DNA of 64,000 nt from Tautonia plasticadhaerens (GTDB lineage Bacteria; Planctomycetota; Planctomycetia; Isosphaerales; Isosphaeraceae), in contig NZ_CP036427.1 of NCBI RefSeq assembly GCF_007752535.1, positions 186,001 through 250,000 on the forward strand, read 5' to 3'. The translations under genes and the position numbers were made by a program. The notes beneath the pieces are model-generated. The model worked only from the letters and a program-made list of their open reading frames with translations, made no database searches and was not told the DNA's origin. Below are positions 1 through 64,000 of the stretch, one piece after another. Numbering within the stretch: the stretch's first letter is position 1; each line of letters begins with the position of its first letter.

Positions 1-351
1 GGCGTCGGCGTCCCCGGCCTTGAGATTGATCGCCACGGCGTAGCGCGGCTCGCGGTCGGTGCCTTCGTTGCGATAGAGGCGGAACAGGCCGCTGAAGTCG
101 CCGACGACCAGGTCGCGGCGGCCGTCGCCGTCGACGTCCTCGACCCACGGCCCGGAATGGCCCCAGGAGGGGCCGCTGTCGATGACGCCGTCGGCGGCCG
201 AGAGCCGGATCGGGGCGTGGAAGAGGTCCGTCGCGGCGCCCTTGGGCACGTCGGGGGCCGTGTCATAGGGCACCGCCTCCTGCGCCCGCGCCGTGACCCC
301 GAACGCCAGCAAGGCCGCCGAGACCCCCGCCCGGTTGAGTGGAGCCATCAT
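1..351 (-). CDS. Secreted FG-GAP/VCBS repeat protein, N-terminal part (runs off left edge)
   Basis: The frame is open from an ATG at 351 (a second ATG follows directly) to the window edge, giving about 117 residues of the N-terminus. A signal peptide is visible (AALLAFGVTARAQE, cleavage probably after ARA). It is followed by WVEDVDGDGRRDLVVGDFSG, a calcium-binding FG-GAP/VCBS-type beta-propeller blade with the usual DxDGDGxxD pattern. Such proteins are exported and are abundant in planctomycetes; their ligands are mostly unknown. The rest of the gene lies outside the window, so length and further blades cannot be judged. The upstream 150 bases hold no obvious gene. Confidence 0.75.
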   Translation of the reverse strand, partial: MMAPLNRAGVSAALLAFGVTARAQEAVPYDTAPDVPKGAATDLFHAPIRLSAADGVIDSGPSWGHSGPWVEDVDGDGRRDLVVGDFSGLFRLYRNEGTDREPRYAVAINLKAGDADA

Positions 352-504
352 GACCTCCCGTAGACAATGTTCCTTGAAGGGGCGACGATCCTCCTCGGAC
401 AATTGTCTTTGGAGATCTGCTCTGTTGCAAGTCGGATGCCCGGCACGGGATTGCTACCCGGCCGATGCAGCCGAGGGCCCTGGGCGCGTCCGCCACTCGA
501 ATCC

Positions 505-810
505 CTACCCTTGCTTGGCGCGAGGCTTCTTCGCGGCCGTCGGCTTGCGCTTCCCCTCCTCGCCCTTCCCCGGCAACACCGGCGACTTCCAGGTAATCTG
601 GAACTCGACCTCCTCCCCACCCTCGCCGCGCTCGTGCTCGGCGCTGATCATCGCGTCGGGCGGGATCGACACCCGCTCTCCGGCCACCTGGATGCGGAAC
701 CGCTGGCCGCCTTCCACGGCTTCGGCCAGCCTCCGGAGCTTGTCGGCGAACTGGGAGAGCGGGTAGGCCTTTGCGACGTCGCGCTCGGGCTTGGCTTTGC
801 GGGCGGGCAT
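505..810 (-). CDS. Amphi-Trp domain protein
   Basis: This 101-residue protein matches the amphi-Trp family of small bacterial proteins of unknown role. Residues 17-75 carry the domain: LSQFADKLRRLAEAVEGG, then FRIQVAGERVSIPPDA, then an acidic stretch and VEFQITWK. The C-terminus is a basic, Lys/Pro/Ala-rich tail and the N-terminus is also basic, which would suit nucleic-acid or membrane-surface contact, but that is inference. It reads in the same direction as the FG-GAP gene downstream and the transporter upstream, separated by about 35 bases from the latter, so it may be the last gene of a small operon with 845-1637. Confidence 0.7.
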   Translation of the reverse strand: MPARKAKPERDVAKAYPLSQFADKLRRLAEAVEGGQRFRIQVAGERVSIPPDAMISAEHERGEGGEEVEFQITWKSPVLPGKGEEGKRKPTAAKKPRAKQG

Positions 811-844
811 GGCTATGGATAGTCCAGGGGGTGTGGCCGATCGG

Positions 845-1180
845 TCACGCGAATCGCATCAGCAGGACCAGCGAGGCGACGGCCAGGGCGATCCCTACGA
901 TCTCGGGGGGCTTGAGAGGCTCCCGGAAGGCCAGCGCGCCGACGGCCGTCAGCAGCAGGATCATCGACACCGAGTAGACGACGCCGATGGTCGCCAGCTT
1001 CAGGTGCCGCATCACGTGCACCCAGCCGAACGCCGTCGAGGCGTAGACGGCGAAGCCGACGTAGAACCAGCCGGAACGCAGCGGGCGGTCCTGCTCGCTG
1101 GCGAGCTTGAGCAGGTAGTCGCCCAGCACGCCGACGGCGCTGAAGCCGGCGGTGACGAGGATGGGAAAGAGAGGCTTCAA
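845..1180 (-). CDS. Small multidrug resistance / EamA-type transporter subunit
   Basis: The 111-residue product is four hydrophobic segments joined by short loops: FPILVTAGFSAVGVLGDYLL, SGWFYVGFAVYASTAFGW, LATIGVVYSVSMILLLTAVG and PEIVGIALAVASLVLLM. That length and topology match SMR/DMT-superfamily proteins, which work as dimers in the inner membrane and export small cations or metabolites. The conserved Glu of the drug-exporting SMR branch in helix 1 is not evident (an Asp follows instead), so substrate is unclear. It starts 7 bases after the stop of the 1188-1637 gene, which indicates co-transcription with it. Confidence 0.6.
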   Translation of the reverse strand: MKPLFPILVTAGFSAVGVLGDYLLKLASEQDRPLRSGWFYVGFAVYASTAFGWVHVMRHLKLATIGVVYSVSMILLLTAVGALAFREPLKPPEIVGIALAVASLVLLMRFA

Positions 1181-1187
1181 CGGCGTG

Positions 1188-1637
1188 TCATCCCAGCAGG
1201 TCGACGAGGCGATGGACCTGCGCCTTGCCGAGATTGTCGACCAGCGGTTTCATCGCTTCGAGCGCCGCGAGCAGATCGGGCTGGCTGTCGACCGCCTGCG
1301 TCTTCGGCGGCGGGGCGAGGTACCCGCCTTCCGGCTCGACCTTCGGCTTCCGGCCGCGTCTCGCCTTGGGTGCGCCGCCCTTCTCCTGCCGCTTCTTCTG
1401 CTGGGCCTTGGAGGCGCTGAAATGCTGCGGCGTCACCTCGATGCCGAAGTGATCGCGGACATACTGCGCCCCCTCGCTCGGGCTCTCGACCCCAGCCGAT
1501 AGGGCCCGGCGGATCGCCTCGGACTTGGACAGGCCGCCGTCGTCCGTCCCCTCGGTGTCCGGTTCCGTGCCCTCGAGTTCGTCCTGGCTGACGGTTCCGG
1601 TATCGGCTTGCGAGGCTCGGGAAGATTTGCGCGCCAT
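1188..1637 (-). CDS. Conserved hypothetical protein with SKSEAIRRAL-type helical motif
   Basis: This 149-residue protein is not recognised as a named family. Residues 37-80 (SKSEAIRRALSAGVESPSEG, then YVRDHFGIEVTPQHFSASKA) look like a helical DNA-binding-like module, similar to short domains often predicted in planctomycete genomes. It is followed by a Lys/Arg-rich linker (RRGRKPK) and a C-terminal helix rich in Leu (DLLAALEAMKPLVDNLGKAQ). The N-terminal 35 residues are acidic and low-complexity. A nucleic-acid-binding role is only inference. It precedes the SMR-type transporter by 7 bases on the same strand. Confidence 0.6.
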   Translation of the reverse strand: MARKSSRASQADTGTVSQDELEGTEPDTEGTDDGGLSKSEAIRRALSAGVESPSEGAQYVRDHFGIEVTPQHFSASKAQQKKRQEKGGAPKARRGRKPKVEPEGGYLAPPPKTQAVDSQPDLLAALEAMKPLVDNLGKAQVHRLVDLLG

Positions 1638-2046
1638 TGGATGTATTCGCTTGGGTGCTGCGGGTCGATGCCTTTGCCCATGTTAACAGCGCGTGGCGAC
1701 GGGGCAAGATCCGCGCAGTTCGGCGTATATCGTGCGTCGCCGTCCGGCGTAAGGCAGCAGGCCGTCGCCTCCGTCGAATACACGGATCGCCATCGCATGC
1801 CGCCAACCTGGCCATGTCGCCCAAGGATCGGGCTTCCGTCCGGATGCTGGCGCCGGCGTGCCGATGCTCCCTGTCCGAGCGATGCGCCCTTCTTCGCCTG
1901 GAATTCGGTCACGGGTAGCGTCATTGCCTTCGGCAATCTTGCCCGGCCGGCAGCCTTGGCACGAGTCGGGCATAGGATTCGCCAAAACGGCGCGACGGAA
2001 GGTTGCCGTGGCTATTCAAGGTACAGCGGAACCGCGAGGGGTCGGG
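1638..2046. other. Intergenic region between divergent genes, nothing recognised
   Basis: About 410 bases separate the minus-strand gene ending its start at 1637 from the plus-strand MFS gene at 2047. Open frames here have no recognisable protein character. Promoters for both flanking genes should lie here but no confident -35/-10 pair is visible. Confidence 0.4.
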
Positions 2047-3289
2047 ATGAGCGAGGCGGGGGCAACTGAGACCGCGGGCCACAGGATCGCGGTCGGGGCG
2101 CTGTTCTTCATCCTGGGCGGCGCCGTCGGCAGCTGGGTGACGCGCATCCCCGAGGTGCAGACGTCGCTCGGCCTGGACGAAGCCTCCCTCGGGGTGGCGC
2201 TGCTCATGTCGGCCCTCGCCGCCATGGTGGCGATGCCGGCGGCCGGGAGGATTGCCCCTCTCGTCGGCACCCGGCGGCTCGCCTGGGGCGCCACGGCGGT
2301 CTTCTGCGTCGTGCTCCCGTTCATCCCGCTCGCGCCCGACCGGCCGGCGCTGATGGGGGCGCTCGCGGTATACGGGGCGGCGACCGGCGTGCTCGGGGTG
2401 ACGGGCAACGCCCTGGCCGTCCATGTCGAGGGGATCGTCGGCCGCCCGATCCTCTCCTCGATCCACGGGCTGTTCAGCCTCGGCGCCCCTGGCAGGGTCG
2501 GCTTCGGCTGCGGGCCTGGCGGCCCTGGGCGTGGGGCCGGTCGCGTCCCTTGCCGGCGCCGGGGCCGTGCTCATGGCGCTGTTATTGGCGGCCATCCCCC
2601 GTCTGCCGGACGCACCTGCCCTGCGCGACGAGGGCAGGGTCTGCCTGCCCCGGCGCGGTCTGCTCCTGCTCGGCGTGCTCGCCTTCCTGGGCCTCGTCGG
2701 CGAAGGGGCGATGGCCGACTGGAGCGCCGTCTATCTCCGCCAGTCGCTCGGCTCCCCCGCCTGGGCGGCCGCGCTGGGATTCGCCGCCTACTCGCTGGGC
2801 ATGACGGCGGCCCGGTTCCTGGGCGACCGGTTGAGCCGGGCGGCCGGGGACGCGGCCCTGCTCCGTGGCGGCGCCGGGCTTGCCGCCGCCGGCCTGGGGG
2901 GTGCGTTGGCGATGGGCCATCCGATCCCTGCGGTCATCGGCCTCGGGCTGGTGGGCGCCGGGCTGGCCAACGTCGTGCCGGTGCTGTTCCGCGCGGCGTC
3001 CCGGGTGCCGGGCGTGGCGGCGGTGTCGGGGATCGCCACCACCTCGACGGTCGGGTATCTCGGGTTCCTGGCCGGGCCGCCGGCGATCGGGGCGCTGGCG
3101 GACGCGGCCTCGCTCCCGGTCGCCCTCGCGATGGTCGTCGCCGCGGTCGCCGTCATCGCACTGCTCGGTGGGTTGGCCCTCGCACCGGCTACGGGGCGTG
3201 CCGGCGAGGATTTCGGGGCCGGCCCGATGATCCCGGCGGCCGAGGCCACGGCCGGCGAGGTAGGAAGGGGCTGCCTCGATGCCGGCTGA
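2047..3289 (+). pseudogene. MFS transporter (fucose-permease-like), single frameshift
   Basis: The N-terminal half (ATG at 2047) reads as a 6-helix MFS half with VGSWVTRIPEVQTSLGLDEA, typical of the FucP/YfcJ-like branch, through HGLFSLGA near 2490. The frame then changes by one base: the continuation LAGSASAAGLAALGVG and the next six helices (ending near 3200) lie in the other frame, to a stop at 3289. Aligned by eye, one base is missing close to 2490-2505 in a GC-rich run. Either the gene is broken or the base is a sequencing error. An intact product of about 400 residues would be an inner-membrane secondary transporter; the substrate cannot be read from the sequence. Confidence 0.7.
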
Positions 3290-3326
3290 TTTGAGCGGAG
3301 CCGGGCGGGTGGCGGTGGCGGTCGCG

Positions 3327-3551
3327 TCACCCCACCCCGCTCGCCTCCGGCAGCCGCCCGGCGCAGACCCGCTCGATCCTCGCGACCTCGGCGGCAATCC
3401 GGTCGATCCGGGCGGCCGCCCGCCGGAGCGCGTCCGGTTCGGCCCCCCCTTCCTCCGCCCGGAGCAACGTCGCGCGGGCCGCTTCGAGCACGCGGCGGGC
3501 CTCGTCCAGCTCCTCCGCGACCGCCTCGATCCTGTCCTGGGTGTCGATCAT
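3327..3551 (-). CDS. Small coiled-coil protein, hypothetical
   Basis: The 74-residue frame is almost wholly predicted helix with heptad-like hydrophobic spacing (RIEAVAEELDEARRVLEAAR, then ALRRAAARIDRIAAEVARIE). No family is recognised. It is convergent with the MFS gene, ending 38 bases after it. It has the composition of a real short helical protein rather than an antisense shadow, because no gene opposes it. Confidence 0.5.
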   Translation of the reverse strand: MIDTQDRIEAVAEELDEARRVLEAARATLLRAEEGGAEPDALRRAAARIDRIAAEVARIERVCAGRLPEASGVG

Positions 3552-3709
3552 CGCTCGGTCCGCCTCTGGGGCGTATTGGGCTCAGAGCGGATTGTACGAC
3601 GGATCGCCGCAAGGTTCGATCTGGCCAAGCGTTTAGGTAGCGGCCCCCCTTCGAACATTGGCGGAATATTCGGCAATCTCGACCGAATCCCGGATTCACA
3701 TCGCCGCGA

Positions 3710-3922
3710 GTGCGGCAGCTGGAACTCGATGCGCGCATTGCCCGGCTGGAGCAGCGCTACGGCCTGGTGCTGTTGTTGATCCTCGCCATCCCGGCGGGCG
3801 TCTTCCTGCTCTACCTCGCCTGGGCCGCGAGGACATCCACGCGACGGTCGAGGCCACCCCGCTGCCACCGCCCACGGCCCATGCTGAGTGGGTCGAGAAA
3901 TAGGCGACCCCGACCCCAGTGA
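3710..3922 (+). CDS. Small single-pass membrane protein, possibly frameshifted at the C-terminus
   Basis: A GTG at 3710 begins a short amphipathic helix (QLELDARIARLEQRYG) followed by one transmembrane segment (LVLLLILAIPAGVFLLYLAW). After this, the frame becomes Arg/Pro-rich and unconvincing. In the adjacent frame, the same DNA reads EDIHATVEATPLPPPTAHAE and stops at 3903, 16 bases before the next gene, which is a better looking C-terminus. A one-base frameshift near 3830 is therefore likely. The coupling to the SHOCT-like gene downstream suggests an operon. Function is unknown. Confidence 0.5.
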   Translation: MRQLELDARIARLEQRYGLVLLLILAIPAGVFLLYLAWAARTSTRRSRPPRCHRPRPMLSGSRNRRPRPQ

Positions 3923-4443
3923 TGCCCATGGGTATGATGTACGACGAAGGCTCGATGCCGGCGCTGCACCACGAGCTATCCACGCTGGCCCAGTTGCTCG
4001 GCGAGGGGATAGTCACCCAGGAGGAATGGCTGGCCAGGAAGGCCAAGAGCCTGGAGGAGCCGCTGAGCCCCGGCGACCTGCGCGCCGATCTGGTGCTGGT
4101 CCGGCAGCTCGCGGAAGCTGGCGCAATCAACGAGGAGGAGCGGGCGTCGCTGCGGGCCAGGCTGCTCGGGATCGAAGGGCCGCAGGACCACGGATCGGCA
4201 CACTCCCGCATGCCTCAGTCCCGCCGCAGGCGGGGCAACGGACCGCCATCACGCCCCGTGGCCGCCGCCCCAGGCCGGCGAGCGACCCCAGAGCCGCTCC
4301 GCGAGCCATGGCCTCCTCGGGCGGGCCCGAGCCGACCAGGGCCCTGCGGGCCAGCTCGTGGATCAGCGACAATCGGGTCGAAGCCAGCTTGCTCGCCATG
4401 CCAGAAACATGGGGCAAGATGGGACATCAAGCATGGGTCGTGA
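3919..4443 (+). CDS. SHOCT-like short-domain protein
   Basis: After a Met-rich start, residues 15-90 hold two copies of a short helical motif: LAQLLGEGIVTQEEWLARKA and LVRQLAEAGAINEEERASLR. Both match the pattern of SHOCT-type domains (L..L...G.IT..EF...K..LL), which are found at the ends of small bacterial membrane-associated proteins. The remaining 80 residues are Pro/Arg-rich and may not be native; the natural stop may have been lost by an indel near 4190. It directly follows the small membrane protein gene. Biological role unknown. Confidence 0.55.
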   Translation: MMPMGMMYDEGSMPALHHELSTLAQLLGEGIVTQEEWLARKAKSLEEPLSPGDLRADLVLVRQLAEAGAINEEERASLRARLLGIEGPQDHGSAHSRMPQSRRRRGNGPPSRPVAAAPGRRATPEPLREPWPPRAGPSRPGPCGPARGSATIGSKPACSPCQKHGARWDIKHGS

Positions 4444-4497
4444 TGGTCCATGATCTGGACCCCTCCGGTGCCCATACGTCCCCTCTATTGTCTGGTC
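4424..4497. repeat. Diverged 75-bp repeat, copy 1 (partner at 17415)
   Basis: From GGGACATCAAGCATGGGT to CGTCCCCTCTATTGTCTGG this stretch aligns by eye without gaps to 17415-17488, at roughly 80 percent identity. Neither copy lies inside a recognised gene. On the minus strand both copies begin a short open frame with M.TGG and H.PCLMS in common. Origin is unknown; a decayed mobile-element end is the simplest guess. Confidence 0.5.
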
Positions 4498-4585
4498 TCC
4501 CCCGGAAGGTGAGTGTCCCCTTACCATCATCTCTTCCACCAACAAGGGAGGAGGCCTATCGGACAACCACCGAAGAGCACGTCAT

Positions 4586-4925
4586 TCATCCTACTGTTCT
4601 CAGGAGCCGCTTGAGGTCGCGGAGGCCGCCCTCGGTCAGGACTGGAGAGCCGTGGCCGGTGGCGAGGGTGCGGACGGGCCTCCCACGCTCCCCTTTCCAG
4701 CCCAGTACGAAACGCGGCCAGGTGACCACGGCGTCCCCAAGGTAGAGGGCCTCGGCCTCGGGCCAGTAGGAGGCCGTGTGGCCCGGGGCATGGAAGGCGA
4801 TCAGCGGGCCGATGAGCTGCTCGTCGTGCTCGATTAGAACGTCGACGACCACGAGGCCCCGCTCGTGCCAGAGGCCCCTGCGGGCCAGCCACAGGACGAG
4901 TCGCTGCGAAAGGTTAAAATCGCAT
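4586..4925 (-). pseudogene. Metallo-beta-lactamase-fold hydrolase, C-terminal fragment
   Basis: The last 110 residues of the frame read like the C-terminal half of an MBL-fold hydrolase: LIAFHAPGHTASYW with the zinc-ligand His, then ALYLGDAVVTWP with the bridging Asp, then ATGHGSPVLTEGG with the last conserved His. The N-terminal half with the HxHxDH signature is absent; upstream the same frame only shadows the cytochrome gene. The fragment is thus 5'-truncated, ending about 60 bases downstream of the cytochrome stop on the same strand. It should be inactive. Confidence 0.6.
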
Positions 4926-4982
4926 GGAACTCGTCTCCATCCGCGGGCCCGCCCGGACCGTTTGGATGCCCGCGAACGCGGA

Positions 4983-6731
4983 TCAGAGCGTCTTGAGGTA
5001 CTCGACCAGCTGCCATCGCTCCTCGCCCGACAGCTCCGTGCCGTACTCGTGACCGGCGTTGGAGTTGCCGGGGATCGGCTCCTCTCTCTCATCGTGGGTG
5101 CGGAACTGGAAGACGCCGGGGGCATCGGTGCGGAAGCCGACATGCTCCGGGTCGAACTGGCGCGAGCCGACGCTGAACGACCGGACCCGTTCCTCGGCCG
5201 GCAGCAGCAGCTGGTAGAGGCTCGGCACCGAGCCGTTGTGCAGATAGGGGGCGGTGGCCCAGATGCCGTTGAGCGGGCGGGCCTTGTAGACACCGCCTAG
5301 GAGGGCCCGGGCGACGGCGACGGGCCGTTCGCCGAACTCGACCTGCGTCAGGGCGTCCTCGGGGGCCTCGAAGGCCGAGCCGATGATCGTGCCGATGACG
5401 GCGTGGTTGAGCATCGCCGCCCCCGCGGCCCGCTCGCCGAGCCGGCCGGCCAGCGGGTTGATGACCTTTACCAACGCCCCTTCGAGCTTGCCCGTCTCGC
5501 CGCCGCGGAGCCAGAAGTTGTCCGCGGTCCGGGGATCGGTCCCGACCGCCCTCAGGACCGCCTCGACCCGCCGGCCGGGGTCGGTGCGATCGATGGGGCG
5601 GTGGCAGTCGAGGCAATGCTGCCGGTACAGGGCCTCGCCCGCGGCCACCTTCTCCCCGTCGATCTCCGGGAAGCCATCCGGCCACTGCGGGGACCAGAGG
5701 GTCCGCACCCAGTCCTCCAGGGCGCGGAGGTTCTTCACCCGGACGCTGGAGCGATAGCCGGGCGGGACGGGCTCCCGCTCCAGCTCGAGGTCGGCGAACA
5801 CTCCGAGCACCTCGCCGACGTTCCGGCCCAGGGAGCCGATGTCGAGCAGGCCGCCGTTCTCGACGTTGCCGACCCACTGCACCTTGTCGTGCTGCGGCGT
5901 GTCCCAGAGGAACGGGTAGCTCACGGGGGCATCCGCCGGCTCGGTGTTGGCCGTCGGCGGCGTCTGCTCATCCCTCACGGCCTCGTGGAAGACCTCATTC
6001 AGGATGGCCCCGAGGGCGTCGACCCTCCCGTAGCCGGCCGGCTTGTCGGGCGGGAAGTTGCGCGCGTTGTACCCCTCCCGCCGGTCGATCACGATGTCGA
6101 GCTGCCGCCTCAGCACCTCACGGCGCCCCGGCGTGTCCCGGTCTAGCACGCGGGCGGCGAACCGGTCGAATCTGGAGTCGTCCTCGCGGGTCTGCTCCAG
6201 GGCCTCGGTCAGCTCGAGGATGAAGGACGGCACGTCGGCCAGCGCCGGGGCCCCGTCGATGCGGTATCCGACGCCCTCGTGGTCGACCTGGGTCGTGTGA
6301 CACGCGGCACAGGTGATGCCCAGCCAGCCCCGGTCGCGTCCCTCGTCCTTGACGAAGCCCACCGGGAGGCCGTGCGGGTTCATCTCGTCGGGCCGCTGGG
6401 GCAGGAAGCGGAATCGGAGCATGTATTGATTGTCGCGGAAGAGCCCCTCGCCATCCGGCTGCTCCAGGACGAGGAACCAGTCGTAGGGCAGGATCTGGGT
6501 GCCCTGCGAGGTGAAGTAGAATCGCTGGCTGTCCCGGGGCGACCAGCCCTGGTCGAGATAGGCGACCTCCCGGGTCGCCTCCCCGAAGGGGTCGTCCTCG
6601 ATCACCAGGGCGTTGCGGTCGGGGCCGGGGCCCTCGGGGCTCGCCCCGCCACCGCCGCCCCACTTGCACCCCGAGACGCTGATGCCCAGCAAGGCGATCG
6701 CACACAGCCGAACCGAGAACCTGATCATCAT
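4983..6731 (-). CDS. Di-haem cytochrome c peroxidase-like lipoprotein (RoxA-type family)
   Basis: The 582-residue protein starts with a lipoprotein signal (LLGISVSGC, Cys22 as the lipid-modified residue), so it should be anchored on the periplasmic side of a membrane. Two c-type haem sites are visible: CAACH at 141-145 and CLDCH at 373-377. The phrases YLDQGWSPRDSQRFYFTSQG and LPYDWFLVLEQ are typical of the di-haem cytochrome family that includes rubber oxygenase RoxA and related peroxidases. Near the C-terminus HNGSVPSLYQLLLP supplies a further conserved His region. It probably oxidises or reduces an extracytoplasmic substrate; which one is not visible. Length fits the family. A truncated hydrolase fragment follows downstream. 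Confidence 0.8.
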   Translation of the reverse strand: MMIRFSVRLCAIALLGISVSGCKWGGGGGASPEGPGPDRNALVIEDDPFGEATREVAYLDQGWSPRDSQRFYFTSQGTQILPYDWFLVLEQPDGEGLFRDNQYMLRFRFLPQRPDEMNPHGLPVGFVKDEGRDRGWLGITCAACHTTQVDHEGVGYRIDGAPALADVPSFILELTEALEQTREDDSRFDRFAARVLDRDTPGRREVLRRQLDIVIDRREGYNARNFPPDKPAGYGRVDALGAILNEVFHEAVRDEQTPPTANTEPADAPVSYPFLWDTPQHDKVQWVGNVENGGLLDIGSLGRNVGEVLGVFADLELEREPVPPGYRSSVRVKNLRALEDWVRTLWSPQWPDGFPEIDGEKVAAGEALYRQHCLDCHRPIDRTDPGRRVEAVLRAVGTDPRTADNFWLRGGETGKLEGALVKVINPLAGRLGERAAGAAMLNHAVIGTIIGSAFEAPEDALTQVEFGERPVAVARALLGGVYKARPLNGIWATAPYLHNGSVPSLYQLLLPAEERVRSFSVGSRQFDPEHVGFRTDAPGVFQFRTHDEREEPIPGNSNAGHEYGTELSGEERWQLVEYLKTL

Positions 6732-6897
6732 GAGCTCCTCAAATCAGACTATCCTTGGCGAATGTCGCCTTCTTCTGCACGCTATCCCGGTTGGAGCTTG
6801 CCGGCAATGGCCTGTCCCGCTTCGAGCACGATGCGTCCCTTGTGAGGAGGAGACCCGAGGATCGGGCGGACTGAAGAGCTCAGACCTCGAGGCCAGG

Positions 6898-7660
6898 ATG
6901 AGCGATAACGCTGACAAGGCGCCGGACACGTCCGACGGGAAGTTCCCCCTGTTCGACTACCGCCTCCGCCAAGGCGGGCGCGAGTGGTCGGTCCTGCACA
7001 CGGGCGCGGTTTTGACCGATGAGGACGAGACGCGTGCGATCGTCAGGAAGACGAATCGCCTACCCTACGGGCTCGCCCTCTGGCCCTCGGCCATCGCCCC
7101 GGCCCACGAGATCGCCGACCGGGCGGCGGAATTCCGCGGGCGGGGTGTGCTCGAGTTGGGGGCGGGCACGGGCCTGCCGGGGATCGTCGCCGCGTCGCTC
7201 GGTGCGCGGGTGGTTCAGACGGACCGCGATGAGCTGGTCATTCAGCTGTGCAGGCATAACGGCGAGCGGAACGGCGTCCGATCGGTCGAATACCGCCTTG
7301 CGGACTGGACGGCCTGGGGCGACGATCGTCGCCGCGCCTGGATCATCGGCTCGGACATCCTCTACGGCGAGGCGCTGCACCCTCATCTCCACCGGATCTT
7401 CGCGTCGAACCTGGCGAATGGGGGGGGGGTTGCTCTCGGACCCGCTCCGGGGCATGAGTGTCCGCCTGTTGGAGGAACTGGAAGCGGAAGGCTGGGGGAT
7501 CACCATGAGCAAGTGGGACGTGTGGGAGGCGGCCCCGCGAGTCGTCGGCGTCTTTGAGCTGACGCCGCCGGGATCGGGCGAAGGAGCGATCCGACGGAGA
7601 TCCTCTGGCGGGAGTCGGGCTCCGGGGCGGCCACGGCGGAGGGTCGATCGTCATGTCTGA
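6898..7660 (+). pseudogene. SAM-dependent protein methyltransferase, frameshift at a G10 tract
   Basis: The gene starts at ATG 6898, preceded by a purine-rich stretch, and encodes a class I methyltransferase of the METTL21/Methyltransf_16 type. VLELGAGTGLPGIVAASLG is the SAM-binding motif I, VVQTDRDE is motif II, and SDILYGEALHPHL the post-motif III region. At a run of ten G (7420-7429) the reading frame breaks. The continuation LLSDPLRGMSVRLLEELEAE and WGITMSKWDVWEAAPRVVGV lies one frame away and ends at 7660. The gene is either inactivated, phase-variable through the G tract, or misread in sequencing. An intact protein would methylate a protein side chain, usually Lys; the target is unknown. 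Confidence 0.7.
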
Positions 7661-8173
7661 ATGAATCGTGGGCGGCGACGAGGCGATGGCCTGCGGCCGG
7701 CCCGGGGCCATGGGAGGTTGGAACCGTATCCGGTCGCGCTCGAGCGGCCAAACCGGGTCGATTCGAGGACATGCTGGCGACTGCGATCGCCCTTCGCGGT
7801 GGGGAACCAGGTCGGATCGCCTCCACGAGCCCCTCAGGCGCCCGCTGGCGGCGCCCAGGGCCTTCCACTGTGAGATTTTCGCCTGCCTCCAGGGACGTTC
7901 CTGCGGGCACGGGAGTCGTCCTGGTGGCTTGTCACATCAGATAATGTCTCGTGAATCGATCGGGGTCGATTCCTGCACCCCACCCGATTGCCCCTGCTCC
8001 GCCCGCGGCCGCCGCCGGACGCGACAGGCCACGGCCCTGTTTCGTCCCGGGTCTCCTGGGCACTGTTGCATGGTGAACGGCCATTTCGATGAATGATACC
8101 TTCGTTGCCCATGGAGCCACGGGGCGGTGTTCCGTCCGAAGATGCCTTGACCTACCGGCCCCACCTCGCGGCC
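7661..8173. other. Intergenic region between convergent genes, with one dispersed repeat core
   Basis: No protein-like frame is visible in these 510 bases. The stretch contains the dispersed repeat core CCCCTGCTCCGCC at 7991-8003. Nothing else is recognised. Confidence 0.4.
7991..8003 (+). repeat. Dispersed intergenic repeat core (CCCCTGCTCCGC family)
   Basis: Exact 12-base core CCCCTGCTCCGC plus one C, followed by GC-rich sequence with only a weak potential hairpin. First copy of the family in the window. Confidence 0.6.
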
Positions 8174-9028
8174 TCATCCGGTCGAATGCAACCCGAGCCG
8201 GCTCAGGCTGTCGCGGCAAATCACTCCCTCGATCGCCTCGGGGTCCAGCCGCGGGAGCCCCGTCCCCTCGACAAGGCCGTTCAACCCACGCAGCCCGTCG
8301 AGGGACGCCCGGACCGTGGTGAAGGGGAAATCGGTGCCGAAGAGGACCTTGTCCCAGACGCCGTACTCCTGCACCAGCATCAGGCTGTGGTAGAGCTGGA
8401 ACGGCCGGTAGTGCAGGGCGCTGAGGTCGGCATAGACGTTCGGATGCTTGCGGATCACCGCCACGCATTCCCCCTCATAGGGGTGCCCCAGGTGGGCCAG
8501 GATGAGCTTCTGGTCGGGGAAGCGGATGGCGACCCGGTCGAGTAGGCGGGGCAGCGTGCAGTCCAGCGGCGCCTGGGAGACGAAGGTCGTCCCGGTATGC
8601 AGCAGGACCGGCAGGCGATGCCGGGTCGCATAGGACCAGAGGGGGTCGAGCCGCTCGTCGTCGGGGCGGAACCCGGCGTACATCGGCATGAGCTTGATGC
8701 CGCACAGGCCGAGCTCCTCGTGCCCCTCGCGGAGCTCCCGCTCCCAGCCGTCCTGCGTCGGGTCGAGCGAGAGGAAGCCGATGAGCGAGTCATGGTGCGC
8801 GGCGACGTAATCGGCCACATACCGGTCCTCAACCCACAGGCCGCTCAGCCGCGCCTTGCCGCCGAAGACGATCGTCCGCACGTCGGGGACGGAGCCCCGC
8901 CGATAGTCCTCATGACGGACAGTCAGGTCGAGCTCCTCGCCCGCCTTCGCCCGGCGCGCCTGCCGCCGGAAGTCGTCGGTGAAGTGATCCGGGTACCGCC
9001 AGGCGTGGCTGTGGACGTCGATGATCAT
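8174..9028 (-). CDS. Amidohydrolase family 2 (ACMSD-like) metal-dependent hydrolase
   Basis: The protein opens with IIDVHSHAW, the first metal-binding HxH motif of the amidohydrolase superfamily. It continues with GIKLMPMYAGF, a strand in the TIM barrel, PVLLHTGTTF and LILAHLGHP with the metal-ligand His residues, and VLFGTDFPF with the conserved Asp near the end. This set is typical of amidohydrolase 2 proteins, which cleave C-C or C-N bonds, often decarboxylating. The start at 9028 begins with the conserved strand; a further in-frame ATG at 9049 is possible. It follows the aldolase gene by about 135 bases on the same strand, which suggests that the two act on one small carboxylic substrate pathway. 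Confidence 0.8.
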   Translation of the reverse strand: MIIDVHSHAWRYPDHFTDDFRRQARRAKAGEELDLTVRHEDYRRGSVPDVRTIVFGGKARLSGLWVEDRYVADYVAAHHDSLIGFLSLDPTQDGWERELREGHEELGLCGIKLMPMYAGFRPDDERLDPLWSYATRHRLPVLLHTGTTFVSQAPLDCTLPRLLDRVAIRFPDQKLILAHLGHPYEGECVAVIRKHPNVYADLSALHYRPFQLYHSLMLVQEYGVWDKVLFGTDFPFTTVRASLDGLRGLNGLVEGTGLPRLDPEAIEGVICRDSLSRLGLHSTG

Positions 9029-9163
9029 GGGTATGACGCTCCGGGCCATTCCAGGTGGGTCGTCCGTCGCCGCCGCGGCCCCGTACCCCCGGTCGCCGCG
9101 GAGATGGCCTCCACCTCGGTAATCCGCATCGAGCCCTCCGTCGGGCGGTGCGCCGGCGGGCGC

Positions 9164-10087
9164 TCAGCGTGCGGCCTCGACCGCGTCGCGGAGGAGCGAA
9201 TCCAGGCGATCGACCTCTCGACGCGTCTCGTCGTCCAGGTGGTAGCCGACGGGCCCGCGGGCGATCGCGTTGCGGAACACGCCCCGCCGGACGAGCAGGT
9301 ACTTCTCCACGGCCAGGAACCCGTCGAGCCCCGTTTGCAGGGCGACGAGCGAGGCGATCGGCGTCGAGAGCCGGTAGATGCGCGCCTCGTCGCCGGCCTG
9401 CAGGGCCCGCCAGAGGGCGACGATCGCGTCGACGATTTCGGCCCCCGGCATCGTGCCCACGATCCCGCGGCGGTAGCTGTCCACCAAGGCGATGCCTCCG
9501 CTCCCCTCGAAGACGCGGGCCCTCCCGCCGGTCGCCTCGCGGAGCTCCGTCAAACGCGGTCCGATCGGGGCCGCCTCGGGCTTGTACAGCACCCGATCGC
9601 CGAACTCCTCCAGCAGCCGGGCCTGCATCGCGATCGACATCGGCCGGCCGACGTACCCGCTGGCGTCCTGCACGACCAGCGGGATCGCGACGGCCCGCAG
9701 GAGCCGCTCGTAGTAGCGCAGCAGCTCCGGCTCGGTGACCGCCACCGAGATCGGCGGGATCGCCATCAGCGCGTCCGCGCCGACCGACTCGGCGTGTCGC
9801 GCGAACTCCTCCGCCACCCGGGCGCTCTCGGCCCCGACGCTGATGATGACGGCCCCCCGCCCCCGCCCCAACCGGCAGGCGTGCTCGGCGAGCCGCCGCC
9901 GCTCCTCGCCTGAGAGCCGGAGGACCTCCGAGACCATCGCCATCACGATCCCGTCGGCGCCTTGGTCGAAGATCCAGCGGAACTCGGCCTCCAGCGTGTC
10001 GAAGTCGATCGATTCGTCCTCGTGGAACGGCGTCTGGAAGACGGGGTACACGCCCGCGAGTCGGGGTCGGCCGCCGGCGTTGCTCAT
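9164..10087 (-). CDS. Dihydrodipicolinate synthase / N-acetylneuraminate lyase family aldolase
   Basis: The start at 10087 is chosen because GGAGGAG lies 10 bases upstream; the longer frame adds only 11 residues. The 307-residue protein has LAGVYPVFQTPFHEDESIDF at the N-terminus, the DapA-family signature opening. GADGIVMAMVSEVLRLSGEE replaces the usual GTTGE region, and LYKPEAAP near residue 160 contains the candidate Schiff-base Lys. The substitutions at the GTTGE motif argue against true DapA and for a catabolic or sugar-acid aldolase. It is cytoplasmic and probably co-transcribed with the amidohydrolase downstream. Confidence 0.8.
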   Translation of the reverse strand: MSNAGGRPRLAGVYPVFQTPFHEDESIDFDTLEAEFRWIFDQGADGIVMAMVSEVLRLSGEERRRLAEHACRLGRGRGAVIISVGAESARVAEEFARHAESVGADALMAIPPISVAVTEPELLRYYERLLRAVAIPLVVQDASGYVGRPMSIAMQARLLEEFGDRVLYKPEAAPIGPRLTELREATGGRARVFEGSGGIALVDSYRRGIVGTMPGAEIVDAIVALWRALQAGDEARIYRLSTPIASLVALQTGLDGFLAVEKYLLVRRGVFRNAIARGPVGYHLDDETRREVDRLDSLLRDAVEAAR

Positions 10088-10150
10088 GGGCGCGGGCTCC
10101 TCCGGGGGATTGCATCTCACCGGGCCGTCGGCCGGCCCCCCTGGGCCATC

Positions 10151-10190
10151 CCGGGCGCCCTTGCTCGCTCAATCGAGCAAGGGCGCCCGG
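10151..10190. terminator. Long perfect hairpin, terminator-like or regulatory
   Basis: CCGGGCGCCCTTGCTCG (10151-10167) is followed by the 6-base loop CTCAAT and the exact complement CGAGCAAGGGCGCCCGG (10174-10190). The 17-bp stem is perfect. No T tract follows on either strand. It sits 64 bases upstream of the aldolase start, so it may act in that leader, or end transcription coming from the kinase region. Confidence 0.6.
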
Positions 10191-10899
10191 CTCCGTGTAG
10201 TCGCCGACGCCCATCCGGGGTGCGCGCCGGCGAAGGCGAACACGCCGGCGGCATGGCGTGGCACACCGGCGGTGGGCCGTATCGTACTTCAACGGCGCAG
10301 ACCGCTCCAGGGGTCGGGCGAGGGGGCAGGAGCCGGCCCTCCGAGCCCCTGAGGAGCCAGCAGGGGGAATTGGGCTTATTCACAGTGTGCCGCCACAGAG
10401 ATCCCTGCGGCCACAGCAGGCGTTCTGGATGGATAGACACGTAGCACTTGCGGTGTCACACCGCAACAAGCCTCTTGGAGCGGTCGAGGATGGCAGCCGC
10501 ACGCCGCGTTTCCCCCTGCTCCGCCCGCGTCGTCGCCGACCCGGCGGCAGACGCGGAAGAGCGCTTTTCTTGCCCGGTCGGAACGATCGATCGTTGAAAC
10601 ATCTCCCCGGGATCGGGCCACTCCCATCGGGGCTGGCTGTCCCAGGTGCTTCTTCCGATGCCCAGGAGCCAGCGTGCCTCAATAGCATTCCGGCCTGAAT
10701 GCTGGACCGAAGGACGTCGCCCTCGCGATGAACAGTGGCCATAAGCGGCAGCCTCCAATGTTCGAACGTTCAGAAGTTCGCCTTCTGCCCCGGAAGATGC
10801 AGTCGGCACGAGGCCGCCGGCTTGGCCGTCCACGGGTGGTCGTTTCCTGATCGAGAAGCCGGGGAAACGAGCGGGAGAAGCCCGGCCAGGCGGCGCCGC
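10191..10899. other. Intergenic region downstream of kinase gene
   Basis: About 700 bases with no recognised gene. It contains a dispersed repeat core at 10513-10525. Short frames on both strands lack protein-like composition. Confidence 0.35.
10513..10525 (+). repeat. Dispersed intergenic repeat core with imperfect hairpin
   Basis: Core CCCCTGCTCCGCC is followed by CGCGTCGTCGCCGACCCGG, part of an imperfect hairpin (GTCGCCG against CGGCGGCAGAC) that ends near 10553. Confidence 0.6.
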
Positions 10900-13800
10900 T
10901 CAGTCGCCGCGGTCGAACGGGTCGGCCGGAAAGGTCAGGTCCATCATCAGGAGCTGGAAGTCGGATCGCGACCGGATCGGGTCGAGGTCCGAGTCGATCC
11001 GTGCCCAGGCCGCGTCCCGCCAGCCGAGGGCGACAGCCCGGTGCAGGGTGGCCATCGCGTGATCGGCCTCGGCCCGGACGGCGTCGGACGTCAGGCCGGA
11101 ACCAGCCTCGGCGGCGAGGCCGGCCAGCAGCGATTGGGAACACGCGATGTTGTAATAATCCCCCGGAGTCGGCTCCGTCAGCTCCTGGAGGAGGGTGATC
11201 GCTCGGCGGAAGTCCCGCACCGCGTCGGCGGGCCGGTCGAATTTCTGCATCGCAATCCCGCGGCGGCGGAATGTGGTCGCCAAGTCGGACTGAAGCGAGG
11301 CCGTCGCAGGGTCGGCTTGGGCGATTTGGCGACCGATCGCGAGCGCCGCGTCGTACGTCGCCGATGACTCCGCGGGCTTGCCCATCGCGGCGTGGACGTC
11401 ACCGAGGTCGGCGTAGGCCGCGACGAGATCTTGCCGGTATCCGCGGTTCTCCGGGTGGGCGTCGGCCAAGCTCGCCGCGTTTTCCTGCGCCAGCTTGAGC
11501 GACGCCAGCACCTCCGCCATCCGCCCGGACCGGCGGTGAATGTCGGCGGTCTGGCGGTGCGTCAGGATCAATTGCTCGCGGTTGCGCGTGACGGCCGGGT
11601 TCGCCTTGATCAGGACCTCGCGGGCGGCCCCAGCCCGCCCGAGCGCCGCGAGTGCCTCCTCATCCCGCCCGAGCGCGATCAGGACGAAAGCGGCCGAGGT
11701 GTCGATCCAGGCCGAGGCCGCGGGGAGGCGCAGGAGGGTTGGATTGGAGCCCTCCACCGCCTTGAGGACCTCTTGCGCCCGGTCGAAGGCCGCCAGCGCC
11801 TCGGGAAGTCGACCGGCGGCGGCCAAGCAGATTCCCATGTTGCCGAGGTTCCTGGCCAATTCGTGGCCGATGTCGGCGTCCTCGGGATTCGCCCGGAAGA
11901 GCGCCTCGCCCAGGTCGCGTGCTCGTTCGTAGGCCGTCCTCTCCTCCTCCCCGCGGCCGGCTGCTCCCAGAGCGATTGCCAGGGCACCGTACAGGTCCGC
12001 CAGGTCGCTTTGGAGATCCACGGATAGGGGGTCGCCCCCCGTCGCGGCCTCCAGGATTGACCGCGCCCGTTCGGCCGCTTCCAGCACCTGGGACGGTGGG
12101 CGGTGGTTGGATGAGAGGGACATCCCATAGTACATCTCGGAACGGGCCCACTCGCCCCGTAGCCGACGGTCGGCGGGATCGGCCTCGGCCAGCGCCCGGA
12201 GGAGATCCCTCGATCGTCCGTGCGCCTCGAGTGCGTCGGCATTCCGCCCGACCCCCGTCAGGATCTCCCCGAGGGATCTCAGGCCAAGCGCGAGCGAGCG
12301 CCGCGGCTCCGCATCGGCCGGGTCCTCGCGAGCCAGGGCCTCGAATAAAACCAGGGCGCGCCGGAGGACCGTCTGCGCCTCCTCGATCGAGTCGAGCTGC
12401 TTCGTGAGCTCGCCGACCTCGAGATAGGCCCGGCCCAGGGCCAGGCGCGAGTCGCGATCCGCGTGCCCCTGCAAGAGCCCCTCGAGCTTGCGGTAGAACT
12501 CCCGTGCCTCGCGCAGCAGCTTGGCCCGCAGCGCCTGGAATTCCTCCTGCTTCAGCAGGACGTCCTCGCTGACCCCGGTGTGGAAGGTCCGGATCGCCTC
12601 CTGAGCCAGGGCGAAGCGGGCTCGCTCCCGCTCGTTGGAGGCGGCCAGCGCGGTGTTGATCCGGGTCACCTTCTGGTTGGCGACCTCCAGGTCGGTGTTG
12701 GCGCGGTTCAAGTCGGCGTTGGCCCGCGTCTGGACCGCCAGCACCGCGGCCGTGCCGGCCAGGGCCACCAGCAGCGCCGCACCGGCCGCCGTCACCCCCG
12801 TGCGGTGCCGGGTCAGCCAGCGCAGCAACCACCGCGACACGGGCTCGCGCCAGGCGGTGACCGGCTCGTCGGCCATCCATCGCTCGATGTCCTCGGCCAG
12901 CAGCCGCGGCGTGGCGTAGCGGTCCTCGGGCTGGAGGGCCATCGCCTTGAGGCAGACCGCCTGCAGCGCCGCGTCGATCGACTGGTCGATCTGTCGGGGC
13001 GGAGGGAACTCCGCGCGCTGGACCGCGCGGAGCAGCTTGCCGATGTCGTCTCCCTCCAGCGGCGGCTTGCCGGTCAAGAGGCAATAGAAGGTCGCGCCCA
13101 GGCTGTAGACGTCCGACCAAGGTCCCAGGTGCTCCAGGTCGCCCCGCGCCTGCTCGGGGCTCATGTAGGCCGGCGTGCCCAGGGCGCTGCCGGGCAAGGT
13201 CTCGGAGCTGCCGCCGGACGAGCTGGGGACGAGCGTCCGCTCCTCGGAGCCCGGCTCGGCCTCGCCGGTGGCCTTGGCCAGCCCCCAGTCGACGACCAGC
13301 GTCTCGCCGTGCTTGCCCACGATGATATTGCCCGGCTTGATGTCCCTGTGCAGCACCCCCCGGCTGTGGGCATACTCGATGGCGTTGCAGACGTCGGTGA
13401 ACCGCCGGAGCAGCTTGCGCAGTCCCAGCGAGCGGCGCCCGGGCGAGGACTTCAACGCCCCATTGGAGTGGAAGCGGTCGATGGCCTCCTTGAGGCTGTC
13501 GCCGCGGATGAACCGCATGGCATAGTAGGGGCGGCCGTCGACGTAACTGCCCAGCCCGTAGACCGGCACGATGCCCGGATGCTCCAGGCCGCCGGTGACC
13601 TCGGCCTCGAGGAGGAACCGCTGCCGGCTGGTTGGGTCATCGGCATGGTGGTCGAGGATTTGCTTCAGCGCCACCTCACGGTGAAGCTCTTCGTCGATCG
13701 CCACGAATACGGCGCCCAGGCCGCCGCGGGCATACGGCCTCAGCACGCGGAACCGCTGGCCGTCGGACGTGGCGGCGCCGACGGCGTAGCTGGCCGTTCG

Positions 13801-14151
13801 GTCGGCCTCGCCATCCTCGGTCGAGCCGTGTCCGGACGCGACACGGCTCAGCGTCGCCTCGAGGTCCGGGTCGCCCAGGTCGGCCAGACGTTCTCGCGTC
13901 GATCGGCCGGCGGGGACGGCGGCGAGGCTCTGCTCCACGTCGCCGCCGTGGGCCTCGACGTGCAGGGCCGCCAGGGCCTCGACGGCGGCTCGCTGGGCGG
14001 CGTTGAGATACCCCAGCGCGATCAGTTGGTCGGCGAGGGATCGCGCCTTGTCGCAGGTCCAGGCGTGGAACGCGGCGACGAGCTGGGCCTGCTGGATCAA
14101 CCCGTTTTGCAGTGCCAGCAGGCCGAAGAGGAGGTGGCGGTCGGCGTCCAT
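10900..14151 (-). CDS. Membrane Ser/Thr protein kinase with C-terminal TPR repeats
   Basis: The start at 14151 (MDADRHLLFG) is chosen over a longer frame because the upstream 73 codons have no protein character. Residues 1-90 are a helical N-terminal module common to planctomycete kinases. The kinase domain spans about 130-400: ALKQIL with the ATP Lys, LHRDIKPGNI catalytic loop, VVDWGLAK replacing DFG by DWG, and GTPAYMSPEQARGD activation segment. A single transmembrane helix lies near 455-478 (TAAGAALLVALAGTAAVLAV). The last 550 residues are TPR-like helical repeats. The kinase should face the cytoplasm. DWG in place of DFG is common in this group. The substrate is unknown. Confidence 0.85.
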   Translation of the reverse strand: MDADRHLLFGLLALQNGLIQQAQLVAAFHAWTCDKARSLADQLIALGYLNAAQRAAVEALAALHVEAHGGDVEQSLAAVPAGRSTRERLADLGDPDLEATLSRVASGHGSTEDGEADRTASYAVGAATSDGQRFRVLRPYARGGLGAVFVAIDEELHREVALKQILDHHADDPTSRQRFLLEAEVTGGLEHPGIVPVYGLGSYVDGRPYYAMRFIRGDSLKEAIDRFHSNGALKSSPGRRSLGLRKLLRRFTDVCNAIEYAHSRGVLHRDIKPGNIIVGKHGETLVVDWGLAKATGEAEPGSEERTLVPSSSGGSSETLPGSALGTPAYMSPEQARGDLEHLGPWSDVYSLGATFYCLLTGKPPLEGDDIGKLLRAVQRAEFPPPRQIDQSIDAALQAVCLKAMALQPEDRYATPRLLAEDIERWMADEPVTAWREPVSRWLLRWLTRHRTGVTAAGAALLVALAGTAAVLAVQTRANADLNRANTDLEVANQKVTRINTALAASNERERARFALAQEAIRTFHTGVSEDVLLKQEEFQALRAKLLREAREFYRKLEGLLQGHADRDSRLALGRAYLEVGELTKQLDSIEEAQTVLRRALVLFEALAREDPADAEPRRSLALGLRSLGEILTGVGRNADALEAHGRSRDLLRALAEADPADRRLRGEWARSEMYYGMSLSSNHRPPSQVLEAAERARSILEAATGGDPLSVDLQSDLADLYGALAIALGAAGRGEEERTAYERARDLGEALFRANPEDADIGHELARNLGNMGICLAAAGRLPEALAAFDRAQEVLKAVEGSNPTLLRLPAASAWIDTSAAFVLIALGRDEEALAALGRAGAAREVLIKANPAVTRNREQLILTHRQTADIHRRSGRMAEVLASLKLAQENAASLADAHPENRGYRQDLVAAYADLGDVHAAMGKPAESSATYDAALAIGRQIAQADPATASLQSDLATTFRRRGIAMQKFDRPADAVRDFRRAITLLQELTEPTPGDYYNIACSQSLLAGLAAEAGSGLTSDAVRAEADHAMATLHRAVALGWRDAAWARIDSDLDPIRSRSDFQLLMMDLTFPADPFDRGD

Positions 14152-14638
14152 GGTACACTCCGCGCGAGGTCGATCGTGAGCCGGCAACCCCGCGATCGGA
14201 AATCGGTCTGTCGTGGTGCGGATGACCGGCCTGATTATATGCGTGTGATACTGGGCCGTCAGCACTGGCGCTGGTTGCCGGGCTGGCCCGGTCGGCTGGT
14301 GGCGCATGCGCCTTCCGCCTACAAAGACGCGCTTGACCCTTCGACGATCCGCCTGGCATCCAGAACACAAGTCGTTTCAAGGAGGTGAGATACGCCATTT
14401 TCGCGGGCCTGGTTCCTCGCATCAGGAATCACCGGAAGACGCAACAGATGCGTCTGTCGTTCCCGAACGCGCACGGCTCGCGGCCTCGGAAAAAGGTGCC
14501 TGCCGCACATTACCCACTTCGAAACGACCAGGCTGCGAATGAGCCGACGTAGTCGTGTTTCACGAGAGCGACCATCCCTTGCGGTACTCGCGCCGGATGT
14601 AGGCGTCGACCTCCGGGGTGTTGCGGGCGCGAGTCGGC
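14152..14638. other. Intergenic region between kinase gene and IS630 pair
   Basis: Nothing is confidently recognised. On the minus strand next to the IS end (stop at 14560-14562) a short frame reads RNTPEVDAYIRREYRKGWSL, which looks like the true C-terminus of a gene cut off by the IS insertion. Its N-terminal part was not found beyond the IS pair at 17087. Confidence 0.3.
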
Positions 14639-15863
14639 TAGTGGTCGTCCGCTATTGAGTTGCCGGGTATAGTCGGTGCAGTTTGATCCGGGCATCCGCC
14701 GTGGTGAACTGCCACCGAATGCCCACCATCCGCTCGTTGCGGTCCTCCTCCCACGCCGCGACCTCCCGCTTCAGTTCCTCGCTCGACTCGATCCGCCGGT
14801 CCAGGCACTGCCTCGCCAGCACCGACAGCTCGATCTCCGCCATGTTCAGCCAACTCCCGTGCTTCGGCGTGTGGTGGATCTCCAACTTCCCGGCGATCCG
14901 ACGGGCCCGCTCCGGCGGGAACGCCTCGTACAGCGAGGCGATCTTGTGCGTGTTCAGGTTGTCCATCACCAGCACGACCTTCTCCGCCTCCTCGTGCACC
15001 TCCTCCACCAGCCAACGCACCACCTCGGCGAAGTCCAACGCCGTCCGACGCTCGGTGACGTGGACCGCACGCCACCCCAGCAGCGGCATCGTCACCATGA
15101 ACAGGTTGGCCGTCCCGTTGCGGACGTATTCGTGATCGAACCGCTCGAGCCGCCCTGGCGCTGCCGGGATCGGCACGACCGTCTCGCCGATCAGTTGCTT
15201 GCTCGCCTCGTCGAGGCAGACCAGCGGTCGCGTCTCGTCGTAGGGCCGGTGGTAGACCTCCAGCACGTCCTCCATCGCCGCCACGAACTCGGCGTTCGCC
15301 TCCGGCGGGATGCACCACTGCTGCTTCAGATGCGGCCTCAGTTCGCTTTTTTCAAAGAGCGGCGCACCGTCTCGTCGGAGATCGAGGGGACGATCTCCAA
15401 CTCGACGAGCTTGTCGGCCAGCAATCGCATCGTCCAGGCCTTGCGGCCGTCGGGGGGCTCCGAGCAGGCCAGGGCGATCAACTTCGCCTCGGCCCGGCCG
15501 TCGAGGGCCCGCTGGCGGCTGGGACGGGCCTGCGTCTTGCGGACCAGGGCGGCCTCCAGGCCCTGCTCGACGAACCGCTGGCGGACCCGCTCGATGGTGG
15601 CGACAGAGACCTCGACGGCCTCGGCGATGCGGTCGTCGGGCCAGGCGGGCCCGCCCTCGGCGGCATCAGCCTTGAGGAGGATGCGGGCATGGGCCAGTTT
15701 CAGAGCGGAGGCCTTGCCGGCGGAGATGAGATCGAGGAGGGCCTGGCGTTCGTCGGCGGTGAGCGTCACGATGTACTTCTTCATGTCGATGCTCCTGAAG
15801 CGGTTAGGGCTCCAGGAGAACCGATTGCAGCCCATCCCTCAAGTCGTCAGTGGCCGACCACTA
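14639..15863 (-). mobile_element. IS630-family element, type A copy 1 (1225 bp)
   Basis: The ends are imperfect inverted repeats (TAGTGGTCGTCC left; TAGTGGTCGGCC right, read inward), each beginning at a TA dinucleotide as expected for IS630 insertion. The length is 1225 bp. It is almost identical to the copy at 56325-57549; one base difference (14789 against 56475) is visible in the transposase. Its right TA (15862-15863) is also the left TA of the next element. Confidence 0.9.
14652..15784 (-). CDS. IS630 transposase, OrfA/OrfB joined by probable -1 frameshift
   Basis: OrfA (15784 to 15338, 148 residues, ATG start) carries the helix-turn-helix region: DDRIAEAVEVSVATIERVRQ and RKAWTMRLLADKLVELE. 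OrfB (about 15350 to 14652) is the DDE catalytic domain with CLDEASKQL, VMDNLNTHK and NMAEIELSV supplying the two Asp and the Glu. The two frames meet at six A on the coding strand (15347-15352): TTG AAA AAA then either GCG AAC TGA or, after slipping back one base, AGC GAA CTG. The slip gives a continuous 377-residue transposase. The same arrangement occurs in all IS630 copies here, so it is a native feature, not decay. Confidence 0.85.
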
Positions 15864-17086
15864 GTAGTCGACCTCTATTGAGTTGTCGGGTATAGCCGGT
15901 GCAGCTTGATCCGGGCGTCCGCCGTGGTGAACTGCCACTCCACCTCGACCCCACGCTCGTTGCGGTCCTCCTCCCACGCCTCCACCTCGCGGCGAAGCTC
16001 CTCGGGCGACTCGATCCGTCGATCCAGGCACTGCCGGGCCAGCACCGACAGCTCGATCTCCGCCATGTTCAGCCAGCTGCCATGCTTCGGCGTGTGATGG
16101 ATCTCCAATCGCTCGGCAATCCGCCTCGCCTGCTCCGGCGGGAAGGCCTCGTACAGCGAGGCCAGCTTGTGCGTGTTCAGGTTGTCCATCACCAGGACGA
16201 CCTTCTCCGCCTCCGCGTGCACCTCCTCGACCAGCCAGCGGACCACCTCGGCGAAGTCCACCGCCGTCCGACGCTCGGTTACCTTCACCGCCCGCCAGCC
16301 CAGCAGCGGCTCGGAGATCATGGACAGGTTGGCCGTCCCGTTGCGGACGGACTCGTAGTCGAACCGCCCCGGCTGGCCGGGGGCGGCCGGGATCGGCTGG
16401 ATCACCTCGCCGAGGAGTTGCTTGCTCGCCTCGTCGAGGCAGACCAGCGGCCGCTTCTCGTCGTAGGGGCGGTGGTAGACGTCCAGCACGTCCTCCATCG
16501 CCGCCACGAACTCGGCGTTCGCCTCCGGCGGGATGCACCACTGCTCCTTCAGGTGCGGCTTCAGTTCGCTTTTTTCAAAGCGCGCCGCACCGTCTCGTCG
16601 GAGATCGTGGGGACGACCTCCAGCTCGACGAGCGTGTCGGCCAGCAGCCGCATCGTCCAGGCCTTGCGGCCGTCCGGCGGCGCGGAGCAGGCCAGGGCGA
16701 TCAACTGCGCCTCGGCCCGCCCGTCCAGGGCCCGCTCTCGGCTGGGGCGGGCCTGCTTCTTGCGGACCAGGGCCGCCTCCAGGCCCTGCTCGACGAACCG
16801 CTGGCGGACCCGCTCGATGGTGGCGACGCTGACCTCGACGGCCTCGGCGATCCGCCCGTCGGGCCAGGCGGGGCCGCCCTCGGCGGCGTCGGCCTTGAGC
16901 AGGATGCGGGCGTGGGCCAGCTTCTTCGCGGCGGCCTTCCCCGCCGCGATGAGCTCGTGGAGGTCCTGGCGTTCCTCGGCCGTCAGCGTGACGATGTACT
17001 TCTTCAAGTCGGTTCTCCTGAAGCGGTTATCGCCCCAGGAGAACCGATTCCGACACAGCCCTCAAGTCATCGGTGGCCGACTACTA
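15862..17086 (-). mobile_element. IS630-family element, type B copy 1 (1225 bp)
   Basis: It begins at the same TA (15862-15863) where type A copy 1 ends and runs to the TA at 17085-17086. Its ends read TAGTAGTCGACC (left) and TAGTAGTCGGCC (right, read inward). Its proteins are close relatives of type A but clearly distinct (for example AAKKLAHARI against ALKLAHARI). A second, inverted copy starts at 63489. Confidence 0.9.
15875..17007 (-). CDS. IS630 transposase type B, OrfA/OrfB with probable -1 frameshift
   Basis: OrfA begins with TTG at 17007 and ends at 16561 (148 residues); it holds the helix-turn-helix DGRIAEAVEVSVATIERVRQ. OrfB ends at 15875 with DDE residues in CLDEASKQL, VMDNLNTHK and NMAEIELSV. 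The slip site is again six A (16570-16575 on the minus strand). Both halves look intact, so the element could be active. Catalysis would be cut-and-paste transposition at TA. Confidence 0.85.
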
Positions 17087-17717
17087 GCAGGATCCGGCCC
17101 TCTGCGCCGACGAACGGATCGCGTCGGGCCACCGGGGCCTCGCCCTGATACCGGTGCAGACGACGCCGGCGCCAGCTCAGGGTGCGACGGCGGCACGGGC
17201 ATCGCCTCGCTGGGCCGTTCGCGGATCGTGCCGCATGGCTGCGGGAACGGCCTTGCCCTGTCACCAGGGCAGGCCCGCCCCCCCGCTGTAGCAAGTGCCA
17301 CGAATCATTCTGAGGGATCGCCGCCCCGGATTTTGGCCACCCAGCTGGCATGGGGACTGATAGTTGGGTGCTGGTCAGCAGGGGCTGCTCAGCCTGGCCG
17401 CATGATTGGCGATCCGGGGACATGAGGCATGGGTTGTGAGGGCACATGACCTTGATCCCTCCAGTGCTCATGCGTCCCCTATAGTGTGTGGCATCCACCG
17501 GGGGGTATCTGGTCCGAGTGTTGATCCCGTGCCCTCCCATCCCACACATCTCGGACATCTTTAGTGGCCACAGGCTCCTCCCGGCTCCGTCCAAGCCCCC
17601 GATTGGCACGACGTATAGTTCTCATACCGACGCCGAGCCCGGTCGAGTCTCCTCCTGGTGGGGATCGCCCGCGACCTGGGAGCGATTCGGAGCAAGATCG
17701 CGGAGTCATAGCGACCG
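17087..17717. other. Intergenic region with diverged repeat
   Basis: About 630 bases without a recognised gene. It contains the second copy of the 75-bp repeat at 17415-17488. Minus-strand open frames through it are not protein-like overall. Confidence 0.35.
17415..17488. repeat. Diverged 75-bp repeat, copy 2 (partner at 4424)
   Basis: From GGGGACATGAGGCATGGGT to CGTCCCCTATAGTGTGTGG; ungapped match to 4424-4497. Lies about 330 bases from the end of the IS630 pair. Confidence 0.5.
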
Positions 17718-17894
17718 TCAGGCCGCATTCGAGCGGCCTCCCAGCACGACCCGCTCTTCGGAGTCGATGAGGACCGCCATCACGAGCCCCTCGACGGCTA
17801 GGTCGATCGCCTGCTCCTTGCCGGGGTGCCAGGGGTGCCGGGCGATCCGGTGGGCTGACGCGACGAGTCGCTCGAAGTAGGTGAGGTCATTCAC
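17718..17894 (-). CDS. Small conserved protein, internally shortened paralogue of the 36959 gene
   Basis: A GTG at 17894 begins VNDLTYFERLVASAHRIARH, which matches the start of the protein at 36959-37159 (MNDMTYFDRLVASTRRIARH) almost residue for residue, and both end in LGGRSNAA. Here the middle is about eight residues shorter (EGLVMAVLIDSEERVVLGG against a longer segment). The 58-residue protein is basic in its first half. Function is unknown. The shared family shows that this is a real gene rather than a chance frame. The shortened middle may make it non-functional. Confidence 0.55.
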   Translation of the reverse strand: MNDLTYFERLVASAHRIARHPWHPGKEQAIDLAVEGLVMAVLIDSEERVVLGGRSNAA

Positions 17895-17974
17895 CGATAG
17901 GCCCCCATTCTCATGGGACGTCGGGACGTGGGGAGTCTCGGCGACATCGCACACCGGACATTACGTCGAGCTGC

Positions 17975-18172
17975 TTAACGGAACAGACCGATGGAGTCTG
18001 ACCAAGCCCACGTTTCTCTCCAGGTAGGAGCCGGCCATCGCACGACCTTCCTGAGCCGATGGAGGACAAGCCAGATCTCCTCGTCGGGCCTGTAGTCGTC
18101 CGTCTCGACCCGATTGCTACCAGCGGGTAGCGAGTCTTCGAGACGCCCGACCTCGACCGACTCCTCGTCCAT
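17975..18172 (-). CDS. Small hypothetical protein, Trp-rich C-terminus
   Basis: The 65-residue frame starts at ATG 18172 and has natural composition: an acidic N-terminus (MDEESVEVGRLEDSLPAGSN), then YRPDEEIWLVLHRLRKVVRW and a Trp-containing end. No family is recognised. It lies between two decayed small genes on the same strand, so it may itself be a fragment. Confidence 0.4.
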   Translation of the reverse strand: MDEESVEVGRLEDSLPAGSNRVETDDYRPDEEIWLVLHRLRKVVRWPAPTWRETWAWSDSIGLFR

Positions 18173-18179
18173 AGCGTAT

Positions 18180-18483
18180 CCACCCTCAGGCGGGCACTAC
18201 CCGGGCTGGCCGCGTTGAAGCGGAGCAGGGGGCCCTGCCCGACCAGGAACTCCTCGCCCCAGGGCTCCCAGAGGAACTAGGGGACGCTCGCGAGGGCATC
18301 CCGGATCTGGTCGACGCCCTCGGCGTACCCCCAGCGGACCAGCATCCCGCCCCCCGCCTGCGGCAAGAAGGCCGTGATCATGCCGCAGGCCCGGTCGTAG
18401 TCGAAGGGCATCCCCCAGCACCAGCCCTGAGGGACTCGGGCGCCCGGCGGCGGATCGGTCCCTTCCAGTTGGTGCCGATCCAT
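18180..18483 (-). pseudogene. Small hypothetical gene with in-frame amber stop
   Basis: ATG at 18483 begins MDRHQLEGTDPPPGARVPQG; the frame continues GMITAFLPQAGGGMLVRWGY and reaches TAG at 18277-18279. Beyond the stop the same frame still reads as good protein (FLWEPWGEEFLVGQGPLLRF) for another 30 codons. The single TAG therefore appears to interrupt one original gene of 100 or more residues. No family is recognised. It is one of four such ambers in the window. Confidence 0.45.
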
Positions 18484-18526
18484 TCGCGGAGCGTTCTCGC
18501 CATCGTTCGGGCCGGTGGTGTCGGTG

Positions 18527-19729
18527 TCAGTCCTGGGGATCCTTCAGCCGCCCCAGGAACAGGATGCTCCCGGTCCGGCTGTCCCGGATCAGGAAGAGGA
18601 ACGGGTGATCATCCCGGAACTCGACCGGACGGCTCGGGGCGGAGGAGGTCCGCGTCATGACGACGCCGGTGGCGGCGGTGGCCTCGGTCCCCTCCTCGTT
18701 GACGTCGACGAACCCCTCGTGCACCACCTGCGAGATGGACAACGCGTCCTGGCTGGCCATCCCCGAGAAGTCGGCCCGGCCGGGGGAGAAGGCCAGCGTC
18801 ATGCCGAGCGACTCCAGGGTCTCGGCCAGTTTGAACCGCGATCGCATCGTGAAGCGGGGCAAGGAGACCTGAACCTCCCTGCTCCCGAGGCCGGAGAGCC
18901 ACCGGTCGAGGTCCTCGGCGGTCAGCCGGGCCTCCAGCTCGGCGAGCCCCTCGACCTCGTCGGGCAGCAACACGACCATCGCCAGGTCACCCTCGCCGTA
19001 GGGCAGCTCAAGCAGCTTCAGTCCGTCGCCCTCGGCGTAGCGGAAGCGGCCCTGCCGGGACATCATGGGCACGGGGACACTCCGGCGCCCTGAGACGCGG
19101 AACGGCTCCTCTCGGGTCGACCTGGCGTCGAAGGGCTGGACCCATCGGCCCTTGAAAGAGATCGCGTTGGTCAGGACGTGGCGGGTGGACGCGTCGAGGA
19201 CGCCCGGCTGGATCAGCTCCTCGATCTTGCCTTGGGTCTGCTAGGCGACCCAGTCGTTGATCCTCCGCCGGGCCTGATCTGTCTCGCGGGCGAAGTCGAC
19301 CTGGCCGAGTTCGGCCCCGTAACGATCGCGGATGAGGGCCAGGAAGTCGTCCTGAAAGTCGTAGCCCCGCTGTCCCCACAGCCGGTTCGCCACCTCGAGG
19401 CGGTCGTTGCCCTCGGGGTCCATCGCCGCGACCAGATCCGAGAACGCCCCGTGGAGTTCGGACTGGGGCAGGGGGAAATGCAGGACGTCGGCCATCTGCT
19501 CGGCCGTCTAGCCCCCGGCCCCGGCGTAGGTCATGGCCAGACCCGTCGAGATGCTGAACGGTGAGCAGAACAGGTTGCCAGGCTCTTCCCTGAGCTTCCC
19601 GTAGAGGTCGAGGGCGAAGCGGGTGTTGCCCCGGACGACCTCGTCCCCCGGTTCGCCGGCCAATTTCGTCGCCAACAGCAAGACCCCGATCATGGTGGAC
19701 CTCCGATGCCTGGGATAGATCGCCTCCAC
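18527..19729 (-). pseudogene. Serpin (serine protease inhibitor) with two in-frame amber stops
   Basis: One uninterrupted reading frame on the minus strand covers a whole serpin except for TAG at 19508-19510 and TAG at 19241-19243. The N-terminal part has NLFCSPFSISTGLAMTYAGA, the serpin helix-B motif. The C-terminal part has VNEEGTEATAATGVVMTRTS, a classic hinge and reactive-centre loop with small residues, followed by FRDDHPFLFLIRDSRTGSIL and FLGRLKDP. Both stops lie at positions where relatives usually have Glu or similar (AGG*TAEQM; DWVA*QTQGKI), so GAG to TAG changes are likely. An intact protein would trap proteases outside the cytoplasm. As it stands it should be inactive unless ambers are read through. 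An IS66 remnant lies just upstream. Confidence 0.8.
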
Positions 19730-19949
19730 CCTGATGACGTCCGGAGGGCCGCATCCCTTAGGCCGACCCGATCTGTTCCCCTGCTCCTCCTCGGCTGAGC
19801 TTCCCCTGTCCGCTCAACCGCAGATGATCCGGATGCACACCGTGGCCACCCCGACCAGCCCGAGGAACCCGAGCAACCCGGCCCCCCGAGGCCGACCCCA
19901 TCCTTCCAGGAGGACGCGATGTAACCGTCTTTCCAAGGACATCTTGCAG

Positions 19950-21218
19950 GGCCTGATAGCATCTTGGGGAGAGCAACCAACTCCCCGAGGAGGTCCGAGC
20001 CGGTCGACCGAGCTGGTTCTCTCCTCGGCCTTTCTGCCGGTGCGGATCGTGCCGGAGGAAGCCGATCAGCCCGCCGAGTCGACCCCGATCGAGATCGTGC
20101 TGCCCTCCGGGCCGACCGTCCGGGTTCCCCGCGGCTTTGATTCGAAGACCCTCGACGCGGTCCTCGCCGTCCTGGAGAAGCCGCCCCAGCCGATCGACAA
20201 GGGCCTGCCCGGACCGGGCCTGCTGGCCAACGTGATCACCGGCAAGTACGGCGACCACCCGCCGCTGTACCGCCAGGAGGACATCCTCTCCCGGCATGGC
20301 GTCACCCTCTCGCGAGCGACACTCTGTGAATGGATGGCCCGGGCCGCCGAGGTGCTCAGGCCGCTCCACGATGTCATGGCTGGGCTGGCCCGGAGCTCGA
20401 AGGTTATCTGGACCGATGATACGACCGTGCCGGTCTGGGACCCGACGCTACCCGCGACGAGGATCGGGCGGTTCTTGGTCTACGTCGGGGATGACTGGAA
20501 CCCGTTCAGAGTCTACGACTTCACGCCCCGCCGCACACGCGACGGCCCCGAGCGGTTCCTTGGCAGCTATCAAGGCTACCTGCAGGCCGATGCCTTCTCG
20601 GGTTACGACCGGATCTGTACCGAGCCGGGCGTGATCAAGGTAGCCTGCTGGGCCCACGTCCGCCGCAAGTTCTACGAGTGCCGGACCACGGCGCCGGTGC
20701 TGGCCCACGAGGCGTTGGCCCGGATCCGGCAGCTCTACCGGATCGAGGCGGAGTGCCGTGCGTTACCGGCCGCGAAGCCTCGGGAAATCCGGCAGCGGGA
20801 CGCAGTGCCCCTCCTGGCGGCGTTCGAAGCCTGGTTGGACGAGCAGTGCCGGCAGATGCTGCCGAAGAGCCCGCTAGGGAAGGCGATCGCCTACGCCAGG
20901 AACCAGTGGCAGGGCTTGCAGACCTACACCCGCGACGGTGAGTTGAGCATCGACAACAACCTCGCCGAGCGGACGCTACGAGCCCAGGCGATCGGCCGGA
21001 TGAATTACTTATTTGTCGGGAGTGACCGGGGCGGTCGCACGGCGGCGGTCCTGTATAGTTTCGTGGGCAGCTGCAGACGGCTCGGGGCCGACTCCTTCGC
21101 CTATCTCCGGGATGTGCTGGAGCGGCTGCCGACCCATCCAGCGGAGCGGCTCGGAGAGCTGCTGCCCGATGCGTGGTTCGTGGCCCATCCGAACGCGCGG
21201 CGCAAGGTCGCTTCCTGA
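19950..21218 (+). mobile_element. IS66-family remnant: TnpA end fused to TnpC
   Basis: The frame around 20000-20175 (FLPVRIVPEEADQP, IEIVLPSGPTVRVPRGFDSK, TLDAVLAVLE) is the C-terminal end of IS66 TnpA. It runs without a stop into KGLPGPGLLANVITGKYGDH and onward as the TnpC transposase to 21218, with IWTDDTTVPV, QADAFSGYDRI, CWAHVRRKF and DNNLAERTLRA. The N-terminus of TnpC with its zinc-binding part and the whole TnpB gene are missing. An internal deletion has therefore joined TnpA to TnpC in frame. The DDE residues of TnpC are still present but the element is presumably dead. Confidence 0.8.
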
Positions 21219-21335
21219 CGGGCCAACCCAGGTGAGCCGGGTCTGGACTCGCTCCAACTGTGGCGATAACCCGCATTGCGGGCGGCCGTCAGCCGCCTCC
21301 AGTCGGCACGATCGTCGAACGTGAGACGGTCACCG

Positions 21336-21674
21336 TCAGGATGCGTTCGGATCGTAGTCCAGTACAGCTCCGTCTTCGATGTAATATCGGAGCTTTTGCG
21401 CGGGCGGGAACGGCGCATCAAGGATAGCATGCGGGATGACAATTCCGTCAGCGACCATCCTGGTGTCGATCAGATTGAGGCACGCTTCCCGTTCGGCTTC
21501 ATATCCGGGGTGGAGGCCCAGCGCATCGTTCGAGAAGCCAGCATTTGCGGCGCGGTGGCAAATAGCTTCCATCACCCTCAGCCATTCCTGTCCGGAAAGT
21601 CCTTCGCCGTTGAAGTCGGTCTGCCCGCGCAAGTTCTCGCTCCTTAGCCTGAGGGCTTCTCTGGACACTCTCAT
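21336..21674 (-). CDS. Hypothetical protein, probably 5'-truncated by the IS3 element
   Basis: The 112-residue frame reads naturally (EGLSGQEWLRVMEAICHRAA, GLHPGYEAEREACLNLIDTR, then IPHAILDAPFPPAQKLRYYI) and ends in a short acidic tail. No family is recognised. Its first four codons lie inside the left end of the IS3 element (from 21662), so the native N-terminus has probably been removed. It faces the truncated helicase on the other side of the IS, but their frames cannot be shown to join. Confidence 0.5.
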   Translation of the reverse strand: MRVSREALRLRSENLRGQTDFNGEGLSGQEWLRVMEAICHRAANAGFSNDALGLHPGYEAEREACLNLIDTRMVADGIVIPHAILDAPFPPAQKLRYYIEDGAVLDYDPNAS

Positions 21675-21706
21675 GGGCCATAATGGCCCTGGAAGGAGTG
21701 CCCGAG

Positions 21707-22045
21707 ATGACCAAGAAGAGCACCAAGACCGACTCCCAGGATCGTGGCCGGTTCTCCGCCAGGCGGAAGACCGAGTCCGTCCTCCGGCTGCTCCGGGGCG
21801 AGGACCTCGACTCCCTCTCCCGGGAGCTGGGCGTCACCGCCGCCACGCTCTCCTCCTGGCGGGAGGGCTTCCTCGACGGCGGCACGGCGGCCCTGAAGAG
21901 CCGACCGACCGACGACCGGGACGAGGTGATCGCCCGCCTCCAGGCGAAGGTCGGCCAGCTCACCATGGACAATGAGCTGCTGGGGCAGAAGTGCCAGCAC
22001 CTGGAGAGCGGCCGCCCTTTTGTCGCGAGGAGGCGGAGCAGTTAG
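21707..22045 (+). CDS. IS3 transposase OrfA
   Basis: The 112-residue protein has a helix-turn-helix of the IS3 type: RFSARRKTESVLRLLRGEDL, DSLSRELGVTAATLSSWREG. It ends with a leucine-zipper-like helix (ARLQAKVGQLTMDNELLGQK). OrfB lies in the -1 frame and overlaps its end by 55 bases, which fits the usual programmed -1 frameshift giving OrfAB. The start at ATG 21707 follows a GGAGTG-type ribosome binding site. Confidence 0.85.
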   Translation: MTKKSTKTDSQDRGRFSARRKTESVLRLLRGEDLDSLSRELGVTAATLSSWREGFLDGGTAALKSRPTDDRDEVIARLQAKVGQLTMDNELLGQKCQHLESGRPFVARRRSS

Positions 22046-22950
22046 CCCGCTCCGCCTCCCCCGGCACCGGCAAGCGATACGGCATGCAGCGGGTCTGCCG
22101 CATCTTCGGGATCGCCCGCTCGACCGCCTACTACCTCAAGGCCCGGGAGGCCGTGCCGCCGGAGCAACGGCCGGTGCCGCACAAGCGGGGGCCGGTCGGG
22201 GCCGGCACCGGCGAGGAGCTGGTCGGCCACATCCGTCGGGTCCTGGCCGAGTCGCCGTTCACCGGCGAGGGCTACCGCAAGGTCTGGGCCCGCCTGCGGC
22301 ATCAGGGCATCCGCACGGCCTCCGAGCGAGTGCGGAGGCTGATGCGGGAGCACCGCCTCCAGGCCCCCCGCCGGGGCGGCCACCCGCACGGGCCGAAGGC
22401 CCACGACGGCACCATCACGACCGAGGAGCCGGACTCGATGTGGGGCACGGACATGACCACGACGGTCACCACCGGCGAGGGCCTGGTCCACGTCTTCGTG
22501 GCCGTCGACCACTGCACCTGCGAGTGCGTCGGCCTCCACGTGGCCGAGCGAGGCGAGCGTTTCGAGGCGCTGGAGCCGCTGCGCCAGGGGGTGCGGGAGC
22601 ACTTCGGCGGCTTCGACCGGGGCATCGCCCGTGGCCTGGCGATCCGCCACGACCACGGCAGCGCCTACATGAGCGACGACTTCCAGCGGGAGCTGACCTT
22701 CCTCGGCATGGCCAGCTCGCCGAGCTTCGTGCGGGAACCGGAGGGCAACGGCTGCGCCGAGCGATTCGTCCGCACGCTGAAGGAGCAGTTGCTCCGGGTG
22801 AGGTCGTTCGCCACGGTGGTGGAGTTGGCCGAGGCGTTGGGTGAGTTCAAGAGGACGTACAACGAGCGGTGGGTGATCCGCCGCCATGGTCACCGGACAC
22901 CGAGCCAGGTGCGGCGGGACCTCGTCGGTGGCGTCCAGGCGGCGGCGTGA
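21991..22950 (+). CDS. IS3 transposase OrfB (DDE catalytic part)
   Basis: It contains the HTH_21-type segment (YGMQRVCRIFGIARSTAYYL, then GYRKVWARLRHQGIRTASER) followed by the rve integrase core. The DDE triad is in MWGTDMTTTV, HVFVAVDHCT and EGNGCAERFVRTLKEQLL. The C-terminus has YNERWVIRRHGHRTPSQVRR, typical for the family. It is probably made as an OrfAB fusion by -1 frameshifting in the 55-base overlap with OrfA. Confidence 0.85.
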   Translation: MPAPGERPPFCREEAEQLARSASPGTGKRYGMQRVCRIFGIARSTAYYLKAREAVPPEQRPVPHKRGPVGAGTGEELVGHIRRVLAESPFTGEGYRKVWARLRHQGIRTASERVRRLMREHRLQAPRRGGHPHGPKAHDGTITTEEPDSMWGTDMTTTVTTGEGLVHVFVAVDHCTCECVGLHVAERGERFEALEPLRQGVREHFGGFDRGIARGLAIRHDHGSAYMSDDFQRELTFLGMASSPSFVREPEGNGCAERFVRTLKEQLLRVRSFATVVELAEALGEFKRTYNERWVIRRHGHRTPSQVRRDLVGGVQAAA

Positions 22951-22971
22951 CTACGATCAAGTCCCCATCCA

Positions 22972-23615
22972 GAGAACCTCAAGGCCATACACTCCTCGCT
23001 CAATTCGATCTCGACCCGTAGGCCCAGGTCCGTGAGATCCTTCAGCAGGTTGACGAGGATGTTCGTCTTGCCGGTCCCCGGCCCTCCGAGGATGAACGAG
23101 GGCGAGAGCGGATGTCCCGAGGTGTATGCCTCGCAGATTCCCTCGATGATCTCCTCGACCACCTGGGCCTGCTGATCGGACAGGAAGTAGACCCACTCCC
23201 TGGCCAGTTCGGGCCCGAATTGCTCGAAGCTGAGGCTCGGATTCCGCGTGAAGAAGCGCAACTCATGCTCCGAGTGCTCCGGATAGAACTGGAGCGGTGC
23301 CCCGAGACCCTGGAGTCGGTCCAGGTAGAACATCGAGCCGGTGTAGCGGGGGACGACATCGTGACCTCCGACATCGAGGAGACGGAGCACCTCCGAATCC
23401 CCGTGAGCGATCATCCGATGGCCCCCGGTGACATCGACCTCCAGCACGTCGGGAAGTTGCGCGAGGCGGTCGTACCTCCGCTTGAACTGGGTATGGTCCG
23501 ACTGGAACAGCCGGACGAAATCGCGGCACGCCCCCTCGATCAGGCCCTTCAGGATGGCGTTGGATCGACGATATGCCTTGTCGAACCTGCGGCTCATCAC
23601 GATCGTGGGGGTCAT
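22972..23615 (-). pseudogene. RelE-like/UvrD-type helicase, N-terminal fragment cut by IS3
   Basis: The first 80 residues (MSRRFDKAYRRSNAILKGLI, then LPDVLEVDVTGGHRMIAHG and RLLDVGGHDVVPRY) have the pattern of a RelE-fold module found fused to some UvrD-like helicases. The P-loop SFILGGPGTGKTNILVNLLK follows near residue 190. Twenty residues later the frame enters the IS3 end at 22971, and the remaining helicase motifs are missing. ATG at 23615 is chosen; an ATG at 23681 is also in frame. The gene is dead. It is next to other defence genes and may have belonged to the same island. Confidence 0.6.
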
Positions 23616-23652
23616 CCCGGCCGACGCGACCCGCTCCGAAGTTTTGAGAAGG

Positions 23653-23853
23653 TCAACCTCCCTCGCACGTCTGGTGGCCATCGCAGCAGATCCCCACTGG
23701 GCCGTCGTGGTGCCCCGACAGGCTGATCCGCCGACCGATCGGGCACACGAGCCGATCCCCTTGCATTCGGACGCCTTCGAAACCGGGAGCCGGAGTGCGG
23801 GCAAAGAGAACCATGATAGCATGATCGACGTTGCCGCAGAACTGCTCGGGCAA
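23653..23853 (-). CDS. Small Cys-rich protein, possibly metal-binding
   Basis: The 66-residue frame has four Cys and several His in its second half: DRLVCPIGRRISLSGHHDG and GICCDGHQTCEGG. That spacing could bind zinc or iron-sulphur. It ends just upstream of, or overlapping, the helicase start on the same strand, which suggests translational coupling. No family is recognised, and the first 25 residues are less convincing. Confidence 0.4.
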   Translation of the reverse strand: MPEQFCGNVDHAIMVLFARTPAPGFEGVRMQGDRLVCPIGRRISLSGHHDGPVGICCDGHQTCEGG

Positions 23854-24028
23854 GGGGATCCCGCAGATGAGGTGGCGGATGGCATGCCCCCTCGGGGCTG
23901 ACCGGGCCCGATGGTACCATGATCCGCAGGCAACCCGGGGGCAACCCGGGCCGTCCCTATCTGGCCCTGATGTACCAGGAAGCGGACGCGGGATGCTTGC
24001 CCGCTCGGATGACGCCCACTTCCCACGC

Positions 24029-25267
24029 CTACGAGCCGGCTGGCCCGCCCGGGGGACGATTCCCCCCCTGGGGTACGGGACCCTTGAGCAGCCCTTCCAG
24101 GGCGAGGTTCCCCCCTCCCCGGTGGATCATGACGTGGCAGTTGGCGCAGAGCACCGCGAGGTCCTCCAGCCTGGTCAGGCTCGGCCTGGTACGGTCGGAG
24201 AGCGGCTTGAAATGGTGGACCTGGGCGTAGTCTCGCCCCGGCTCCCCGTAGACCTCGAAGAAGTCGAAGCCGCAGACCTGGCAGGGGAGCCGCCCCGCGT
24301 TGGCCGCCTTCGCCTGGGCGAGCTTCTCGTCCCTCAGCCAACGCTCCCTGGCCCGGTGCCGGGTCAGCGCGATCCGCACCTCCCCCTCCATGGCCCCGGG
24401 ATCCTCGTCCACCTTTCGGGCGGCATCGTACCGGCCGACCAGATCGGCCCAGAGCCGCTCCAGGCCCTCCACGCCCTGGCGAATCTGGATGCCCGAGGCC
24501 GGGGTCGCCCAGTTCACCGACGCCAGGGGGCCGTCCCGGAGCCTGTCCAAAGGGAGAATCTCGTCGATCTCCGGGTCGAAGATCCGCTCGAAGCCCACGT
24601 CCACCCTCAGGGCGGTGTCGCCCCGTTCCCGACGGGCATCGTCCCAGTGCGGCCCCTCGTAGGTCGCCGACCTGGCCCACCCGGCGGCCATGATCCCCCT
24701 CGGCTCGACCCCCTGCCGGAGGAGGAACAGCCGGTCCCCCGGCCTGATCCGCCTGGTGTTCCCGCAACTTCAGCGGTCCTCGACGGGCCTGCCCTCGGCG
24801 GTCCGGAGGACCCAATCCTCCAGGTCGTCCCATTGCCAATTGCCCGGATTCCAGGTCAGGAGGTAGGTGTCGTGGGCGGCCTCGACGGGCTCCAGCAGCA
24901 GCGCGAGGGCGACATCGGTCCTGCCCGCCCGCCGCTGCTTCCCTTCGAGGTAGGACCGGTCCTCGATCACGCCCTTGACCCGGTAGTGGCCGTCGTACAT
25001 CCAGGCGTTCGGGCCCTGCTTGAGGAAGACGGGGATCGGCCCGCCCTGCTTCGCCAGTTGCCTCGCCTTCTTCAGGATCGGGCGATCGACGCCCTCCTCG
25101 TCGGATCCGCCCACCAGGATCTCGTACGGGGCCTCGCGGTTCGAGTCCTGCGAGAAGCAGCCGCAGACCACCCGACCGGCCCGCTGGGGCAGGTAGGAGA
25201 CCGTCTCGCCCCCGAGTTCGGCGTGGATGTGTTCCCTGGTATACGACTCGCCACGGACGAATGGCAT
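24029..25267 (-). pseudogene. Type IV-like (McrA/HNH) restriction endonuclease with one in-frame TGA
   Basis: Start at ATG 25267, with GGAG about 9 bases upstream. The N-terminal module (YTREHIHAELGGETVSYLPQ, GRVVCGCFSQDSNREAPYEI) resembles an SRA-like base-reading region of McrA-type enzymes; this assignment is tentative. It is followed by a PUA/EVE-like part beginning YLLTWNPGNWQWDDLEDWVL. At 24770-24772 a TGA stands where relatives would have Trp (VEDR*SCGNTRRIRPGD). The frame then continues to an HNH nuclease: LPCQVCGFDFFEVYG, YAQVHHFKPLSD and LAVLCANCHVMIHRGG. An intact protein would cut modified incoming DNA. One point change (TGG to TGA) has split it, unless the base is a sequencing error. 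Confidence 0.65.
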
Positions 25268-25529
25268 GGGCCCAACTCCAGGAGCGGCCCGACCCGGGCC
25301 GGAGAAGCAAGCCTCGATTCTGGGCCGGACGCGAGAGACCAGCAAGAGGCCGAGTCCCTAGCCCCGATGGTACTGGTAAAATCGGAGGCGATGACGATCG
25401 ACCGCTCCGAGGCCGGGCCGTCGTTTGCCAAATCTGGCCAAGGGTACGATCGCAGATCGGAGGGGACACCAGCGGGCGATGCCCGATTGGTCGTACCCTT
25501 CAAAAGGCGGCCACGCTCCCCACGCCCGA

Positions 25530-26438
25530 CTAACGGACACCCATGCTGAGGATCGTCTTCCGCAATTCGGTGCAGACAGTCCCCACGGTGGAAGCGATAC
25601 GCGCGGGGTCGTGTTCGACGTAGGTGATGGGCGTCACGCCCAGGAGATCGGTGGGGATTTTCAGGTTGGTGTCCCGGTCTTTGATGATGAAGGTCCGCTC
25701 CCGACCCAGCCCGCCCATGAACAGGCCCAATTCGAACACGACGTTATCACGTGGGGTGTCCGACTGGCGGCGGCGACTCACCACCTTGTCGTCCGGGCCG
25801 AAGACGAGGCCCGCAAAATCCGCCTCCTTGACCATCATCAACAGGGCGTCGATCGAGACGCTCGATGGGCCGAAAACGTCATCGGTCCAACCGATGACGT
25901 TGATCGGGGCGTTCTTCAGGCCGAGTTTGATCTCCTCGGCGATGACCAGCCCCTCACGCGATGAACCGAGGAAGAGGACCGGTTCAGGGTTCGGGGTGCG
26001 ATGGAATTGGGCCCGCTGACGCAATCGTTCGGCGAGGGTCCTGGCGATGGGCCTCCAGACTCGCGGATACTGCTCGGCGATCCGGTGGAATTCCGGCTCG
26101 TTGACCCGGAGCGCGGCGACTTGCGTACGGGCGACCACCGTGGCCGAGCGGACGGCAGAGGCGTCGAGCATGACCATCTCGCCGACGTAATCCCGGGGCC
26201 CCCTGGACGCGACCCAACGCGAATTGACCAGGATGTCCACCTCTCCGCAGAGGATGATATAGAGGTCGTCGTCCCCGGCACCCTGCTCGATGATGCGATC
26301 TTGAACCCCATATTCGATGACCTCTCCGACTTCGGCCAGCCTTGTGGCTAGTCCGGCATCGTGCTCTACCAGGGCATTGCCCTTGAGGGCCTCGATCAGC
26401 CGCCGCCTGCCCTCGTCACCCTCGAAGCGATTCTTCAT
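25530..26438 (-). CDS. Pycsar-type effector: cyclic nucleotide-binding plus TIR domain
   Basis: The 302-residue protein has a cyclic nucleotide-binding domain at about 30-145, with a phosphate-binding cassette YVGEMVMLDASAVRSAT (Gly86-Glu87, Arg97). A TIR-like domain of the CAP12/PycTIR type follows at 153-275: VLFLGSSREGLVIAEEI, DFAGLVFGPDD, PRDNVVFELGLFMGGLGR with Glu236 as the probable NAD-hydrolysing residue, and LKIPTDLLGV. In Pycsar systems such effectors bind cUMP or cCMP made by the cyclase on infection and then deplete NAD+. A strong GGAGG lies 6 bases before the start. It is the last gene of the operon with the E2-like and cyclase genes, 75 bases after the former. Confidence 0.85.
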   Translation of the reverse strand: MKNRFEGDEGRRRLIEALKGNALVEHDAGLATRLAEVGEVIEYGVQDRIIEQGAGDDDLYIILCGEVDILVNSRWVASRGPRDYVGEMVMLDASAVRSATVVARTQVAALRVNEPEFHRIAEQYPRVWRPIARTLAERLRQRAQFHRTPNPEPVLFLGSSREGLVIAEEIKLGLKNAPINVIGWTDDVFGPSSVSIDALLMMVKEADFAGLVFGPDDKVVSRRRQSDTPRDNVVFELGLFMGGLGRERTFIIKDRDTNLKIPTDLLGVTPITYVEHDPARIASTVGTVCTELRKTILSMGVR

Positions 26439-26513
26439 CCCGCCTCCTTCCTCAAGGCGCTCCGGCTCGACCGCCAGAACGTGCGGTGATATCCCTGAAT
26501 ATTATCGATGCGA

Positions 26514-27173
26514 TCATGCCATTCGTCGATTTCGAGAACGATTACCGCCGCCGAGTCGCGGACGCTTCGGCCTCGCGGTACCGGACAGGTGAGCCCCCTG
26601 GACGACCGACAGGTGGCAGTCCCGATACGCTATGCCACTCCCGCAGGGGCAAGGCTCGGTGACGCGGATTGACCCACGCGCCCGGACCGCCTCGACGATC
26701 CCTTCCGTGCCGTGCGACCTGGCTTCGCCCGGCCAGACGGCCGGTGGGCCCTCGGCTACCTTCGCCGCGAGGTCTCGCTGATAGATGACCTCCTTCCTCA
26801 GGAAGGAGGCGGTGACCGCCAGCAGTTCCCCCAGCGAGTCCTCCCGCGCGAAGTCGATGCCCGACTCTCCCGGGACGAAGAGGCAGAGTCTCCAGTCGGG
26901 CTCGATGTGCGAGTCGAATCCGTTCCGCCATCGGTCACGGTGACTATACAAATAGACGGACGGCACAAGTCCCGCGTCTGGGAAGCGGTCCGGGTAGGTG
27001 ACCCTGATGTTGAACGGGCCGTACTCGTGCCCGTGGCGGGACAGGACGCTGAGGTGGCCGGTGATGAAGGCCGTGCCCCTCGGGTCCACTCCGGGCCGGG
27101 CGCAGAAGAGGAGCTTGCGTGCGACCTCCCGCTCCGTACGCCAGCGCTCAGGGTTCCGGTCGTACCACCCCAT
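26514..27173 (-). CDS. E2-like ubiquitin-conjugating-fold protein with C-terminal SEC-C motif
   Basis: Residues 1-135 fit the prokaryotic E2 pattern. YGPFNIRVTYPDRFPDAG corresponds to the E2 central sheet and the (h)P-x-x-FP motif. DSHIEPDWRLCLFVPGE places Cys97 where the E2 active-site Cys is expected. EDSLGELLAVTASFLRKEVI is the following helix. After a linker, CPCGSGIAYRDCH (175-187) is a SEC-C zinc-binding motif. The gene starts 6 bases after the cyclase stop, so it is co-translated with it. E2-like proteins modify or prime the cyclase in type II CBASS; an E2 in a Pycsar-type operon is not something I know to be described. No E1 or JAB protease gene is adjacent. The E2 call rests on motif reading only. 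Confidence 0.65.
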   Translation of the reverse strand: MGWYDRNPERWRTEREVARKLLFCARPGVDPRGTAFITGHLSVLSRHGHEYGPFNIRVTYPDRFPDAGLVPSVYLYSHRDRWRNGFDSHIEPDWRLCLFVPGESGIDFAREDSLGELLAVTASFLRKEVIYQRDLAAKVAEGPPAVWPGEARSHGTEGIVEAVRARGSIRVTEPCPCGSGIAYRDCHLSVVQGAHLSGTARPKRPRLGGGNRSRNRRMA

Positions 27174-27179
27174 GGTATC

Positions 27180-28760
27180 CTACTTCCCGGACCATGGCTT
27201 CGAGGCGCCCATGGCGGGCCGGGTCGGCTCGCCGCCCGGGGTAATGATGCCGAAGCCGCCCCCGGCCCGCTTGACCGCCAGCCGGTTCGCCCTCGCCGAC
27301 TCCTCCTCTTCGATCTCGTCGAGGCGGGGGAAGGTCAGGCCCTCGGCGACGAACGCCCCGCTGCCATCCTGGCGGAACCACCCCTTGAGCGTCCCCTCGG
27401 GCAGGGCGTCGTGGATCGTCCGACTGATGCGGATCTCCCCGCCCCCTGATCGGAGTTGGAGGTCCTCGGCCGACTCCACCTCCGGCCCCAAGACGATGAC
27501 GATCCGCCGACCCTGCTTGCCGAGTCGCGTCACCAGCGTCCGGCCAACATCGAGCCCGATGGCGACCTTGAGATCCTTCTGCTCACCCAGGTGCTCGTTC
27601 AGGACGTGGGCCATCGAGGACTGGATGCCCACGGCCAGATCCACCGCGTTGCGGCACCGGTCGGAGAAGCCCTCGTCGCCGGTCGGGGTATGGACGAGGG
27701 CGATCACTCGATCTCCCTGGTGCTGGATCACGAGACCCTCGTAATCCTTCTTGATGACGGCGTGGAACTCCCGTCGGATCATGTGCAACTTGCGGACGAG
27801 CGAGGCCACCGAGTCGTCGGACTCGGCCCGCTGGACGTACTTGGTGAAGCCGTCGATGTCCGCGAAGATGGCGATGGCGTCGGTCCGCTTGCACCTCCGC
27901 TCGGTCAGCACGTCAGGGTCGATCAGGGTGCCGGCCTCGACGACCTCGATCTGGTCCAATGGCAGTTCATCGCGGTAGCCTTCGGTCTTCTCCCTGAGGG
28001 CATCTTCGTCGTATCGGACACCGAGTTCCTCGGCCAGGTCGGCGTGGTCCTTCCAGCGTAGGCCCTTGGCCTGGTAGGTCACCTCGCCCGAGACCGTCCT
28101 GGATCTGGAGAAGTGTCCCTTGAGGCACTCTGGAAGGGCATCGTACACCGGCCTGGTGAGGGTGATTGTGCCGCCGCCGTCGAGTATCTTGGCCCCGAGG
28201 TTGGCGCACGAGCCCAGGCAGATCCGCTCACGTTCCCCGTGGAATCCGATGTTGGCCACGTAGCTCTGCCCGGCGGCGATGCCGACAGCCCCTCGGAGGT
28301 TTCGCACCTCGGAGAAGACGCCATTGAACACATCGTAGAGATACGAGTTCAGCGTGATGCCCATGATGACCGCGCGCTTCGCCCGCTCGGCCACTCGTCG
28401 CTCGCATTCCTCCTCGTCTTCGTGGTCGTAGGGCTTGAAGTTCAGGCAATGCAACCGGGCCGCCTGGAGTTGGATCGGCTTGATCTCGTCCTCGCGGAGC
28501 AGGTCGCCCTGGACCTTTCGGAGGACGCTCGCAGCCCGGATCAACCTCTTCTGCTCCCGCTTGTCGCCGCCCGCGTCCCCGACCGCGAGGTGGAAGTTCG
28601 GGACATCGACATAGATGTGGACGCCCTGAACCCGCCGGACATCCTTGGTCCCGAGGTTCGTGAAGTCGGTGTCCCGCCGTAGGTCAGAGACGTTGACCTC
28701 GAAGCTCCCCGAGCCGTGCAACGACACGCGGCGTCTGGCCCTCTGCTCGTCCCAAGCCAT
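27180..28760 (-). CDS. Pycsar-type pyrimidine cyclase (two class III cyclase-like domains)
   Basis: The start at 28760 (MAWDEQRARR) follows GGAG about 8 bases upstream and gives 526 residues. The C-terminal half is a class III nucleotide cyclase: IAIFADIDGFTKYV with metal ligand Asp301, GLVIQHQGDRVIALVH with Asp350, and KVAIGLDVGRTLVTRLGKQG. The N-terminal half (40-240) is a second, diverged cyclase-like domain: VHIYVDVPNFHLAVGD and AVGIAAGQSYVANIG. A pseudo-dimer of this kind is typical of PycC proteins, which make cCMP or cUMP during phage infection. The neighbouring CNB-TIR effector supports this role. The base specificity cannot be read from the sequence. It is the first gene of the minus-strand operon. 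Confidence 0.8.
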   Translation of the reverse strand: MAWDEQRARRRVSLHGSGSFEVNVSDLRRDTDFTNLGTKDVRRVQGVHIYVDVPNFHLAVGDAGGDKREQKRLIRAASVLRKVQGDLLREDEIKPIQLQAARLHCLNFKPYDHEDEEECERRVAERAKRAVIMGITLNSYLYDVFNGVFSEVRNLRGAVGIAAGQSYVANIGFHGERERICLGSCANLGAKILDGGGTITLTRPVYDALPECLKGHFSRSRTVSGEVTYQAKGLRWKDHADLAEELGVRYDEDALREKTEGYRDELPLDQIEVVEAGTLIDPDVLTERRCKRTDAIAIFADIDGFTKYVQRAESDDSVASLVRKLHMIRREFHAVIKKDYEGLVIQHQGDRVIALVHTPTGDEGFSDRCRNAVDLAVGIQSSMAHVLNEHLGEQKDLKVAIGLDVGRTLVTRLGKQGRRIVIVLGPEVESAEDLQLRSGGGEIRISRTIHDALPEGTLKGWFRQDGSGAFVAEGLTFPRLDEIEEEESARANRLAVKRAGGGFGIITPGGEPTRPAMGASKPWSGK

Positions 28761-29199
28761 CAGGTTCTCCAGCCTTGCGGCGCAATTTGCCGATCGGTTC
28801 GGTCCTACAAGCCTGCCCGTCCGGTGATTGAGCGGCGATCGAATACCTCTCACCGCCGTCAAACCGTCGTCCAGCAGGAGATGTGGAGGGAGTGCTAGCG
28901 CCCGCGACTGCCGTCGTCCACCAATTCGTCGTAGGCTTGGCGACGCGGAATGGTAACTCCCCTCCGACCCGACCCATGGCGTCATGGATTTGTAGGATGA
29001 GGTCCTTGATCATCCGACCGGCCCGGACATACAATTTCTTGGGCATCGGCCGCCCGGCACCCATTGGAATGCATAATTGGTTGGGCATCTTCGGAGGACA
29101 AGGCCCCATCTCGAAACAATTTTCTGGACTATCTTGGGTCAAGGACTAGGATGATGCCCAAGACTTTTGTCGCCGACCATGGGCGCGAGGTAATGGAGG
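28761..29199. other. Divergent promoter region of the defence island
   Basis: These 440 bases separate the Pycsar-type operon (minus) from the XRE/ImmA-IrrE gene (plus). GC content is lower than in neighbouring genes. A minus-strand frame (to 28684) includes KKLYVRAGRMIKDLILQIHD and could be a short leader gene, but the evidence is weak. No clear operator repeat is seen, although the divergent HTH protein is a natural candidate regulator. Confidence 0.3.
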
Positions 29200-30369
29200 A
29201 TGACGACGCAGGCCGCCCGGCATCGAGAGCCGATCGGGATCGGCCCCCTGATCCGCAAGCAACGAGAGGCGACTCGCATGACCGTCGCCCACCTCGCCCA
29301 ACGCATCGGGGTGAGCCGCAATACCATCACCAATTATGAGAGCGGTAAGACCGAGCCGAGCGCAGGTGATCTGGTCCGGATCGCCGACGCGTTGGGATGT
29401 CCTCTGGTCGCATTGCTCGGCGACGACGTTGCCCCTCCTCCCCCCCGCTTCGCGTTCAGGGCACATACGGCCCTCCGCAAGGATCCCTCGATCATCCTCA
29501 TGGTCCGCAGGTACTTGCGGGCCTACTCGGAGATCGAGGAGATCGCGGGCGTCCGGCTCCCCGGGGCCTTACGCCAGTTCGTCCTGGACGCGGACGGCCC
29601 CTTAGGGGACCGGGACATCGAGATGGCGGCTGACACACTCAGGGAGTCGTGCGGCCTCCGGGACTGCGGCCCGGAGAACATCGCGGGTATCCTTGAGGGC
29701 CTCGGCGTCCGATGCCTGTTCTTCGACCACGACTCCAGGGGTTTGGACGGGATCAGCACCATCCAGGGCGACTTGATGCTGGTCCTGCTGAGGGATCGGA
29801 CCCGGAACATCGAGCGGACGATCTTCAGCGCCGCCCACGAATTGGGGCATCTGGTGCTCCATCCCCACTTGTTCACCGCCGAGGCCCGAGACGACGACCC
29901 GGGCCGGAAGTACGAGGAGGAGGCCAATAAGTTCGCCGGATGCTTCCTCGTCCCCAGCGACGATCTCGTCCGAATTTGGCGCGAGGAGCGGCTGGGCCGA
30001 TTGCCCCTGTTCCACGCGTTGCTGCTGCTCAAGCGGGTCTTCCGGGTGAGCTTCTTCTGCCTCTACCGCCGGGTCACTGAACTGGGACTGGCGAAGGAGG
30101 AGTACCCGATTTTTATCAGTCAAATTAAGAGTTGGCTGGGAATCGGCGGCAAGGCATCGATGGAGGATCTGGAGCCGGAGCCGCTCGACCCCGGGGCGCT
30201 CTACCGAACGACCCGGTTCCAGCGACTCGTCCGATCGGCGTTCCTCCAGGACCTCATCGGTGTCGCCAAGGTCGCCGAACTGCTCCAGATCACCGTTCAT
30301 GATGCGTCGGAGATGACATCGGACTGGCTGAGGCCCAGGGATGTGCTGGTGGACGAACGCCCTCTATGA
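29200..30369 (+). CDS. XRE-family HTH / ImmA-IrrE metallopeptidase
   Basis: The 389-residue protein begins with an XRE helix-turn-helix at about 15-70 (MTVAHLAQRIGVSRNTITNY). The ImmA/IrrE zinc-peptidase domain has the active-site helix AAHELGHLVLHPHLF (HELGH at 213-217) and the downstream EEEANKFAGCFLVPSDDL with the third ligand Glu region. The C-terminus (300-389) carries an additional helical part with REP-like DNA-binding features. Such proteins act as antitoxins or as damage- or phage-responsive regulators that cleave a repressor. It overlaps the PIN gene by 29 bases, and lies divergent from the Pycsar-type operon. Confidence 0.85.
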   Translation: MTTQAARHREPIGIGPLIRKQREATRMTVAHLAQRIGVSRNTITNYESGKTEPSAGDLVRIADALGCPLVALLGDDVAPPPPRFAFRAHTALRKDPSIILMVRRYLRAYSEIEEIAGVRLPGALRQFVLDADGPLGDRDIEMAADTLRESCGLRDCGPENIAGILEGLGVRCLFFDHDSRGLDGISTIQGDLMLVLLRDRTRNIERTIFSAAHELGHLVLHPHLFTAEARDDDPGRKYEEEANKFAGCFLVPSDDLVRIWREERLGRLPLFHALLLLKRVFRVSFFCLYRRVTELGLAKEEYPIFISQIKSWLGIGGKASMEDLEPEPLDPGALYRTTRFQRLVRSAFLQDLIGVAKVAELLQITVHDASEMTSDWLRPRDVLVDERPL

Positions 30370-30856
30370 CACCTGCTCGCTGATTTCGCTCGACTACCTC
30401 CTCTTGGAGCACCCGGGGGTCGAGCCGCATTTCTGCGGGGTCCGAGCCCTTGAAGCCAGCTTCGCGGCGGGACAGATGAGGGCCGATGCCGCCGACCGCA
30501 TTCGCGCGCGAGCTACGATCGTCGCACTTCCCGACCCGCATAACTTGGCCCATATCTTCTGCCGTTATCCCCCCTCGGTGGCACTCTCTGACATGGAGAA
30601 GCTCCTCTTCGCCGCTGCAATCCACCACGAGACCGCCGTTGTTACCCGGGACAGCCGACTGGCAAGATCGATCCGCGATGCGTCGTTGGTCGTCGGCAAC
30701 ATCGCGGTCATCCTGAGAGAGTTGGTCACCACGGAGATAGTGGCGCGGATCCGGTGCGAGGCGATTCTCCAGGCCCTCGTGAGGAGGAGCGACCTCATGC
30801 TGGGTACCCACGAACCCACCTGGGACGACTTGGAGAAGCACTGCTTCCCTGATTAA
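30341..30856 (+). CDS. PIN-like domain toxin
   Basis: The 171-residue protein has the PIN-fold layout: an N-terminal LYDTCSLISLDYLLLEH with the first acidic residue, then VALSDMEKLLFAAAIHHETA with Asp and Glu, and AVVTRDSRLARSIRDASLVV with the last Asp. These four acidic positions coordinate Mg2+ in PIN ribonucleases. The 29-base overlap with the XRE/ImmA-IrrE gene indicates translational coupling. The pair matches the DUF4411-like toxin with COG2856 antitoxin arrangement. The start could also be a GTG a few codons in. Confidence 0.75.
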   Translation: MCWWTNALYDTCSLISLDYLLLEHPGVEPHFCGVRALEASFAAGQMRADAADRIRARATIVALPDPHNLAHIFCRYPPSVALSDMEKLLFAAAIHHETAVVTRDSRLARSIRDASLVVGNIAVILRELVTTEIVARIRCEAILQALVRRSDLMLGTHEPTWDDLEKHCFPD

Positions 30857-31059
30857 CCCGAAGGCCGTAGCAAGAGAGACGGTGAGGGGGCCTGGATTCC
30901 GAAAGCAACTTTCCGACAGGTGAGTCAGCCCCGACGGATCGCGGGGGCGCCCATGCTCGAACAGCATCAGCGCGACCAGCCCTGGGTACCGGCGATTGGC
31001 ACCCGGGCCGGTCGAAGGGGAAGCCACCCCGGACATACCCCGTTCAAGGCCCGGCTGCA

Positions 31060-31590
31060 TCAGCAGGAGGCCGACCGTTCACAGGCCACGAGTGACTGCT
31101 TGACGATTCGCGCTTCGCTTCGGGTCTTGTACGGCCCGCCGACGCGCGAGAAGCTGCCTTCCCTGCCTTCCCTGCCCTCCCGCACGACGTACCACCCCAG
31201 GCGACCTCGGACGACTCCCCATCGGCTCCTCGGCCGCGCCACTGGTACGTTGCGACCGAGGGTCGGCGATATCCCGTGATCGTGAGGGCGGGAGGCCGAG
31301 GATCGTCGGAGAACATCGAGCAGGCCCGAGTCGCGGAGCGCCCGGACGTGCTTGCAGGTTGTACCGTTCCCCTCATGGCGGTATCGGTGATCGGGGCAGG
31401 TACAGGTCGTCCCCCCATGGGTTGCCGTCACGTCGTACGTTTGGCCGTTATCGGTGTTCCCCAGCCTCCAGGATCGGATACCGACGGAACTGGCGATTGG
31501 CTCGACGTTGTAGCGAGTGCGCTCGATGTGGAGGTTCAATTGCGTAGACAATGGTGGATCCTTTCTGTGGCACGTCATCGTGCCCATCAC
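31060..31590 (-). CDS. SWIM zinc-finger protein
   Basis: The core reads NVEPIASSVGIRSWRLGN, then YDVTATHGGTTCTCPDHRYR and TTCKHVRALRDSGLLDVL: a CxCx(n)CxH SWIM zinc finger. SWIM domains bind DNA or protein and occur in SWI2/SNF2 helicases and small stand-alone planctomycete proteins. The C-terminal 35 residues (WYVVREGREGREGSFSRVGG, then YKTRSEARIVKQSL) look like a separate small module. The start is uncertain: ATG codons at 31590 and just after, or TTG about 13 codons further in, preceded by AAAGGA. It points away from the PIN gene. Confidence 0.7.
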   Translation of the reverse strand: MMGTMTCHRKDPPLSTQLNLHIERTRYNVEPIASSVGIRSWRLGNTDNGQTYDVTATHGGTTCTCPDHRYRHEGNGTTCKHVRALRDSGLLDVLRRSSASRPHDHGISPTLGRNVPVARPRSRWGVVRGRLGWYVVREGREGREGSFSRVGGPYKTRSEARIVKQSLVACERSASC

Positions 31591-31732
31591 CCCTTCTTCG
31601 GGGTACTGCCGACCAGGAGGATTTCTGTACGACCTCCCGGCATTGTCATCGGCACGTCATCGTGCCGGGCCCCCATCGTCGGGGCGGATCTGCTCCCGAC
31701 ACAGCCATGTGCCGGTCACTGCAATGACCTTA

Positions 31733-32641
31733 AGAAGCCCTGACAAAACCGTGTGGCATGGAGTTTGCGCCCTGGTGCTGTTTTCCTCCGAACCGAAGGA
31801 GACACCACCATGGCGAGCGCCCACATGCCGGACGAGTTCTTCGATCTGGTTGCCCACCACCTGCCGCCGGAACCGGCCATCGGCCCCTACGGCGGGCGTC
31901 CGCCGATCGGGCACCGGGTCGCCCTGCGTGTCATCTGGTTCGTCCTGGCCACCGGCAATCGCTGGGAGGATGTCCCGCAGGAACTCGGCTGCTCAGGTCG
32001 CACCGCCCATCGCCGGCTGCGGGCCTGGGAGGAGGCCGGCATCTGGGACCGCCTCCATGCCGACCTGCTGAGGCTGCTCCGCAAGGCTGGCAAGCTGGAG
32101 ACCGACACGGTGGTCGTCGACGGCGTGACGGTGCGGGCCTCCGGCGGCGGCGAGGCGACCGGCCCGAGCCCCGTCGACCGCAGCAGGAAGGGCACGAAGC
32201 ACACGGTGATGGTCAGTCGCACCGGAGTGCCGCTGGCGATCCGCACCGCCGGGGCCAACGAGAGCGACCACCGCCAGATCATCCCGCTGGTGCTCGACTT
32301 CCCGAGCGTCGCCGGCAAACCGGGCAGGCCGAAGCAGTTGCCGGATGACCTGTATGCCGACCGGGGCTACGACAGCGAGGGGACGAGGGCGTTACTGCGT
32401 TGGATGGGCATCGAGCCGCACATCGCCAAGCGTCGGACACCGCACGGCAGCGGGCTGGGCAAGGTCCGCTGGGTGGTGGAGCGGACGATCGGCTGGATCA
32501 AGGGCCTGCGGCGGATGCGGGTGCGGTACGACCGGCTGGGGGTGATCCAGGACGCCTGGACGACCCTGGCGGCCTGTGTCATCTGCTTCCGTATCCTCCA
32601 CCAGGATGTGATGTGATTCACCCGGTTTTGTCAGGGCTTCT
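31733..32641 (+). mobile_element. IS5-family element copy 1 (909 bp)
   Basis: Terminal inverted repeats AGAAGCCCTGACAAAACCG are perfect for 19 bases and the element is 909 bp. The flanking triplets TAA and TTA fit the T/A-rich targets of this family. A second copy in the opposite orientation lies at 42454-43362 and differs at only a few positions (CAG against CGG at Gln/Arg of VIQDAW/VIRDAW). Confidence 0.9.
31810..32616 (+). CDS. IS5-family transposase
   Basis: The single 268-residue frame starts MASAHMPDEFFDLV with AAGGAG upstream. It has a DUF4096-type N-terminal part (GGRPPIGHRVALRVIWFVLA and GNRWEDVPQELGCSGRTAHR) and a DDE_Tnp_1 part: TDTVVVDGVTVRA (first Asp), LYADRGYDSEGTRALLR (second Asp) and VRWVVERTIGWIKGLRRMRV (Glu). 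It ends in ICFRILHQDVM. It appears intact. Confidence 0.9.
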   Translation: MASAHMPDEFFDLVAHHLPPEPAIGPYGGRPPIGHRVALRVIWFVLATGNRWEDVPQELGCSGRTAHRRLRAWEEAGIWDRLHADLLRLLRKAGKLETDTVVVDGVTVRASGGGEATGPSPVDRSRKGTKHTVMVSRTGVPLAIRTAGANESDHRQIIPLVLDFPSVAGKPGRPKQLPDDLYADRGYDSEGTRALLRWMGIEPHIAKRRTPHGSGLGKVRWVVERTIGWIKGLRRMRVRYDRLGVIQDAWTTLAACVICFRILHQDVM

Positions 32642-32925
32642 TATGTTCGCGGAGGGATTCGATCGGGCTGCTTCGAGGCCGAGGGGCGTTCATTCACCGA
32701 CTGGTGACATTTTCAGGGCCGTGTCCTACCTAAACAATTCCAGTACCGCCTCGGATCGAGGCAGTACCGATCGGCGGTGGCGTGGCGACACCCGATTCCC
32801 CCTGGCCTCTGATTTCTCGCTTCGGATTGCCCCGATGAGGGGGTAGACTGACCCGAGTCCGGGTCGCCGCTGCAACGACCTCGGCGATCAGATAGCTGTG
32901 ACATAGGATAGACAGGAGGATCGGC

Positions 32926-33156
32926 ATGCCGTTCCACATCCAACTCGACCACGCCCGCATGAACGCGTATTGGTGCGACCGCTGCGGGCGTGTGGTGGAC
33001 TCCGATCGGGAGCCTTACCACTTCCATCTGGAACAGTGCGGGGGGTGCCGGATGTTCCGGAGGATCGACGAGGATTGGGGGTGGTGCCGGAATCGAAAGT
33101 CGGTCTATTGCGGCCGGCTGATGTTCGAGCACGATACGTGTTCGGTGCACGCCTGA
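32926..33156 (+). CDS. Small zinc-ribbon-like protein
   Basis: The 76-residue protein contains WCDRCGRVVDSD, HLEQCGGCRMFRRI and WGWCRNRKSVYCGRLMF: paired CxxC motifs that should bind zinc. AGGAGG lies 7 bases before the ATG. No named family is recognised. Seven Cys in 76 residues and no hydrophobic segment indicate a cytoplasmic zinc protein. A strong inverted pair of the dispersed repeat follows 50 bases after the stop. Confidence 0.65.
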   Translation: MPFHIQLDHARMNAYWCDRCGRVVDSDREPYHFHLEQCGGCRMFRRIDEDWGWCRNRKSVYCGRLMFEHDTCSVHA

Positions 33157-33206
33157 GCCGGCCGGGCTTGTTCGGCGACGCGATCCCGACGGACGGGATG
33201 GCCCTT

Positions 33207-33245
33207 GCCCCCTGCTCCGCCGTCGCCTCACGCGGAGCAGGGGGC
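33207..33245. repeat. Inverted pair of the dispersed repeat core forming a 14-bp hairpin
   Basis: GCCCCCTGCTCCGC (33207-33220) is exactly complementary to GCGGAGCAGGGGGC (33232-33245) with an 11-base loop. Both arms contain the family core. It lies between the zinc-ribbon gene and the enolase-family gene, and could also end transcription of the former, although no T tract follows. Confidence 0.75.
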
Positions 33246-33323
33246 GACGATGATCGCTTCCCCCGGAGGCTCCTTCCGGCGAACCTGGGCGGGACACGCT
33301 CGGTCATCAAGCGAGGGTAAACC

Positions 33324-34571
33324 ATGAATCTCGATCGTCGATCCTTCCTCGGGGCCGTCGCCCTGGCCGGGACGACAAGGCCCGGATTCGCCGCCCCGGA
33401 TCAGCCGGTCACCGTCGAGCACCTCGACCGGATCGCCCAGGCCCCGGTTCTCCAGGTCGACGACCTGGCCTCGCCCGTCCAGATCGACTCGATGGAACTG
33501 CTCCGCAACGGCCGCGACTTCCTCGTCCGCGTCCGGGACAAGGACGGTGCGGAGGGGATGTCCGTCGCCAACTCGATGCACCTCATCCACACCCATCCGA
33601 TCTTCGTCAACCGCGTCGCCCCCGTCTTCGTGGGCAAAGACGCCCGGCGGCTCGAAGACCTGCTCTGGGAACTCTACCGCCACGCGGACAACTACAAGTA
33701 CCAGGGACTCGCCCTCTGGGTCTGCGTCGCCGCCGCCGAGTTCGCCGTCCTCGACCTGCTCGGCAAGCTCGCCGGCAAGCCGATCGGCGACCTGCTCGGG
33801 GGCGTCCGCCGCCGAGACATCGCCGTCTACCGGGCCAGCGGAACCCGGGGCAATACCCCGGAGGAGGAGATCGAAGACCTGAAGCGGCTCGTCGCCGAGA
33901 GCGGGGCCAAGGCCCTGAAGTTCCGCCTCGGGGGGCGGATGCGGCGAGATGACGCCGACTCCCTCCCGGGCCGTTCGGAGACGCTCATCCCGCTCGTCCG
34001 CGAGACCTTCGGCCCCGAGATGACCCTCTACGCGGATGCGAACAGCTCGTACGGTGCCGAGAAGGCGATCGAGGTTGGCCGATTGATGGAGGAGTACGAT
34101 TACGGCTTCTACGAGGAGCCCTGCCGCTTCGACCACCTCGAAGAGACCAAGGCCGTGGCCGATGCCCTCCGGATTCCCGTCGCCGGAGGCGAGCAGGAGT
34201 CCAGCGAGTACCGCTTCCGCTGGATGATCGCCAACCGTGCCGTCGACATCGTGCAGCCCGACCTGCACTACTACGGCGGCTTCATCCGCTCGATGCGGGT
34301 CGCCCGCATGGCCGACGCCGCCGGGATGCCCTGCACGCCGCACATGTCGGGGTCGGGCCTGGGCTACCTCGACGCGGCCCACTTCGTCTCGTGCATCCCG
34401 AACCCGGTGCCGTACACCGAGTTCAAGGGGAACGCCGACATCCCGGTGAGCAGCGAGACCTCCTCTCTGAAGGCCGAGGGCGGCGTGGTGCGGGTGCCGA
34501 GCGGGCCGGGGTTCGGGATCACGATCGACCCGGCGTTCGTGCGGGAGGCGGAGGTCGTCACGACCTCCTGA
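33324..34571 (+). CDS. Exported enolase-superfamily (mandelate racemase-like) enzyme
   Basis: The 415-residue protein starts with a twin-arginine signal (NLDRRSFLGAVALAG), so it is folded before export. The enolase-superfamily barrel shows ALKFRLGG with a catalytic Lys, TLYADANSSYGAEKAIEV (metal Asp), YGFYEEPCRFDHLEE (metal Glu), VAGGEQESSEYRFR (metal Glu) and IVQPDLHYYGG. PCTPHMSGSGLG supplies a His acid/base. Such enzymes remove a proton next to a carboxylate in sugar acids, giving dehydration or racemisation. The exact substrate is not visible. A palindromic hairpin follows about 50 bases after the stop. Confidence 0.8.
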   Translation: MNLDRRSFLGAVALAGTTRPGFAAPDQPVTVEHLDRIAQAPVLQVDDLASPVQIDSMELLRNGRDFLVRVRDKDGAEGMSVANSMHLIHTHPIFVNRVAPVFVGKDARRLEDLLWELYRHADNYKYQGLALWVCVAAAEFAVLDLLGKLAGKPIGDLLGGVRRRDIAVYRASGTRGNTPEEEIEDLKRLVAESGAKALKFRLGGRMRRDDADSLPGRSETLIPLVRETFGPEMTLYADANSSYGAEKAIEVGRLMEEYDYGFYEEPCRFDHLEETKAVADALRIPVAGGEQESSEYRFRWMIANRAVDIVQPDLHYYGGFIRSMRVARMADAAGMPCTPHMSGSGLGYLDAAHFVSCIPNPVPYTEFKGNADIPVSSETSSLKAEGGVVRVPSGPGFGITIDPAFVREAEVVTTS

Positions 34572-34621
34572 ATCGCCGAGCGGCGGGCTGATATGGCGGC
34601 ACCCCCGACCGATTGAGGTCG

Positions 34622-34651
34622 TACCCCGGCGAAGCCGGCTTCGCCGGGGTA
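34622..34651. terminator. Perfect palindrome after the enolase-family gene
   Basis: TACCCCGGCGAAGCC is followed directly by its complement GGCTTCGCCGGGGTA, a 15-bp stem with GCCGGC at its centre, 50 bases beyond the stop at 34571. No T run follows. It is probably a transcription stop or mRNA-end structure. Confidence 0.6.
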
Positions 34652-34946
34652 TCCTCGTGCCTGACGAGCGGAAGGTTCGCGGTGGCATATATGGTCTGCG
34701 AGCAGGCGAGCCATGATTACGCGACCATGACGAAGGGCGTCAGGATGTCGGTGCTCCATGAGCAACGGGTCTGACGCGAAGCGGATCGAGTTAGGTGATG
34801 ATGCACCCGATCACTTCCTACCCCGAGCCCAATGAAGTCTTCCGCCGTGCGAATCTTCACGGGGAAGTGACGCACAAAGCGGACGATCTATCGAACCGCG
34901 TCGACCTGGGTTCCGATGCAATTGTGCAAGCGAGCGGAGGAAGTCC
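34652..34946. other. Intergenic region, nothing recognised
   Basis: Roughly 300 bases with no protein-like frame. GC drops toward 34900, consistent with a promoter for the next gene, but no clear boxes are seen. Confidence 0.3.
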
Positions 34947-35246
34947 ATGAATCAAGTTCCATCTGTACCTGTCTTGTTCGGTGGATTCCCGTTCCTAATC
35001 ACCATCGTCACCTGGGCCCTGACCATTGCGATCCGCGTGGCCTTCGCCATCGGCGTCTGGAGGGACGCGGATACGTTGAGGAGGTCGAGGGAGGGCCCGG
35101 CATTGGTGTCGCCGTTCTGGTGGACCGTGGCGACCCTGCTCGGCGGGGTCTTCGTCGCGGCCGTGTATTGGGTGGTCAATCGCTCGACACTCCGGCCGGG
35201 GTCGCCGTTCAAGGAGGCGGCGGGCGAACATCCCGACGTGGGGTGA
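34947..35246 (+). CDS. Small two-helix membrane protein
   Basis: The 99-residue protein has two transmembrane segments, FLITIVTWALTIAIRVAFAI and FWWTVATLLGGVFVAAVYWV, separated by a charged loop (WRDADTLRRSREG). GGAGG lies 6 bases before the ATG. The layout resembles phospholipase D-nuclease N-terminal-like small membrane proteins, but no firm family can be named. It converges on the kinase gene at 35264. Confidence 0.65.
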   Translation: MNQVPSVPVLFGGFPFLITIVTWALTIAIRVAFAIGVWRDADTLRRSREGPALVSPFWWTVATLLGGVFVAAVYWVVNRSTLRPGSPFKEAAGEHPDVG

Positions 35247-35263
35247 CACGCGGTCCCCCGCCC

Positions 35264-36753
35264 TCACGTGGGCGAGTCCGCCTGCTTGTGCTCGGCCCGG
35301 AGGCGGGAGGCGAGGCGGAACCAGTCCCGCGTCCTGCGGCGGAGCAGGGCCACGAGGGACGCCAGCCAGCAGACGACGATGGCCGTGAACAGGGAGGACG
35401 AGTAGGGGCCGACGGCCCCGGCGGGGGCCATCGCCATGCGATAGAGGTAGAAGGTGAATAGGCCGACGTTGTAGAGCGACGTGACGACCCCCGCCCAGAG
35501 CATCCAATAGCGGCCCGACAGTAAGCCCCGCCCCAGCAGGAGATACCAGACGCCGAAGCCGACCATGACGAGGCTCCAGGCATTGAGACCTCCCGACCCA
35601 CGACGGGAGCCGGCCGGGACGATCCCCTCGAAGCCGACCAGGAGGCAGTAGAGGGACGAGAACCACATCCAGAAGGCGACAAGCAGGACGGCCTGCGGAC
35701 GGGCGGCGATGACCTCCCGGGGGTCGAACCGGTAGCGATAGGGTGCCGCAGCGACGGGCTTACCATCGAGCCAGTCCTGCACGTCGGCCGCGAAGTCGGC
35801 TGCGGATTGATACCGCTCGTCCGGGTCCTTGGCCTCGCCTTGTGGACGACCCCCTCCAGTTCTCGCGGCACGGCCCGGTTCCGCCATCCGACCGGGGTCA
35901 ACGCCTTGGTCACGATCTGGCGGAGGATGCCCTCCCTCGTCGGGGCCGTGATCGGTCGGCGGAGCCCCAGAAGCTCGTAGAGTACCAGGCCCAGCGAGTA
36001 GATGTCGGTGCGGTGATCGACGCGGAGCATACCGGAGACCTGCTCGGGGCTCATGTACATGGGCGTGCCGACCAGTTGACCCGTGTTGGTGACGGTCATG
36101 TCCTCGAAGAAGCGGGCGATGCCGAAGTCGATGACGTGGACACGGAGGTCGCGGTCCAGCATCAGGTTCTCCGGCTTGATGTCGCGGTGGGTGACGCCGC
36201 GTCCGTGGGCGTGGTCCAGGGCCAGGGCGACATCCCGCACGACCTCGCAGCAGCGACGGATGTACGAGGGCGAGGCGATCAGGCGGCTCGCCTCCGGCGT
36301 GATCGAACCGGCCCCCGGTTTCGGCTCAGCGGGTGGGGTGTCCGCCGCATAGGTCTCCGTCGTGCCGTCGAACCGCAGGGGCGGGGCGGTGGCCTCGCCG
36401 GGATGGACGGAGTCCAGGGTCATGCGGGGGTCGCTGGTCGCCGCGAGGCGATCGATGACCGTGCGGAGCGAGACTCCGTCGATGAACTCCATCGCCAGGT
36501 AGCAAACCTGCTCGTCCTGGCCGACGAAGTACATGTCGGCGATCGCCGGATGGTTGAGCCTGGCGGCGGCTTGGGCCTCCCTCCTGAAACGGGCGATGTC
36601 CGATTCGTGGTTGAGGGCCGAGCCGAGGATTTTGAGGGCAACTGTCCGATCGAGCGATAGCTGTCGGGCTCGATAGACGATCCCCATGCCGCCCGCCCCG
36701 AGGCGGCGTTCGATGCGGAAGTCGCCGATCTGGACGCCAGCTTCGAGGTCCAT
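35264..36753 (-). pseudogene. Ser/Thr protein kinase with C-terminal membrane domain, single frameshift
   Basis: From ATG 36753 the frame reads a complete kinase domain: IERRLGAGGMGIVYRARQLS (glycine loop), VALKIL (Lys), GVTHRDIKPENLMLDRD (catalytic loop), VIDFGIARFFEDM (DFG) and GTPMYMSPEQVSGML. Near 35835-35845, after LEGVVHKA, one base is lost. The continuation AKDPDERYQSAADFAADVQD and four membrane helices (such as AVLLVAFWMWFSSLYCLLVG and LVMVGFGVWYLLLGRGLL) lies in the next frame and ends at 35264. An intact protein of about 495 residues would be a membrane-anchored kinase. It is either a recent pseudogene or a sequencing error. Confidence 0.8.
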
Positions 36754-36958
36754 CCGCCGCTCACCTCGCAGATCGGGAGGTTTACTTCATCCCCGATGAT
36801 ACCCGCCGGCAATGGCTACGTCGCCGACCGAGTCGGCGGCGGGCTTCGGTCGTGCCGGCCGTGCCTCTTGTGCGAGCCGGCTTGACGAGCCTCGGCACGA
36901 CGATATGCTTGTCGGCACGGCCCTTGCTAATACGTCTCTCATGGAGGAGAGACTACCA

Positions 36959-37159
36959 ATGAACGACATGACTTATTTCGATCGCCTGGTCGCCTCGACG
37001 CGGCGGATCGCACGGCACTCCTGGCATCCCGGCAAGGAGAAGGCGATCGAACTGGCAGTTGAGGACATCAACGACCTCCTGGTCGCTGGCCGGATCAGCG
37101 TCCCGCAACGGGACGTGCTGCGGGGAATTCTGCTGGGGGGTCGCTCGAACGCGGCCTGA
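36959..37159 (+). CDS. Small conserved protein (paralogue of 17718)
   Basis: The 66-residue protein MNDMTYFDRLVASTRRIARH continues with SWHPGKEKAIELAVEDINDL and ends GILLGGRSNAA. GGAGGAGAG lies 8 bases before the ATG; an in-frame ATG at 36941 overlaps that site and is less likely. A shortened relative is at 17718-17894. The protein is basic and helical; its function is unknown. Confidence 0.65.
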   Translation: MNDMTYFDRLVASTRRIARHSWHPGKEKAIELAVEDINDLLVAGRISVPQRDVLRGILLGGRSNAA

Positions 37160-37255
37160 CGAGGTCGGATGAAGGCCGTATGAGGTGCGACCGTCGAGTC
37201 GGGCGTTGGTTCCCTTTTTGGCGTCGGACGCGAAGCCTCCTGGCGTCGGCTTCAC

Positions 37256-37268
37256 GGCGGAGCAGGGG
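37256..37268 (-). repeat. Dispersed intergenic repeat core
   Basis: GGCGGAGCAGGGG, exact core on the minus strand; no perfect hairpin directly adjacent. Confidence 0.6.
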
Positions 37269-37473
37269 CCGGAATCGCTCGATGGAAATGTCCACGGCCG
37301 ACAGCACGGTGCCTGGACTCTCACGACCGACTTGCTCGCCCCCGAGTCATAGAACACGTCGTATCGTCGCCATTCGGTGAGGAAATCCGAGAGTGTCCAC
37401 CGGGAGGAGGCGTCGGGATTCCCGTCGCTCTATCCCGGTGAACGCCGGAAGTCCGGCAATCCATCCAAGCCCG

Positions 37474-37509
37474 CCCCTGCTCCGCTCGTGGCGGCTCGGC
37501 CGAGCCGCC
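37474..37509 (+). repeat. Dispersed intergenic repeat core with 10-bp hairpin
   Basis: CCCCTGCTCCGC (37474-37485) is followed after TCGT by GGCGGCTCGG and its exact complement CCGAGCCGCC (37490-37509). Confidence 0.7.
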
Positions 37510-37878
37510 GCCGTCCACGTCACGGCTCGTTAACCAACTCCTCTATCAACTGTCCTTCATCGCTGCACGAGGTGACGACGTGCGGTTACGAACGCTGGAT
37601 GGCTTTCCCTGCGGCCTGGCGTCGATGAGGGGGCACGCTGGCAATCGGTTCACCACTTCGCATCCGTGCGGTCAGCCTGATTACTTGGCTTCTACGTGGC
37701 CCTGACCGCGATCCATCCCGGCAGGGCAGTCGAGCCGACCGAGGAGCCGTGCAGACGCATTGCATCCACGCGTTCCGATCCACCGCTGCCGAGCGGCACG
37801 TTTCACCAGCAGCTATCAGCCGGTACGGCCTGTGCCACCTCGGCCATCACCAGCTTCCCCACGAACAAGGACCGTACA

Positions 37879-38424
37879 ATGCCCCGACAGCACGGCCCCT
37901 GGACCATCCACGAGTCGAACCGGGTCTATCGGAACCCGTTCATCGAGGTCGTCGAGGACCGCGTGACCCGGCCTGACGGCCAGCCCAGCATCTACGGCAC
38001 CGTCGCGATGAAGCCGGGGGTCGCCGTCCTGCCGGTCGATGAGGACGGCACGGCCTACCTGACGCGGGAGTTCCGCTACGCGATCGGCCGCGACAGCATC
38101 GAGGTCGCCGGGGGCGGCATCGAAGACGGCGAATCGCCGCTGGACGCGGCGAGGCGTGAGGCCCGCGAGGAACTTGGCGTCGAGGCATCCGAGTGGGTTG
38201 ATCTCGGGACCATCGACCCCTTCACGGCGGTCGTCCGCAGCCCGTCCCACCTGTTCGTGGCCCGAGGTCTATCGCTCACGCCGACGGATCGAGACGGGAC
38301 CGAAGTGATCGAGGTCGTCAAGGTGCCGTTCGACGATGCAGTGCGGAAGGTGATGGACAGCACGATCACGCACGGTCCAAGCTGCGTGCTCATCCTGAAG
38401 GCGGCGAGGGTGCTGGGGCGGTAG
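37879..38424 (+). CDS. NUDIX hydrolase (ADP-ribose pyrophosphatase-like)
   Basis: The start at 37879 (MPRQHGPWTIHESNRVYRNP) is supported by the conserved N-terminal strand of ADPR pyrophosphatases. The NUDIX box is complete: GGIEDGESPLDAARREAREE followed by LGV, with the REAREEL metal-binding core. FTAVVRSPSHLFVARGL and EVVKVPFDDAVRKVMD are typical of the family. The enzyme would hydrolyse ADP-ribose or a related NDP-X in the cytoplasm. The 3' end overlaps the convergent receiver gene by 35 bases. Confidence 0.8.
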   Translation: MPRQHGPWTIHESNRVYRNPFIEVVEDRVTRPDGQPSIYGTVAMKPGVAVLPVDEDGTAYLTREFRYAIGRDSIEVAGGGIEDGESPLDAARREAREELGVEASEWVDLGTIDPFTAVVRSPSHLFVARGLSLTPTDRDGTEVIEVVKVPFDDAVRKVMDSTITHGPSCVLILKAARVLGR

Positions 38425-38827
38425 GGGTGGCACCGTGATCCCGTTCCCCCTGCCCCTCGCAGACGCGGCACGGCTCGATCCAGACTCCCGGCAGGCGGAT
38501 CGGCTTCGACAGCATCGCGTCGGGCTTCAGCAGGGCCACTTCCCGCAGTTGGGCCAGGTCCATGCTGCCCGTGCAGACCGCCACGCGGGTCCTGAATCCC
38601 TCGGCACGCACCCGCTCCAGGATGGCCCGGCCATCGCCATCGGGCAGCTTCAGGTCCAGTATCAGGCAGCACGGCTCGGGTCCGGCGTCGAGCGACGTGA
38701 GCCCATCGGCCACCGTGCCCGCCACGCGGACATCCCATCCCGACCGGCCGTAGTAGGCCCGGAGGGAATCGCGGGGCCCCTCGTCGTCCTCGACGATCAG
38801 CAGCCGATGCCCGTTCATGTCGTCCAC
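38390..38827 (-). CDS. Orphan response-regulator receiver protein
   Basis: The 145-residue protein is a single receiver domain: RLLIVEDDEGPRDSLRAYYG (acidic pocket), CCLILDLKLPDGDG (phospho-acceptor Asp), RVAVCTGSMDL (Thr/Ser) and LSKPIRLPG (Lys). There is no output domain, so it should act by protein contacts. The last 30 residues (ERDHGATPTAPAPSPPSG) overlap the NUDIX gene and may not matter. A second receiver gene follows upstream at 38990, suggesting a shared phosphorelay. Confidence 0.8.
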   Translation of the reverse strand: MDDMNGHRLLIVEDDEGPRDSLRAYYGRSGWDVRVAGTVADGLTSLDAGPEPCCLILDLKLPDGDGRAILERVRAEGFRTRVAVCTGSMDLAQLREVALLKPDAMLSKPIRLPGVWIEPCRVCEGQGERDHGATPTAPAPSPPSG

Positions 38828-38989
38828 CCCGGAGATGGACCGACGAACCGCATCCTCCGTCCGTCAGCCGCGACCGGCACTCCCATCCATCGCCGTCGAT
38901 GATAGCGTCCGGGGCAGCGGGAGGCGACTGTCAACCGCCCGCACCCTCGCAGATCGTTCCCCCAGAACGGCCTGGCAGCGGCGATGACC

Positions 38990-39364
38990 CTACGCCGTCA
39001 CGACCCCACATGCCCGGCACAGTCGATCCGGGTCGGCTGGCTTCGGGAGCACGGCATCCGGCCGCAGGGCCTCCAATTCACGCAGCAACGCCTCATCCTG
39101 CGTCCCCGAGTGGACCACAACGCGGGTCGGTAGCCGTTCGTCGCGGACCTTCCGCAGGATGGTGTCACCCCTGCCGTCGGGCAAGTCCATGTCGAGGATA
39201 AGGCAGTCGGGCGGGTCGCTGTGGTCCAGGATGGCCACCCCCTTGGCGATCGTGGCGGCTTCGATCACTTCCCAACCGCGTCGGGCGAAGATTCGCCGCA
39301 AGGCGAGACGGGTTCCCTCGCTGTCTTCGACCAGCAGCATCCGATGCCCGTGCCCATCCATCAC
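38990..39364 (-). CDS. Orphan response-regulator receiver protein
   Basis: The 124-residue receiver domain has RMLLVEDSEGTRLALRRIFA, CLILDMDLPDGRG with the phospho-Asp, RVVVHSGTQDE and VLPKPADPDRL with the conserved Lys. The C-terminus (CRACGVVTA) has two Cys. It precedes the 38390 receiver gene on the same strand with a 160-base gap. The two are paralogues with about 35 percent identity by eye. No sensor kinase is nearby. Confidence 0.75.
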   Translation of the reverse strand: MMDGHGHRMLLVEDSEGTRLALRRIFARRGWEVIEAATIAKGVAILDHSDPPDCLILDMDLPDGRGDTILRKVRDERLPTRVVVHSGTQDEALLRELEALRPDAVLPKPADPDRLCRACGVVTA

Positions 39365-39673
39365 GGCGTCTCCAGTTCGTCGCTCCGTGGTGCGTCCGCA
39401 TCGCTAAGCGGTCAAGCACATAAGCAATCTATGTGCCCGCCACGTTCTCGAACCCGGCGGATCGAGCAACACCGGACCCTCGGCGACGGTCGCTGCCCGG
39501 CCCGTCGGCCGCAGGATTCTCACTCTCGCGTCAGAACTCTGCCCCGATCTAACTTGCGGCTACTGCTCCAAGTCGATGGTATGTCACGGCATATGAAGAA
39601 TTCGAATCGGCCGGCACGTGCCCTGCATCTGTCCCCTCCGAATCATCGGGACCCCCGATCGGAGGACAGCAAC

Positions 39674-40150
39674 ATGCGGACGATTCTCCTGGCGGGCCTG
39701 CTGGCCCTCTGCGGCACCGTGGCAACGGCACGGGCCGACGACTGGAAGGACGAAAGCGGAACGGGTCGGGGGTTCTTCCCCGGCGGTCCACCGCCTTGGG
39801 CCGGTCATGGTGAGCCACCTGATTGGGCACGCGGGCGTGGCGTCTGGGACGGCCACTTCAAGCACCACGGCGGCATCCCGCCTGGTCAGGCCAAGAAGCT
39901 GTTCCGGCCCGGCCACGGCTACGGTGGATATCCCCCGTACCCACCGACCTACCATGGGCATCAGGGCTGGATCGGCGTGCCGGGGCTGGACGCCGGATAC
40001 GACCAGTGGCGACGGGACGCCGAGCGGTCCTATCGTCGGGGCGACATCCACATCCAAGGCTGGCAGCAGCGGCCCTACCCCTACCCCTACGTCCAGCCGG
40101 GACACGGCGATTATCCGCCGATCCCTTCCCCGTATGGGTGGCCGAGATAA
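39674..40150 (+). CDS. Secreted Gly/Pro/Tyr/His-rich protein
   Basis: A signal peptide (MRTILLAGLLALCGTVATAR, cleavage probably after ARA) is followed by low-complexity sequence rich in Gly, Pro, Tyr, His and Trp (PGGPPPWAGHGEPPDW, PGHGYGGYPPYPPTYHGHQG, RPYPYPYVQPGHGDYPPIP). GGAGGA lies 8 bases before the ATG. The 158-residue product should be periplasmic or extracellular. Composition suggests a surface or matrix protein, perhaps metal-binding through His. No family is named. Confidence 0.6.
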   Translation: MRTILLAGLLALCGTVATARADDWKDESGTGRGFFPGGPPPWAGHGEPPDWARGRGVWDGHFKHHGGIPPGQAKKLFRPGHGYGGYPPYPPTYHGHQGWIGVPGLDAGYDQWRRDAERSYRRGDIHIQGWQQRPYPYPYVQPGHGDYPPIPSPYGWPR

Positions 40151-40350
40151 TCCGTGCGTCGTCGGCCCACCGGATCGTGCGGACGTGGCCCCGGTGCGGT
40201 GAAGGCGGGGTTCCTGGATGCCTTGCATCATGGCATCCTGATGCATCGACGCCCCTTGGCATCGTCCGCTGGCTATTTCCCCTTGCCCCTGGCCGCGAAG
40301 CAACCTCCGATTTCGGGGAGGAGAGATTCCCCGCCTCGTGGAACCACGTC

Positions 40351-40989
40351 TCAGATCGCCGACAGTACATGATTCGAGAGCAGCATCCGCCGCACGAGTG
40401 CCCCGCCGTCCTGCGAGACAACCTGGATGCGGGACGCCGGCAGGTCATAGCCGCCCACGCGGGCGAACTCGGCCTGGAACGTCTCGACCTTGCTCAGCCT
40501 GCCGGTCCCGGCCTCCCAATAGGTCACCGTGTAGACGCTCGGCAGGTGCTTGCCCTCGGCGTTCTCCGCCCCCAGCACGGTCACGATGGAGAACTTCGTG
40601 TCGCCCATCGTCCGGCTGACCTCTCGGAAACGATCCCCCTCGATGCGGTAAGTCGATGAGAAGCGGTCGCCCGTTGCAACAATGAGCCGCCCCAGCGGAT
40701 GCTCGCCCTCGGCCTCGCCGTACTCGGCCTCGGCACTGAAGGGGCTCGGCCCCGCCCGCAGGTGCATGACCTCCGATCGGAGTTGGTCCGTCGCCCACTG
40801 CCGGGCCTCGCCCTCGGCGGCATCGACCTCGACCTCTCCGTCCGGCATGACCCGGACCATACCCTCGGTCCGCTCGCCGTTCATCAAGACGACCAGATCG
40901 CCCGAGAAGCCGGGGAAAGGCTCGGGCCAGGTGGCCCGATGTTCGCGGGCACGTCGAAGCCGCTCGGTCGCGGAATCCTCTCGGGCCAT
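40351..40989 (-). CDS. DUF3386 family protein
   Basis: The 212-residue protein (start 40989) matches the DUF3386 layout: ATWPEPFPGFSGDLVVLMNG, then MVRVMPDGEVEVDAAEGEAR, and SEVMHLRAGPSPFSAEAEYG. The middle and end contain TYRIEGDRFREVSRTMGDTK and YTVTYWEAGTGRLSKVETFQ. The family occurs in cyanobacteria and planctomycetes; its role is unknown. No signal peptide is seen, so it should be cytoplasmic. An earlier in-frame start (41061) adds only unlikely residues. Confidence 0.7.
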   Translation of the reverse strand: MAREDSATERLRRAREHRATWPEPFPGFSGDLVVLMNGERTEGMVRVMPDGEVEVDAAEGEARQWATDQLRSEVMHLRAGPSPFSAEAEYGEAEGEHPLGRLIVATGDRFSSTYRIEGDRFREVSRTMGDTKFSIVTVLGAENAEGKHLPSVYTVTYWEAGTGRLSKVETFQAEFARVGGYDLPASRIQVVSQDGGALVRRMLLSNHVLSAI

Positions 40990-41186
40990 GTCCGACTCCT
41001 TGCAGTGACTCTGCCGCCTTATCTCCTCGATACGGTAGTTGATCCGCCGGCATCGGTCCACCGACGCGTTTCCTCGTCGGGGACCGGCGAGTCGCCGATC
41101 AGACGGTCATCAAGCTCCCCCCGCGAGAATGCGATGCGGCCGATGAGGTTTGGCGTCAGCGGGAAGCCTCCTTCGTCTGCTTCCCA

Positions 41187-41199
41187 GGCGGAGCAGGGG
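41187..41199 (-). repeat. Dispersed intergenic repeat core
   Basis: GGCGGAGCAGGGG, exact core on the minus strand. Confidence 0.6.
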
Positions 41200-41378
41200 A
41201 CGGTCGAGTTCGGGAACCGCTCGATGGCGAGGTCTGCGGCGGAACATCCGGCGTCCCACCGATTCGCCCCGCGTCGTGGCCGACCGGAGGCGGAGAATTG
41301 CCCGATCGACGAGTTGTTGGGGTTCAGGTCGCCGGCCCTATCGAGGACGCCCGGAGTCCGGCCTCTGGCTGATATTGT

Positions 41379-41415
41379 CCCCTGCTCCGCTCGCGGGCGA
41401 CTCGGCTGAGCCGCC
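41379..41415 (+). repeat. Dispersed intergenic repeat core with imperfect 10-bp hairpin
   Basis: CCCCTGCTCCGC is followed by GGCGACTCGG and CTGAGCCGCC (41396-41415), a hairpin with two mismatched positions relative to the 37474 copy. Confidence 0.6.
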
Positions 41416-41546
41416 GCGACCAGTGTCGCGTCCGCCGATCGGGGACCGGGCACCCAAGGTGGCCGTGTGGGCAGTCGGCGGTCCCGCCGCTTTCGGCCCT
41501 GATCCCTCCGGCTTGCCGTCTCGACCAATCCCCTGACCTCGACGCC

Positions 41547-42453
41547 CTATTCCGTCGCAGTATCTCCGGTCTTGAGGTCGCGGAGTAGCTTTTCGCGGAC
41601 CTTCGCATAGATCGCCGCGTCCAGGTCCCATCCCCGGGCGTCAGCGATCACCTTCTTGGTAACATCAACTCTCCGCTCGTGCTGCCACTTCTTGAAGATG
41701 AAATCGTCCAGCGTGACGGGAAACAGCACATCGGCATCAATCTTCCTCCTGCCCCGCTTCGCTCTTGCCTTCTCGTCCTCCTGAATGATGGCCCTTTCAA
41801 TTTCACGATTGACGGCGGGGCTTTTGAGCGACGACTGGCTGGCGATCAGCACCAACTTGTCGTGCACGCGGATGGCCTGGTCGATCTCACCCCAGAGTGA
41901 GCGTCCTGTGCGGGCATCGTGATCCCACTTCCAACAGCGGATACCTGCGGCTTGGAGGTCGTTGTGTAGGCGGCTGGCAAACTCCTCGTCGGCGGTGCTG
42001 TAGCTGATGAAGCAGGAGTAGAACTGGTTGGGTTCGATGGCACCGATTAGGGTGGGGAGGTTTGCAATCCAAGCGTCGGGTAGACCGCAGCCGCGAAGGA
42101 ATATGGCAGGAATTATTCCCCGTGAGCGGATGAGGGTGTCCGTCCCTATCATGCTCGGTGCCTGATGAGTGACGAGTTCAAGCCCCTTCGTCTCCGAGAG
42201 GTCCAAGGCCACAAGGATCGTGCTCAGACAGACGGAGTTGCTGAGGTCTGCCCCAGTTAGAACGGCTCCCGCAAGATTGGCCCCTGCAAGATCACTCCAA
42301 TTCAGTTTGGCATTCCAAAGGAAGGCCGATCGTAGGTTTGCTCCATTAAGGCTGGTCCTGCGAAGGTTGGCTCCCCCGAGATCGGCGAAGCTGAGATTGG
42401 TCCAACCGAGTCGGGCACCTTCTAATGCCGAGTTGACGAGGCAGACTTCGCTT
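41547..42453 (-). pseudogene. Pentapeptide-repeat plus TIR protein, N-terminus removed by IS5
   Basis: From the IS5 boundary at 42453 the frame shows pentapeptide repeats (ADLGGANLRRTSLNGANLRS, then AGANLAGAVLTGADLSNSV). After a linker the TIR domain reads FYSCFISYSTADEEFASRLH, AGIRCWKWDHDARTGRSLWG, and KLVLIASQSSLKSPAVNREI with Glu in VNREIERAI as the likely NAD-cleaving residue. It ends at 41547. The frame is open into the IS5, and the native start is lost. Such proteins are candidates for TIR-based abortive-infection defence. Without its N-terminus and promoter it is probably silent. Confidence 0.7.
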
Positions 42454-43362
42454 AGAAGCCCTGACAAAACCGGGTGAATCACATCACATCCTGGTGGAGG
42501 ATACGGAAGCAGATGACACAGGCCGCCAGGGTCGTCCAGGCGTCCCGGATCACCCCCAGCCGGTCGTACCGCACCCGCATCCGCCGCAGGCCCTTGATCC
42601 AGCCGATCGTCCGCTCCACCACCCAGCGGACCTTGCCCAGCCCGCTGCCGTGCGGTGTCCGACGCTTGGCGATGTGCGGCTCGATGCCCATCCAACGCAG
42701 TAACGCCCTCGTCCCCTCGCTGTCGTAGCCCCGGTCGGCATACAGGTCATCCGGCAACTGCTTCGGCCTGCCCGGTTTGCCGGCGACGCTCGGGAAGTCG
42801 AGCACCAGCGGGATGATCTGGCGGTGGTCGCTCTCGTTGGCCCCGGCGGTGCGGATCGCCAGCGGCACTCCGGTGCGACTGACCATCACCGTGTGCTTCG
42901 TGCCCTTCCTGCTGCGGTCGACGGGGCTCGGGCCGGTCGCCTCGCCGCCGCCGGAGGCCCGCACCGTCACGCCGTCGACGACCACCGTGTCGGTCTCCAG
43001 CTTGCCAGCCTTGCGGAGCAGCCTCAGCAGGTCGGCATGGAGGCGGTCCCAGATGCCGGCCTCCTCCCAGGCCCGCAGCCGGCGATGGGCGGTGCGACCT
43101 GAGCAGCCGAGTTCCTGCGGGACATCCTCCCAGCGATTGCCGGTGGCCAGGACGAACCAGATGACACGCAGGGCGACCCGGTGCCCGATCGGCGGACGCC
43201 CGCCGTAGGGGCCGATGGCCGGTTCCGGCGGCAGGTGGTGGGCAACCAGATCGAAGAACTCGTCCGGCATGTGGGCGCTCGCCATGGTGGTGTCTCCTTC
43301 GGTTCGGAGGAAAACAGCACCAGGGCGCAAACTCCATGCCACACGGTTTTGTCAGGGCTTCT
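42454..43362 (-). mobile_element. IS5-family element copy 2 (909 bp)
   Basis: Same 19-base inverted repeat ends and length as the copy at 31733-32641, in the opposite orientation. It is inserted in the 5' part of the pentapeptide-TIR gene. An IS701-type element starts only 4 bases beyond it. Confidence 0.9.
42479..43285 (-). CDS. IS5-family transposase, second copy
   Basis: The 268-residue protein is nearly identical to the 31810-32616 transposase; the visible change is VIRDAW for VIQDAW near the end. DDE residues sit in TDTVVVDGVTV, LYADRGYDSEG and VRWVVERTIGWIKG. It appears intact, which together with the near-identity points to recent transposition. Confidence 0.9.
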   Translation of the reverse strand: MASAHMPDEFFDLVAHHLPPEPAIGPYGGRPPIGHRVALRVIWFVLATGNRWEDVPQELGCSGRTAHRRLRAWEEAGIWDRLHADLLRLLRKAGKLETDTVVVDGVTVRASGGGEATGPSPVDRSRKGTKHTVMVSRTGVPLAIRTAGANESDHRQIIPLVLDFPSVAGKPGRPKQLPDDLYADRGYDSEGTRALLRWMGIEPHIAKRRTPHGSGLGKVRWVVERTIGWIKGLRRMRVRYDRLGVIRDAWTTLAACVICFRILHQDVM

Positions 43363-43366
43363 AATG

Positions 43367-44806
43367 CTACTCCGTTAAATCATACGAACGATCGACTGCT
43401 GCGGTTCGTACCGAGGGTATGAACCGGACCTACACCCCCGACTTAAACCCCGACGTCCTCGACCGCCTCGCCGCGTATGCCGCCTCCTTCCGCGCCGACT
43501 TCAACCGGCCCCGCCAGGCCGCCTGGTGCGGCGTCTACCTCCGCGGCCTGGTCCAGGACGGGGACCGCAAGAGCGTCGAGCCGATGGCCGCCCGCGTCCC
43601 CCTGTCGGAGGGGCTCGACGTCGCCGACCCCGACCAGGCCCTGCAGCAGTTCCTCGGCCAGAGCACCTGGGACGAGCAAGCGGTCCTGAGCCGCTACCGG
43701 GCCACGATGGCGGCGAAGTTCGCCGACCCGGCCGGCATCTTCGTGATCGATGACACCACCTTCCCCAAGCAGGGCACGCACTCCGTCGGCGTGCAGCGGC
43801 AGTACTGCGGCGCCCTGGGCAAGAAGGCCAACTGCCAGTGCGCCGTCAGCGTCCACTACGTCGCCCCGAGGGGGCACTACCCGCTGAACATGCGGCTCTA
43901 CCTCCCGGAGGGCTGGCTGGCCGACCCGAAGCGACTGGATAAGGCCAAGGTGCCCGAGGCCGAGCGGCGGTCGCTGACCAAGGGTCAGATCGCCCTGGAG
44001 TTGCTCGACCGCATCCGCGCCGAAGGGCTGCCGGGCGGGCTCGTCGTGGCCGACAGCGGCTACGGCGTCTCGGGCCCGTTCCGCGACGGCCTGGCCGAGC
44101 GGGGCCTGCACTACGTCGTCGGCGTGACCGACGAGATGCTGGTCTTCACCGAGGAGCCGAGGTGGGACGAGCCCAAGGCCGGGACGGGCGGGCGGCCGCA
44201 GAAGCGGCGTCGCCTGGCCGAGGGCTCGCCCCGGCCGGTGGGCCTGAAGGAGCTGGCGGCGCGGACGCCGCGCCGGAAGGTGACGTGGCGGGAGGGGACC
44301 AAGGGCCCGATGTGGGGCCGATTCGCCTGGCTGCGCGTTTGGCCGGGCCAGGGATGGGCGACAGGCGATTGCGCCGGGGCGGAGCCGATCTGGCTGCTGA
44401 TCGAGGAGCAGGCCGACGGCAAGCTGAAGTACGCCTTCAGCAACCTCCCGGCCGATACCAGCCGGATCCGCGCGGTGCGCCTGTGGCGGAGTCGCTGGCC
44501 GGTGGAGCTCGGGTACCAGCAGATGAAGGAGGAACTGGGGCTGGACCACCACGAGGGCCGCTCGTGGCGGGGCTTCCACCATCACGCCTGCCTGGTGATG
44601 TTGGCCTTCGGGTTCCTCACCCTGGAGCGACGCCGAGCCCGTCGGGGGCGATCCCGGCCGGGCAAAAAGGGGGAGGCCGAGCGCCGGTGATCACGGTGCC
44701 GGCGATCCGCCGGGCGTTGCAGCGGCTGCTGGCGCCGGTCAGCCGGCCGGACTGCGCGCACTGCCGGCCCTGGCTCACCCGCTCCAAGACCAAGCTAACG
44801 GAGTAG
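43367..44806 (+). mobile_element. IS701-family element (about 1440 bp)
   Basis: The ends are 11-base inverted repeats CTACTCCGTTA (43367-43377) and TAACGGAGTAG (44796-44806). The transposase lies between them. The element separates a 3'-truncated EVE-HNH gene from the IS5 copy. No target duplication is visible, so neighbouring DNA may have been deleted. Confidence 0.8.
43419..44806 (+). CDS. IS701-family transposase with frame change near the C-terminus
   Basis: The main frame (43419-44690, 423 residues) has FVIDDTTFPKQGTHSVGVQR (first Asp), GGLVVADSGYGVSGPFRDGL (second Asp) and ELGYQQMKEELGLDHHEGRS (Glu), as in IS701 transposases. At AAAAAGGGGG (44664-44673) the -1 frame takes over with ITVPAIRRALQRLLAPVSRP and DCAHCRPWLTRSKTKLTE, a normal IS701 C-terminus. 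Its stop TAG is the last three bases of the element. The slippery run suggests either programmed frameshifting or a one-base insertion. Confidence 0.75.
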
Positions 44807-44808
44807 TA

Positions 44809-45513
44809 CTAAGACGGGGACAGCAACAGCCCGTTGTACGCGTCGAGTCGCTCCCGATTATCCGAGTCTCGCCAGGGCTTGATGTGCGACGCCCGTAGCA
44901 GGACGGGCAGATCGAGACCGGTGACGGCACACCGCCCGCCCCAGACACTCATCAGGCTGTCGCGGAACTGTCCCTGACCAACTCGGCTCAGGACGAGGGC
45001 ACGCCGCTCGGTCGTATCCGCGACCGCCCTCTCGATCCCCTCCTCGATCGCATCCGTAGCCGACGCGGCATTCGTGTCATCGACGCGATCGAGGAGGAGG
45101 CGTCCGGCCCGGGGAGGCAGGCTGAAGAGATAGCCTTGATTGCCCGTGCCGAACCTGTTGAGCGGGGCGTATCGCTCGGGCATGAGCGGCTGCAACTCGG
45201 CGACGACCTCCGCGATGGTGGGCGGCTCGGAGAGGTCGCGGTACTCGACATCGACCCGCCTGCCCGCGTCCTCCCACAGCCCCTCGCCCATGCCGCCGGG
45301 CCTTGGACTGTCGTAGGCGGCGGTCTTCGCCACGGCCACCGCGACGATCCGCCCGCCGACGTAGGAGAAGATCAGGTCGCCGGGCCGGACCTCGTCCATC
45401 GTCGCCCAATGGAAGGGCGTCAGCCCGGCCTCGGTCTGATTCGGTGCCCAGAGGAAGCCGCCGTCTCGTTCGTGCCGGTACGTCTGGTTCTGGCTGACCC
45501 ACCAGTAGGCCAT
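44809..45513 (-). pseudogene. EVE-like plus HNH endonuclease, C-terminus removed by IS701
   Basis: From ATG 45513 the protein begins MAYWWVSQNQTYRHERDGGF, with ATMDEVRPGDLIFSYVGGRI as an EVE/PUA-like modified-base-reading module. The C-terminal HNH nuclease starts RVGQGQFRDSLMSVWGGRC, then AVTGLDLPVLLRASHIKPWR and NRERLDAYNGLLLSP. The family normally continues with LDALFDRGLI-like sequence, which is missing: the frame stops at 44809, 3 bases beyond the IS701 end. The cut falls right after the active-site region. It was probably a modification-dependent restriction enzyme and is divergent from a second HNH gene. Confidence 0.7.
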
Positions 45514-45580
45514 CGTTGATCCGCTCCCGAAATCCCCCTGCTCCACTTCCCGATTGTCCCGAAGCAGCGTGCAAGGTTCA

Positions 45581-46534
45581 ATGGAGGCGTGGTTCGTATC
45601 GTCTGCGAGCGAGGCCCTGGCCGTGAAGACCGAGCCGACGACTTACTGGACGTTCTTCTGCAATCCGCGACGATGGCAAATCGACGATTTTCTTCGAAGT
45701 CACCGGGACGAGGACGATTATCGCGTCATCGACTGGCAGGCCACGTGGTTCGCCCCCGGCCAACTCGGGGTCGTCCGCGTGGGCGTCGATACGCGTACGA
45801 GGGGCCAGCTTGCGGGGAGGCGGCGGCTGGAACCCGGCATCTACGCGATTGTCCAAGTCGTCGACTCGCCGAAGCTGAGGCCGAATTCGACCGACCCCTA
45901 TTGGCTTGAGGCACCGCCCGAGGGCGGCGAACACCTGGCCGTCGACATCCGATACATCAAGAATCTGCTCGATCGGCCCTTGCTGCTGGAGTCCCTGAAG
46001 TCCGACCTCGCCGTGACTGATCGCTTCCTGCTGGACGGCTTCCAGGGTGCCTCGATGCCCCTGGACCCCGGCACGTTCCACCGGATTCTCGACCTCAGTG
46101 GCACCGAGCCGCACGCATTCGACGCCGAGCCGGGCGATTCGCTCGCCGACTTGGAGCGGAGGTACGCCGGGGCCTCGCCCGAGGTCAAAGAGGTGGTCAG
46201 CCGCCACATCGAACGCGGGCCGGTGGCGGCGAAGGTCAAGGAGGCGACGGGCTACCGCTGCCAGGTCTGTCTGGCCCTTGGCCAGAATCCCTTCTCGTTC
46301 CGCAAGCGGGACGGCGAGCCCTACGTCGAAGCCCACCACGTCACGTTCGTCTCGCGGCTTGAGCCGGGGTCACTCGGGCCGTCCAACATCATCACGGTCT
46401 GTGCCGACCACCATCGGCAGTTGCACTACGGAATCGTCGAATTGGCCAAAGACACGGCCGAGGAGTTCGTCTTCGTGATCGACGGAGTCGCTCTCCGTGT
46501 GCCGAAGATCAGCCATATCGCGGACACTGCATGA
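45581..46534 (+). CDS. EVE-like plus HNH endonuclease
   Basis: The N-terminal part reads YWTFFCNPRRWQIDDFLRS, IDWQATWFAPGQLGVVRVG and LEPGIYAIVQVVDSPK, a PUA/EVE-like module of the type that recognises modified bases. The C-terminal part is an HNH nuclease: GYRCQVCLALGQNPF, GEPYVEAHHVTFVSR and IITVCADHHRQLHYG, with His-His and Asn/His positions and two Cys pairs for zinc. The 317-residue protein seems intact. The start at 45581 is the most likely; a GTG about 14 codons further in is possible. It is probably a defence nuclease and lies divergent from the truncated EVE-HNH gene. Confidence 0.7.
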   Translation: MEAWFVSSASEALAVKTEPTTYWTFFCNPRRWQIDDFLRSHRDEDDYRVIDWQATWFAPGQLGVVRVGVDTRTRGQLAGRRRLEPGIYAIVQVVDSPKLRPNSTDPYWLEAPPEGGEHLAVDIRYIKNLLDRPLLLESLKSDLAVTDRFLLDGFQGASMPLDPGTFHRILDLSGTEPHAFDAEPGDSLADLERRYAGASPEVKEVVSRHIERGPVAAKVKEATGYRCQVCLALGQNPFSFRKRDGEPYVEAHHVTFVSRLEPGSLGPSNIITVCADHHRQLHYGIVELAKDTAEEFVFVIDGVALRVPKISHIADTA

Positions 46535-46560
46535 GGGTCATGCCGGGTTCGGCGTCGGCG

Positions 46561-46599
46561 AGGAGCCTCCTCCGTCGGCTCCTGGTGCGGAGCAGGGGC
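46561..46599 (-). repeat. Dispersed repeat: 7-bp hairpin then core
   Basis: AGGAGCC and GGCTCCT (46561-46567, 46577-46583) form a perfect stem, followed by GCGGAGCAGGGGC (46587-46599). Read on the minus strand this is core then hairpin, as in the plus-strand copies. Confidence 0.65.
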
Positions 46600-46712
46600 G
46601 GCTCGATCGGTCTACCGCCCACATCACTCGACCCCCGCTTCGTCAAGCATTCGAGAGGCCCGCCGATCCCGTCCAGCACGCCTCAGACCGGGATCAACTG
46701 CCGCACCGACGG

Positions 46713-46973
46713 CTATCCTCCCAGCGACTCCTGCCCCCCCGGCTCGGCGAGCTTCTGGTCGGACGGCTCGGCCTCCTTCGTCGGACGGAGATCACCGCCC
46801 GCCTCCGACGGGAACTCGTAATTGAGGATTGACTCGACGAGCAAAGTCCCGAAGGGCGGCAGGTTGCCCTCCGTCATGCCCGCATGACGCTTCAGCGTCG
46901 CCAGCAGTTCCTCCTTGCCCCGCTGGGTGGTCAGCATCTCCCGCAGCTCGGTCTCTCGCTGATGGCGATCCAT
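46713..46973 (-). CDS. Conserved hypothetical protein
   Basis: The 86-residue protein starts MDRHQRETELREMLTTQRGK and continues EELLATLKRHAGMTEGNLPP, FGTLLVESILNYEFPSEAGG, ending in an acidic, Pro-containing tail. The first 45 residues are helical and charged. No named family is recognised. An upstream start at 47084 is in frame but unlikely. Confidence 0.55.
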   Translation of the reverse strand: MDRHQRETELREMLTTQRGKEELLATLKRHAGMTEGNLPPFGTLLVESILNYEFPSEAGGDLRPTKEAEPSDQKLAEPGGQESLGG

Positions 46974-47149
46974 GATGGGTCTCCGGGAGTTGTGGTCGCG
47001 TGATCGCAGGGCCTTTCCTCGGGTCGGGACGACCCGCAAGATCGGGGCCGGCCCATTGGTGTGGAACTGACATTGCGTCGTCAAACGCCGGCCCCGGCAC
47101 GGTCACGCTCGCTTGCGGACCAGGACTGCGGCCGATCGGGCCATCGCCG

Positions 47150-47181
47150 CCCCTGCTCCGCCGGCGGCTCTTCGAGCCGCC
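47150..47181 (+). repeat. Dispersed intergenic repeat core with 8-bp hairpin
   Basis: CCCCTGCTCCGCC (47150-47162) is followed directly by GGCGGCTC, loop TTC, and GAGCCGCC (47163-47181). Confidence 0.7.
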
Positions 47182-47309
47182 TCACCCCCTACGGGATACG
47201 CGAGCGGCGGCAAGAAGCCTGTTGCCCGCATGGCAATCGGCATCTTGCTTGCAGGCCGAACTTTGGGGGTTCCGTCGCACGCTCACGACACCCTTGAGGA
47301 TATCAGGAC

Positions 47310-47585
47310 ATGGCGGCCAACCCGATCAGCGACCTGATGTACGACTGGCTGACGGTCCTCCAGTCGAAAGCCGAGGGGCTCAACGCCTACGAGAAGTACA
47401 TCCAGGACGCCCAGAAGGAGAACTCGCAGGAGTGCGTCGAGATGCTCCGGCGGCTGCACGAGCAGGATGCCAAGCAGGTCGAGCAGATACGCGACCACCT
47501 GGTGCAGATGCTCTCCAAGCAGCAGGGCAAGTCGAGCCGCCCCGTGGCGGCCGGGAGCATGCGGCAATCTGAAGGAGGGGGATAG
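47310..47585 (+). CDS. Conserved helical hypothetical protein
   Basis: The 91-residue protein is mostly helix: MAANPISDLMYDWLTVLQSK, AEGLNAYEKYIQDAQKENSQ, then ECVEMLRRLHEQDAKQVEQI and RDHLVQMLSKQQ. The pattern resembles small ferritin-like or stress-associated helical proteins found in planctomycetes and cyanobacteria, but no name can be given. It precedes the 47591 gene by only 5 bases, indicating an operon. Confidence 0.65.
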   Translation: MAANPISDLMYDWLTVLQSKAEGLNAYEKYIQDAQKENSQECVEMLRRLHEQDAKQVEQIRDHLVQMLSKQQGKSSRPVAAGSMRQSEGGG

Positions 47586-47590
47586 TCATC

Positions 47591-47992
47591 ATGGCCGACA
47601 CCACCCGAACGATCTCGGGCTTCGCCTGGCTCATCTCCCCGTTGGGGGCCGTTCACGCCGGGCCGGCCGAGGAACCACTCGCCCCGGAGGAGGTGGTCGA
47701 CGCGGGGCAGCCGGGCGATGACCTGCTGGTGATGCATCGGCTCACCGAGCGGGATCGCGGCATCCCGAACCGCCCCGAGGGGTCGGCGTTTCTGGTCATC
47801 ACCGGGACGACCTCGCCACCGATCGTCCGCGAGGGCTGGCGGGTCTTGCCCGCCGACTTCTCCTCGGAGTTCGCCGTCGAAGGGGATGCGATCCGGCTGC
47901 GGCGGGGCCTGGGTGCGATCAGCGTTGCGGCCCCCGGGACCGCCCTGGAGGGCCAGAAGGTCTTGGAGTGCGAGTTCGACGTGAGGGATTGA
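47591..47992 (+). CDS. Hypothetical protein
   Basis: The 133-residue protein starts 5 bases after the previous stop, behind GGAGGGGG at the end of that gene. It reads MADTTRTISGFAWLISPLGA, then VVDAGQPGDDLLVMHRLTER and GSAFLVITGTTSPPIVREGW. The composition is natural and rather beta-rich. No family is recognised. Co-expression with the helical 47310 protein is likely. Confidence 0.55.
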   Translation: MADTTRTISGFAWLISPLGAVHAGPAEEPLAPEEVVDAGQPGDDLLVMHRLTERDRGIPNRPEGSAFLVITGTTSPPIVREGWRVLPADFSSEFAVEGDAIRLRRGLGAISVAAPGTALEGQKVLECEFDVRD

Positions 47993-48064
47993 GTCGATGC
48001 CGGCCGGATGTCGTGCCACTGCCAGTCCGGCCCCGCAGATCGATTGCACACTGAGGAACATCCC

Positions 48065-48220
48065 ATGCTGGAGATCATCCTGCTGGTCGTCCTTGTCCTC
48101 GTCCTGTTGGGTGCCCTGCCGACCTGGCCGCACAGCCGCCAGTGGGGATACTACCCGAGCGGGATCGCGGGGACGCTCGTCCTGGTGCTCCTCGTCGTCT
48201 TGCTCTTGCGGTACGTCTGA
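48065..48220 (+). CDS. DUF3309 small membrane protein
   Basis: The 51-residue protein MLEIILLVVLVLVLLGALPT continues with WPHSRQWGYYPSGIAGTLVL and VLLVVLLLRYV. Two hydrophobic segments flank the conserved WPHSRxWGYxPSG motif of DUF3309. It is a tiny inner-membrane protein of unknown role. An internally deleted copy is at 51843-51890, and both copies are followed by the same downstream sequence and a dispersed repeat. Confidence 0.8.
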   Translation: MLEIILLVVLVLVLLGALPTWPHSRQWGYYPSGIAGTLVLVLLVVLLLRYV

Positions 48221-48255
48221 CCCCAGGCCGCATGCCGCTCGCCGGAGGCGTCGCG

Positions 48256-48269
48256 GGCGGAGCAGGGGC
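48256..48269 (-). repeat. Dispersed intergenic repeat core
   Basis: GGCGGAGCAGGGGC, exact core on the minus strand, 36 bases after the DUF3309 stop. Confidence 0.6.
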
Positions 48270-48442
48270 GAGGGGTTAATCACCCTGCCGGGTTCGATGC
48301 GGTCGGACGCGACCTCGGACGAGACGGCGACATTCCTTCGAGGATTTCCACATTTCTTGATTGTTTTGGATCGACCCGGAGGATATCATCCAATTGTCGG
48401 CCAGGACGCACGTCGCCAAGGCAGCTTGAGCGGGAGGGTACC

Positions 48443-48622
48443 ATGCCGGAAACCGTTGTTCATTTCCAGATCAGGATGCCCCCATACCTGCACGAAGAAC
48501 TTGCCAGCCGGGCGAAGGAGCAGAAGGCGTCCCTGAACGCCATGGTCGTCGAGATACTCCGCGAGGCGGTGGAGTGGCATAGTTCGAGCGACGGGCAATC
48601 GGACGGCAAGGCCCGGATGTGA
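48443..48622 (+). CDS. Arc-like ribbon-helix-helix protein
   Basis: The 59-residue protein from ATG 48443 reads VVHFQIRMPPYLHEELASRA, then KEQKASLNAMVVEILREAVE and a short polar tail. This is a ribbon-helix-helix fold: a beta strand (VHFQIRMP) for DNA contact and two helices with the SLNAMVVEILREAV pattern of Arc/HicB-type proteins. GGGAGGG lies a few bases before the start. It could be an orphan antitoxin or transcription repressor; no toxin gene is adjacent. Confidence 0.75.
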   Translation: MPETVVHFQIRMPPYLHEELASRAKEQKASLNAMVVEILREAVEWHSSSDGQSDGKARM

Positions 48623-48835
48623 TGGTCCTGCACGCGGATCGGCGATGGGGCAGGACGCCGGTGTAGGCCCCGGACGGCCTGACGGTGACGCATTCCCCCA
48701 ACCGGCTGAGACGAGTATGGTCCGCAAGTCTCGGCCCCGTGCGACTCGTCGATTCGGGTTGATGGGATGGGACGCCCGGGACGACGTGATCTTCCACGGC
48801 GTTTCGGAGGACCACTCAAGCTCAGGCGGCTCACC

Positions 48836-49119
48836 ATGGGCGACGACACTCGCGGCCGGAAGGGGGTCGATCCGGCCCCGTCGGGGAGTTCTGCCGGCTT
48901 GCTCGGCGTCGCGGTCATTTGCATCCCTGTCGGATTTCTGGCGTTCGGATTTACCTCTTCACCCCGGACAGCTACGGAATCCTCTCCCTGCCGATTGTCC
49001 TCGTGGGCCTGATCGGCAGTCCCAATTCCCTCCGTCGCAGACGGCCGCGTCAGCGGGACGACCTTGATGCCCCCGACGCCACGTTGCCGGACCGCCCCAT
49101 GAAGGTAGATGAGGTGTGA
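48836..49119 (+). pseudogene. Possible small membrane protein, frameshifted
   Basis: ATG 48836 begins MGDDTRGRKGVDPAPSGSSA and a hydrophobic segment GLLGVAVICIPVGFLAFGF. Near 48950 the frame becomes poor, whereas the next frame continues YLFTPDSYGILSLPIVLVGL with a second hydrophobic segment and ends at 49119. A one-base frameshift in a two-helix membrane protein is the simplest reading. The end lies in repeated intergenic sequence (49063 onward). Low certainty. Confidence 0.35.
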
Positions 49120-49275
49120 AACCGCATGAGCATCCTTGCAGCCGACCAATTGATCGGCCGTTGGAGCCCCCTGGATGCCCCCAGGACGGCCCGCGACGAG
49201 CACGGCTGCGGATTTTGCCGTCCACGCAGTACGGTATCTACAGGGCCAGCAGTGGCTCCTGCGGGTGACGTGCCG
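49063..49275. repeat. Diverged intergenic repeat, copy 1 (partners 54863 and 53274)
   Basis: Shares with 54863-55070 the blocks ATGCCC.CGACGCC, a GGACCGCC.CATGA.GGTAGAT stretch, ACCGCA.GAGCATCC, GCGGATTTTGCC and a CTACAGG block, in the same order. The start (49040-49102) also matches 53274-53338, with GACGGCCGCGTCAGCGGG in common. Confidence 0.5.
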
Positions 49276-49598
49276 GATTGAGACGGACGATGGCCAAGAT
49301 CGGGGAGTTCGCCCGCACACGAAAACGCTCGCGTCCACGCTCCGCCGGACGCGGAGCGTCGGAGCAGGGGCGGGGGAGTCCGTCCATCGCCATCCCTCCA
49401 GCGAAGTCCGCCCGGATCGCCAGCGAGTTCCCGAGTCCGTCGACTCGCCGCCACCCGGCAATCTGGCATCAAGGCCACCGGTGATCGGACTCATCGGACT
49501 CGATCCGGCTCCGGCGGCTGATCCGAATCTCCCGGCATGCACCGGCCCGCACGCTATGCTTGTCGGTCCAGGGATCGCATCCGGATCGGAGTCACCCC
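49276..49598. other. Intergenic region with repeat-family hairpin
   Basis: About 320 bases upstream of the transglutaminase gene. It includes a dispersed repeat copy at 49337-49371; otherwise nothing is recognised. Confidence 0.35.
49337..49371 (-). repeat. Dispersed repeat: 9-bp hairpin then variant core
   Basis: ACGCTCCGC, loop CGGAC, GCGGAGCGT (49337-49359) is followed by CGGAGCAGGGGC, a core with its first base changed. Confidence 0.65.
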
Positions 49599-50387
49599 AT
49601 GCTCTTGGCCGTGCGAGCCACCGCCACCTACGAACTGCAAGACGAGTCGTTCGCCTTCCTCATGGTCGAGCCGCCTCTGAGCGGGGCGAGACATCGGGTC
49701 GTCGAGGAGCGGCTCACGACCACCCCGACGCGATCCTGCGAACTGCGGCGTGACCTCTACGGCAACCCCCAGAGGCACCTCATCGCCCCGAAGGGGCGGT
49801 TCTCCTTCGAGTTCTCGGCCACCGTCGAGGCCGACCCGAACGCCGAACTCCCCGAACACGCCGCCGAACTTCCGCCCCACGAACTCCCGGCCGAGGCGTT
49901 GGTCTACACGCTGCCGTCCCGGTACTGCGAATCGGACCTGCTCGGCCGCATGGCCCAGACCGAGTTCGGCCGCCTCCCGCCGGGCGGAGGCCGGGTCCGG
50001 GCTGTCGCCGAGTGGGTGAGGGGGCACGTCGAGTATCGTTACGGGACTTCCGGCCCGACCACCTCGGCCCGCGACACGGCGATCCAGCGGGTGGGCGTCT
50101 GCCGCGACTTCGCCCACCTGGTCATCGCCTTCTGCCGGGCGTTGGACATCCCGGCCCGTTACGTCTCGGGGTATGCCTTGGGCCTCGAACCGCCCGATTT
50201 CCACGGCTTCGTCCAGGTCTACCTGGGCGAGGCGTGGCACAACATCGACGCGACGACGGGTTGCCTTCGCCCGGCGTTGGTCCCGATCGCCGTCGGCCGC
50301 GACGCCGCCGACGCGGCGATGATGACGCTCTGGACGCCGCACGAGGTGGTCGAGCAGGCGGTCGAGGTCCGCCGGGTCGCCGAATGA
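49599..50387 (+). CDS. Transglutaminase-like cysteine protease family protein
   Basis: The start at ATG 49599 gives 262 residues. The N-terminal 150 residues are the beta-rich part usual in this group (MLLAVRATATYELQDESFAF, then RHRVVEERLTTTPTRSCELR). The catalytic domain has RVGVCRDFAHLVIAFCRALD with the active Cys, IPARYVSGYALGLEPPDFHG with His, and VQVYLGEAWHNIDATTG with the Asp. These proteins are cytoplasmic peptidases or amidases of unclear substrate. No signal peptide is present. Confidence 0.85.
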   Translation: MLLAVRATATYELQDESFAFLMVEPPLSGARHRVVEERLTTTPTRSCELRRDLYGNPQRHLIAPKGRFSFEFSATVEADPNAELPEHAAELPPHELPAEALVYTLPSRYCESDLLGRMAQTEFGRLPPGGGRVRAVAEWVRGHVEYRYGTSGPTTSARDTAIQRVGVCRDFAHLVIAFCRALDIPARYVSGYALGLEPPDFHGFVQVYLGEAWHNIDATTGCLRPALVPIAVGRDAADAAMMTLWTPHEVVEQAVEVRRVAE

Positions 50388-50518
50388 CGCGGCCCGCCCG
50401 ACAGGTCGGCCGGGCCGCCTCAGGGAGGCCGACTCCCATCCTCAAGCTTGACGCATCCGGAGAAGTCCTCCCACGTCCATCCCGATGGGGAATGCAGCTT
50501 CGGACCGTCGAGTCATGG

Positions 50519-50553
50519 ACGCCCGGCAGAGCCGGGCGTGCGAGTCAGGGGCG
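50519..50553 (-). repeat. Degenerate dispersed repeat with 9-bp hairpin
   Basis: ACGCCCGGC, loop AGA, GCCGGGCGT (50519-50539), followed by GCGAGTCAGGGGCG, a changed core. Closely resembles the copy at 52568. Confidence 0.5.
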
Positions 50554-50642
50554 ACTCGATCGCCGTTCGCCCTCTCTCCCGGTCGATGGGCACTCTCCTC
50601 TGACGGTACGGGCGATCCCCGTTTAGCGTCGATGATGCCCGG

Positions 50643-50894
50643 CTACCAGATGGACGGATGCCGACCTGCCCGCTCGTGTCCGGCCGCGTCACCGACTGCC
50701 TTCCAGCCGATCTCCGCCCAGGCGGCGGCCTCGGTCGGGCCTTCGCCCCGGAGTTTCTCTCCATCCCGCTCGGCGAAGGCGACGAACCAGGGCGATCCGT
50801 CCTGGGCCATCACGCGGGCGACGGCGGTGGTCCAGCCGAGCAGGTGAAGCCCGGCACGCAGTGCCGGGATATCAATCGAGTGTCCTTCGTGCAT
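50643..50894 (-). CDS. Small hypothetical protein
   Basis: ATG at 50894 is chosen because GGAGGG lies 6 bases upstream. The 83-residue protein reads MHEGHSIDIPALRAGLHLLG, WTTAVARVMAQDGSPWFVAF and EGPTEAAAWAEIGWKAVGDA. It has the alpha/beta look of small phage- or plasmid-type proteins that resemble DUF2591-like sequences, but no family can be fixed. It is convergent with the transglutaminase gene. Confidence 0.55.
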   Translation of the reverse strand: MHEGHSIDIPALRAGLHLLGWTTAVARVMAQDGSPWFVAFAERDGEKLRGEGPTEAAAWAEIGWKAVGDAAGHERAGRHPSIW

Positions 50895-50982
50895 ACACAT
50901 CCCTCCGAGGCTGGCTTGGAAGGACATGCATACACGTCGCGTGCCATCGCCGACGGGGCGTGCGGAGGAACGCTCATCCTCG

Positions 50983-51014
50983 CCCCTGCTCCGCCCTCGG
51001 CTCATCCGAGCCGA
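50983..51014 (+). repeat. Dispersed intergenic repeat core with 7-bp hairpin
   Basis: CCCCTGCTCCGCC (50983-50995), then TCGGCTC, loop ATCC, GAGCCGA (50997-51014). Confidence 0.7.
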
Positions 51015-51091
51015 CGCCTCCTCTCGGCGGAAGCCAAGCGAACGAGGAAGGACCACCTGGGTGGTGTGGCGGCCCGCTCACGTCCGATCGC

Positions 51092-51685
51092 CTATCCAAC
51101 GGCCGGCGGTGTAGGATTCGCGTCCCGCTCGGTGCGGGCGGCGAAGTGCCGGGCGGCGAGGCCGCCGAACAGGGCCAGGAGCAGGGCGAAGAGCGAATGG
51201 CCGACACGCTCGAAGGGCTCAGAGCGGCCGACCTGCATGAGCGTCAGCGGCTTGACGAGCGACCCGTCGACGACACGCCGAATGGGCGAGCCGAAGTCGA
51301 TCCAGATCGAGTCGGTGACGCCGTCCCGATCATGGTCGGTAGCCAACTGGGTGATCGTGGGTACGACCGGGACGCCGCGATGCAGGTGCTCGGCCGAGTT
51401 GGCCAGCAGCTTCTCCGTCACCAGATGCGGCCGGATCGCGGTGGCGGCGAACGGCCCGTAGCAGAGGGCCAAGTAGCCGAATCCGAACGCGGCGAATCCT
51501 GTGAAGAATGCCCGCCGCCGCCCCCGGCTGAAGGCCGCTCCCAGGGCGGTCACGCCCGAGGCGAGGATCGCCGCCGTGAAGACGAGGCTGGCGATGACTT
51601 CGTCCGCATGGCGGAGTGCCGCGAACGCGATCCCGGAGGCGGCGACGAGGGCGAGCAGGGCGGCGATCGTGAAGCGGGGTCGCAT
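51092..51685 (-). CDS. Planctomycete membrane protein, hypothetical
   Basis: The 197-residue protein starts MRPRFTIAALLALVAASGIA, an N-terminal helix of a type very common in planctomycete membrane proteins. Two more hydrophobic segments follow (VIASLVFTAAILASGVTALG and AFFTGFAAFGFGYLALCYG). The middle is a periplasmic-type domain (VVPTITQLATDHDRDGVTDS), and a last helix lies near 165-180 (SLFALLLALFGGLAARHFA). Function is unknown. Confidence 0.65.
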   Translation of the reverse strand: MRPRFTIAALLALVAASGIAFAALRHADEVIASLVFTAAILASGVTALGAAFSRGRRRAFFTGFAAFGFGYLALCYGPFAATAIRPHLVTEKLLANSAEHLHRGVPVVPTITQLATDHDRDGVTDSIWIDFGSPIRRVVDGSLVKPLTLMQVGRSEPFERVGHSLFALLLALFGGLAARHFAARTERDANPTPPAVG

Positions 51686-51842
51686 GGGGGAGCCCCCCCG
51701 ACGGGATTGGGAGATGACGAATCGATGCTATCCCGGGCTCCGTCCGGGGATCAACGAAGAACTTCGTCTCGGCATGCGATTTGGATGTCCGGGCTCCTCA
51801 CCCCCATCGGGGCCATCGCCCGGCCGGTTCAAGGAGCCTCGC

Positions 51843-51890
51843 ATGCTGGAGATCATCCTGGTCGTCGTCGTGCTCTTGCGGTATATCTGA
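51843..51890 (+). pseudogene. Internally deleted DUF3309 copy
   Basis: The 15-codon frame MLEIILVVVVLLRYI joins the first six residues of the DUF3309 protein (48065) to its last part, in frame, with the WPHSRxWGY core missing. Downstream the sequence TGACCCCAGGCCGCATG is shared with 48218 onward. It is a deletion derivative of a duplicated gene. Confidence 0.7.
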
Positions 51891-51925
51891 CCCCAGGCCG
51901 CATGTCGCAACGCCGGGGGCGTCGC

Positions 51926-51941
51926 GGCGGAGCAGCGGGGG
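51926..51941 (-). repeat. Variant dispersed repeat core
   Basis: GGCGGAGCAGCGGGGG has an extra C relative to the consensus. It lies 35 bases after the deleted DUF3309 copy, the same relative position as the repeat after the full copy. Confidence 0.5.
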
Positions 51942-51968
51942 CTGATCGCAGCGAAGTCGGTCCACCCC

Positions 51969-52376
51969 TCACTTCTTCCCGGTCGCGTTCCACCTCGGCG
52001 GATAAAACACGAACGTGGCCAGCACGACCAGGCCGAACAGCGTGTAGGCCGTGATGAAGGCCCAGGGCGGCAGGTCGAAGAAGATCACCCGGTGCACCCA
52101 GTGCTCGATGAAGTCCGTCCCGTAGATGTCCTCCTCGCCTGCCAGGCGTCGGAGCGTCTTCTCCAGGGTCGTCAGCGGGCAGACGATGCCGAGCCACGCC
52201 TGGAGGACGACGATGCCGATCATCGCCAGGTGGACGATCCGGAACCAGAAGTTGCGTGCCCAAGGCTTTCCCATCGCCAGGCCGGTCACGATCGCCACCA
52301 GCCCGAAGACGACGAAGGCGACGTAGGAGGCGTGGGCCAGGGCCACGGCGTCCGCCGCGAGGCGATACAGGGACAT
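51969..52376 (-). CDS. DUF2784 family membrane protein
   Basis: The 135-residue protein has four hydrophobic segments, beginning LAHASYVAFVVFGLVAIVTG and including IVHLAMIGIVVLQAWLGIVC and WAFITAYTLFGLVVLATFVF. The motif CPLTTLEKTLRRLAGEEDIY followed by GTDFIEHWVHRVIFFDLP is characteristic of DUF2784. It is an inner-membrane protein of unknown role. The start MSLYRLAADAVALAHASY is well supported by family length. Confidence 0.85.
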   Translation of the reverse strand: MSLYRLAADAVALAHASYVAFVVFGLVAIVTGLAMGKPWARNFWFRIVHLAMIGIVVLQAWLGIVCPLTTLEKTLRRLAGEEDIYGTDFIEHWVHRVIFFDLPPWAFITAYTLFGLVVLATFVFYPPRWNATGKK

Positions 52377-52401
52377 GGTTGCCTCCCGCAGACGTTGACG
52401 G

Positions 52402-52432
52402 CCCCTGCTCCGTGGCGGCTCATCTAGCCGCC
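52402..52432 (+). repeat. Dispersed repeat core (variant) with 7-bp hairpin
   Basis: CCCCTGCTCCG, then GGCGGCT, loop CATCT, AGCCGCC (52414-52432). Confidence 0.65.
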
Positions 52433-52567
52433 TTCTCCACGAGGGTGAGGCACTCGAAAGAGACCCCGCCGATCACGGTCGATGCGGTCGCCCCTCCACT
52501 CCGCTAGCCAATACAGAACGTCAATGGCCTGCCGTTCGACATGCGACCGGGAGATCGGGACGGAGAC

Positions 52568-52599
52568 GCCCGGCAGAGCCGGGCTTGCGGAGCAGGGGC
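52568..52599 (-). repeat. Dispersed repeat: 7-bp hairpin then exact core
   Basis: GCCCGGC, loop AGA, GCCGGGC (52568-52584), then GCGGAGCAGGGGC (52587-52599). Confidence 0.7.
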
Positions 52600-52627
52600 G
52601 GAGGCAGAAAAGGTCTGACCTGCCCCT

Positions 52628-52864
52628 CTATCTTCGAGTCTGGCCAAGCCAAATCTGATGGAGGGTTCCCCCGGTTGCCAGCATGACAATTCCCAGCAGC
52701 AGGCCGGCGATTACAAATCTGGAGGTGTATTGAGTGATTTGCCTGGAAAACAGGAACATGGATGAGACCGATCCAATAATCAGCAGGCCACCGCCCACCC
52801 AGCAGGTTACAATTGCGATCGTCCACTTGCCCAGCTTCCGGTCGGCCACGAAGTCCCTCCTCAA
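52628..52864 (-). CDS. Small two-helix membrane protein
   Basis: The 78-residue protein begins MRRDFVADRKLGKWTIAIVT and has two hydrophobic segments (WTIAIVTCWVGGGLLIIGSV and FVIAGLLLGIVMLATGGTLH). Base composition is lower in GC than nearby genes. AGGAGG precedes the ATG. No family is recognised. Confidence 0.6.
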   Translation of the reverse strand: MRRDFVADRKLGKWTIAIVTCWVGGGLLIIGSVSSMFLFSRQITQYTSRFVIAGLLLGIVMLATGGTLHQIWLGQTRR

Positions 52865-52872
52865 CCATCAGC

Positions 52873-53088
52873 ATGTGCGACTTTGCCAAAGTCGGTGCGT
52901 GCTCGACTTCGGTACCATTCTACCAGAAGGTCTGCCTGCTCGTCAGCCTGGCCGGCGACGATGACTTCGAGCCGAAGAACCTGCTCTCCCCCGTCATCTT
53001 CTTCATGATCGGGGCCGTCCTCGGCTCAGCGACGGCCTGCACCTTCGCCCCCGGCCGCTTCCTGAGGGGAGCGGCCTGGCGGAAGTGA
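52873..53088 (+). CDS. Small membrane protein, first of a tandem pair
   Basis: The 71-residue protein from ATG 52873 has one clear hydrophobic region (LLSPVIFFMIGAVLGSATAC) preceded by a polar N-terminus (FYQKVCLLVSLAGDDDFEPK). The stop TGA is directly followed by the ATG of the next small gene, suggesting coupling. Function unknown. Confidence 0.5.
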   Translation: MCDFAKVGACSTSVPFYQKVCLLVSLAGDDDFEPKNLLSPVIFFMIGAVLGSATACTFAPGRFLRGAAWRK

Positions 53089-53220
53089 ATGAGGCTGATC
53101 GGCACGGAGAGCGTCGCGGTGGCCCGGCTGGTGTGCCTGGGCTTCATGCTGCTCTTCCTGGGCTTCGTCTGGATGATGGCCTGGGCCGTGTGGTCGGACT
53201 TTCAGCGGGGCATGTTGTGA
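53089..53220 (+). CDS. Very small membrane protein, second of a tandem pair
   Basis: The 43-residue frame starts on the base after the preceding stop and reads MRLIGTESVAVARLVCLGFM, LLFLGFVWMMAWAVW and a short polar tail. One transmembrane helix is evident. It is short, so the call rests on the tight coupling and composition. Confidence 0.45.
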   Translation: MRLIGTESVAVARLVCLGFMLLFLGFVWMMAWAVWSDFQRGML

Positions 53221-53273
53221 GGGCCGGGAACGGCCCTGCTCCCGGCTCGCCGGCCCCAATCCCCCGGCCGTCG

Positions 53274-53338
53274 AAGACGGCCGCGTCAGCGGGGCGACAC
53301 GATGCCGAGACGCCGCGATCCCGGATCGCCCCATGAGG
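53274..53338. repeat. Diverged intergenic repeat, partial copy
   Basis: Shares AGACGGCCGCGTCAGCGGG and the following GATGCC..GACGCC and CCGGA.CGCCCCATGA blocks with 49040-49102. Confidence 0.5.
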
Positions 53339-53481
53339 ACACATCAGTTGCGACGCAGCACGCCTGCGGGAACGAACGGTTCCCGGCGGTTTTCGGTAGC
53401 ATCCGGACCGGCGGGCGGATCAACTCATATTCTGAGGGAACAAGCTCCCGGTCCGAATGACTGGCGGCGAGGGTTGCCACG

Positions 53482-53961
53482 ATGGACGACAACCGCGTGC
53501 GGGGCTTCATCACGCGTGAGCGATGGCTCCTCGGCAAGACCCCCCGGGAGATGGCCCGGCTCCTGGGCTTCCACGAATCTCGAATGGCCAGGGGGGCGAA
53601 GTTCTACGCCCTGCTGGCCCTTCCCTCGAATGATCAGTTCAAGTTCGCCGGCCATACGCACTGGCCCGGCGGCACGCCCATAGGTAGTGGCGTCGACCTA
53701 TGGCCCGATGCCCACGCCAAGATCGATCGACAGTGGATGCCCGACCCGGAGACGCGTGCGAAGAACAACGTCCGCCTCTCCTGGCGGCTGACCGGCCCGG
53801 AGCGGCTCATCAAGGTCGTCACGCACGTGCAGCACGACGCGAACATGGAAAGCCTCGTCCAGTATCCGCCCGGTGCCGGCATCGAGCAGTGGAAACTCCT
53901 GGCTGAGTTGCCGGCAGTCCTGGTCGTCGACCTCGGCCCCGATGATCGCTACCGGCCGTGA
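53482..53961 (+). CDS. Hypothetical protein
   Basis: The 159-residue protein reads MDDNRVRGFITRERWLLGKT, PREMARLLGFHESRMARGAK, then HTHWPGGTPIGSGVDLWPDA and NNVRLSWRLTGPERLIKVVT. The first 40 residues could form a small helical domain. Composition is natural and codon use GC-rich. No family is recognised and no signal peptide is seen. Confidence 0.5.
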   Translation: MDDNRVRGFITRERWLLGKTPREMARLLGFHESRMARGAKFYALLALPSNDQFKFAGHTHWPGGTPIGSGVDLWPDAHAKIDRQWMPDPETRAKNNVRLSWRLTGPERLIKVVTHVQHDANMESLVQYPPGAGIEQWKLLAELPAVLVVDLGPDDRYRP

Positions 53962-54049
53962 GCCCCGATCCGGCCCGATGGACAATCGGGGGACTCGATG
54001 ACCAGGAGTCGGATTCTCTCGGGAGGATTCGACCTGGGCGAGTACGCCT

Positions 54050-54085
54050 GCCGCCATCCTGGCGGCGGGGCGGCGGAGCAGGGGC
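54050..54085 (-). repeat. Dispersed repeat: 6-bp hairpin then exact core
   Basis: GCCGCC, loop ATCCT, GGCGGC (54050-54066), then GGCGGAGCAGGGGC (54072-54085). Confidence 0.65.
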
Positions 54086-54204
54086 GACGCGAGTGACTTC
54101 ATCCATCACGATGATGGGCAACCCTGGGTACCGGGCCGGCCGGCCGGGCGTATTCTCGGGTCTGGTGCCGGAGTATCACTGCTTCCTCGGATGGAGACGG
54201 CGAC

Positions 54205-54801
54205 ATGACGGGATCACGATCGTCGATGCTGATTGCGGCGGTAGGGTTCACGGGTTGGCTGACAGTCGCGGGACTCGCACCGGCGACCGAGGTCGCGGGA
54301 ATCGTGACCTTCGGGGGGGAGCCTCTGGCTACTGGCAGAGTGATCTTCCACCTCGACGATGGCGAGTTCGTCGGGAGCAAAGTCAGGGACGGCAAGTACT
54401 CCGTGTCCCGAGTCCCCGCCGGCCAGTGGCGGATCACGATCGAGGGCGAATCGATCCCTCCCCGCTACTCATCCGAGGATCGATCGGGGCTCGTCGCGGC
54501 GATCAGGGAGGGCTCCAACACCATCGATCTGGATTTGGCGGGTCAGAGTCGGCCGCATCCGTCCACGGCCGGCGATCACCCCTTGGACATTAAGCCTGTC
54601 CAGGCCGACTCGCCCCTCATGCCACGCTTCCAGATATCCGCCTGGTCGCACCCGGCGGCGACCCGGAATACGGGCGGCTTCATCGCCCCCACGTACGGGG
54701 CCTACATCCTGGACACACGAAGAGGCAAGGTTTGGCTGGTCAAGGAGGGCGGGAAACCGAAGCCGCTCGGGAGCGTCGAGCAGCAAACCCCGTCCCCCTG
54801 A
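54205..54801 (+). CDS. Exported carboxypeptidase-regulatory-like domain protein
   Basis: A signal peptide (LIAAVGFTGWLTVAGLAPAT) precedes a beta-sandwich domain of a kind very frequent in planctomycetes: VAGIVTFGGEPLATGRVIFH, VRDGKYSVSRVPAGQWRITI and IPPRYSSEDRSGLVAAIREG. The last 90 residues (HPLDIKPVQADSPLMPRFQI, then GAYILDTRRGKVWLVKEGGK) form a second short module. It is 198 residues long and should be periplasmic. Its role is unknown; relatives are sugar- or calcium-binding only by guess. Confidence 0.65.
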   Translation: MTGSRSSMLIAAVGFTGWLTVAGLAPATEVAGIVTFGGEPLATGRVIFHLDDGEFVGSKVRDGKYSVSRVPAGQWRITIEGESIPPRYSSEDRSGLVAAIREGSNTIDLDLAGQSRPHPSTAGDHPLDIKPVQADSPLMPRFQISAWSHPAATRNTGGFIAPTYGAYILDTRRGKVWLVKEGGKPKPLGSVEQQTPSP

Positions 54802-54862
54802 CCCTGTGGCTTACGCCCCCGATTTCACCCGAGGGGATGTCCCGGTGGAGCGGACGGGCAAC

Positions 54863-55070
54863 CCGATGCCCTCGACGCCGCGTGGCCGGTCCGCTTCATG
54901 AGGGTAGATATGATATGACACCGCACGAGCATCCCGATGCCATGCCGCTCGACTCGCCCGGGAAACCCATCCAGCCAGTCCACAATCGCTCGCAAGACGC
55001 ACGGACGCGGATTTTGCCCACCTCGCCTTACGATGCCCTACAGGCAACGTGGTGACCTCTGGGGATGACT
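54863..55070. repeat. Diverged intergenic repeat, copy 2 (partner at 49063)
   Basis: Block order and spacing match 49063-49275 over about 210 bases, with the best conserved part around GAGGGTAGATATGATATGA and GCGGATTTTGCC. Confidence 0.5.
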
Positions 55071-55276
55071 CCCACGCCAGGGCGACCGACGACCCGAGGT
55101 GCCCGGGTGCGGTCGGCATCGCGGGATCGTGGGCGGGTGGCCCCGACACGTTCTGTCAGAGCGTCTCAGCGGCCTCCAGTGAGCACTTGTGAACTCCAGA
55201 AGCTCTTTTCCCGGTTGGCCGCTGTGAGGGCTTGCAGGGGCTTCTGGTGACCACCACCGCCACGGGGGCGGGTTGT

Positions 55277-55289
55277 GCGGAGCAGGGGG
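55277..55289 (-). repeat. Dispersed intergenic repeat core
   Basis: GCGGAGCAGGGGG, exact core on the minus strand, 10 bases from the end of the primase gene. Confidence 0.6.
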
Positions 55290-56324
55290 CAGACGAGGCT
55301 ATGCTGGTTCCGGCGGCTCGCCGGTGAACATGTATTCCTTGGCCTTCCGCTTCGTGTAGCTGAACTCCTCATTGACGCACCGGATGATCCCGTCCTTCAC
55401 AAGTAAGCTGACGATCCGCGACACGGTCATCTCGGACTTGGCACCCAGCAACGCGGTGATTCGTTTACGCGGCAGGTAGAACGGCTCCGGGTCGGTGTGA
55501 CGGGACAGGTGCCAGGCGATCGACGCGACGATCCTATACATTTGACCCGGATTGTTGCTCAACGGGAAGGCGTGCTCAGCGGCTTCACGCACCGCCCACG
55601 CGAAGATGTCGTCGCCCTCGGCCGTGCGGACCTTGGGCCAGCAGTCCAGGAAGGCGTACCAGTATTCCTCGACGGGTCGACCGGCACGTTCGCAGTAGGC
55701 GGCGACGGCCCTTTCAAACGGCTCCCCAAGGCCACCCGTGATCGTCCTGAGCCGACGGGCCAGGAGGAAGGTGGACTGCCAATCTGGCAGGTTTCCGTGT
55801 GAAATAGCCAACTCCACCGCCAACTCGATGGCCCTGGCCTCCAAATCGGGCGTCAGGGGTTCAAACTGCTGGACACCCCCCTCCCCCCCCTTTCCTGTGT
55901 AAAGAGTTCCTGAGTTCTCTTGTATACTCCTGATATTCTGGTTACTCGTGATGCCTCTGACTAACAAGGGAGGAGTTCGAGACGCCAACCCCTCGATCGC
56001 CCTCCGCAATGTCGACTGCCTGTAATCTTCCCTGTCTTTCCATTTTGCCCTCTTTGCCAAGTCTGACCTATTGAAAATCCGTTCGATGCGTGCCTGATCG
56101 GGACCGATCTGAGAGGCCAGTAGGCCACAGAGGGCGAGGTCTGCCTCGGAATCGGAGTCGTATCCCGTCGTATCCCCCTCCCAGAGCTTGGCGAACGTGC
56201 TCCCGAGGACTGCCGGAAGCACTTTGACCAGGCTCTCGTCGTCTGTGCGGCCCTCTGCGGGGCCGGAGACTCCCGAAAGACCCTTTTCAGGGGTTTCGCC
56301 GAACAGGCGGCTGTGGAACCCTTC

Positions 56325-57549
56325 TAGTGGTCGTCCGCTATTGAGTTGCCGGGTATAGTCGGTGCAGTTTGATCCGGGCATCCGCCGTGGTGAACTGCCA
56401 CCGAATGCCCACCATCCGCTCGTTGCGGTCCTCCTCCCACGCCGCGACCTCCCGCTTCAGTTCCTCGCTCGACCCGATCCGCCGGTCCAGGCACTGCCTC
56501 GCCAGCACCGACAGCTCGATCTCCGCCATGTTCAGCCAACTCCCGTGCTTCGGCGTGTGGTGGATCTCCAACTTCCCGGCGATCCGACGGGCCCGCTCCG
56601 GCGGGAACGCCTCGTACAGCGAGGCGATCTTGTGCGTGTTCAGGTTGTCCATCACCAGCACGACCTTCTCCGCCTCCTCGTGCACCTCCTCCACCAGCCA
56701 ACGCACCACCTCGGCGAAGTCCAACGCCGTCCGACGCTCGGTGACGTGGACCGCACGCCACCCCAGCAGCGGCATCGTCACCATGAACAGGTTGGCCGTC
56801 CCGTTGCGGACGTATTCGTGATCGAACCGCTCGAGCCGCCCTGGCGCTGCCGGGATCGGCACGACCGTCTCGCCGATCAGTTGCTTGCTCGCCTCGTCGA
56901 GGCAGACCAGCGGTCGCGTCTCGTCGTAGGGCCGGTGGTAGACCTCCAGCACGTCCTCCATCGCCGCCACGAACTCGGCGTTCGCCTCCGGCGGGATGCA
57001 CCACTGCTGCTTCAGATGCGGCCTCAGTTCGCTTTTTTCAAAGAGCGGCGCACCGTCTCGTCGGAGATCGAGGGGACGATCTCCAACTCGACGAGCTTGT
57101 CGGCCAGCAATCGCATCGTCCAGGCCTTGCGGCCGTCGGGGGGCTCCGAGCAGGCCAGGGCGATCAACTTCGCCTCGGCCCGGCCGTCGAGGGCCCGCTG
57201 GCGGCTGGGACGGGCCTGCGTCTTGCGGACCAGGGCGGCCTCCAGGCCCTGCTCGACGAACCGCTGGCGGACCCGCTCGATGGTGGCGACAGAGACCTCG
57301 ACGGCCTCGGCGATGCGGTCGTCGGGCCAGGCGGGCCCGCCCTCGGCGGCATCAGCCTTGAGGAGGATGCGGGCATGGGCCAGTTTCAGAGCGGAGGCCT
57401 TGCCGGCGGAGATGAGATCGAGGAGGGCCTGGCGTTCGTCGGCGGTGAGCGTCACGATGTACTTCTTCATGTCGATGCTCCTGAAGCGGTTAGGGCTCCA
57501 GGAGAACCGATTGCAGCCCATCCCTCAAGTCGTCAGTGGCCGACCACTA
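56325..57549 (-). mobile_element. IS630-family element, type A copy 2 (1225 bp)
   Basis: Same ends and length as 14639-15863, with target TA at 56325-56326 and 57548-57549. Almost base-identical to copy 1. It sits inside the primase-polymerase gene in the same orientation as that gene. Confidence 0.9.
56338..57470 (-). CDS. IS630 transposase, second type A copy (OrfA/OrfB, probable -1 frameshift)
   Basis: OrfA runs from ATG 57470 to 57024 and OrfB to 56338. The A6 slip site is at 57033-57038. The only protein difference seen from copy 1 is Gly for Glu in RIGSSEELKR against RIESSEELKR. Both the helix-turn-helix and the DDE residues (CLDEASKQL, VMDNLNTHK, NMAEIELSV) are kept, so the element looks active. 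Confidence 0.85.
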
Positions 57550-58241
57550 GGGCCTCCTGGCGAGCTTCTATCGTCGTCGGGGTGTCGGGCAGGTGGTGCC
57601 CCGTTACGGTGAAGTAGCGATCCCGGCAATAGACCTCGATGTTGCCCTTTCTCTTGCCCTTGACCCCCGGCAAGCCGCCCCGGACGAACAGCTTGACGCC
57701 GGTCCCGGAGGGCGACACCTCCGTATACGAGTTGATCTCATCAACGATCGACTGGGCCCAGGGCTCCAACCCTCCCGTGGTCGCGTCGCGGCAGTCGTCC
57801 AGGTCGATGCCCGCGAAGGGGTCGCTCTCCGCGAAGGCGAAGCCGACGCCGGCGAGGTCGCTCCGCTTGCGGGCGGCAGCGAGGGCCTCGTCGAAGGTGT
57901 GCCACGACGCCGGGTCGGTGGGGTCGATCATCTTCCCGTCGCGGCAAGAGACGGGGGGCTTCCCCCATTTGGGCTCTCCTTGCCGATCCCGGCTGATCCG
58001 GCCCTTCTTGTCTCTCCGTTCTCGGTAGTCCCATCCCACCCATTGGGGGAGGGCTTTCATCGCTCCCGGGATGGCCTCATCGCGGACCTCGGGTGCTGCT
58101 GGCTTCTGTTGCTGTGTCTTCGGCATGATCCTGCTCGCGGACGCCCGGCCTGGTTGAGCCCGGACGCCCGCTTACTCCTCCATGGATGAACTATCACCGT
58201 CGCCGTTAATGCCTGTGTCGGCGGGACTTTTCTGCGGTCAG

Positions 58242-58754
58242 TCATTTGAGGGATTGATCACAGGACCATTCGGCCAGTTGCTCCGCCAGATCATCCTGGA
58301 GTTGGCCCATAGCCCACTCTCCGATCTCCTGGGCGGCGTCCTGCTGCTGACGCGTGGTCATCGCTCGCCCCTCGGCGACGCGATCCGGGAGATGCAGCAA
58401 ATCGTCCAGAAAACCACGGAGACTCCGCTCGATCTGCCCTGCGACATCCCGGCTGATTTCGACGCCACCGTGCTGCAGGTATCCGACGATGTCTCGCAGG
58501 GCGGGGATCAATACCTCGTCGAGCGGATCGGCGATGTGCCCGAAGATGCAGGCCAAGGAATCTCCGTTGATGATGCACGCCTCGAACTGGATCTGGAGTT
58601 CATCGTCCACCGTGAAGGCGTATCTCTTGAGCCTGGGGAAGGCACAGTTCGGATCATCGGGCATGAGAATAATCGTCTTGCGTGCGGCACCGGCCCGGCG
58701 AGGCACCGGCCCGCCAGCGATCCCCTCTCCCGCGACATCAAATACGTCGTCCAT
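58242..58754 (-). CDS. Hypothetical protein upstream of the primase gene
   Basis: The 170-residue protein begins MDDVFDVAGEGIAGGPVPRR and continues RLKRYAFTVDDELQIQFEAC, IINGDSLACIFGHIADPLDE and ISRDVAGQIERSLRGFLDDL. It is mixed alpha/beta and acidic at the end (AEQLAEWSCDQSLK). No family is recognised. It precedes the primase-polymerase gene by 115 bases on the same strand and probably belongs to the same mobile element. Confidence 0.6.
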   Translation of the reverse strand: MDDVFDVAGEGIAGGPVPRRAGAARKTIILMPDDPNCAFPRLKRYAFTVDDELQIQFEACIINGDSLACIFGHIADPLDEVLIPALRDIVGYLQHGGVEISRDVAGQIERSLRGFLDDLLHLPDRVAEGRAMTTRQQQDAAQEIGEWAMGQLQDDLAEQLAEWSCDQSLK

Positions 58755-59096
58755 CGTGTCGTATCCCTCCGTGCTGTAGGTCCGAGTTGGGCTCGCCGCT
58801 CACACCGAAACGCAACACTCAGATGCGTGCACGCAATCTGATTTCAGCTAGTAACTCTCGAAGGGATGCAAGACTGGGACGAGATGTTCTAAAAGAACAC
58901 CCCTTTGGCGGCTCATTCTATTCTAACAATGCATTAGACCGCGTCTATTCTGGCTTTATGTATACCAAATTTGACCGGTCTGTGACTGTCAGGAGGCCAT
59001 CGATTCGTGCCCCATCAGGGACGATTGCCGGCCAGGGCATCATTCCAGCGTCATTCGAGAGGTTGCGTTCCCTGCTGCGTTGCGTAGAATTTCGTC
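58755..59096. other. Divergent intergenic region of lower GC
   Basis: About 340 bases between divergent genes of the putative integrated element. GC is low around 58880-58990, which fits promoters for both directions; no operator is recognised. Confidence 0.4.
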
Positions 59097-59792
59097 ATGA
59101 CGATCGAGATAGAAGCTCTCAGACTGGCCCTCCTTCGTGCCGACGCCCTGATGAGGGATTTGACGGCCGAAGCGTTCCGTCGCCGGGACGATGACCTGAC
59201 GGGGCGGCTCTTAGAGGCGGGCCGCTGCATGTCGGAGGTCTTCCGGCACATCGAGACGAAGCGTCCGGCACCAGCCGGGGATACGTCATCCTCGGTCGAA
59301 GGGCGAGCCGGACCCGCCGCCCACGCCGGACCCGTGCGGAGGGTGGCGGAGCTAGACCCGTCACTATCAGTGCCGGAGGGCTATCCCCGGTTTCACCGCG
59401 AAGGTGAGAAGCTGGTAAAGATAGATTGGTCGGGCAAGAAGCGGGTCGAGTATCGCCACGCCTGCTGCCTCGAAGACGTGGTGCTGCTCGCCTCCCGGCT
59501 CTGTCAGCGATCCCGGGCAGGGGAGCCGGTCAAGCTGAGCGAGATCACGCCGCTAGAGACCGACGAGGGCCGGCCGCTGCCGAACCACCAGGTCTATGCG
59601 GCGGTCGATTGGCTCAAGGAGATCGGGCTGCTCGAAAAGCACGGCCGGAAGGGCTACATGATGCCCGACGTGTCCGACCTGGAGGGTCGGATCGCGGCCT
59701 CCTGGTCCCGACTTCCCGATCAATCCGTCCCATCCGATGACACGCGACGGGACTCCGCCGCTTATTCTGAGCAAACTCCGACGCCGGTCTAG
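59097..59792 (+). CDS. Hypothetical protein with winged-helix-like C-terminal part
   Basis: The 231-residue protein has a helical N-terminus (MTIEIEALRLALLRADALMR) and, after a Pro/Ala-rich linker, a domain reading FHREGEKLVKIDWSGKKRVE, CLEDVVLLASRLCQRSRAGE, then PNHQVYAAVDWLKEIGLLEK and HGRKGYMM. The last part has the look of a winged helix in which the final strand is GLLEKHGRKGYMM. It is likely a DNA-binding protein of the mobile element. It overlaps the end of the convergent HTH gene. Confidence 0.6.
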   Translation: MTIEIEALRLALLRADALMRDLTAEAFRRRDDDLTGRLLEAGRCMSEVFRHIETKRPAPAGDTSSSVEGRAGPAAHAGPVRRVAELDPSLSVPEGYPRFHREGEKLVKIDWSGKKRVEYRHACCLEDVVLLASRLCQRSRAGEPVKLSEITPLETDEGRPLPNHQVYAAVDWLKEIGLLEKHGRKGYMMPDVSDLEGRIAASWSRLPDQSVPSDDTRRDSAAYSEQTPTPV

Positions 59793-60041
59793 CGGCTCGT
59801 TTCGAAAATAGAATGAACTGGTCGGCATGCCCGCCCAGGCATCATAATCAATCCGCTCGCGGAGTCGGTCTAGCTCTACGCGGCTGTAGCGGTAGAGCTT
59901 CCCCCTCGGACCTTGCTCGACCCGCGTCGGCTCGATCTCGCCCCTGCGACGCCACCATTCCAGGGTCGAGCGGTGGATGTCGAGGTAGCGGGCGGCACCG
60001 CATGTCCCGATCAGATCGTCGTTTGTCTTCAGTCTCGGCAT
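59553..60041 (-). CDS. Excisionase-like helix-turn-helix protein
   Basis: ATG at 60041 is preceded by GGGAGG at a good distance. The first 75 residues form an HTH_17/MerR-type module: LIGTCGAARYLDIHRSTLEW, WRRRGEIEPTRVEQGPRGKL and YRYSRVELDRLRERIDYDAW. Proteins of this type serve as excisionases or copy-number regulators of integrated elements. After residue 80 the frame runs antisense through the 59097 gene and may have replaced the native C-terminus. It marks the probable right end of the primase-carrying element. Confidence 0.65.
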   Translation of the reverse strand: MPRLKTNDDLIGTCGAARYLDIHRSTLEWWRRRGEIEPTRVEQGPRGKLYRYSRVELDRLRERIDYDAWAGMPTSSFYFRNEPLDRRRSLLRISGGVPSRVIGWDGLIGKSGPGGRDPTLQVGHVGHHVALPAVLFEQPDLLEPIDRRIDLVVRQRPALVGL

Positions 60042-60409
60042 CGATTGCCTCCCATGCACCAGTTTAGACTCCTCCTATACGACATATACACCGGATCGAC
60101 CCCTGAGCCGCTGATCGGTTCGGGGACGCGAGACGCCGGGGTGGCTGTTGCCGCGAGTCGCCCTATCTCCGGACGTGGAAGTGTTTTGTGTCGAGGAATC
60201 CCCGCGGCAAGAGTCGAGAGGAGCGTCGGGGTGACCACCCCCAGCCGCAACGACTGGCAACGAAATACCAGAAAGTCGCCTTTCCCGATGTGGTTGCTAT
60301 ATATGGGGATACGGGCGGCACCCTTGTCGCGGGTGCCGATTTGCGTTGCCGCGGATCGCAGTACAAGGGGAATCGAGGGGGTCGGTGGCGACGGCGAACA
60401 GACCCGTCG

Positions 60410-60442
60410 CCCCTGCTCCGCCCGCCGGCTGAAAGCCGGCGG
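60410..60442 (+). repeat. Dispersed intergenic repeat core with 9-bp hairpin
   Basis: CCCCTGCTCCGCC (60410-60422), overlapping CCGCCGGCT, loop GAA, AGCCGGCGG (60422-60442). Confidence 0.7.
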
Positions 60443-60557
60443 ACTCTCAAGCTCGCCCCGTGAAATGACACTATCACTACCACTTTGCGAGCCTCTTGAT
60501 CGCCTCCGCCTCGCTCGCGGGCGAAGAACTCCTCCAAGCTGGCGGCCGGTATGCCCT

Positions 60558-60674
60558 TCAGCCGGGGAACGGAGTCGATTGGCCCCGTCGAGCTTCAGTG
60601 CCCGCGAGGAGCCGTGCGACCCAGCCGCCTACCGCTCCGGTCGCACCGGTGACCAAGATCCTCACTCGGTGCAT
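60558..60674 (-). pseudogene. NAD(P)-binding Rossmann (SDR/NmrA-like) N-terminal remnant
   Basis: The 38-codon frame MHRVRILVTGATGAVGGWVA continues with RLLAGTEARRG and stops. VTGATGAVGxxVARLLA is the dinucleotide-binding start of atypical short-chain dehydrogenases. The rest of the domain is missing. Downstream in another frame SLEEFFARER might be the end of the same gene, implying a large internal deletion. Confidence 0.5.
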
Positions 60675-60809
60675 TTATTGCGGAGGGTCGCGGCCCCCCA
60701 TCAGAATGATGAATGCCCGAGGCGGGATATCACCCACAATGACCCTGAATCAGGGCGTGTAGGCTCGGAGACGCGAAGCTCCGGAAACAGCCACTAATAT
60801 GCCTCACGA

Positions 60810-62090
60810 CTATTGGAGCCAAGTATCAGGAACCCTCATCTCGTCTTTTATTCTTTCGTAATTGTTTTTTTCGAGGTGTTCTGGGTCGGCCAGACAAGCT
60901 TCCGCCGTTGCAAGTGATGATTTGATGGAATTTTCATAATGATAAATCTGAATGATCTTACCCCTTTCCCAATCTAACTCTGTTCCTTTTTTAGCTAGGC
61001 AGTCGCAAAGCGACAAAACTTCCCTATAGTTCTCCACCGCTCTTTCATAGTCCTTTTTTGTCATGAGAAACAATCCTCTATATTTCAAAGGCTAGATATA
61101 ATCGAGTAGTTCGTTTTCCATGTTTTTGGAATTTCTCAAATTTCTAAATTTTGTGAATATCTCATTATAGAGGGCTGCTGCATCCTCCTCTCTTCCCATC
61201 CAATCATGGCACCGTGCCGCATTGCTCTTTGCCGTTGCGTTGAGGGGGTCGATGGACAAGACATCTCTGTAACAGCGAAGCTCCTCTTCGATAGTCTCAA
61301 CTTTATGGTCTAGAGATGATTGGAGTTCGTCAATGAATAACAAGTGCAATGCGTGGGCTCTTGTCATCAAGAGTCTCACTGCATGCTGCCTTGACTCGCG
61401 TGCCTCAGAGAGTGCCTTCGACGCATCTTCGCGGGTAAGCAGCCTGAGCGTTTCGCCGTATCTCTGCCCGGCGTCCGCAATGATGGCCTTTGCGAGCCGG
61501 ATTCGCCTGGCTTCGGCCTCTGAAAGCCCCTTGTGAACGTTGCTACGACCCTTAAACTCTTCTACCAACATCTTTAGCTTGCGAGTCAGTTCCCCAATCT
61601 CCCCGTCGGCTGCCCTGTAGTAGGATATAGCCCTCGCTTGACCATAGGCTTCGTGCGAGACGGCTATGATTCGCTTCTCTCTGTCGATGGCGTCTCGTAG
61701 GGCTTGTCCCGTCGCTGATATGTCATCGCGTAGTCTCTCTAGTTCCTGCTCTCTACCCGCGTCAAATGCCGCCAGAGCAACCAAGCAGAGCACCAATACC
61801 AGCAGAGACAAGAACGAATAATACAGATATTTTTGGCGACGTGCCCTTATCCATTCCTCCACGCTAATTGAGCTTGGGACGACCTCACCCAAGACTGTCC
61901 TCGTATGGGCGGGCCTTTGAGACTTGGGGACTCTCTCCAATCCTTCTAGGAAAGCCTGTAATTGCTTACTTCGTGACCACGCCCATATCCACGTAGCGAT
62001 AGTGGTGATGTAGGCGACGAAGGCCAACGGGCTGCTCGCTGCTGCTGGAAGCGATTCCAGAGCAAGCCCGAAAAAATCCGGCCCATCCAT
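60810..62090 (-). pseudogene. Two-helix membrane protein with coiled coil and TPR, one in-frame amber
   Basis: The start at 62090 (MDGPDFFGLALESLPAAASS) has GAGGA 9 bases upstream. Two transmembrane helices (LAFVAYITTIATWIWAWSRS and YLYYSFLSLLVLVLCLVALA) are followed by a long coiled coil and TPR-like helices (ETIEEELRCYRDVLSIDPLN, ATAKSNAARCHDWMGREEDA). TAG at 61092-61094 interrupts the frame after ENELLDYI. The same frame then continues PLKYRGLFLMTKKDYERAVE as a further TPR to 60810. The gene is much lower in GC than its surroundings, which suggests recent transfer. A TPR scaffold role is inference. Confidence 0.6.
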
Positions 62091-62231
62091 TACGACGTTC
62101 CTCAAGAAAAATATAAATGCAATTATAAACGATTGCTTGCAATCGTCCTGCTGGCCGTTGCAAGCAGAAGATAATTTTGATCATAGCGGTATTCCCCTCC
62201 CGAGTTGAGAGGTGACATGCAGTAATATTCG

Positions 62232-62243
62232 GGCGGAGCAGGG
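62232..62243 (-). repeat. Variant dispersed repeat core
   Basis: GGCGGAGCAGGG followed by A instead of the fourth G of the core. Confidence 0.5.
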
Positions 62244-62261
62244 AAGTACGATCCGGAGGAC

Positions 62262-63490
62262 TAGTGAAGCGTCACTCGTTAATCTTCGGGTAGAGGTGCC
62301 TCAGCTTGATCCGGGCGTCCTCGGTGGTGAAGTGCCACTCGACGCCCACCTGTTTGGCGTTCCGGCGCTCGCCCCAGGCGCCGGCCTCCCCGGCCACCTC
62401 GTCCTGCACCGCGATGCGCCGGTCCAGGCACTGCCGCGTCAACACCGACAGCTCGATCTCGGCGACGTTCAGCCAGCTGCCGTGCTTCGGCGTGTGCACC
62501 AGCTCCAGTCGCCGCGCCAACCGCAAGGCCTCGGCCGGCTCGAACGCCTTGTACAGCGACGCCAGCGAATGGGTCACGAGGTTGTCGCAGACCAGCGTGA
62601 TCCGCTCGGCCTCGGCGTGGCGCGGGTCGTCCACCAGCCGCTGCACCCGGTGGGCCCAGTCCACGGCCGTCTTCGCCTCGGTCACGCGCACGTCGCGCCA
62701 GCCGGCCAGCGGCTCGACGAACATCCACACCGTGCAGGTCCCCTCGCGGACATACTCGTAGTCGACCCGGGCCGGGCGTCCGGGCGCCGCCGGCGATGGC
62801 CGCCGCGCCTCGGCGATCAGCTGCTTGGGCTGTTCGTCCATGCAGACGACGGGGCGCCTCGGATCATACGGGCGCCGGTAGGCCTCCAGGACCTGCTCCA
62901 TCTGGCAGACGAAGGCCGCGTCCTGCTCCGGCGGGATGCACCACATCCGCCTGAGCCACGGCTTCAGCGCGCTTTTTTCAAAGAGCGGCGGACGGTCTCG
63001 TGCGAGACCGCCGCGACGACCTCCAACTCCACCAGGCGCTCGGCCAGCAGCCGGAGCGACCAGCGGGCCAGGCCCCTGGGCGGCTGCGAGCAGGCCAGGG
63101 CCGTCAACCGCGCCTCGTTCTCGCCGCCGAGTTTGGGGACCGCCGACGGGGTCCGCGGCCTGCGCTGCAGCAGCGCCATCGGCCCGTGCTCGACGGCCCG
63201 CTTGCGCCACGACTCCAGGCTGCGGGTCGTGACGCCGAACGCCTCGGCGATCTTCGCGTCGGGCCAGGCCGGCCCGTCGGGCCCCTGGTCGCACTTGAGC
63301 AGGGCCTGAGCCCGCTGCACCTTCCAGCCGGCGATGTTGCCCTTGCGGACCAGGCGAGCCAGCTCGGCCCGCTCTTCGGCCGTCAGCTTCAGGACGTACT
63401 TCTTTGCCATGGCAACCCCCCCGGCGAGCCACGATGCGGCCGGACAAGGGGGGTCATTTTACCCGAAAATCAGCGAGTGACGCTTCACTA
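62262..63490 (-). mobile_element. IS630-family element, type C (1229 bp)
   Basis: The ends share TAGTGAAGCGTCACTCG exactly and about 27 of the first 31 bases overall. Target TA is at 62262-62263 and 63489-63490. The second TA also begins the type B copy that follows. Its proteins differ clearly from types A and B. Confidence 0.9.
62272..63410 (-). CDS. IS630 transposase type C, OrfA/OrfB with probable -1 frameshift
   Basis: OrfA (63410-62964, 148 residues) begins MAKKYVLKLTAEERAELARL and includes DAKIAEAFGVTTRSLESWRK as helix-turn-helix. OrfB, ending at 62272, holds the DDE residues in VVCMDEQPKQLIAE, ITLVCDNLVTHSLASLYK and VAEIELSVLTRQCLD. The A6 slip site is at 62973-62978. The layout equals the type A and B elements. 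It appears intact. Confidence 0.85.
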
Positions 63491-64000
63491 GTAGTCGGCC
63501 ACCGATGACTTGAGGGCTGTGTCGGAATCGGTTCTCCTGGGGCGATAACCGCTTCAGGAGAACCGACTTGAAGAAGTACATCGTCACGCTGACGGCCGAG
63601 GAACGCCAGGACCTCCACGAGCTCATCGCGGCGGGGAAGGCCGCCGCGAAGAAGCTGGCCCACGCCCGCATCCTGCTCAAGGCCGACGCCGCCGAGGGCG
63701 GCCCCGCCTGGCCCGACGGGCGGATCGCCGAGGCCGTCGAGGTCAGCGTCGCCACCATCGAGCGGGTCCGCCAGCGGTTCGTCGAGCAGGGCCTGGAGGC
63801 GGCCCTGGTCCGCAAGAAGCAGGCCCGCCCCAGCCGAGAGCGGGCCCTGGACGGGCGGGCCGAGGCGCAGTTGATCGCCCTGGCCTGCTCCGCGCCGCCG
63901 GACGGCCGCAAGGCCTGGACGATGCGGCTGCTGGCCGACACGCTCGTCGAGCTGGAGGTCGTCCCCACGATCTCCGACGAGACGGTGCGGCGCGCTTTGA
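63489..64000 (+). mobile_element. IS630-family element, type B copy 2 (runs off right edge)
   Basis: Starts at the TA shared with the type C element, with end TAGTAGTCGGCC, and matches type B copy 1 base for base as far as compared, in the opposite orientation. The rest lies outside the window. Confidence 0.85.
63568..64000 (+). CDS. IS630 transposase OrfA, type B copy 2 (partial)
   Basis: TTG start at 63568, then KKYIVTLTAEERQDLHELIA and the same sequence as 17007-16561 through DETVRRA. The window ends just at the start of the A-run slip site, so OrfB cannot be seen. Helix-turn-helix at DGRIAEAVEVSVATIERVRQ. Confidence 0.85.
   Translation, partial: MKKYIVTLTAEERQDLHELIAAGKAAAKKLAHARILLKADAAEGGPAWPDGRIAEAVEVSVATIERVRQRFVEQGLEAALVRKKQARPSRERALDGRAEAQLIALACSAPPDGRKAWTMRLLADTLVELEVVPTISDETVRRAL

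Follow-up and report, generated by a model that had tools for sequence, protein, structure and literature searches.

What this analysis adds is a Pro-Trp C-terminal tag which, across unrelated protein folds, is tied to proteins that join an E2-like domain to a SEC-C motif (E2-SEC-C). The gene immediately before E2-SEC-C could be scored in 24 loci, and in every one its product terminates in Pro-Trp followed by two to four residues. These 24 partners are 16 CD-NTases, six two-domain PycCs, one single-domain PycC and one metallo-beta-lactamase-fold (MBL) protein, so that in the loci examined the link between tail and E2-SEC-C is strict across folds. The pattern suggests one portable enzyme-and-tag module regulating several different bacterial immune systems. 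One of the 24 loci is an operon in the window, by which we mean the whole 64,000-nucleotide stretch of DNA that was analysed.

A Pycsar operon with a lone E2

The operon lies on the minus strand in the order PycC, 6 nt gap, E2-SEC-C, 75 nt gap, PycTIR-type effector (Table 1). The initial annotation had paired the E2-like protein with a cyclase, and PycC indeed lies directly upstream. The start given for PycC is the one common to its relatives, from comparison with L043, the longest open reading frame beginning at 28985. The effector matches the PADLOC effector/TIR (E 1.7e-105) and PycTIR (E 2.1e-95) models as well as Pfam PF00027 and PF10137. With a PycC-type cyclase and an adjoining effector that has a cyclic-nucleotide-binding domain, the operon is a Pycsar operon, and a variant of Pycsar that uses a CBASS-type lone E2. 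It is not a CBASS operon because the partner is PycC rather than a CD-NTase, but it may still work like one. Pycsar operons with an E2 are already known to annotators. We predict that the operon defends against phage and that an E1-less E2 regulates its cyclase; taken with the whole tag-and-conjugation explanation set out below, this has in our judgement an even chance of being correct.

Table 1. Features of the operon and its proteins (window positions)
Feature	Position	Strand	Description
PycC, two-domain Pycsar cyclase	27180..28760	-	526 aa; PADLOC PycC PDLC02366 E 7.4e-94; Pfam Guanylate_cyc 41.3 bits
Lys-Pro-Trp of PycC C-terminal tail	27192..27200	-	read directly off the sequence; end ...GASKPWSGK
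E2-SEC-C protein	26514..27173	-	219 aa ORF
E2-like domain, aa 33-162	26688..27077	-	best stretch, PADLOC PDLC00865
Cys97 codon, E2 catalytic-type cysteine	26883..26885	-	invariant in 15/15 homologues; aligns with the HxN...CL motif of E2 enzymes
SEC-C motif, aa 173-188	26610..26657	-	Pfam PF02810, 29.7 bits, cut-off 20.4
PycTIR-type effector	25530..26438	-	302 aa; cyclic-nucleotide-binding domain + CAP12/Pycsar TIR domain (PADLOC, Pfam)

PycC followed by E2-SEC-C was found in six planctomycete genomes (the window, L004, L043, L100, L101 and L104). By eye, the third gene resembles the window effector in L004 (in a shorter frame, 253 aa), L043, L100 and L101; that of L104 resembles a Pycsar effector of the membrane type. 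In L043, from Planctomycetes bacterium SV_7m_r, the E2-SEC-C Pycsar operon is adjoined (1432-2854, minus strand) by another cyclase gene, of the single-domain kind, and by a gene whose product looks like a membrane protein; these two apparently form a further Pycsar.

The window operon has flanks like those of a mobile defence island, with transposase-like genes on both sides and an HNH protein (19734-22950, 24029-24691, 31753-32616); the gene at 31753-32616 is transposase-like by Pfam and the other transposase-like ones by eye. A divergent gene at 29200-30369 (+) encodes an HTH and ImmA/IrrE-type (Peptidase_M78) protein, whose best PADLOC match is RmrA (E 2.3e-37). It is followed at 30341-30856 (+) by a 171-aa ORF for which PADLOC, NCBIfam and Pfam gave no match.

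Domains and fold of the E2-SEC-C protein

The fusion of an E2-like domain to a SEC-C motif that the initial annotation proposed is well supported. Pfam SEC-C is found above its cut-off (E 5.8e-7), and the ligand residues Cys175, Cys177, Cys186 and His187, a zinc ligand set of the form C-x-C ... C-H, are all present (CPCGSGIAYRDCH). The E2 models of PADLOC match the protein (PDLC00865, E 5.8e-15). None of the Pfam E2 models does, and PF20298 and PF20272 (E2-ntca/E2-Crich) gave no match at E <= 1. A profile built from 15 homologues, when compared with the PDB, retrieved solved ubiquitin-conjugating enzymes (best E2 match 2h2y, E 1.9e-6) alongside SEC-C matches in SecA, and, across the E2 domain but not the C-terminal modules, it aligned with proteins of the Pfam family E2-ntca ('Prokaryotic E2 domain'; hhalign 97.5%, E 5.7e-12). 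A PDB search with the Vibrio E2-SEC-C protein gave no match at E 0.01. His89, Cys97, His154, Gly158 and the SEC-C residues Cys175, Cys177 and Cys186 are invariant in all 15 homologues. The assignment of an E2 fold rests on the profiles, since the AlphaFold model (from a two-sequence input) is too poor, with a mean pLDDT of 41.

In a search of the whole genome, Pfam ThiF (E <= 1e-5) gave three matches and Prok-JAB (E <= 1e-3) two, all on contig C1; on the window's contig, C2, neither gave a match at these thresholds, in line with the earlier remark that E1 and JAB genes are missing nearby. No E1 was seen, by annotation or by eye, in the flanks examined of E2-SEC-C loci, and its absence is usual for this class. 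In the same genome a ThiF match (G000:C1:681620-683259) has a JAB match about 0.6 kb downstream.

It is possible that the SEC-C motif recruits the target or replaces an E1 partner. As to how the target is recognised, the Pro-Trp tail of the partner says more. That the motif points to SecA, SecB or the ribosome as partners was also considered and dropped, most of the weak genome matches covering the SEC-C stretch only. Such matches, many of them in frames of ∼1200 aa assumed to be SecA, were not counted as relatives.

Distribution and phylogeny

The same annotation called the fusion unusual. It is not: E2-SEC-C without E1 stands beside a CD-NTase in 16 of the 24 counted loci, and we therefore rejected the architecture as a novelty in itself. 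The architecture is already covered by PADLOC E2 models, with full-length matches. One of these models, PDLC00833, is labelled E1-E2 yet is 222 positions long and matches a full-length E2-SEC-C (L091, E 1.7e-56), and the label may mislead annotation. The CD-NTase loci come from Planctomycetota and from plasmids of Campylobacterota, Pseudomonadota, Bacillota and Bacteroidota. In L087 the E2-SEC-C next to the CD-NTase is recorded as 'SEC-C metal-binding domain-containing protein', and the CD-NTase of Vibrio gigantis (L084) is nearly identical to a solved structure, PDB 9woo. Searches for relatives found none in viral contigs, in phage records searched with the L087 protein or in plasmids searched with the window protein. 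Ten of the 13 plasmid E2-SEC-C records found were examined, the other three being from Ligilactobacillus and like L086. A 25th E2-SEC-C locus, L088, has an IS30 transposase in the partner's place and was not counted; nor were the repeat matches L030 and L096 (= L004), L098 (= L043), and L001, L031 and L102 (= window).

The E2-SEC-C proteins of the six planctomycete Pycsar operons fall into a single clade (tree support 100/99), as do the cyclases of these operons (100/100). The E2-SEC-C proteins of the MBL and single-domain PycC loci cluster with the CBASS-type E2 of L087, from Bacteroidota (86/85, on long branches). In AU tests of one-clade hypotheses, picked after the E2-SEC-C tree had been seen, a single origin of all cases with partners other than CD-NTases was disfavoured (p 0.031), and a single origin of both Pycsar kinds was not rejected (p 0.10); at the latter value, two separate acquisitions of E2-SEC-C by Pycsar are no more than a possibility. 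Among two-domain PycCs, the tree requires a minimum of two changes between E1-E2 and E2-ntca as partner.

The Pro-Trp tail of the partner

The Pro of the tail is preceded by Lys or Arg in 22 of the 24 loci, whilst the residue that follows the Trp varies (Gly in 7/24). The single-domain PycC with the tail is encoded on a Chryseobacterium plasmid (L091), and the MBL-fold partner on a Runella plasmid (L090). Nine of the 24 loci (L093, L094, L095, L097, L099, L100, L101, L103 and L104; 12 full-length matches less three repeats) were collected after the rule had been set down, and the tail is present in all nine. The literature that we searched, by topic rather than by motif name, contained in the parts consulted no mention of such a tail, and an earlier publication is possible.

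Some tails have further features. Four of the six two-domain PycCs (L004, L043, L100 and L101) carry a tandem Pro-Trp, [R/Q/K]PW-xx-SKPW, with the copies six residues apart; the first copy reads GAW in L104 and is lost in the window PycC (RPAMGASKPW). The Runella locus (L090:1375-5286) has two MBL-fold proteins around E2-SEC-C, and its second MBL protein and last gene match PADLOC candidate PDC-M48 models.

Forty-four comparison proteins, with another partner or none, were scored for Pro-Trp within the last ten residues, and none has it. They comprise 25 SMODS-family proteins, 14 two-domain PycCs whose partner is E2-ntca or E1-E2 (14 of 30 PycC records found), two single-domain PycCs without a visible E2 by eye (L155 and L156; 2 of 30 non-self records) and three MBL proteins with ThiF partners (L148, L149 and L157; 3 of 4 non-self records). 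The SMODS-family set covers 25 of 25 places, from 22 of 392 planctomycete genomes; these CD-NTases are of mixed clades and were taken mechanically as the longest frame over the match, so that some ends are uncertain. No E2-SEC-C came up when the E2 profile was run on the 1.5 kb flanks of the 25 SMODS loci; the profile matched one flanking gene only, an E1-E2-like neighbour in L127. A short E2 lies beside two of them, L132 (where it matches the Serratia E2) and L140 (by eye).

Of 382 non-overlapping ORFs (150 aa or longer) pooled from the window and the loci collected at that stage, 26 have Pro-Trp in the last ten residues, and 20 of these are E2-SEC-C partners. The remaining six are among 362 non-partner ORFs, three of them ending in PWx(2-4). 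Fisher tests of tail against E2-SEC-C partnership gave 2.6e-5 for two-domain PycCs and 9.7e-12 for CD-NTases, values which ignore relatedness; among related E2-SEC-C operons, common descent accounts in part for the CD-NTase tails. Evidence that does not depend on kinship comes from two observations: the tail recurs in unrelated folds, and in each fold the relatives with other partners lack it.

A proposed mechanism and its alternatives

From the tail and from homology, we infer that E2-SEC-C processes and conjugates its cyclase. In the proposed mechanism, PycC would bear a C-terminal tag, Lys/Arg-Pro-Trp-x(2-4)-end, that is recognised by E2-SEC-C. Cys97 would attack at the Trp or immediately behind it, freeing the last residues of the chain, and the enzyme would hold the cyclase as a thioester. 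As the energy of the cut peptide bond would be retained, neither E1 nor ATP would be needed, and a cyclase kept in this form would explain how the E2 acts without E1. An amine, probably that of a second cyclase molecule, would next accept the cyclase, and the cyclase so conjugated would produce the cyclic pyrimidine by which the PycTIR NADase is activated. The probable role of SEC-C is to assist in docking the tail or the acceptor. The same enzyme-plus-tag module would serve the unrelated partners, namely CD-NTases, both kinds of PycC and the MBL-fold protein.

Several features of known systems bear on this proposal. In Cap2-type CBASS, the cyclase is joined via a C-terminal Gly or Ala and E1 activity is required, and the passages of the same paper on cyclase C-termini describe no conserved C-terminus in operons without Cap2 and Cap3, or without an E2 domain (PMC10097602). 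For an E2-only CBASS, the text of PMC11153139 cites cyclase-cyclase conjugation as a proposed activation mechanism, and a table in a review gives Tyr405 as the site (PMC12135389). In the PDB the chain of the Serratia cyclase is 407 residues long, which, if the numbering agrees with that of the review table, places Tyr405 two residues from the end, in a register like that of the tail Trp. The tail Trp stands two to four residues short of the C-terminus and what follows it is not conserved, as would be expected if the E2 cuts at or next to an aromatic residue. The Serratia E2 is without SEC-C and belongs to another E2 branch, so that the mechanism is carried over by analogy. That the tail is a substrate tag, cut at or near the Trp to give a cyclase thioester without E1 and then conjugated, seems to us about as probable as its opposite.

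The tail could instead be a docking peptide only, with E2-SEC-C binding non-covalently as a scaffold or cyclase inhibitor. Conservation centred on Pro-Trp, with variable residues behind, makes a plausible binding motif; however, the catalytic-type His and Cys are invariant in all 15 homologues, and conjugation is reported for an E2-only CBASS in the relevant text of PMC11153139 and the table of PMC12135389, which leaves docking alone unlikely, if still a serious contender. E2-SEC-C might also act as a tail-trimming protease that cuts the tail and frees the cyclase without a transfer step. The position of the Trp and the unconserved residues behind it are as at a cleavage site, and C-terminal processing is reportedly a step of the Serratia system (Yan et al. 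2024). Kinship to conjugating E2s, and the cyclase-cyclase conjugation cited in PMC11153139, favour transfer, and we consider trimming improbable.

An E2 that works with an E1 encoded elsewhere, conjugating a ubiquitin-like protein or the cyclase in the manner of Cap2, could draw on the ThiF and JAB matches of contig C1. Such matches are absent from the window's own contig, the flanks examined of E2-SEC-C loci have no visible E1, and the partner ends in Lys, against the Gly or Ala of Cap2 substrates in the passages cited above (PMC10097602); this arrangement is accordingly very improbable. Finally, the tail might be a by-product of gene overlap or of the E2 ribosome-binding site, unselected in the protein. 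The genes do abut or overlap, and at 4 of the 24 loci the start codon listed for the E2 shares nucleotides with the Pro-Trp codons. Yet the distance from the Trp codon to the E2 start ranges from -62 to +28 nt, the gene gaps span -74 to +10, the 24 tails between them draw on all four Pro codons, and 14 PycC genes lying closely before other E2 or E1-E2 genes lack Pro-Trp. The variable spacing and the codon use argue that the conserved thing is the protein end and not a DNA artefact, and we find an overlap or ribosome-binding-site origin scarcely credible.

Returning to the tag-and-conjugation mechanism, its broadest form would make E2-SEC-C a transferable, E1-independent protein-tagging enzyme with a portable C-terminal code, [K/R]-P-W-x(2-4)-end, used jointly by unrelated immune systems (CBASS, Pycsar with two kinds of PycC, and an MBL system); other E2 classes would read other codes, so that the tail would tell which enzyme handles a protein. 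We think this general reading could equally be right or wrong, and hold it no higher than that because the single-domain PycC and the MBL protein contribute one locus each. It would bring Pycsar cyclases and an MBL-fold protein, besides CD-NTases, under regulation by E1-less E2s, and it offers a testable rule of substrate choice, Pro-Trp within the last six residues. If it is true, new partners could be found by the tail alone, the tag could be moved onto other proteins, and ubiquitin-like conjugation with one enzyme and no ATP would gain a simple recognition code. How a lone E2 can act without E1 would also become testable.

Comparison with known systems

One close parallel is Serratia CdnG-E2, an E1-less (short) type II CBASS (PDB 8hsb, 8yjy, 9kkb), which likewise has a lone E2 beside a second-messenger cyclase, and whose attachment site, as tabulated in the review, is near the cyclase C-terminus. 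As in the E1-less E2s of short type II CBASS, the window protein has a catalytic-type Cys in an E2-like domain and its operon contains no E1 or JAB. The partners differ, a CD-NTase in Serratia and PycC in the window, and the Serratia E2, of 162 aa, lacks SEC-C and groups with another E2 branch. CBASS-type E2-SEC-C operons, such as L083 (Aliarcobacter) and L084 (Vibrio), share the E2-SEC-C family and the Pro-Trp partner tail with the window, but have CD-NTase partners, other effectors and an E2 identity to the window protein of 15-24%.

The plasmid Pycsar loci L069-L082 are alike in that a two-domain PycC is followed by an E2-bearing gene, several having cyclic-nucleotide-binding/TIR effectors. 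In contrast to the window, the partner is of the Pfam E2-ntca/E2-Crich type (11/14) or a ThiF-bearing E1-E2 protein (3/14), and the PycC tails are of P-H/Y-x, RAH-x or Gly-Phe-Ser types, never Pro-Trp. Where the partner is E2-ntca, P-H/Y-x occurs in several, and two Arg-Ala-His copies are present in L077, L078, L080 and L082. Each E2 class may read its own tail code. Our guess is that 'ntca' stands for nucleotide-cyclase-associated. The cysteine-rich E2-Crich lies C-terminal to the E2 domain in 11 E2-ntca Pycsar loci (it is a separate gene in L081), so that these systems may generally include a module of zinc type following the E2.

For the MBL locus, a close precedent is the set of MBL operons that encode an E2-E1-JAB protein (Iyer et al. 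2006, PMC1779556), in which an MBL-fold protein is likewise paired with a protein that carries an E2. In those operons E1 and JAB are joined to the E2 in one protein, whereas the Runella MBL protein has E2-SEC-C. The tails differ with the partner: the MBL proteins with ThiF-bearing partners (L148, L149 and L157) end in KPMGGQ, KPMG and QPMGTEHE, and the Runella protein beside E2-SEC-C ends in KPWQRG.
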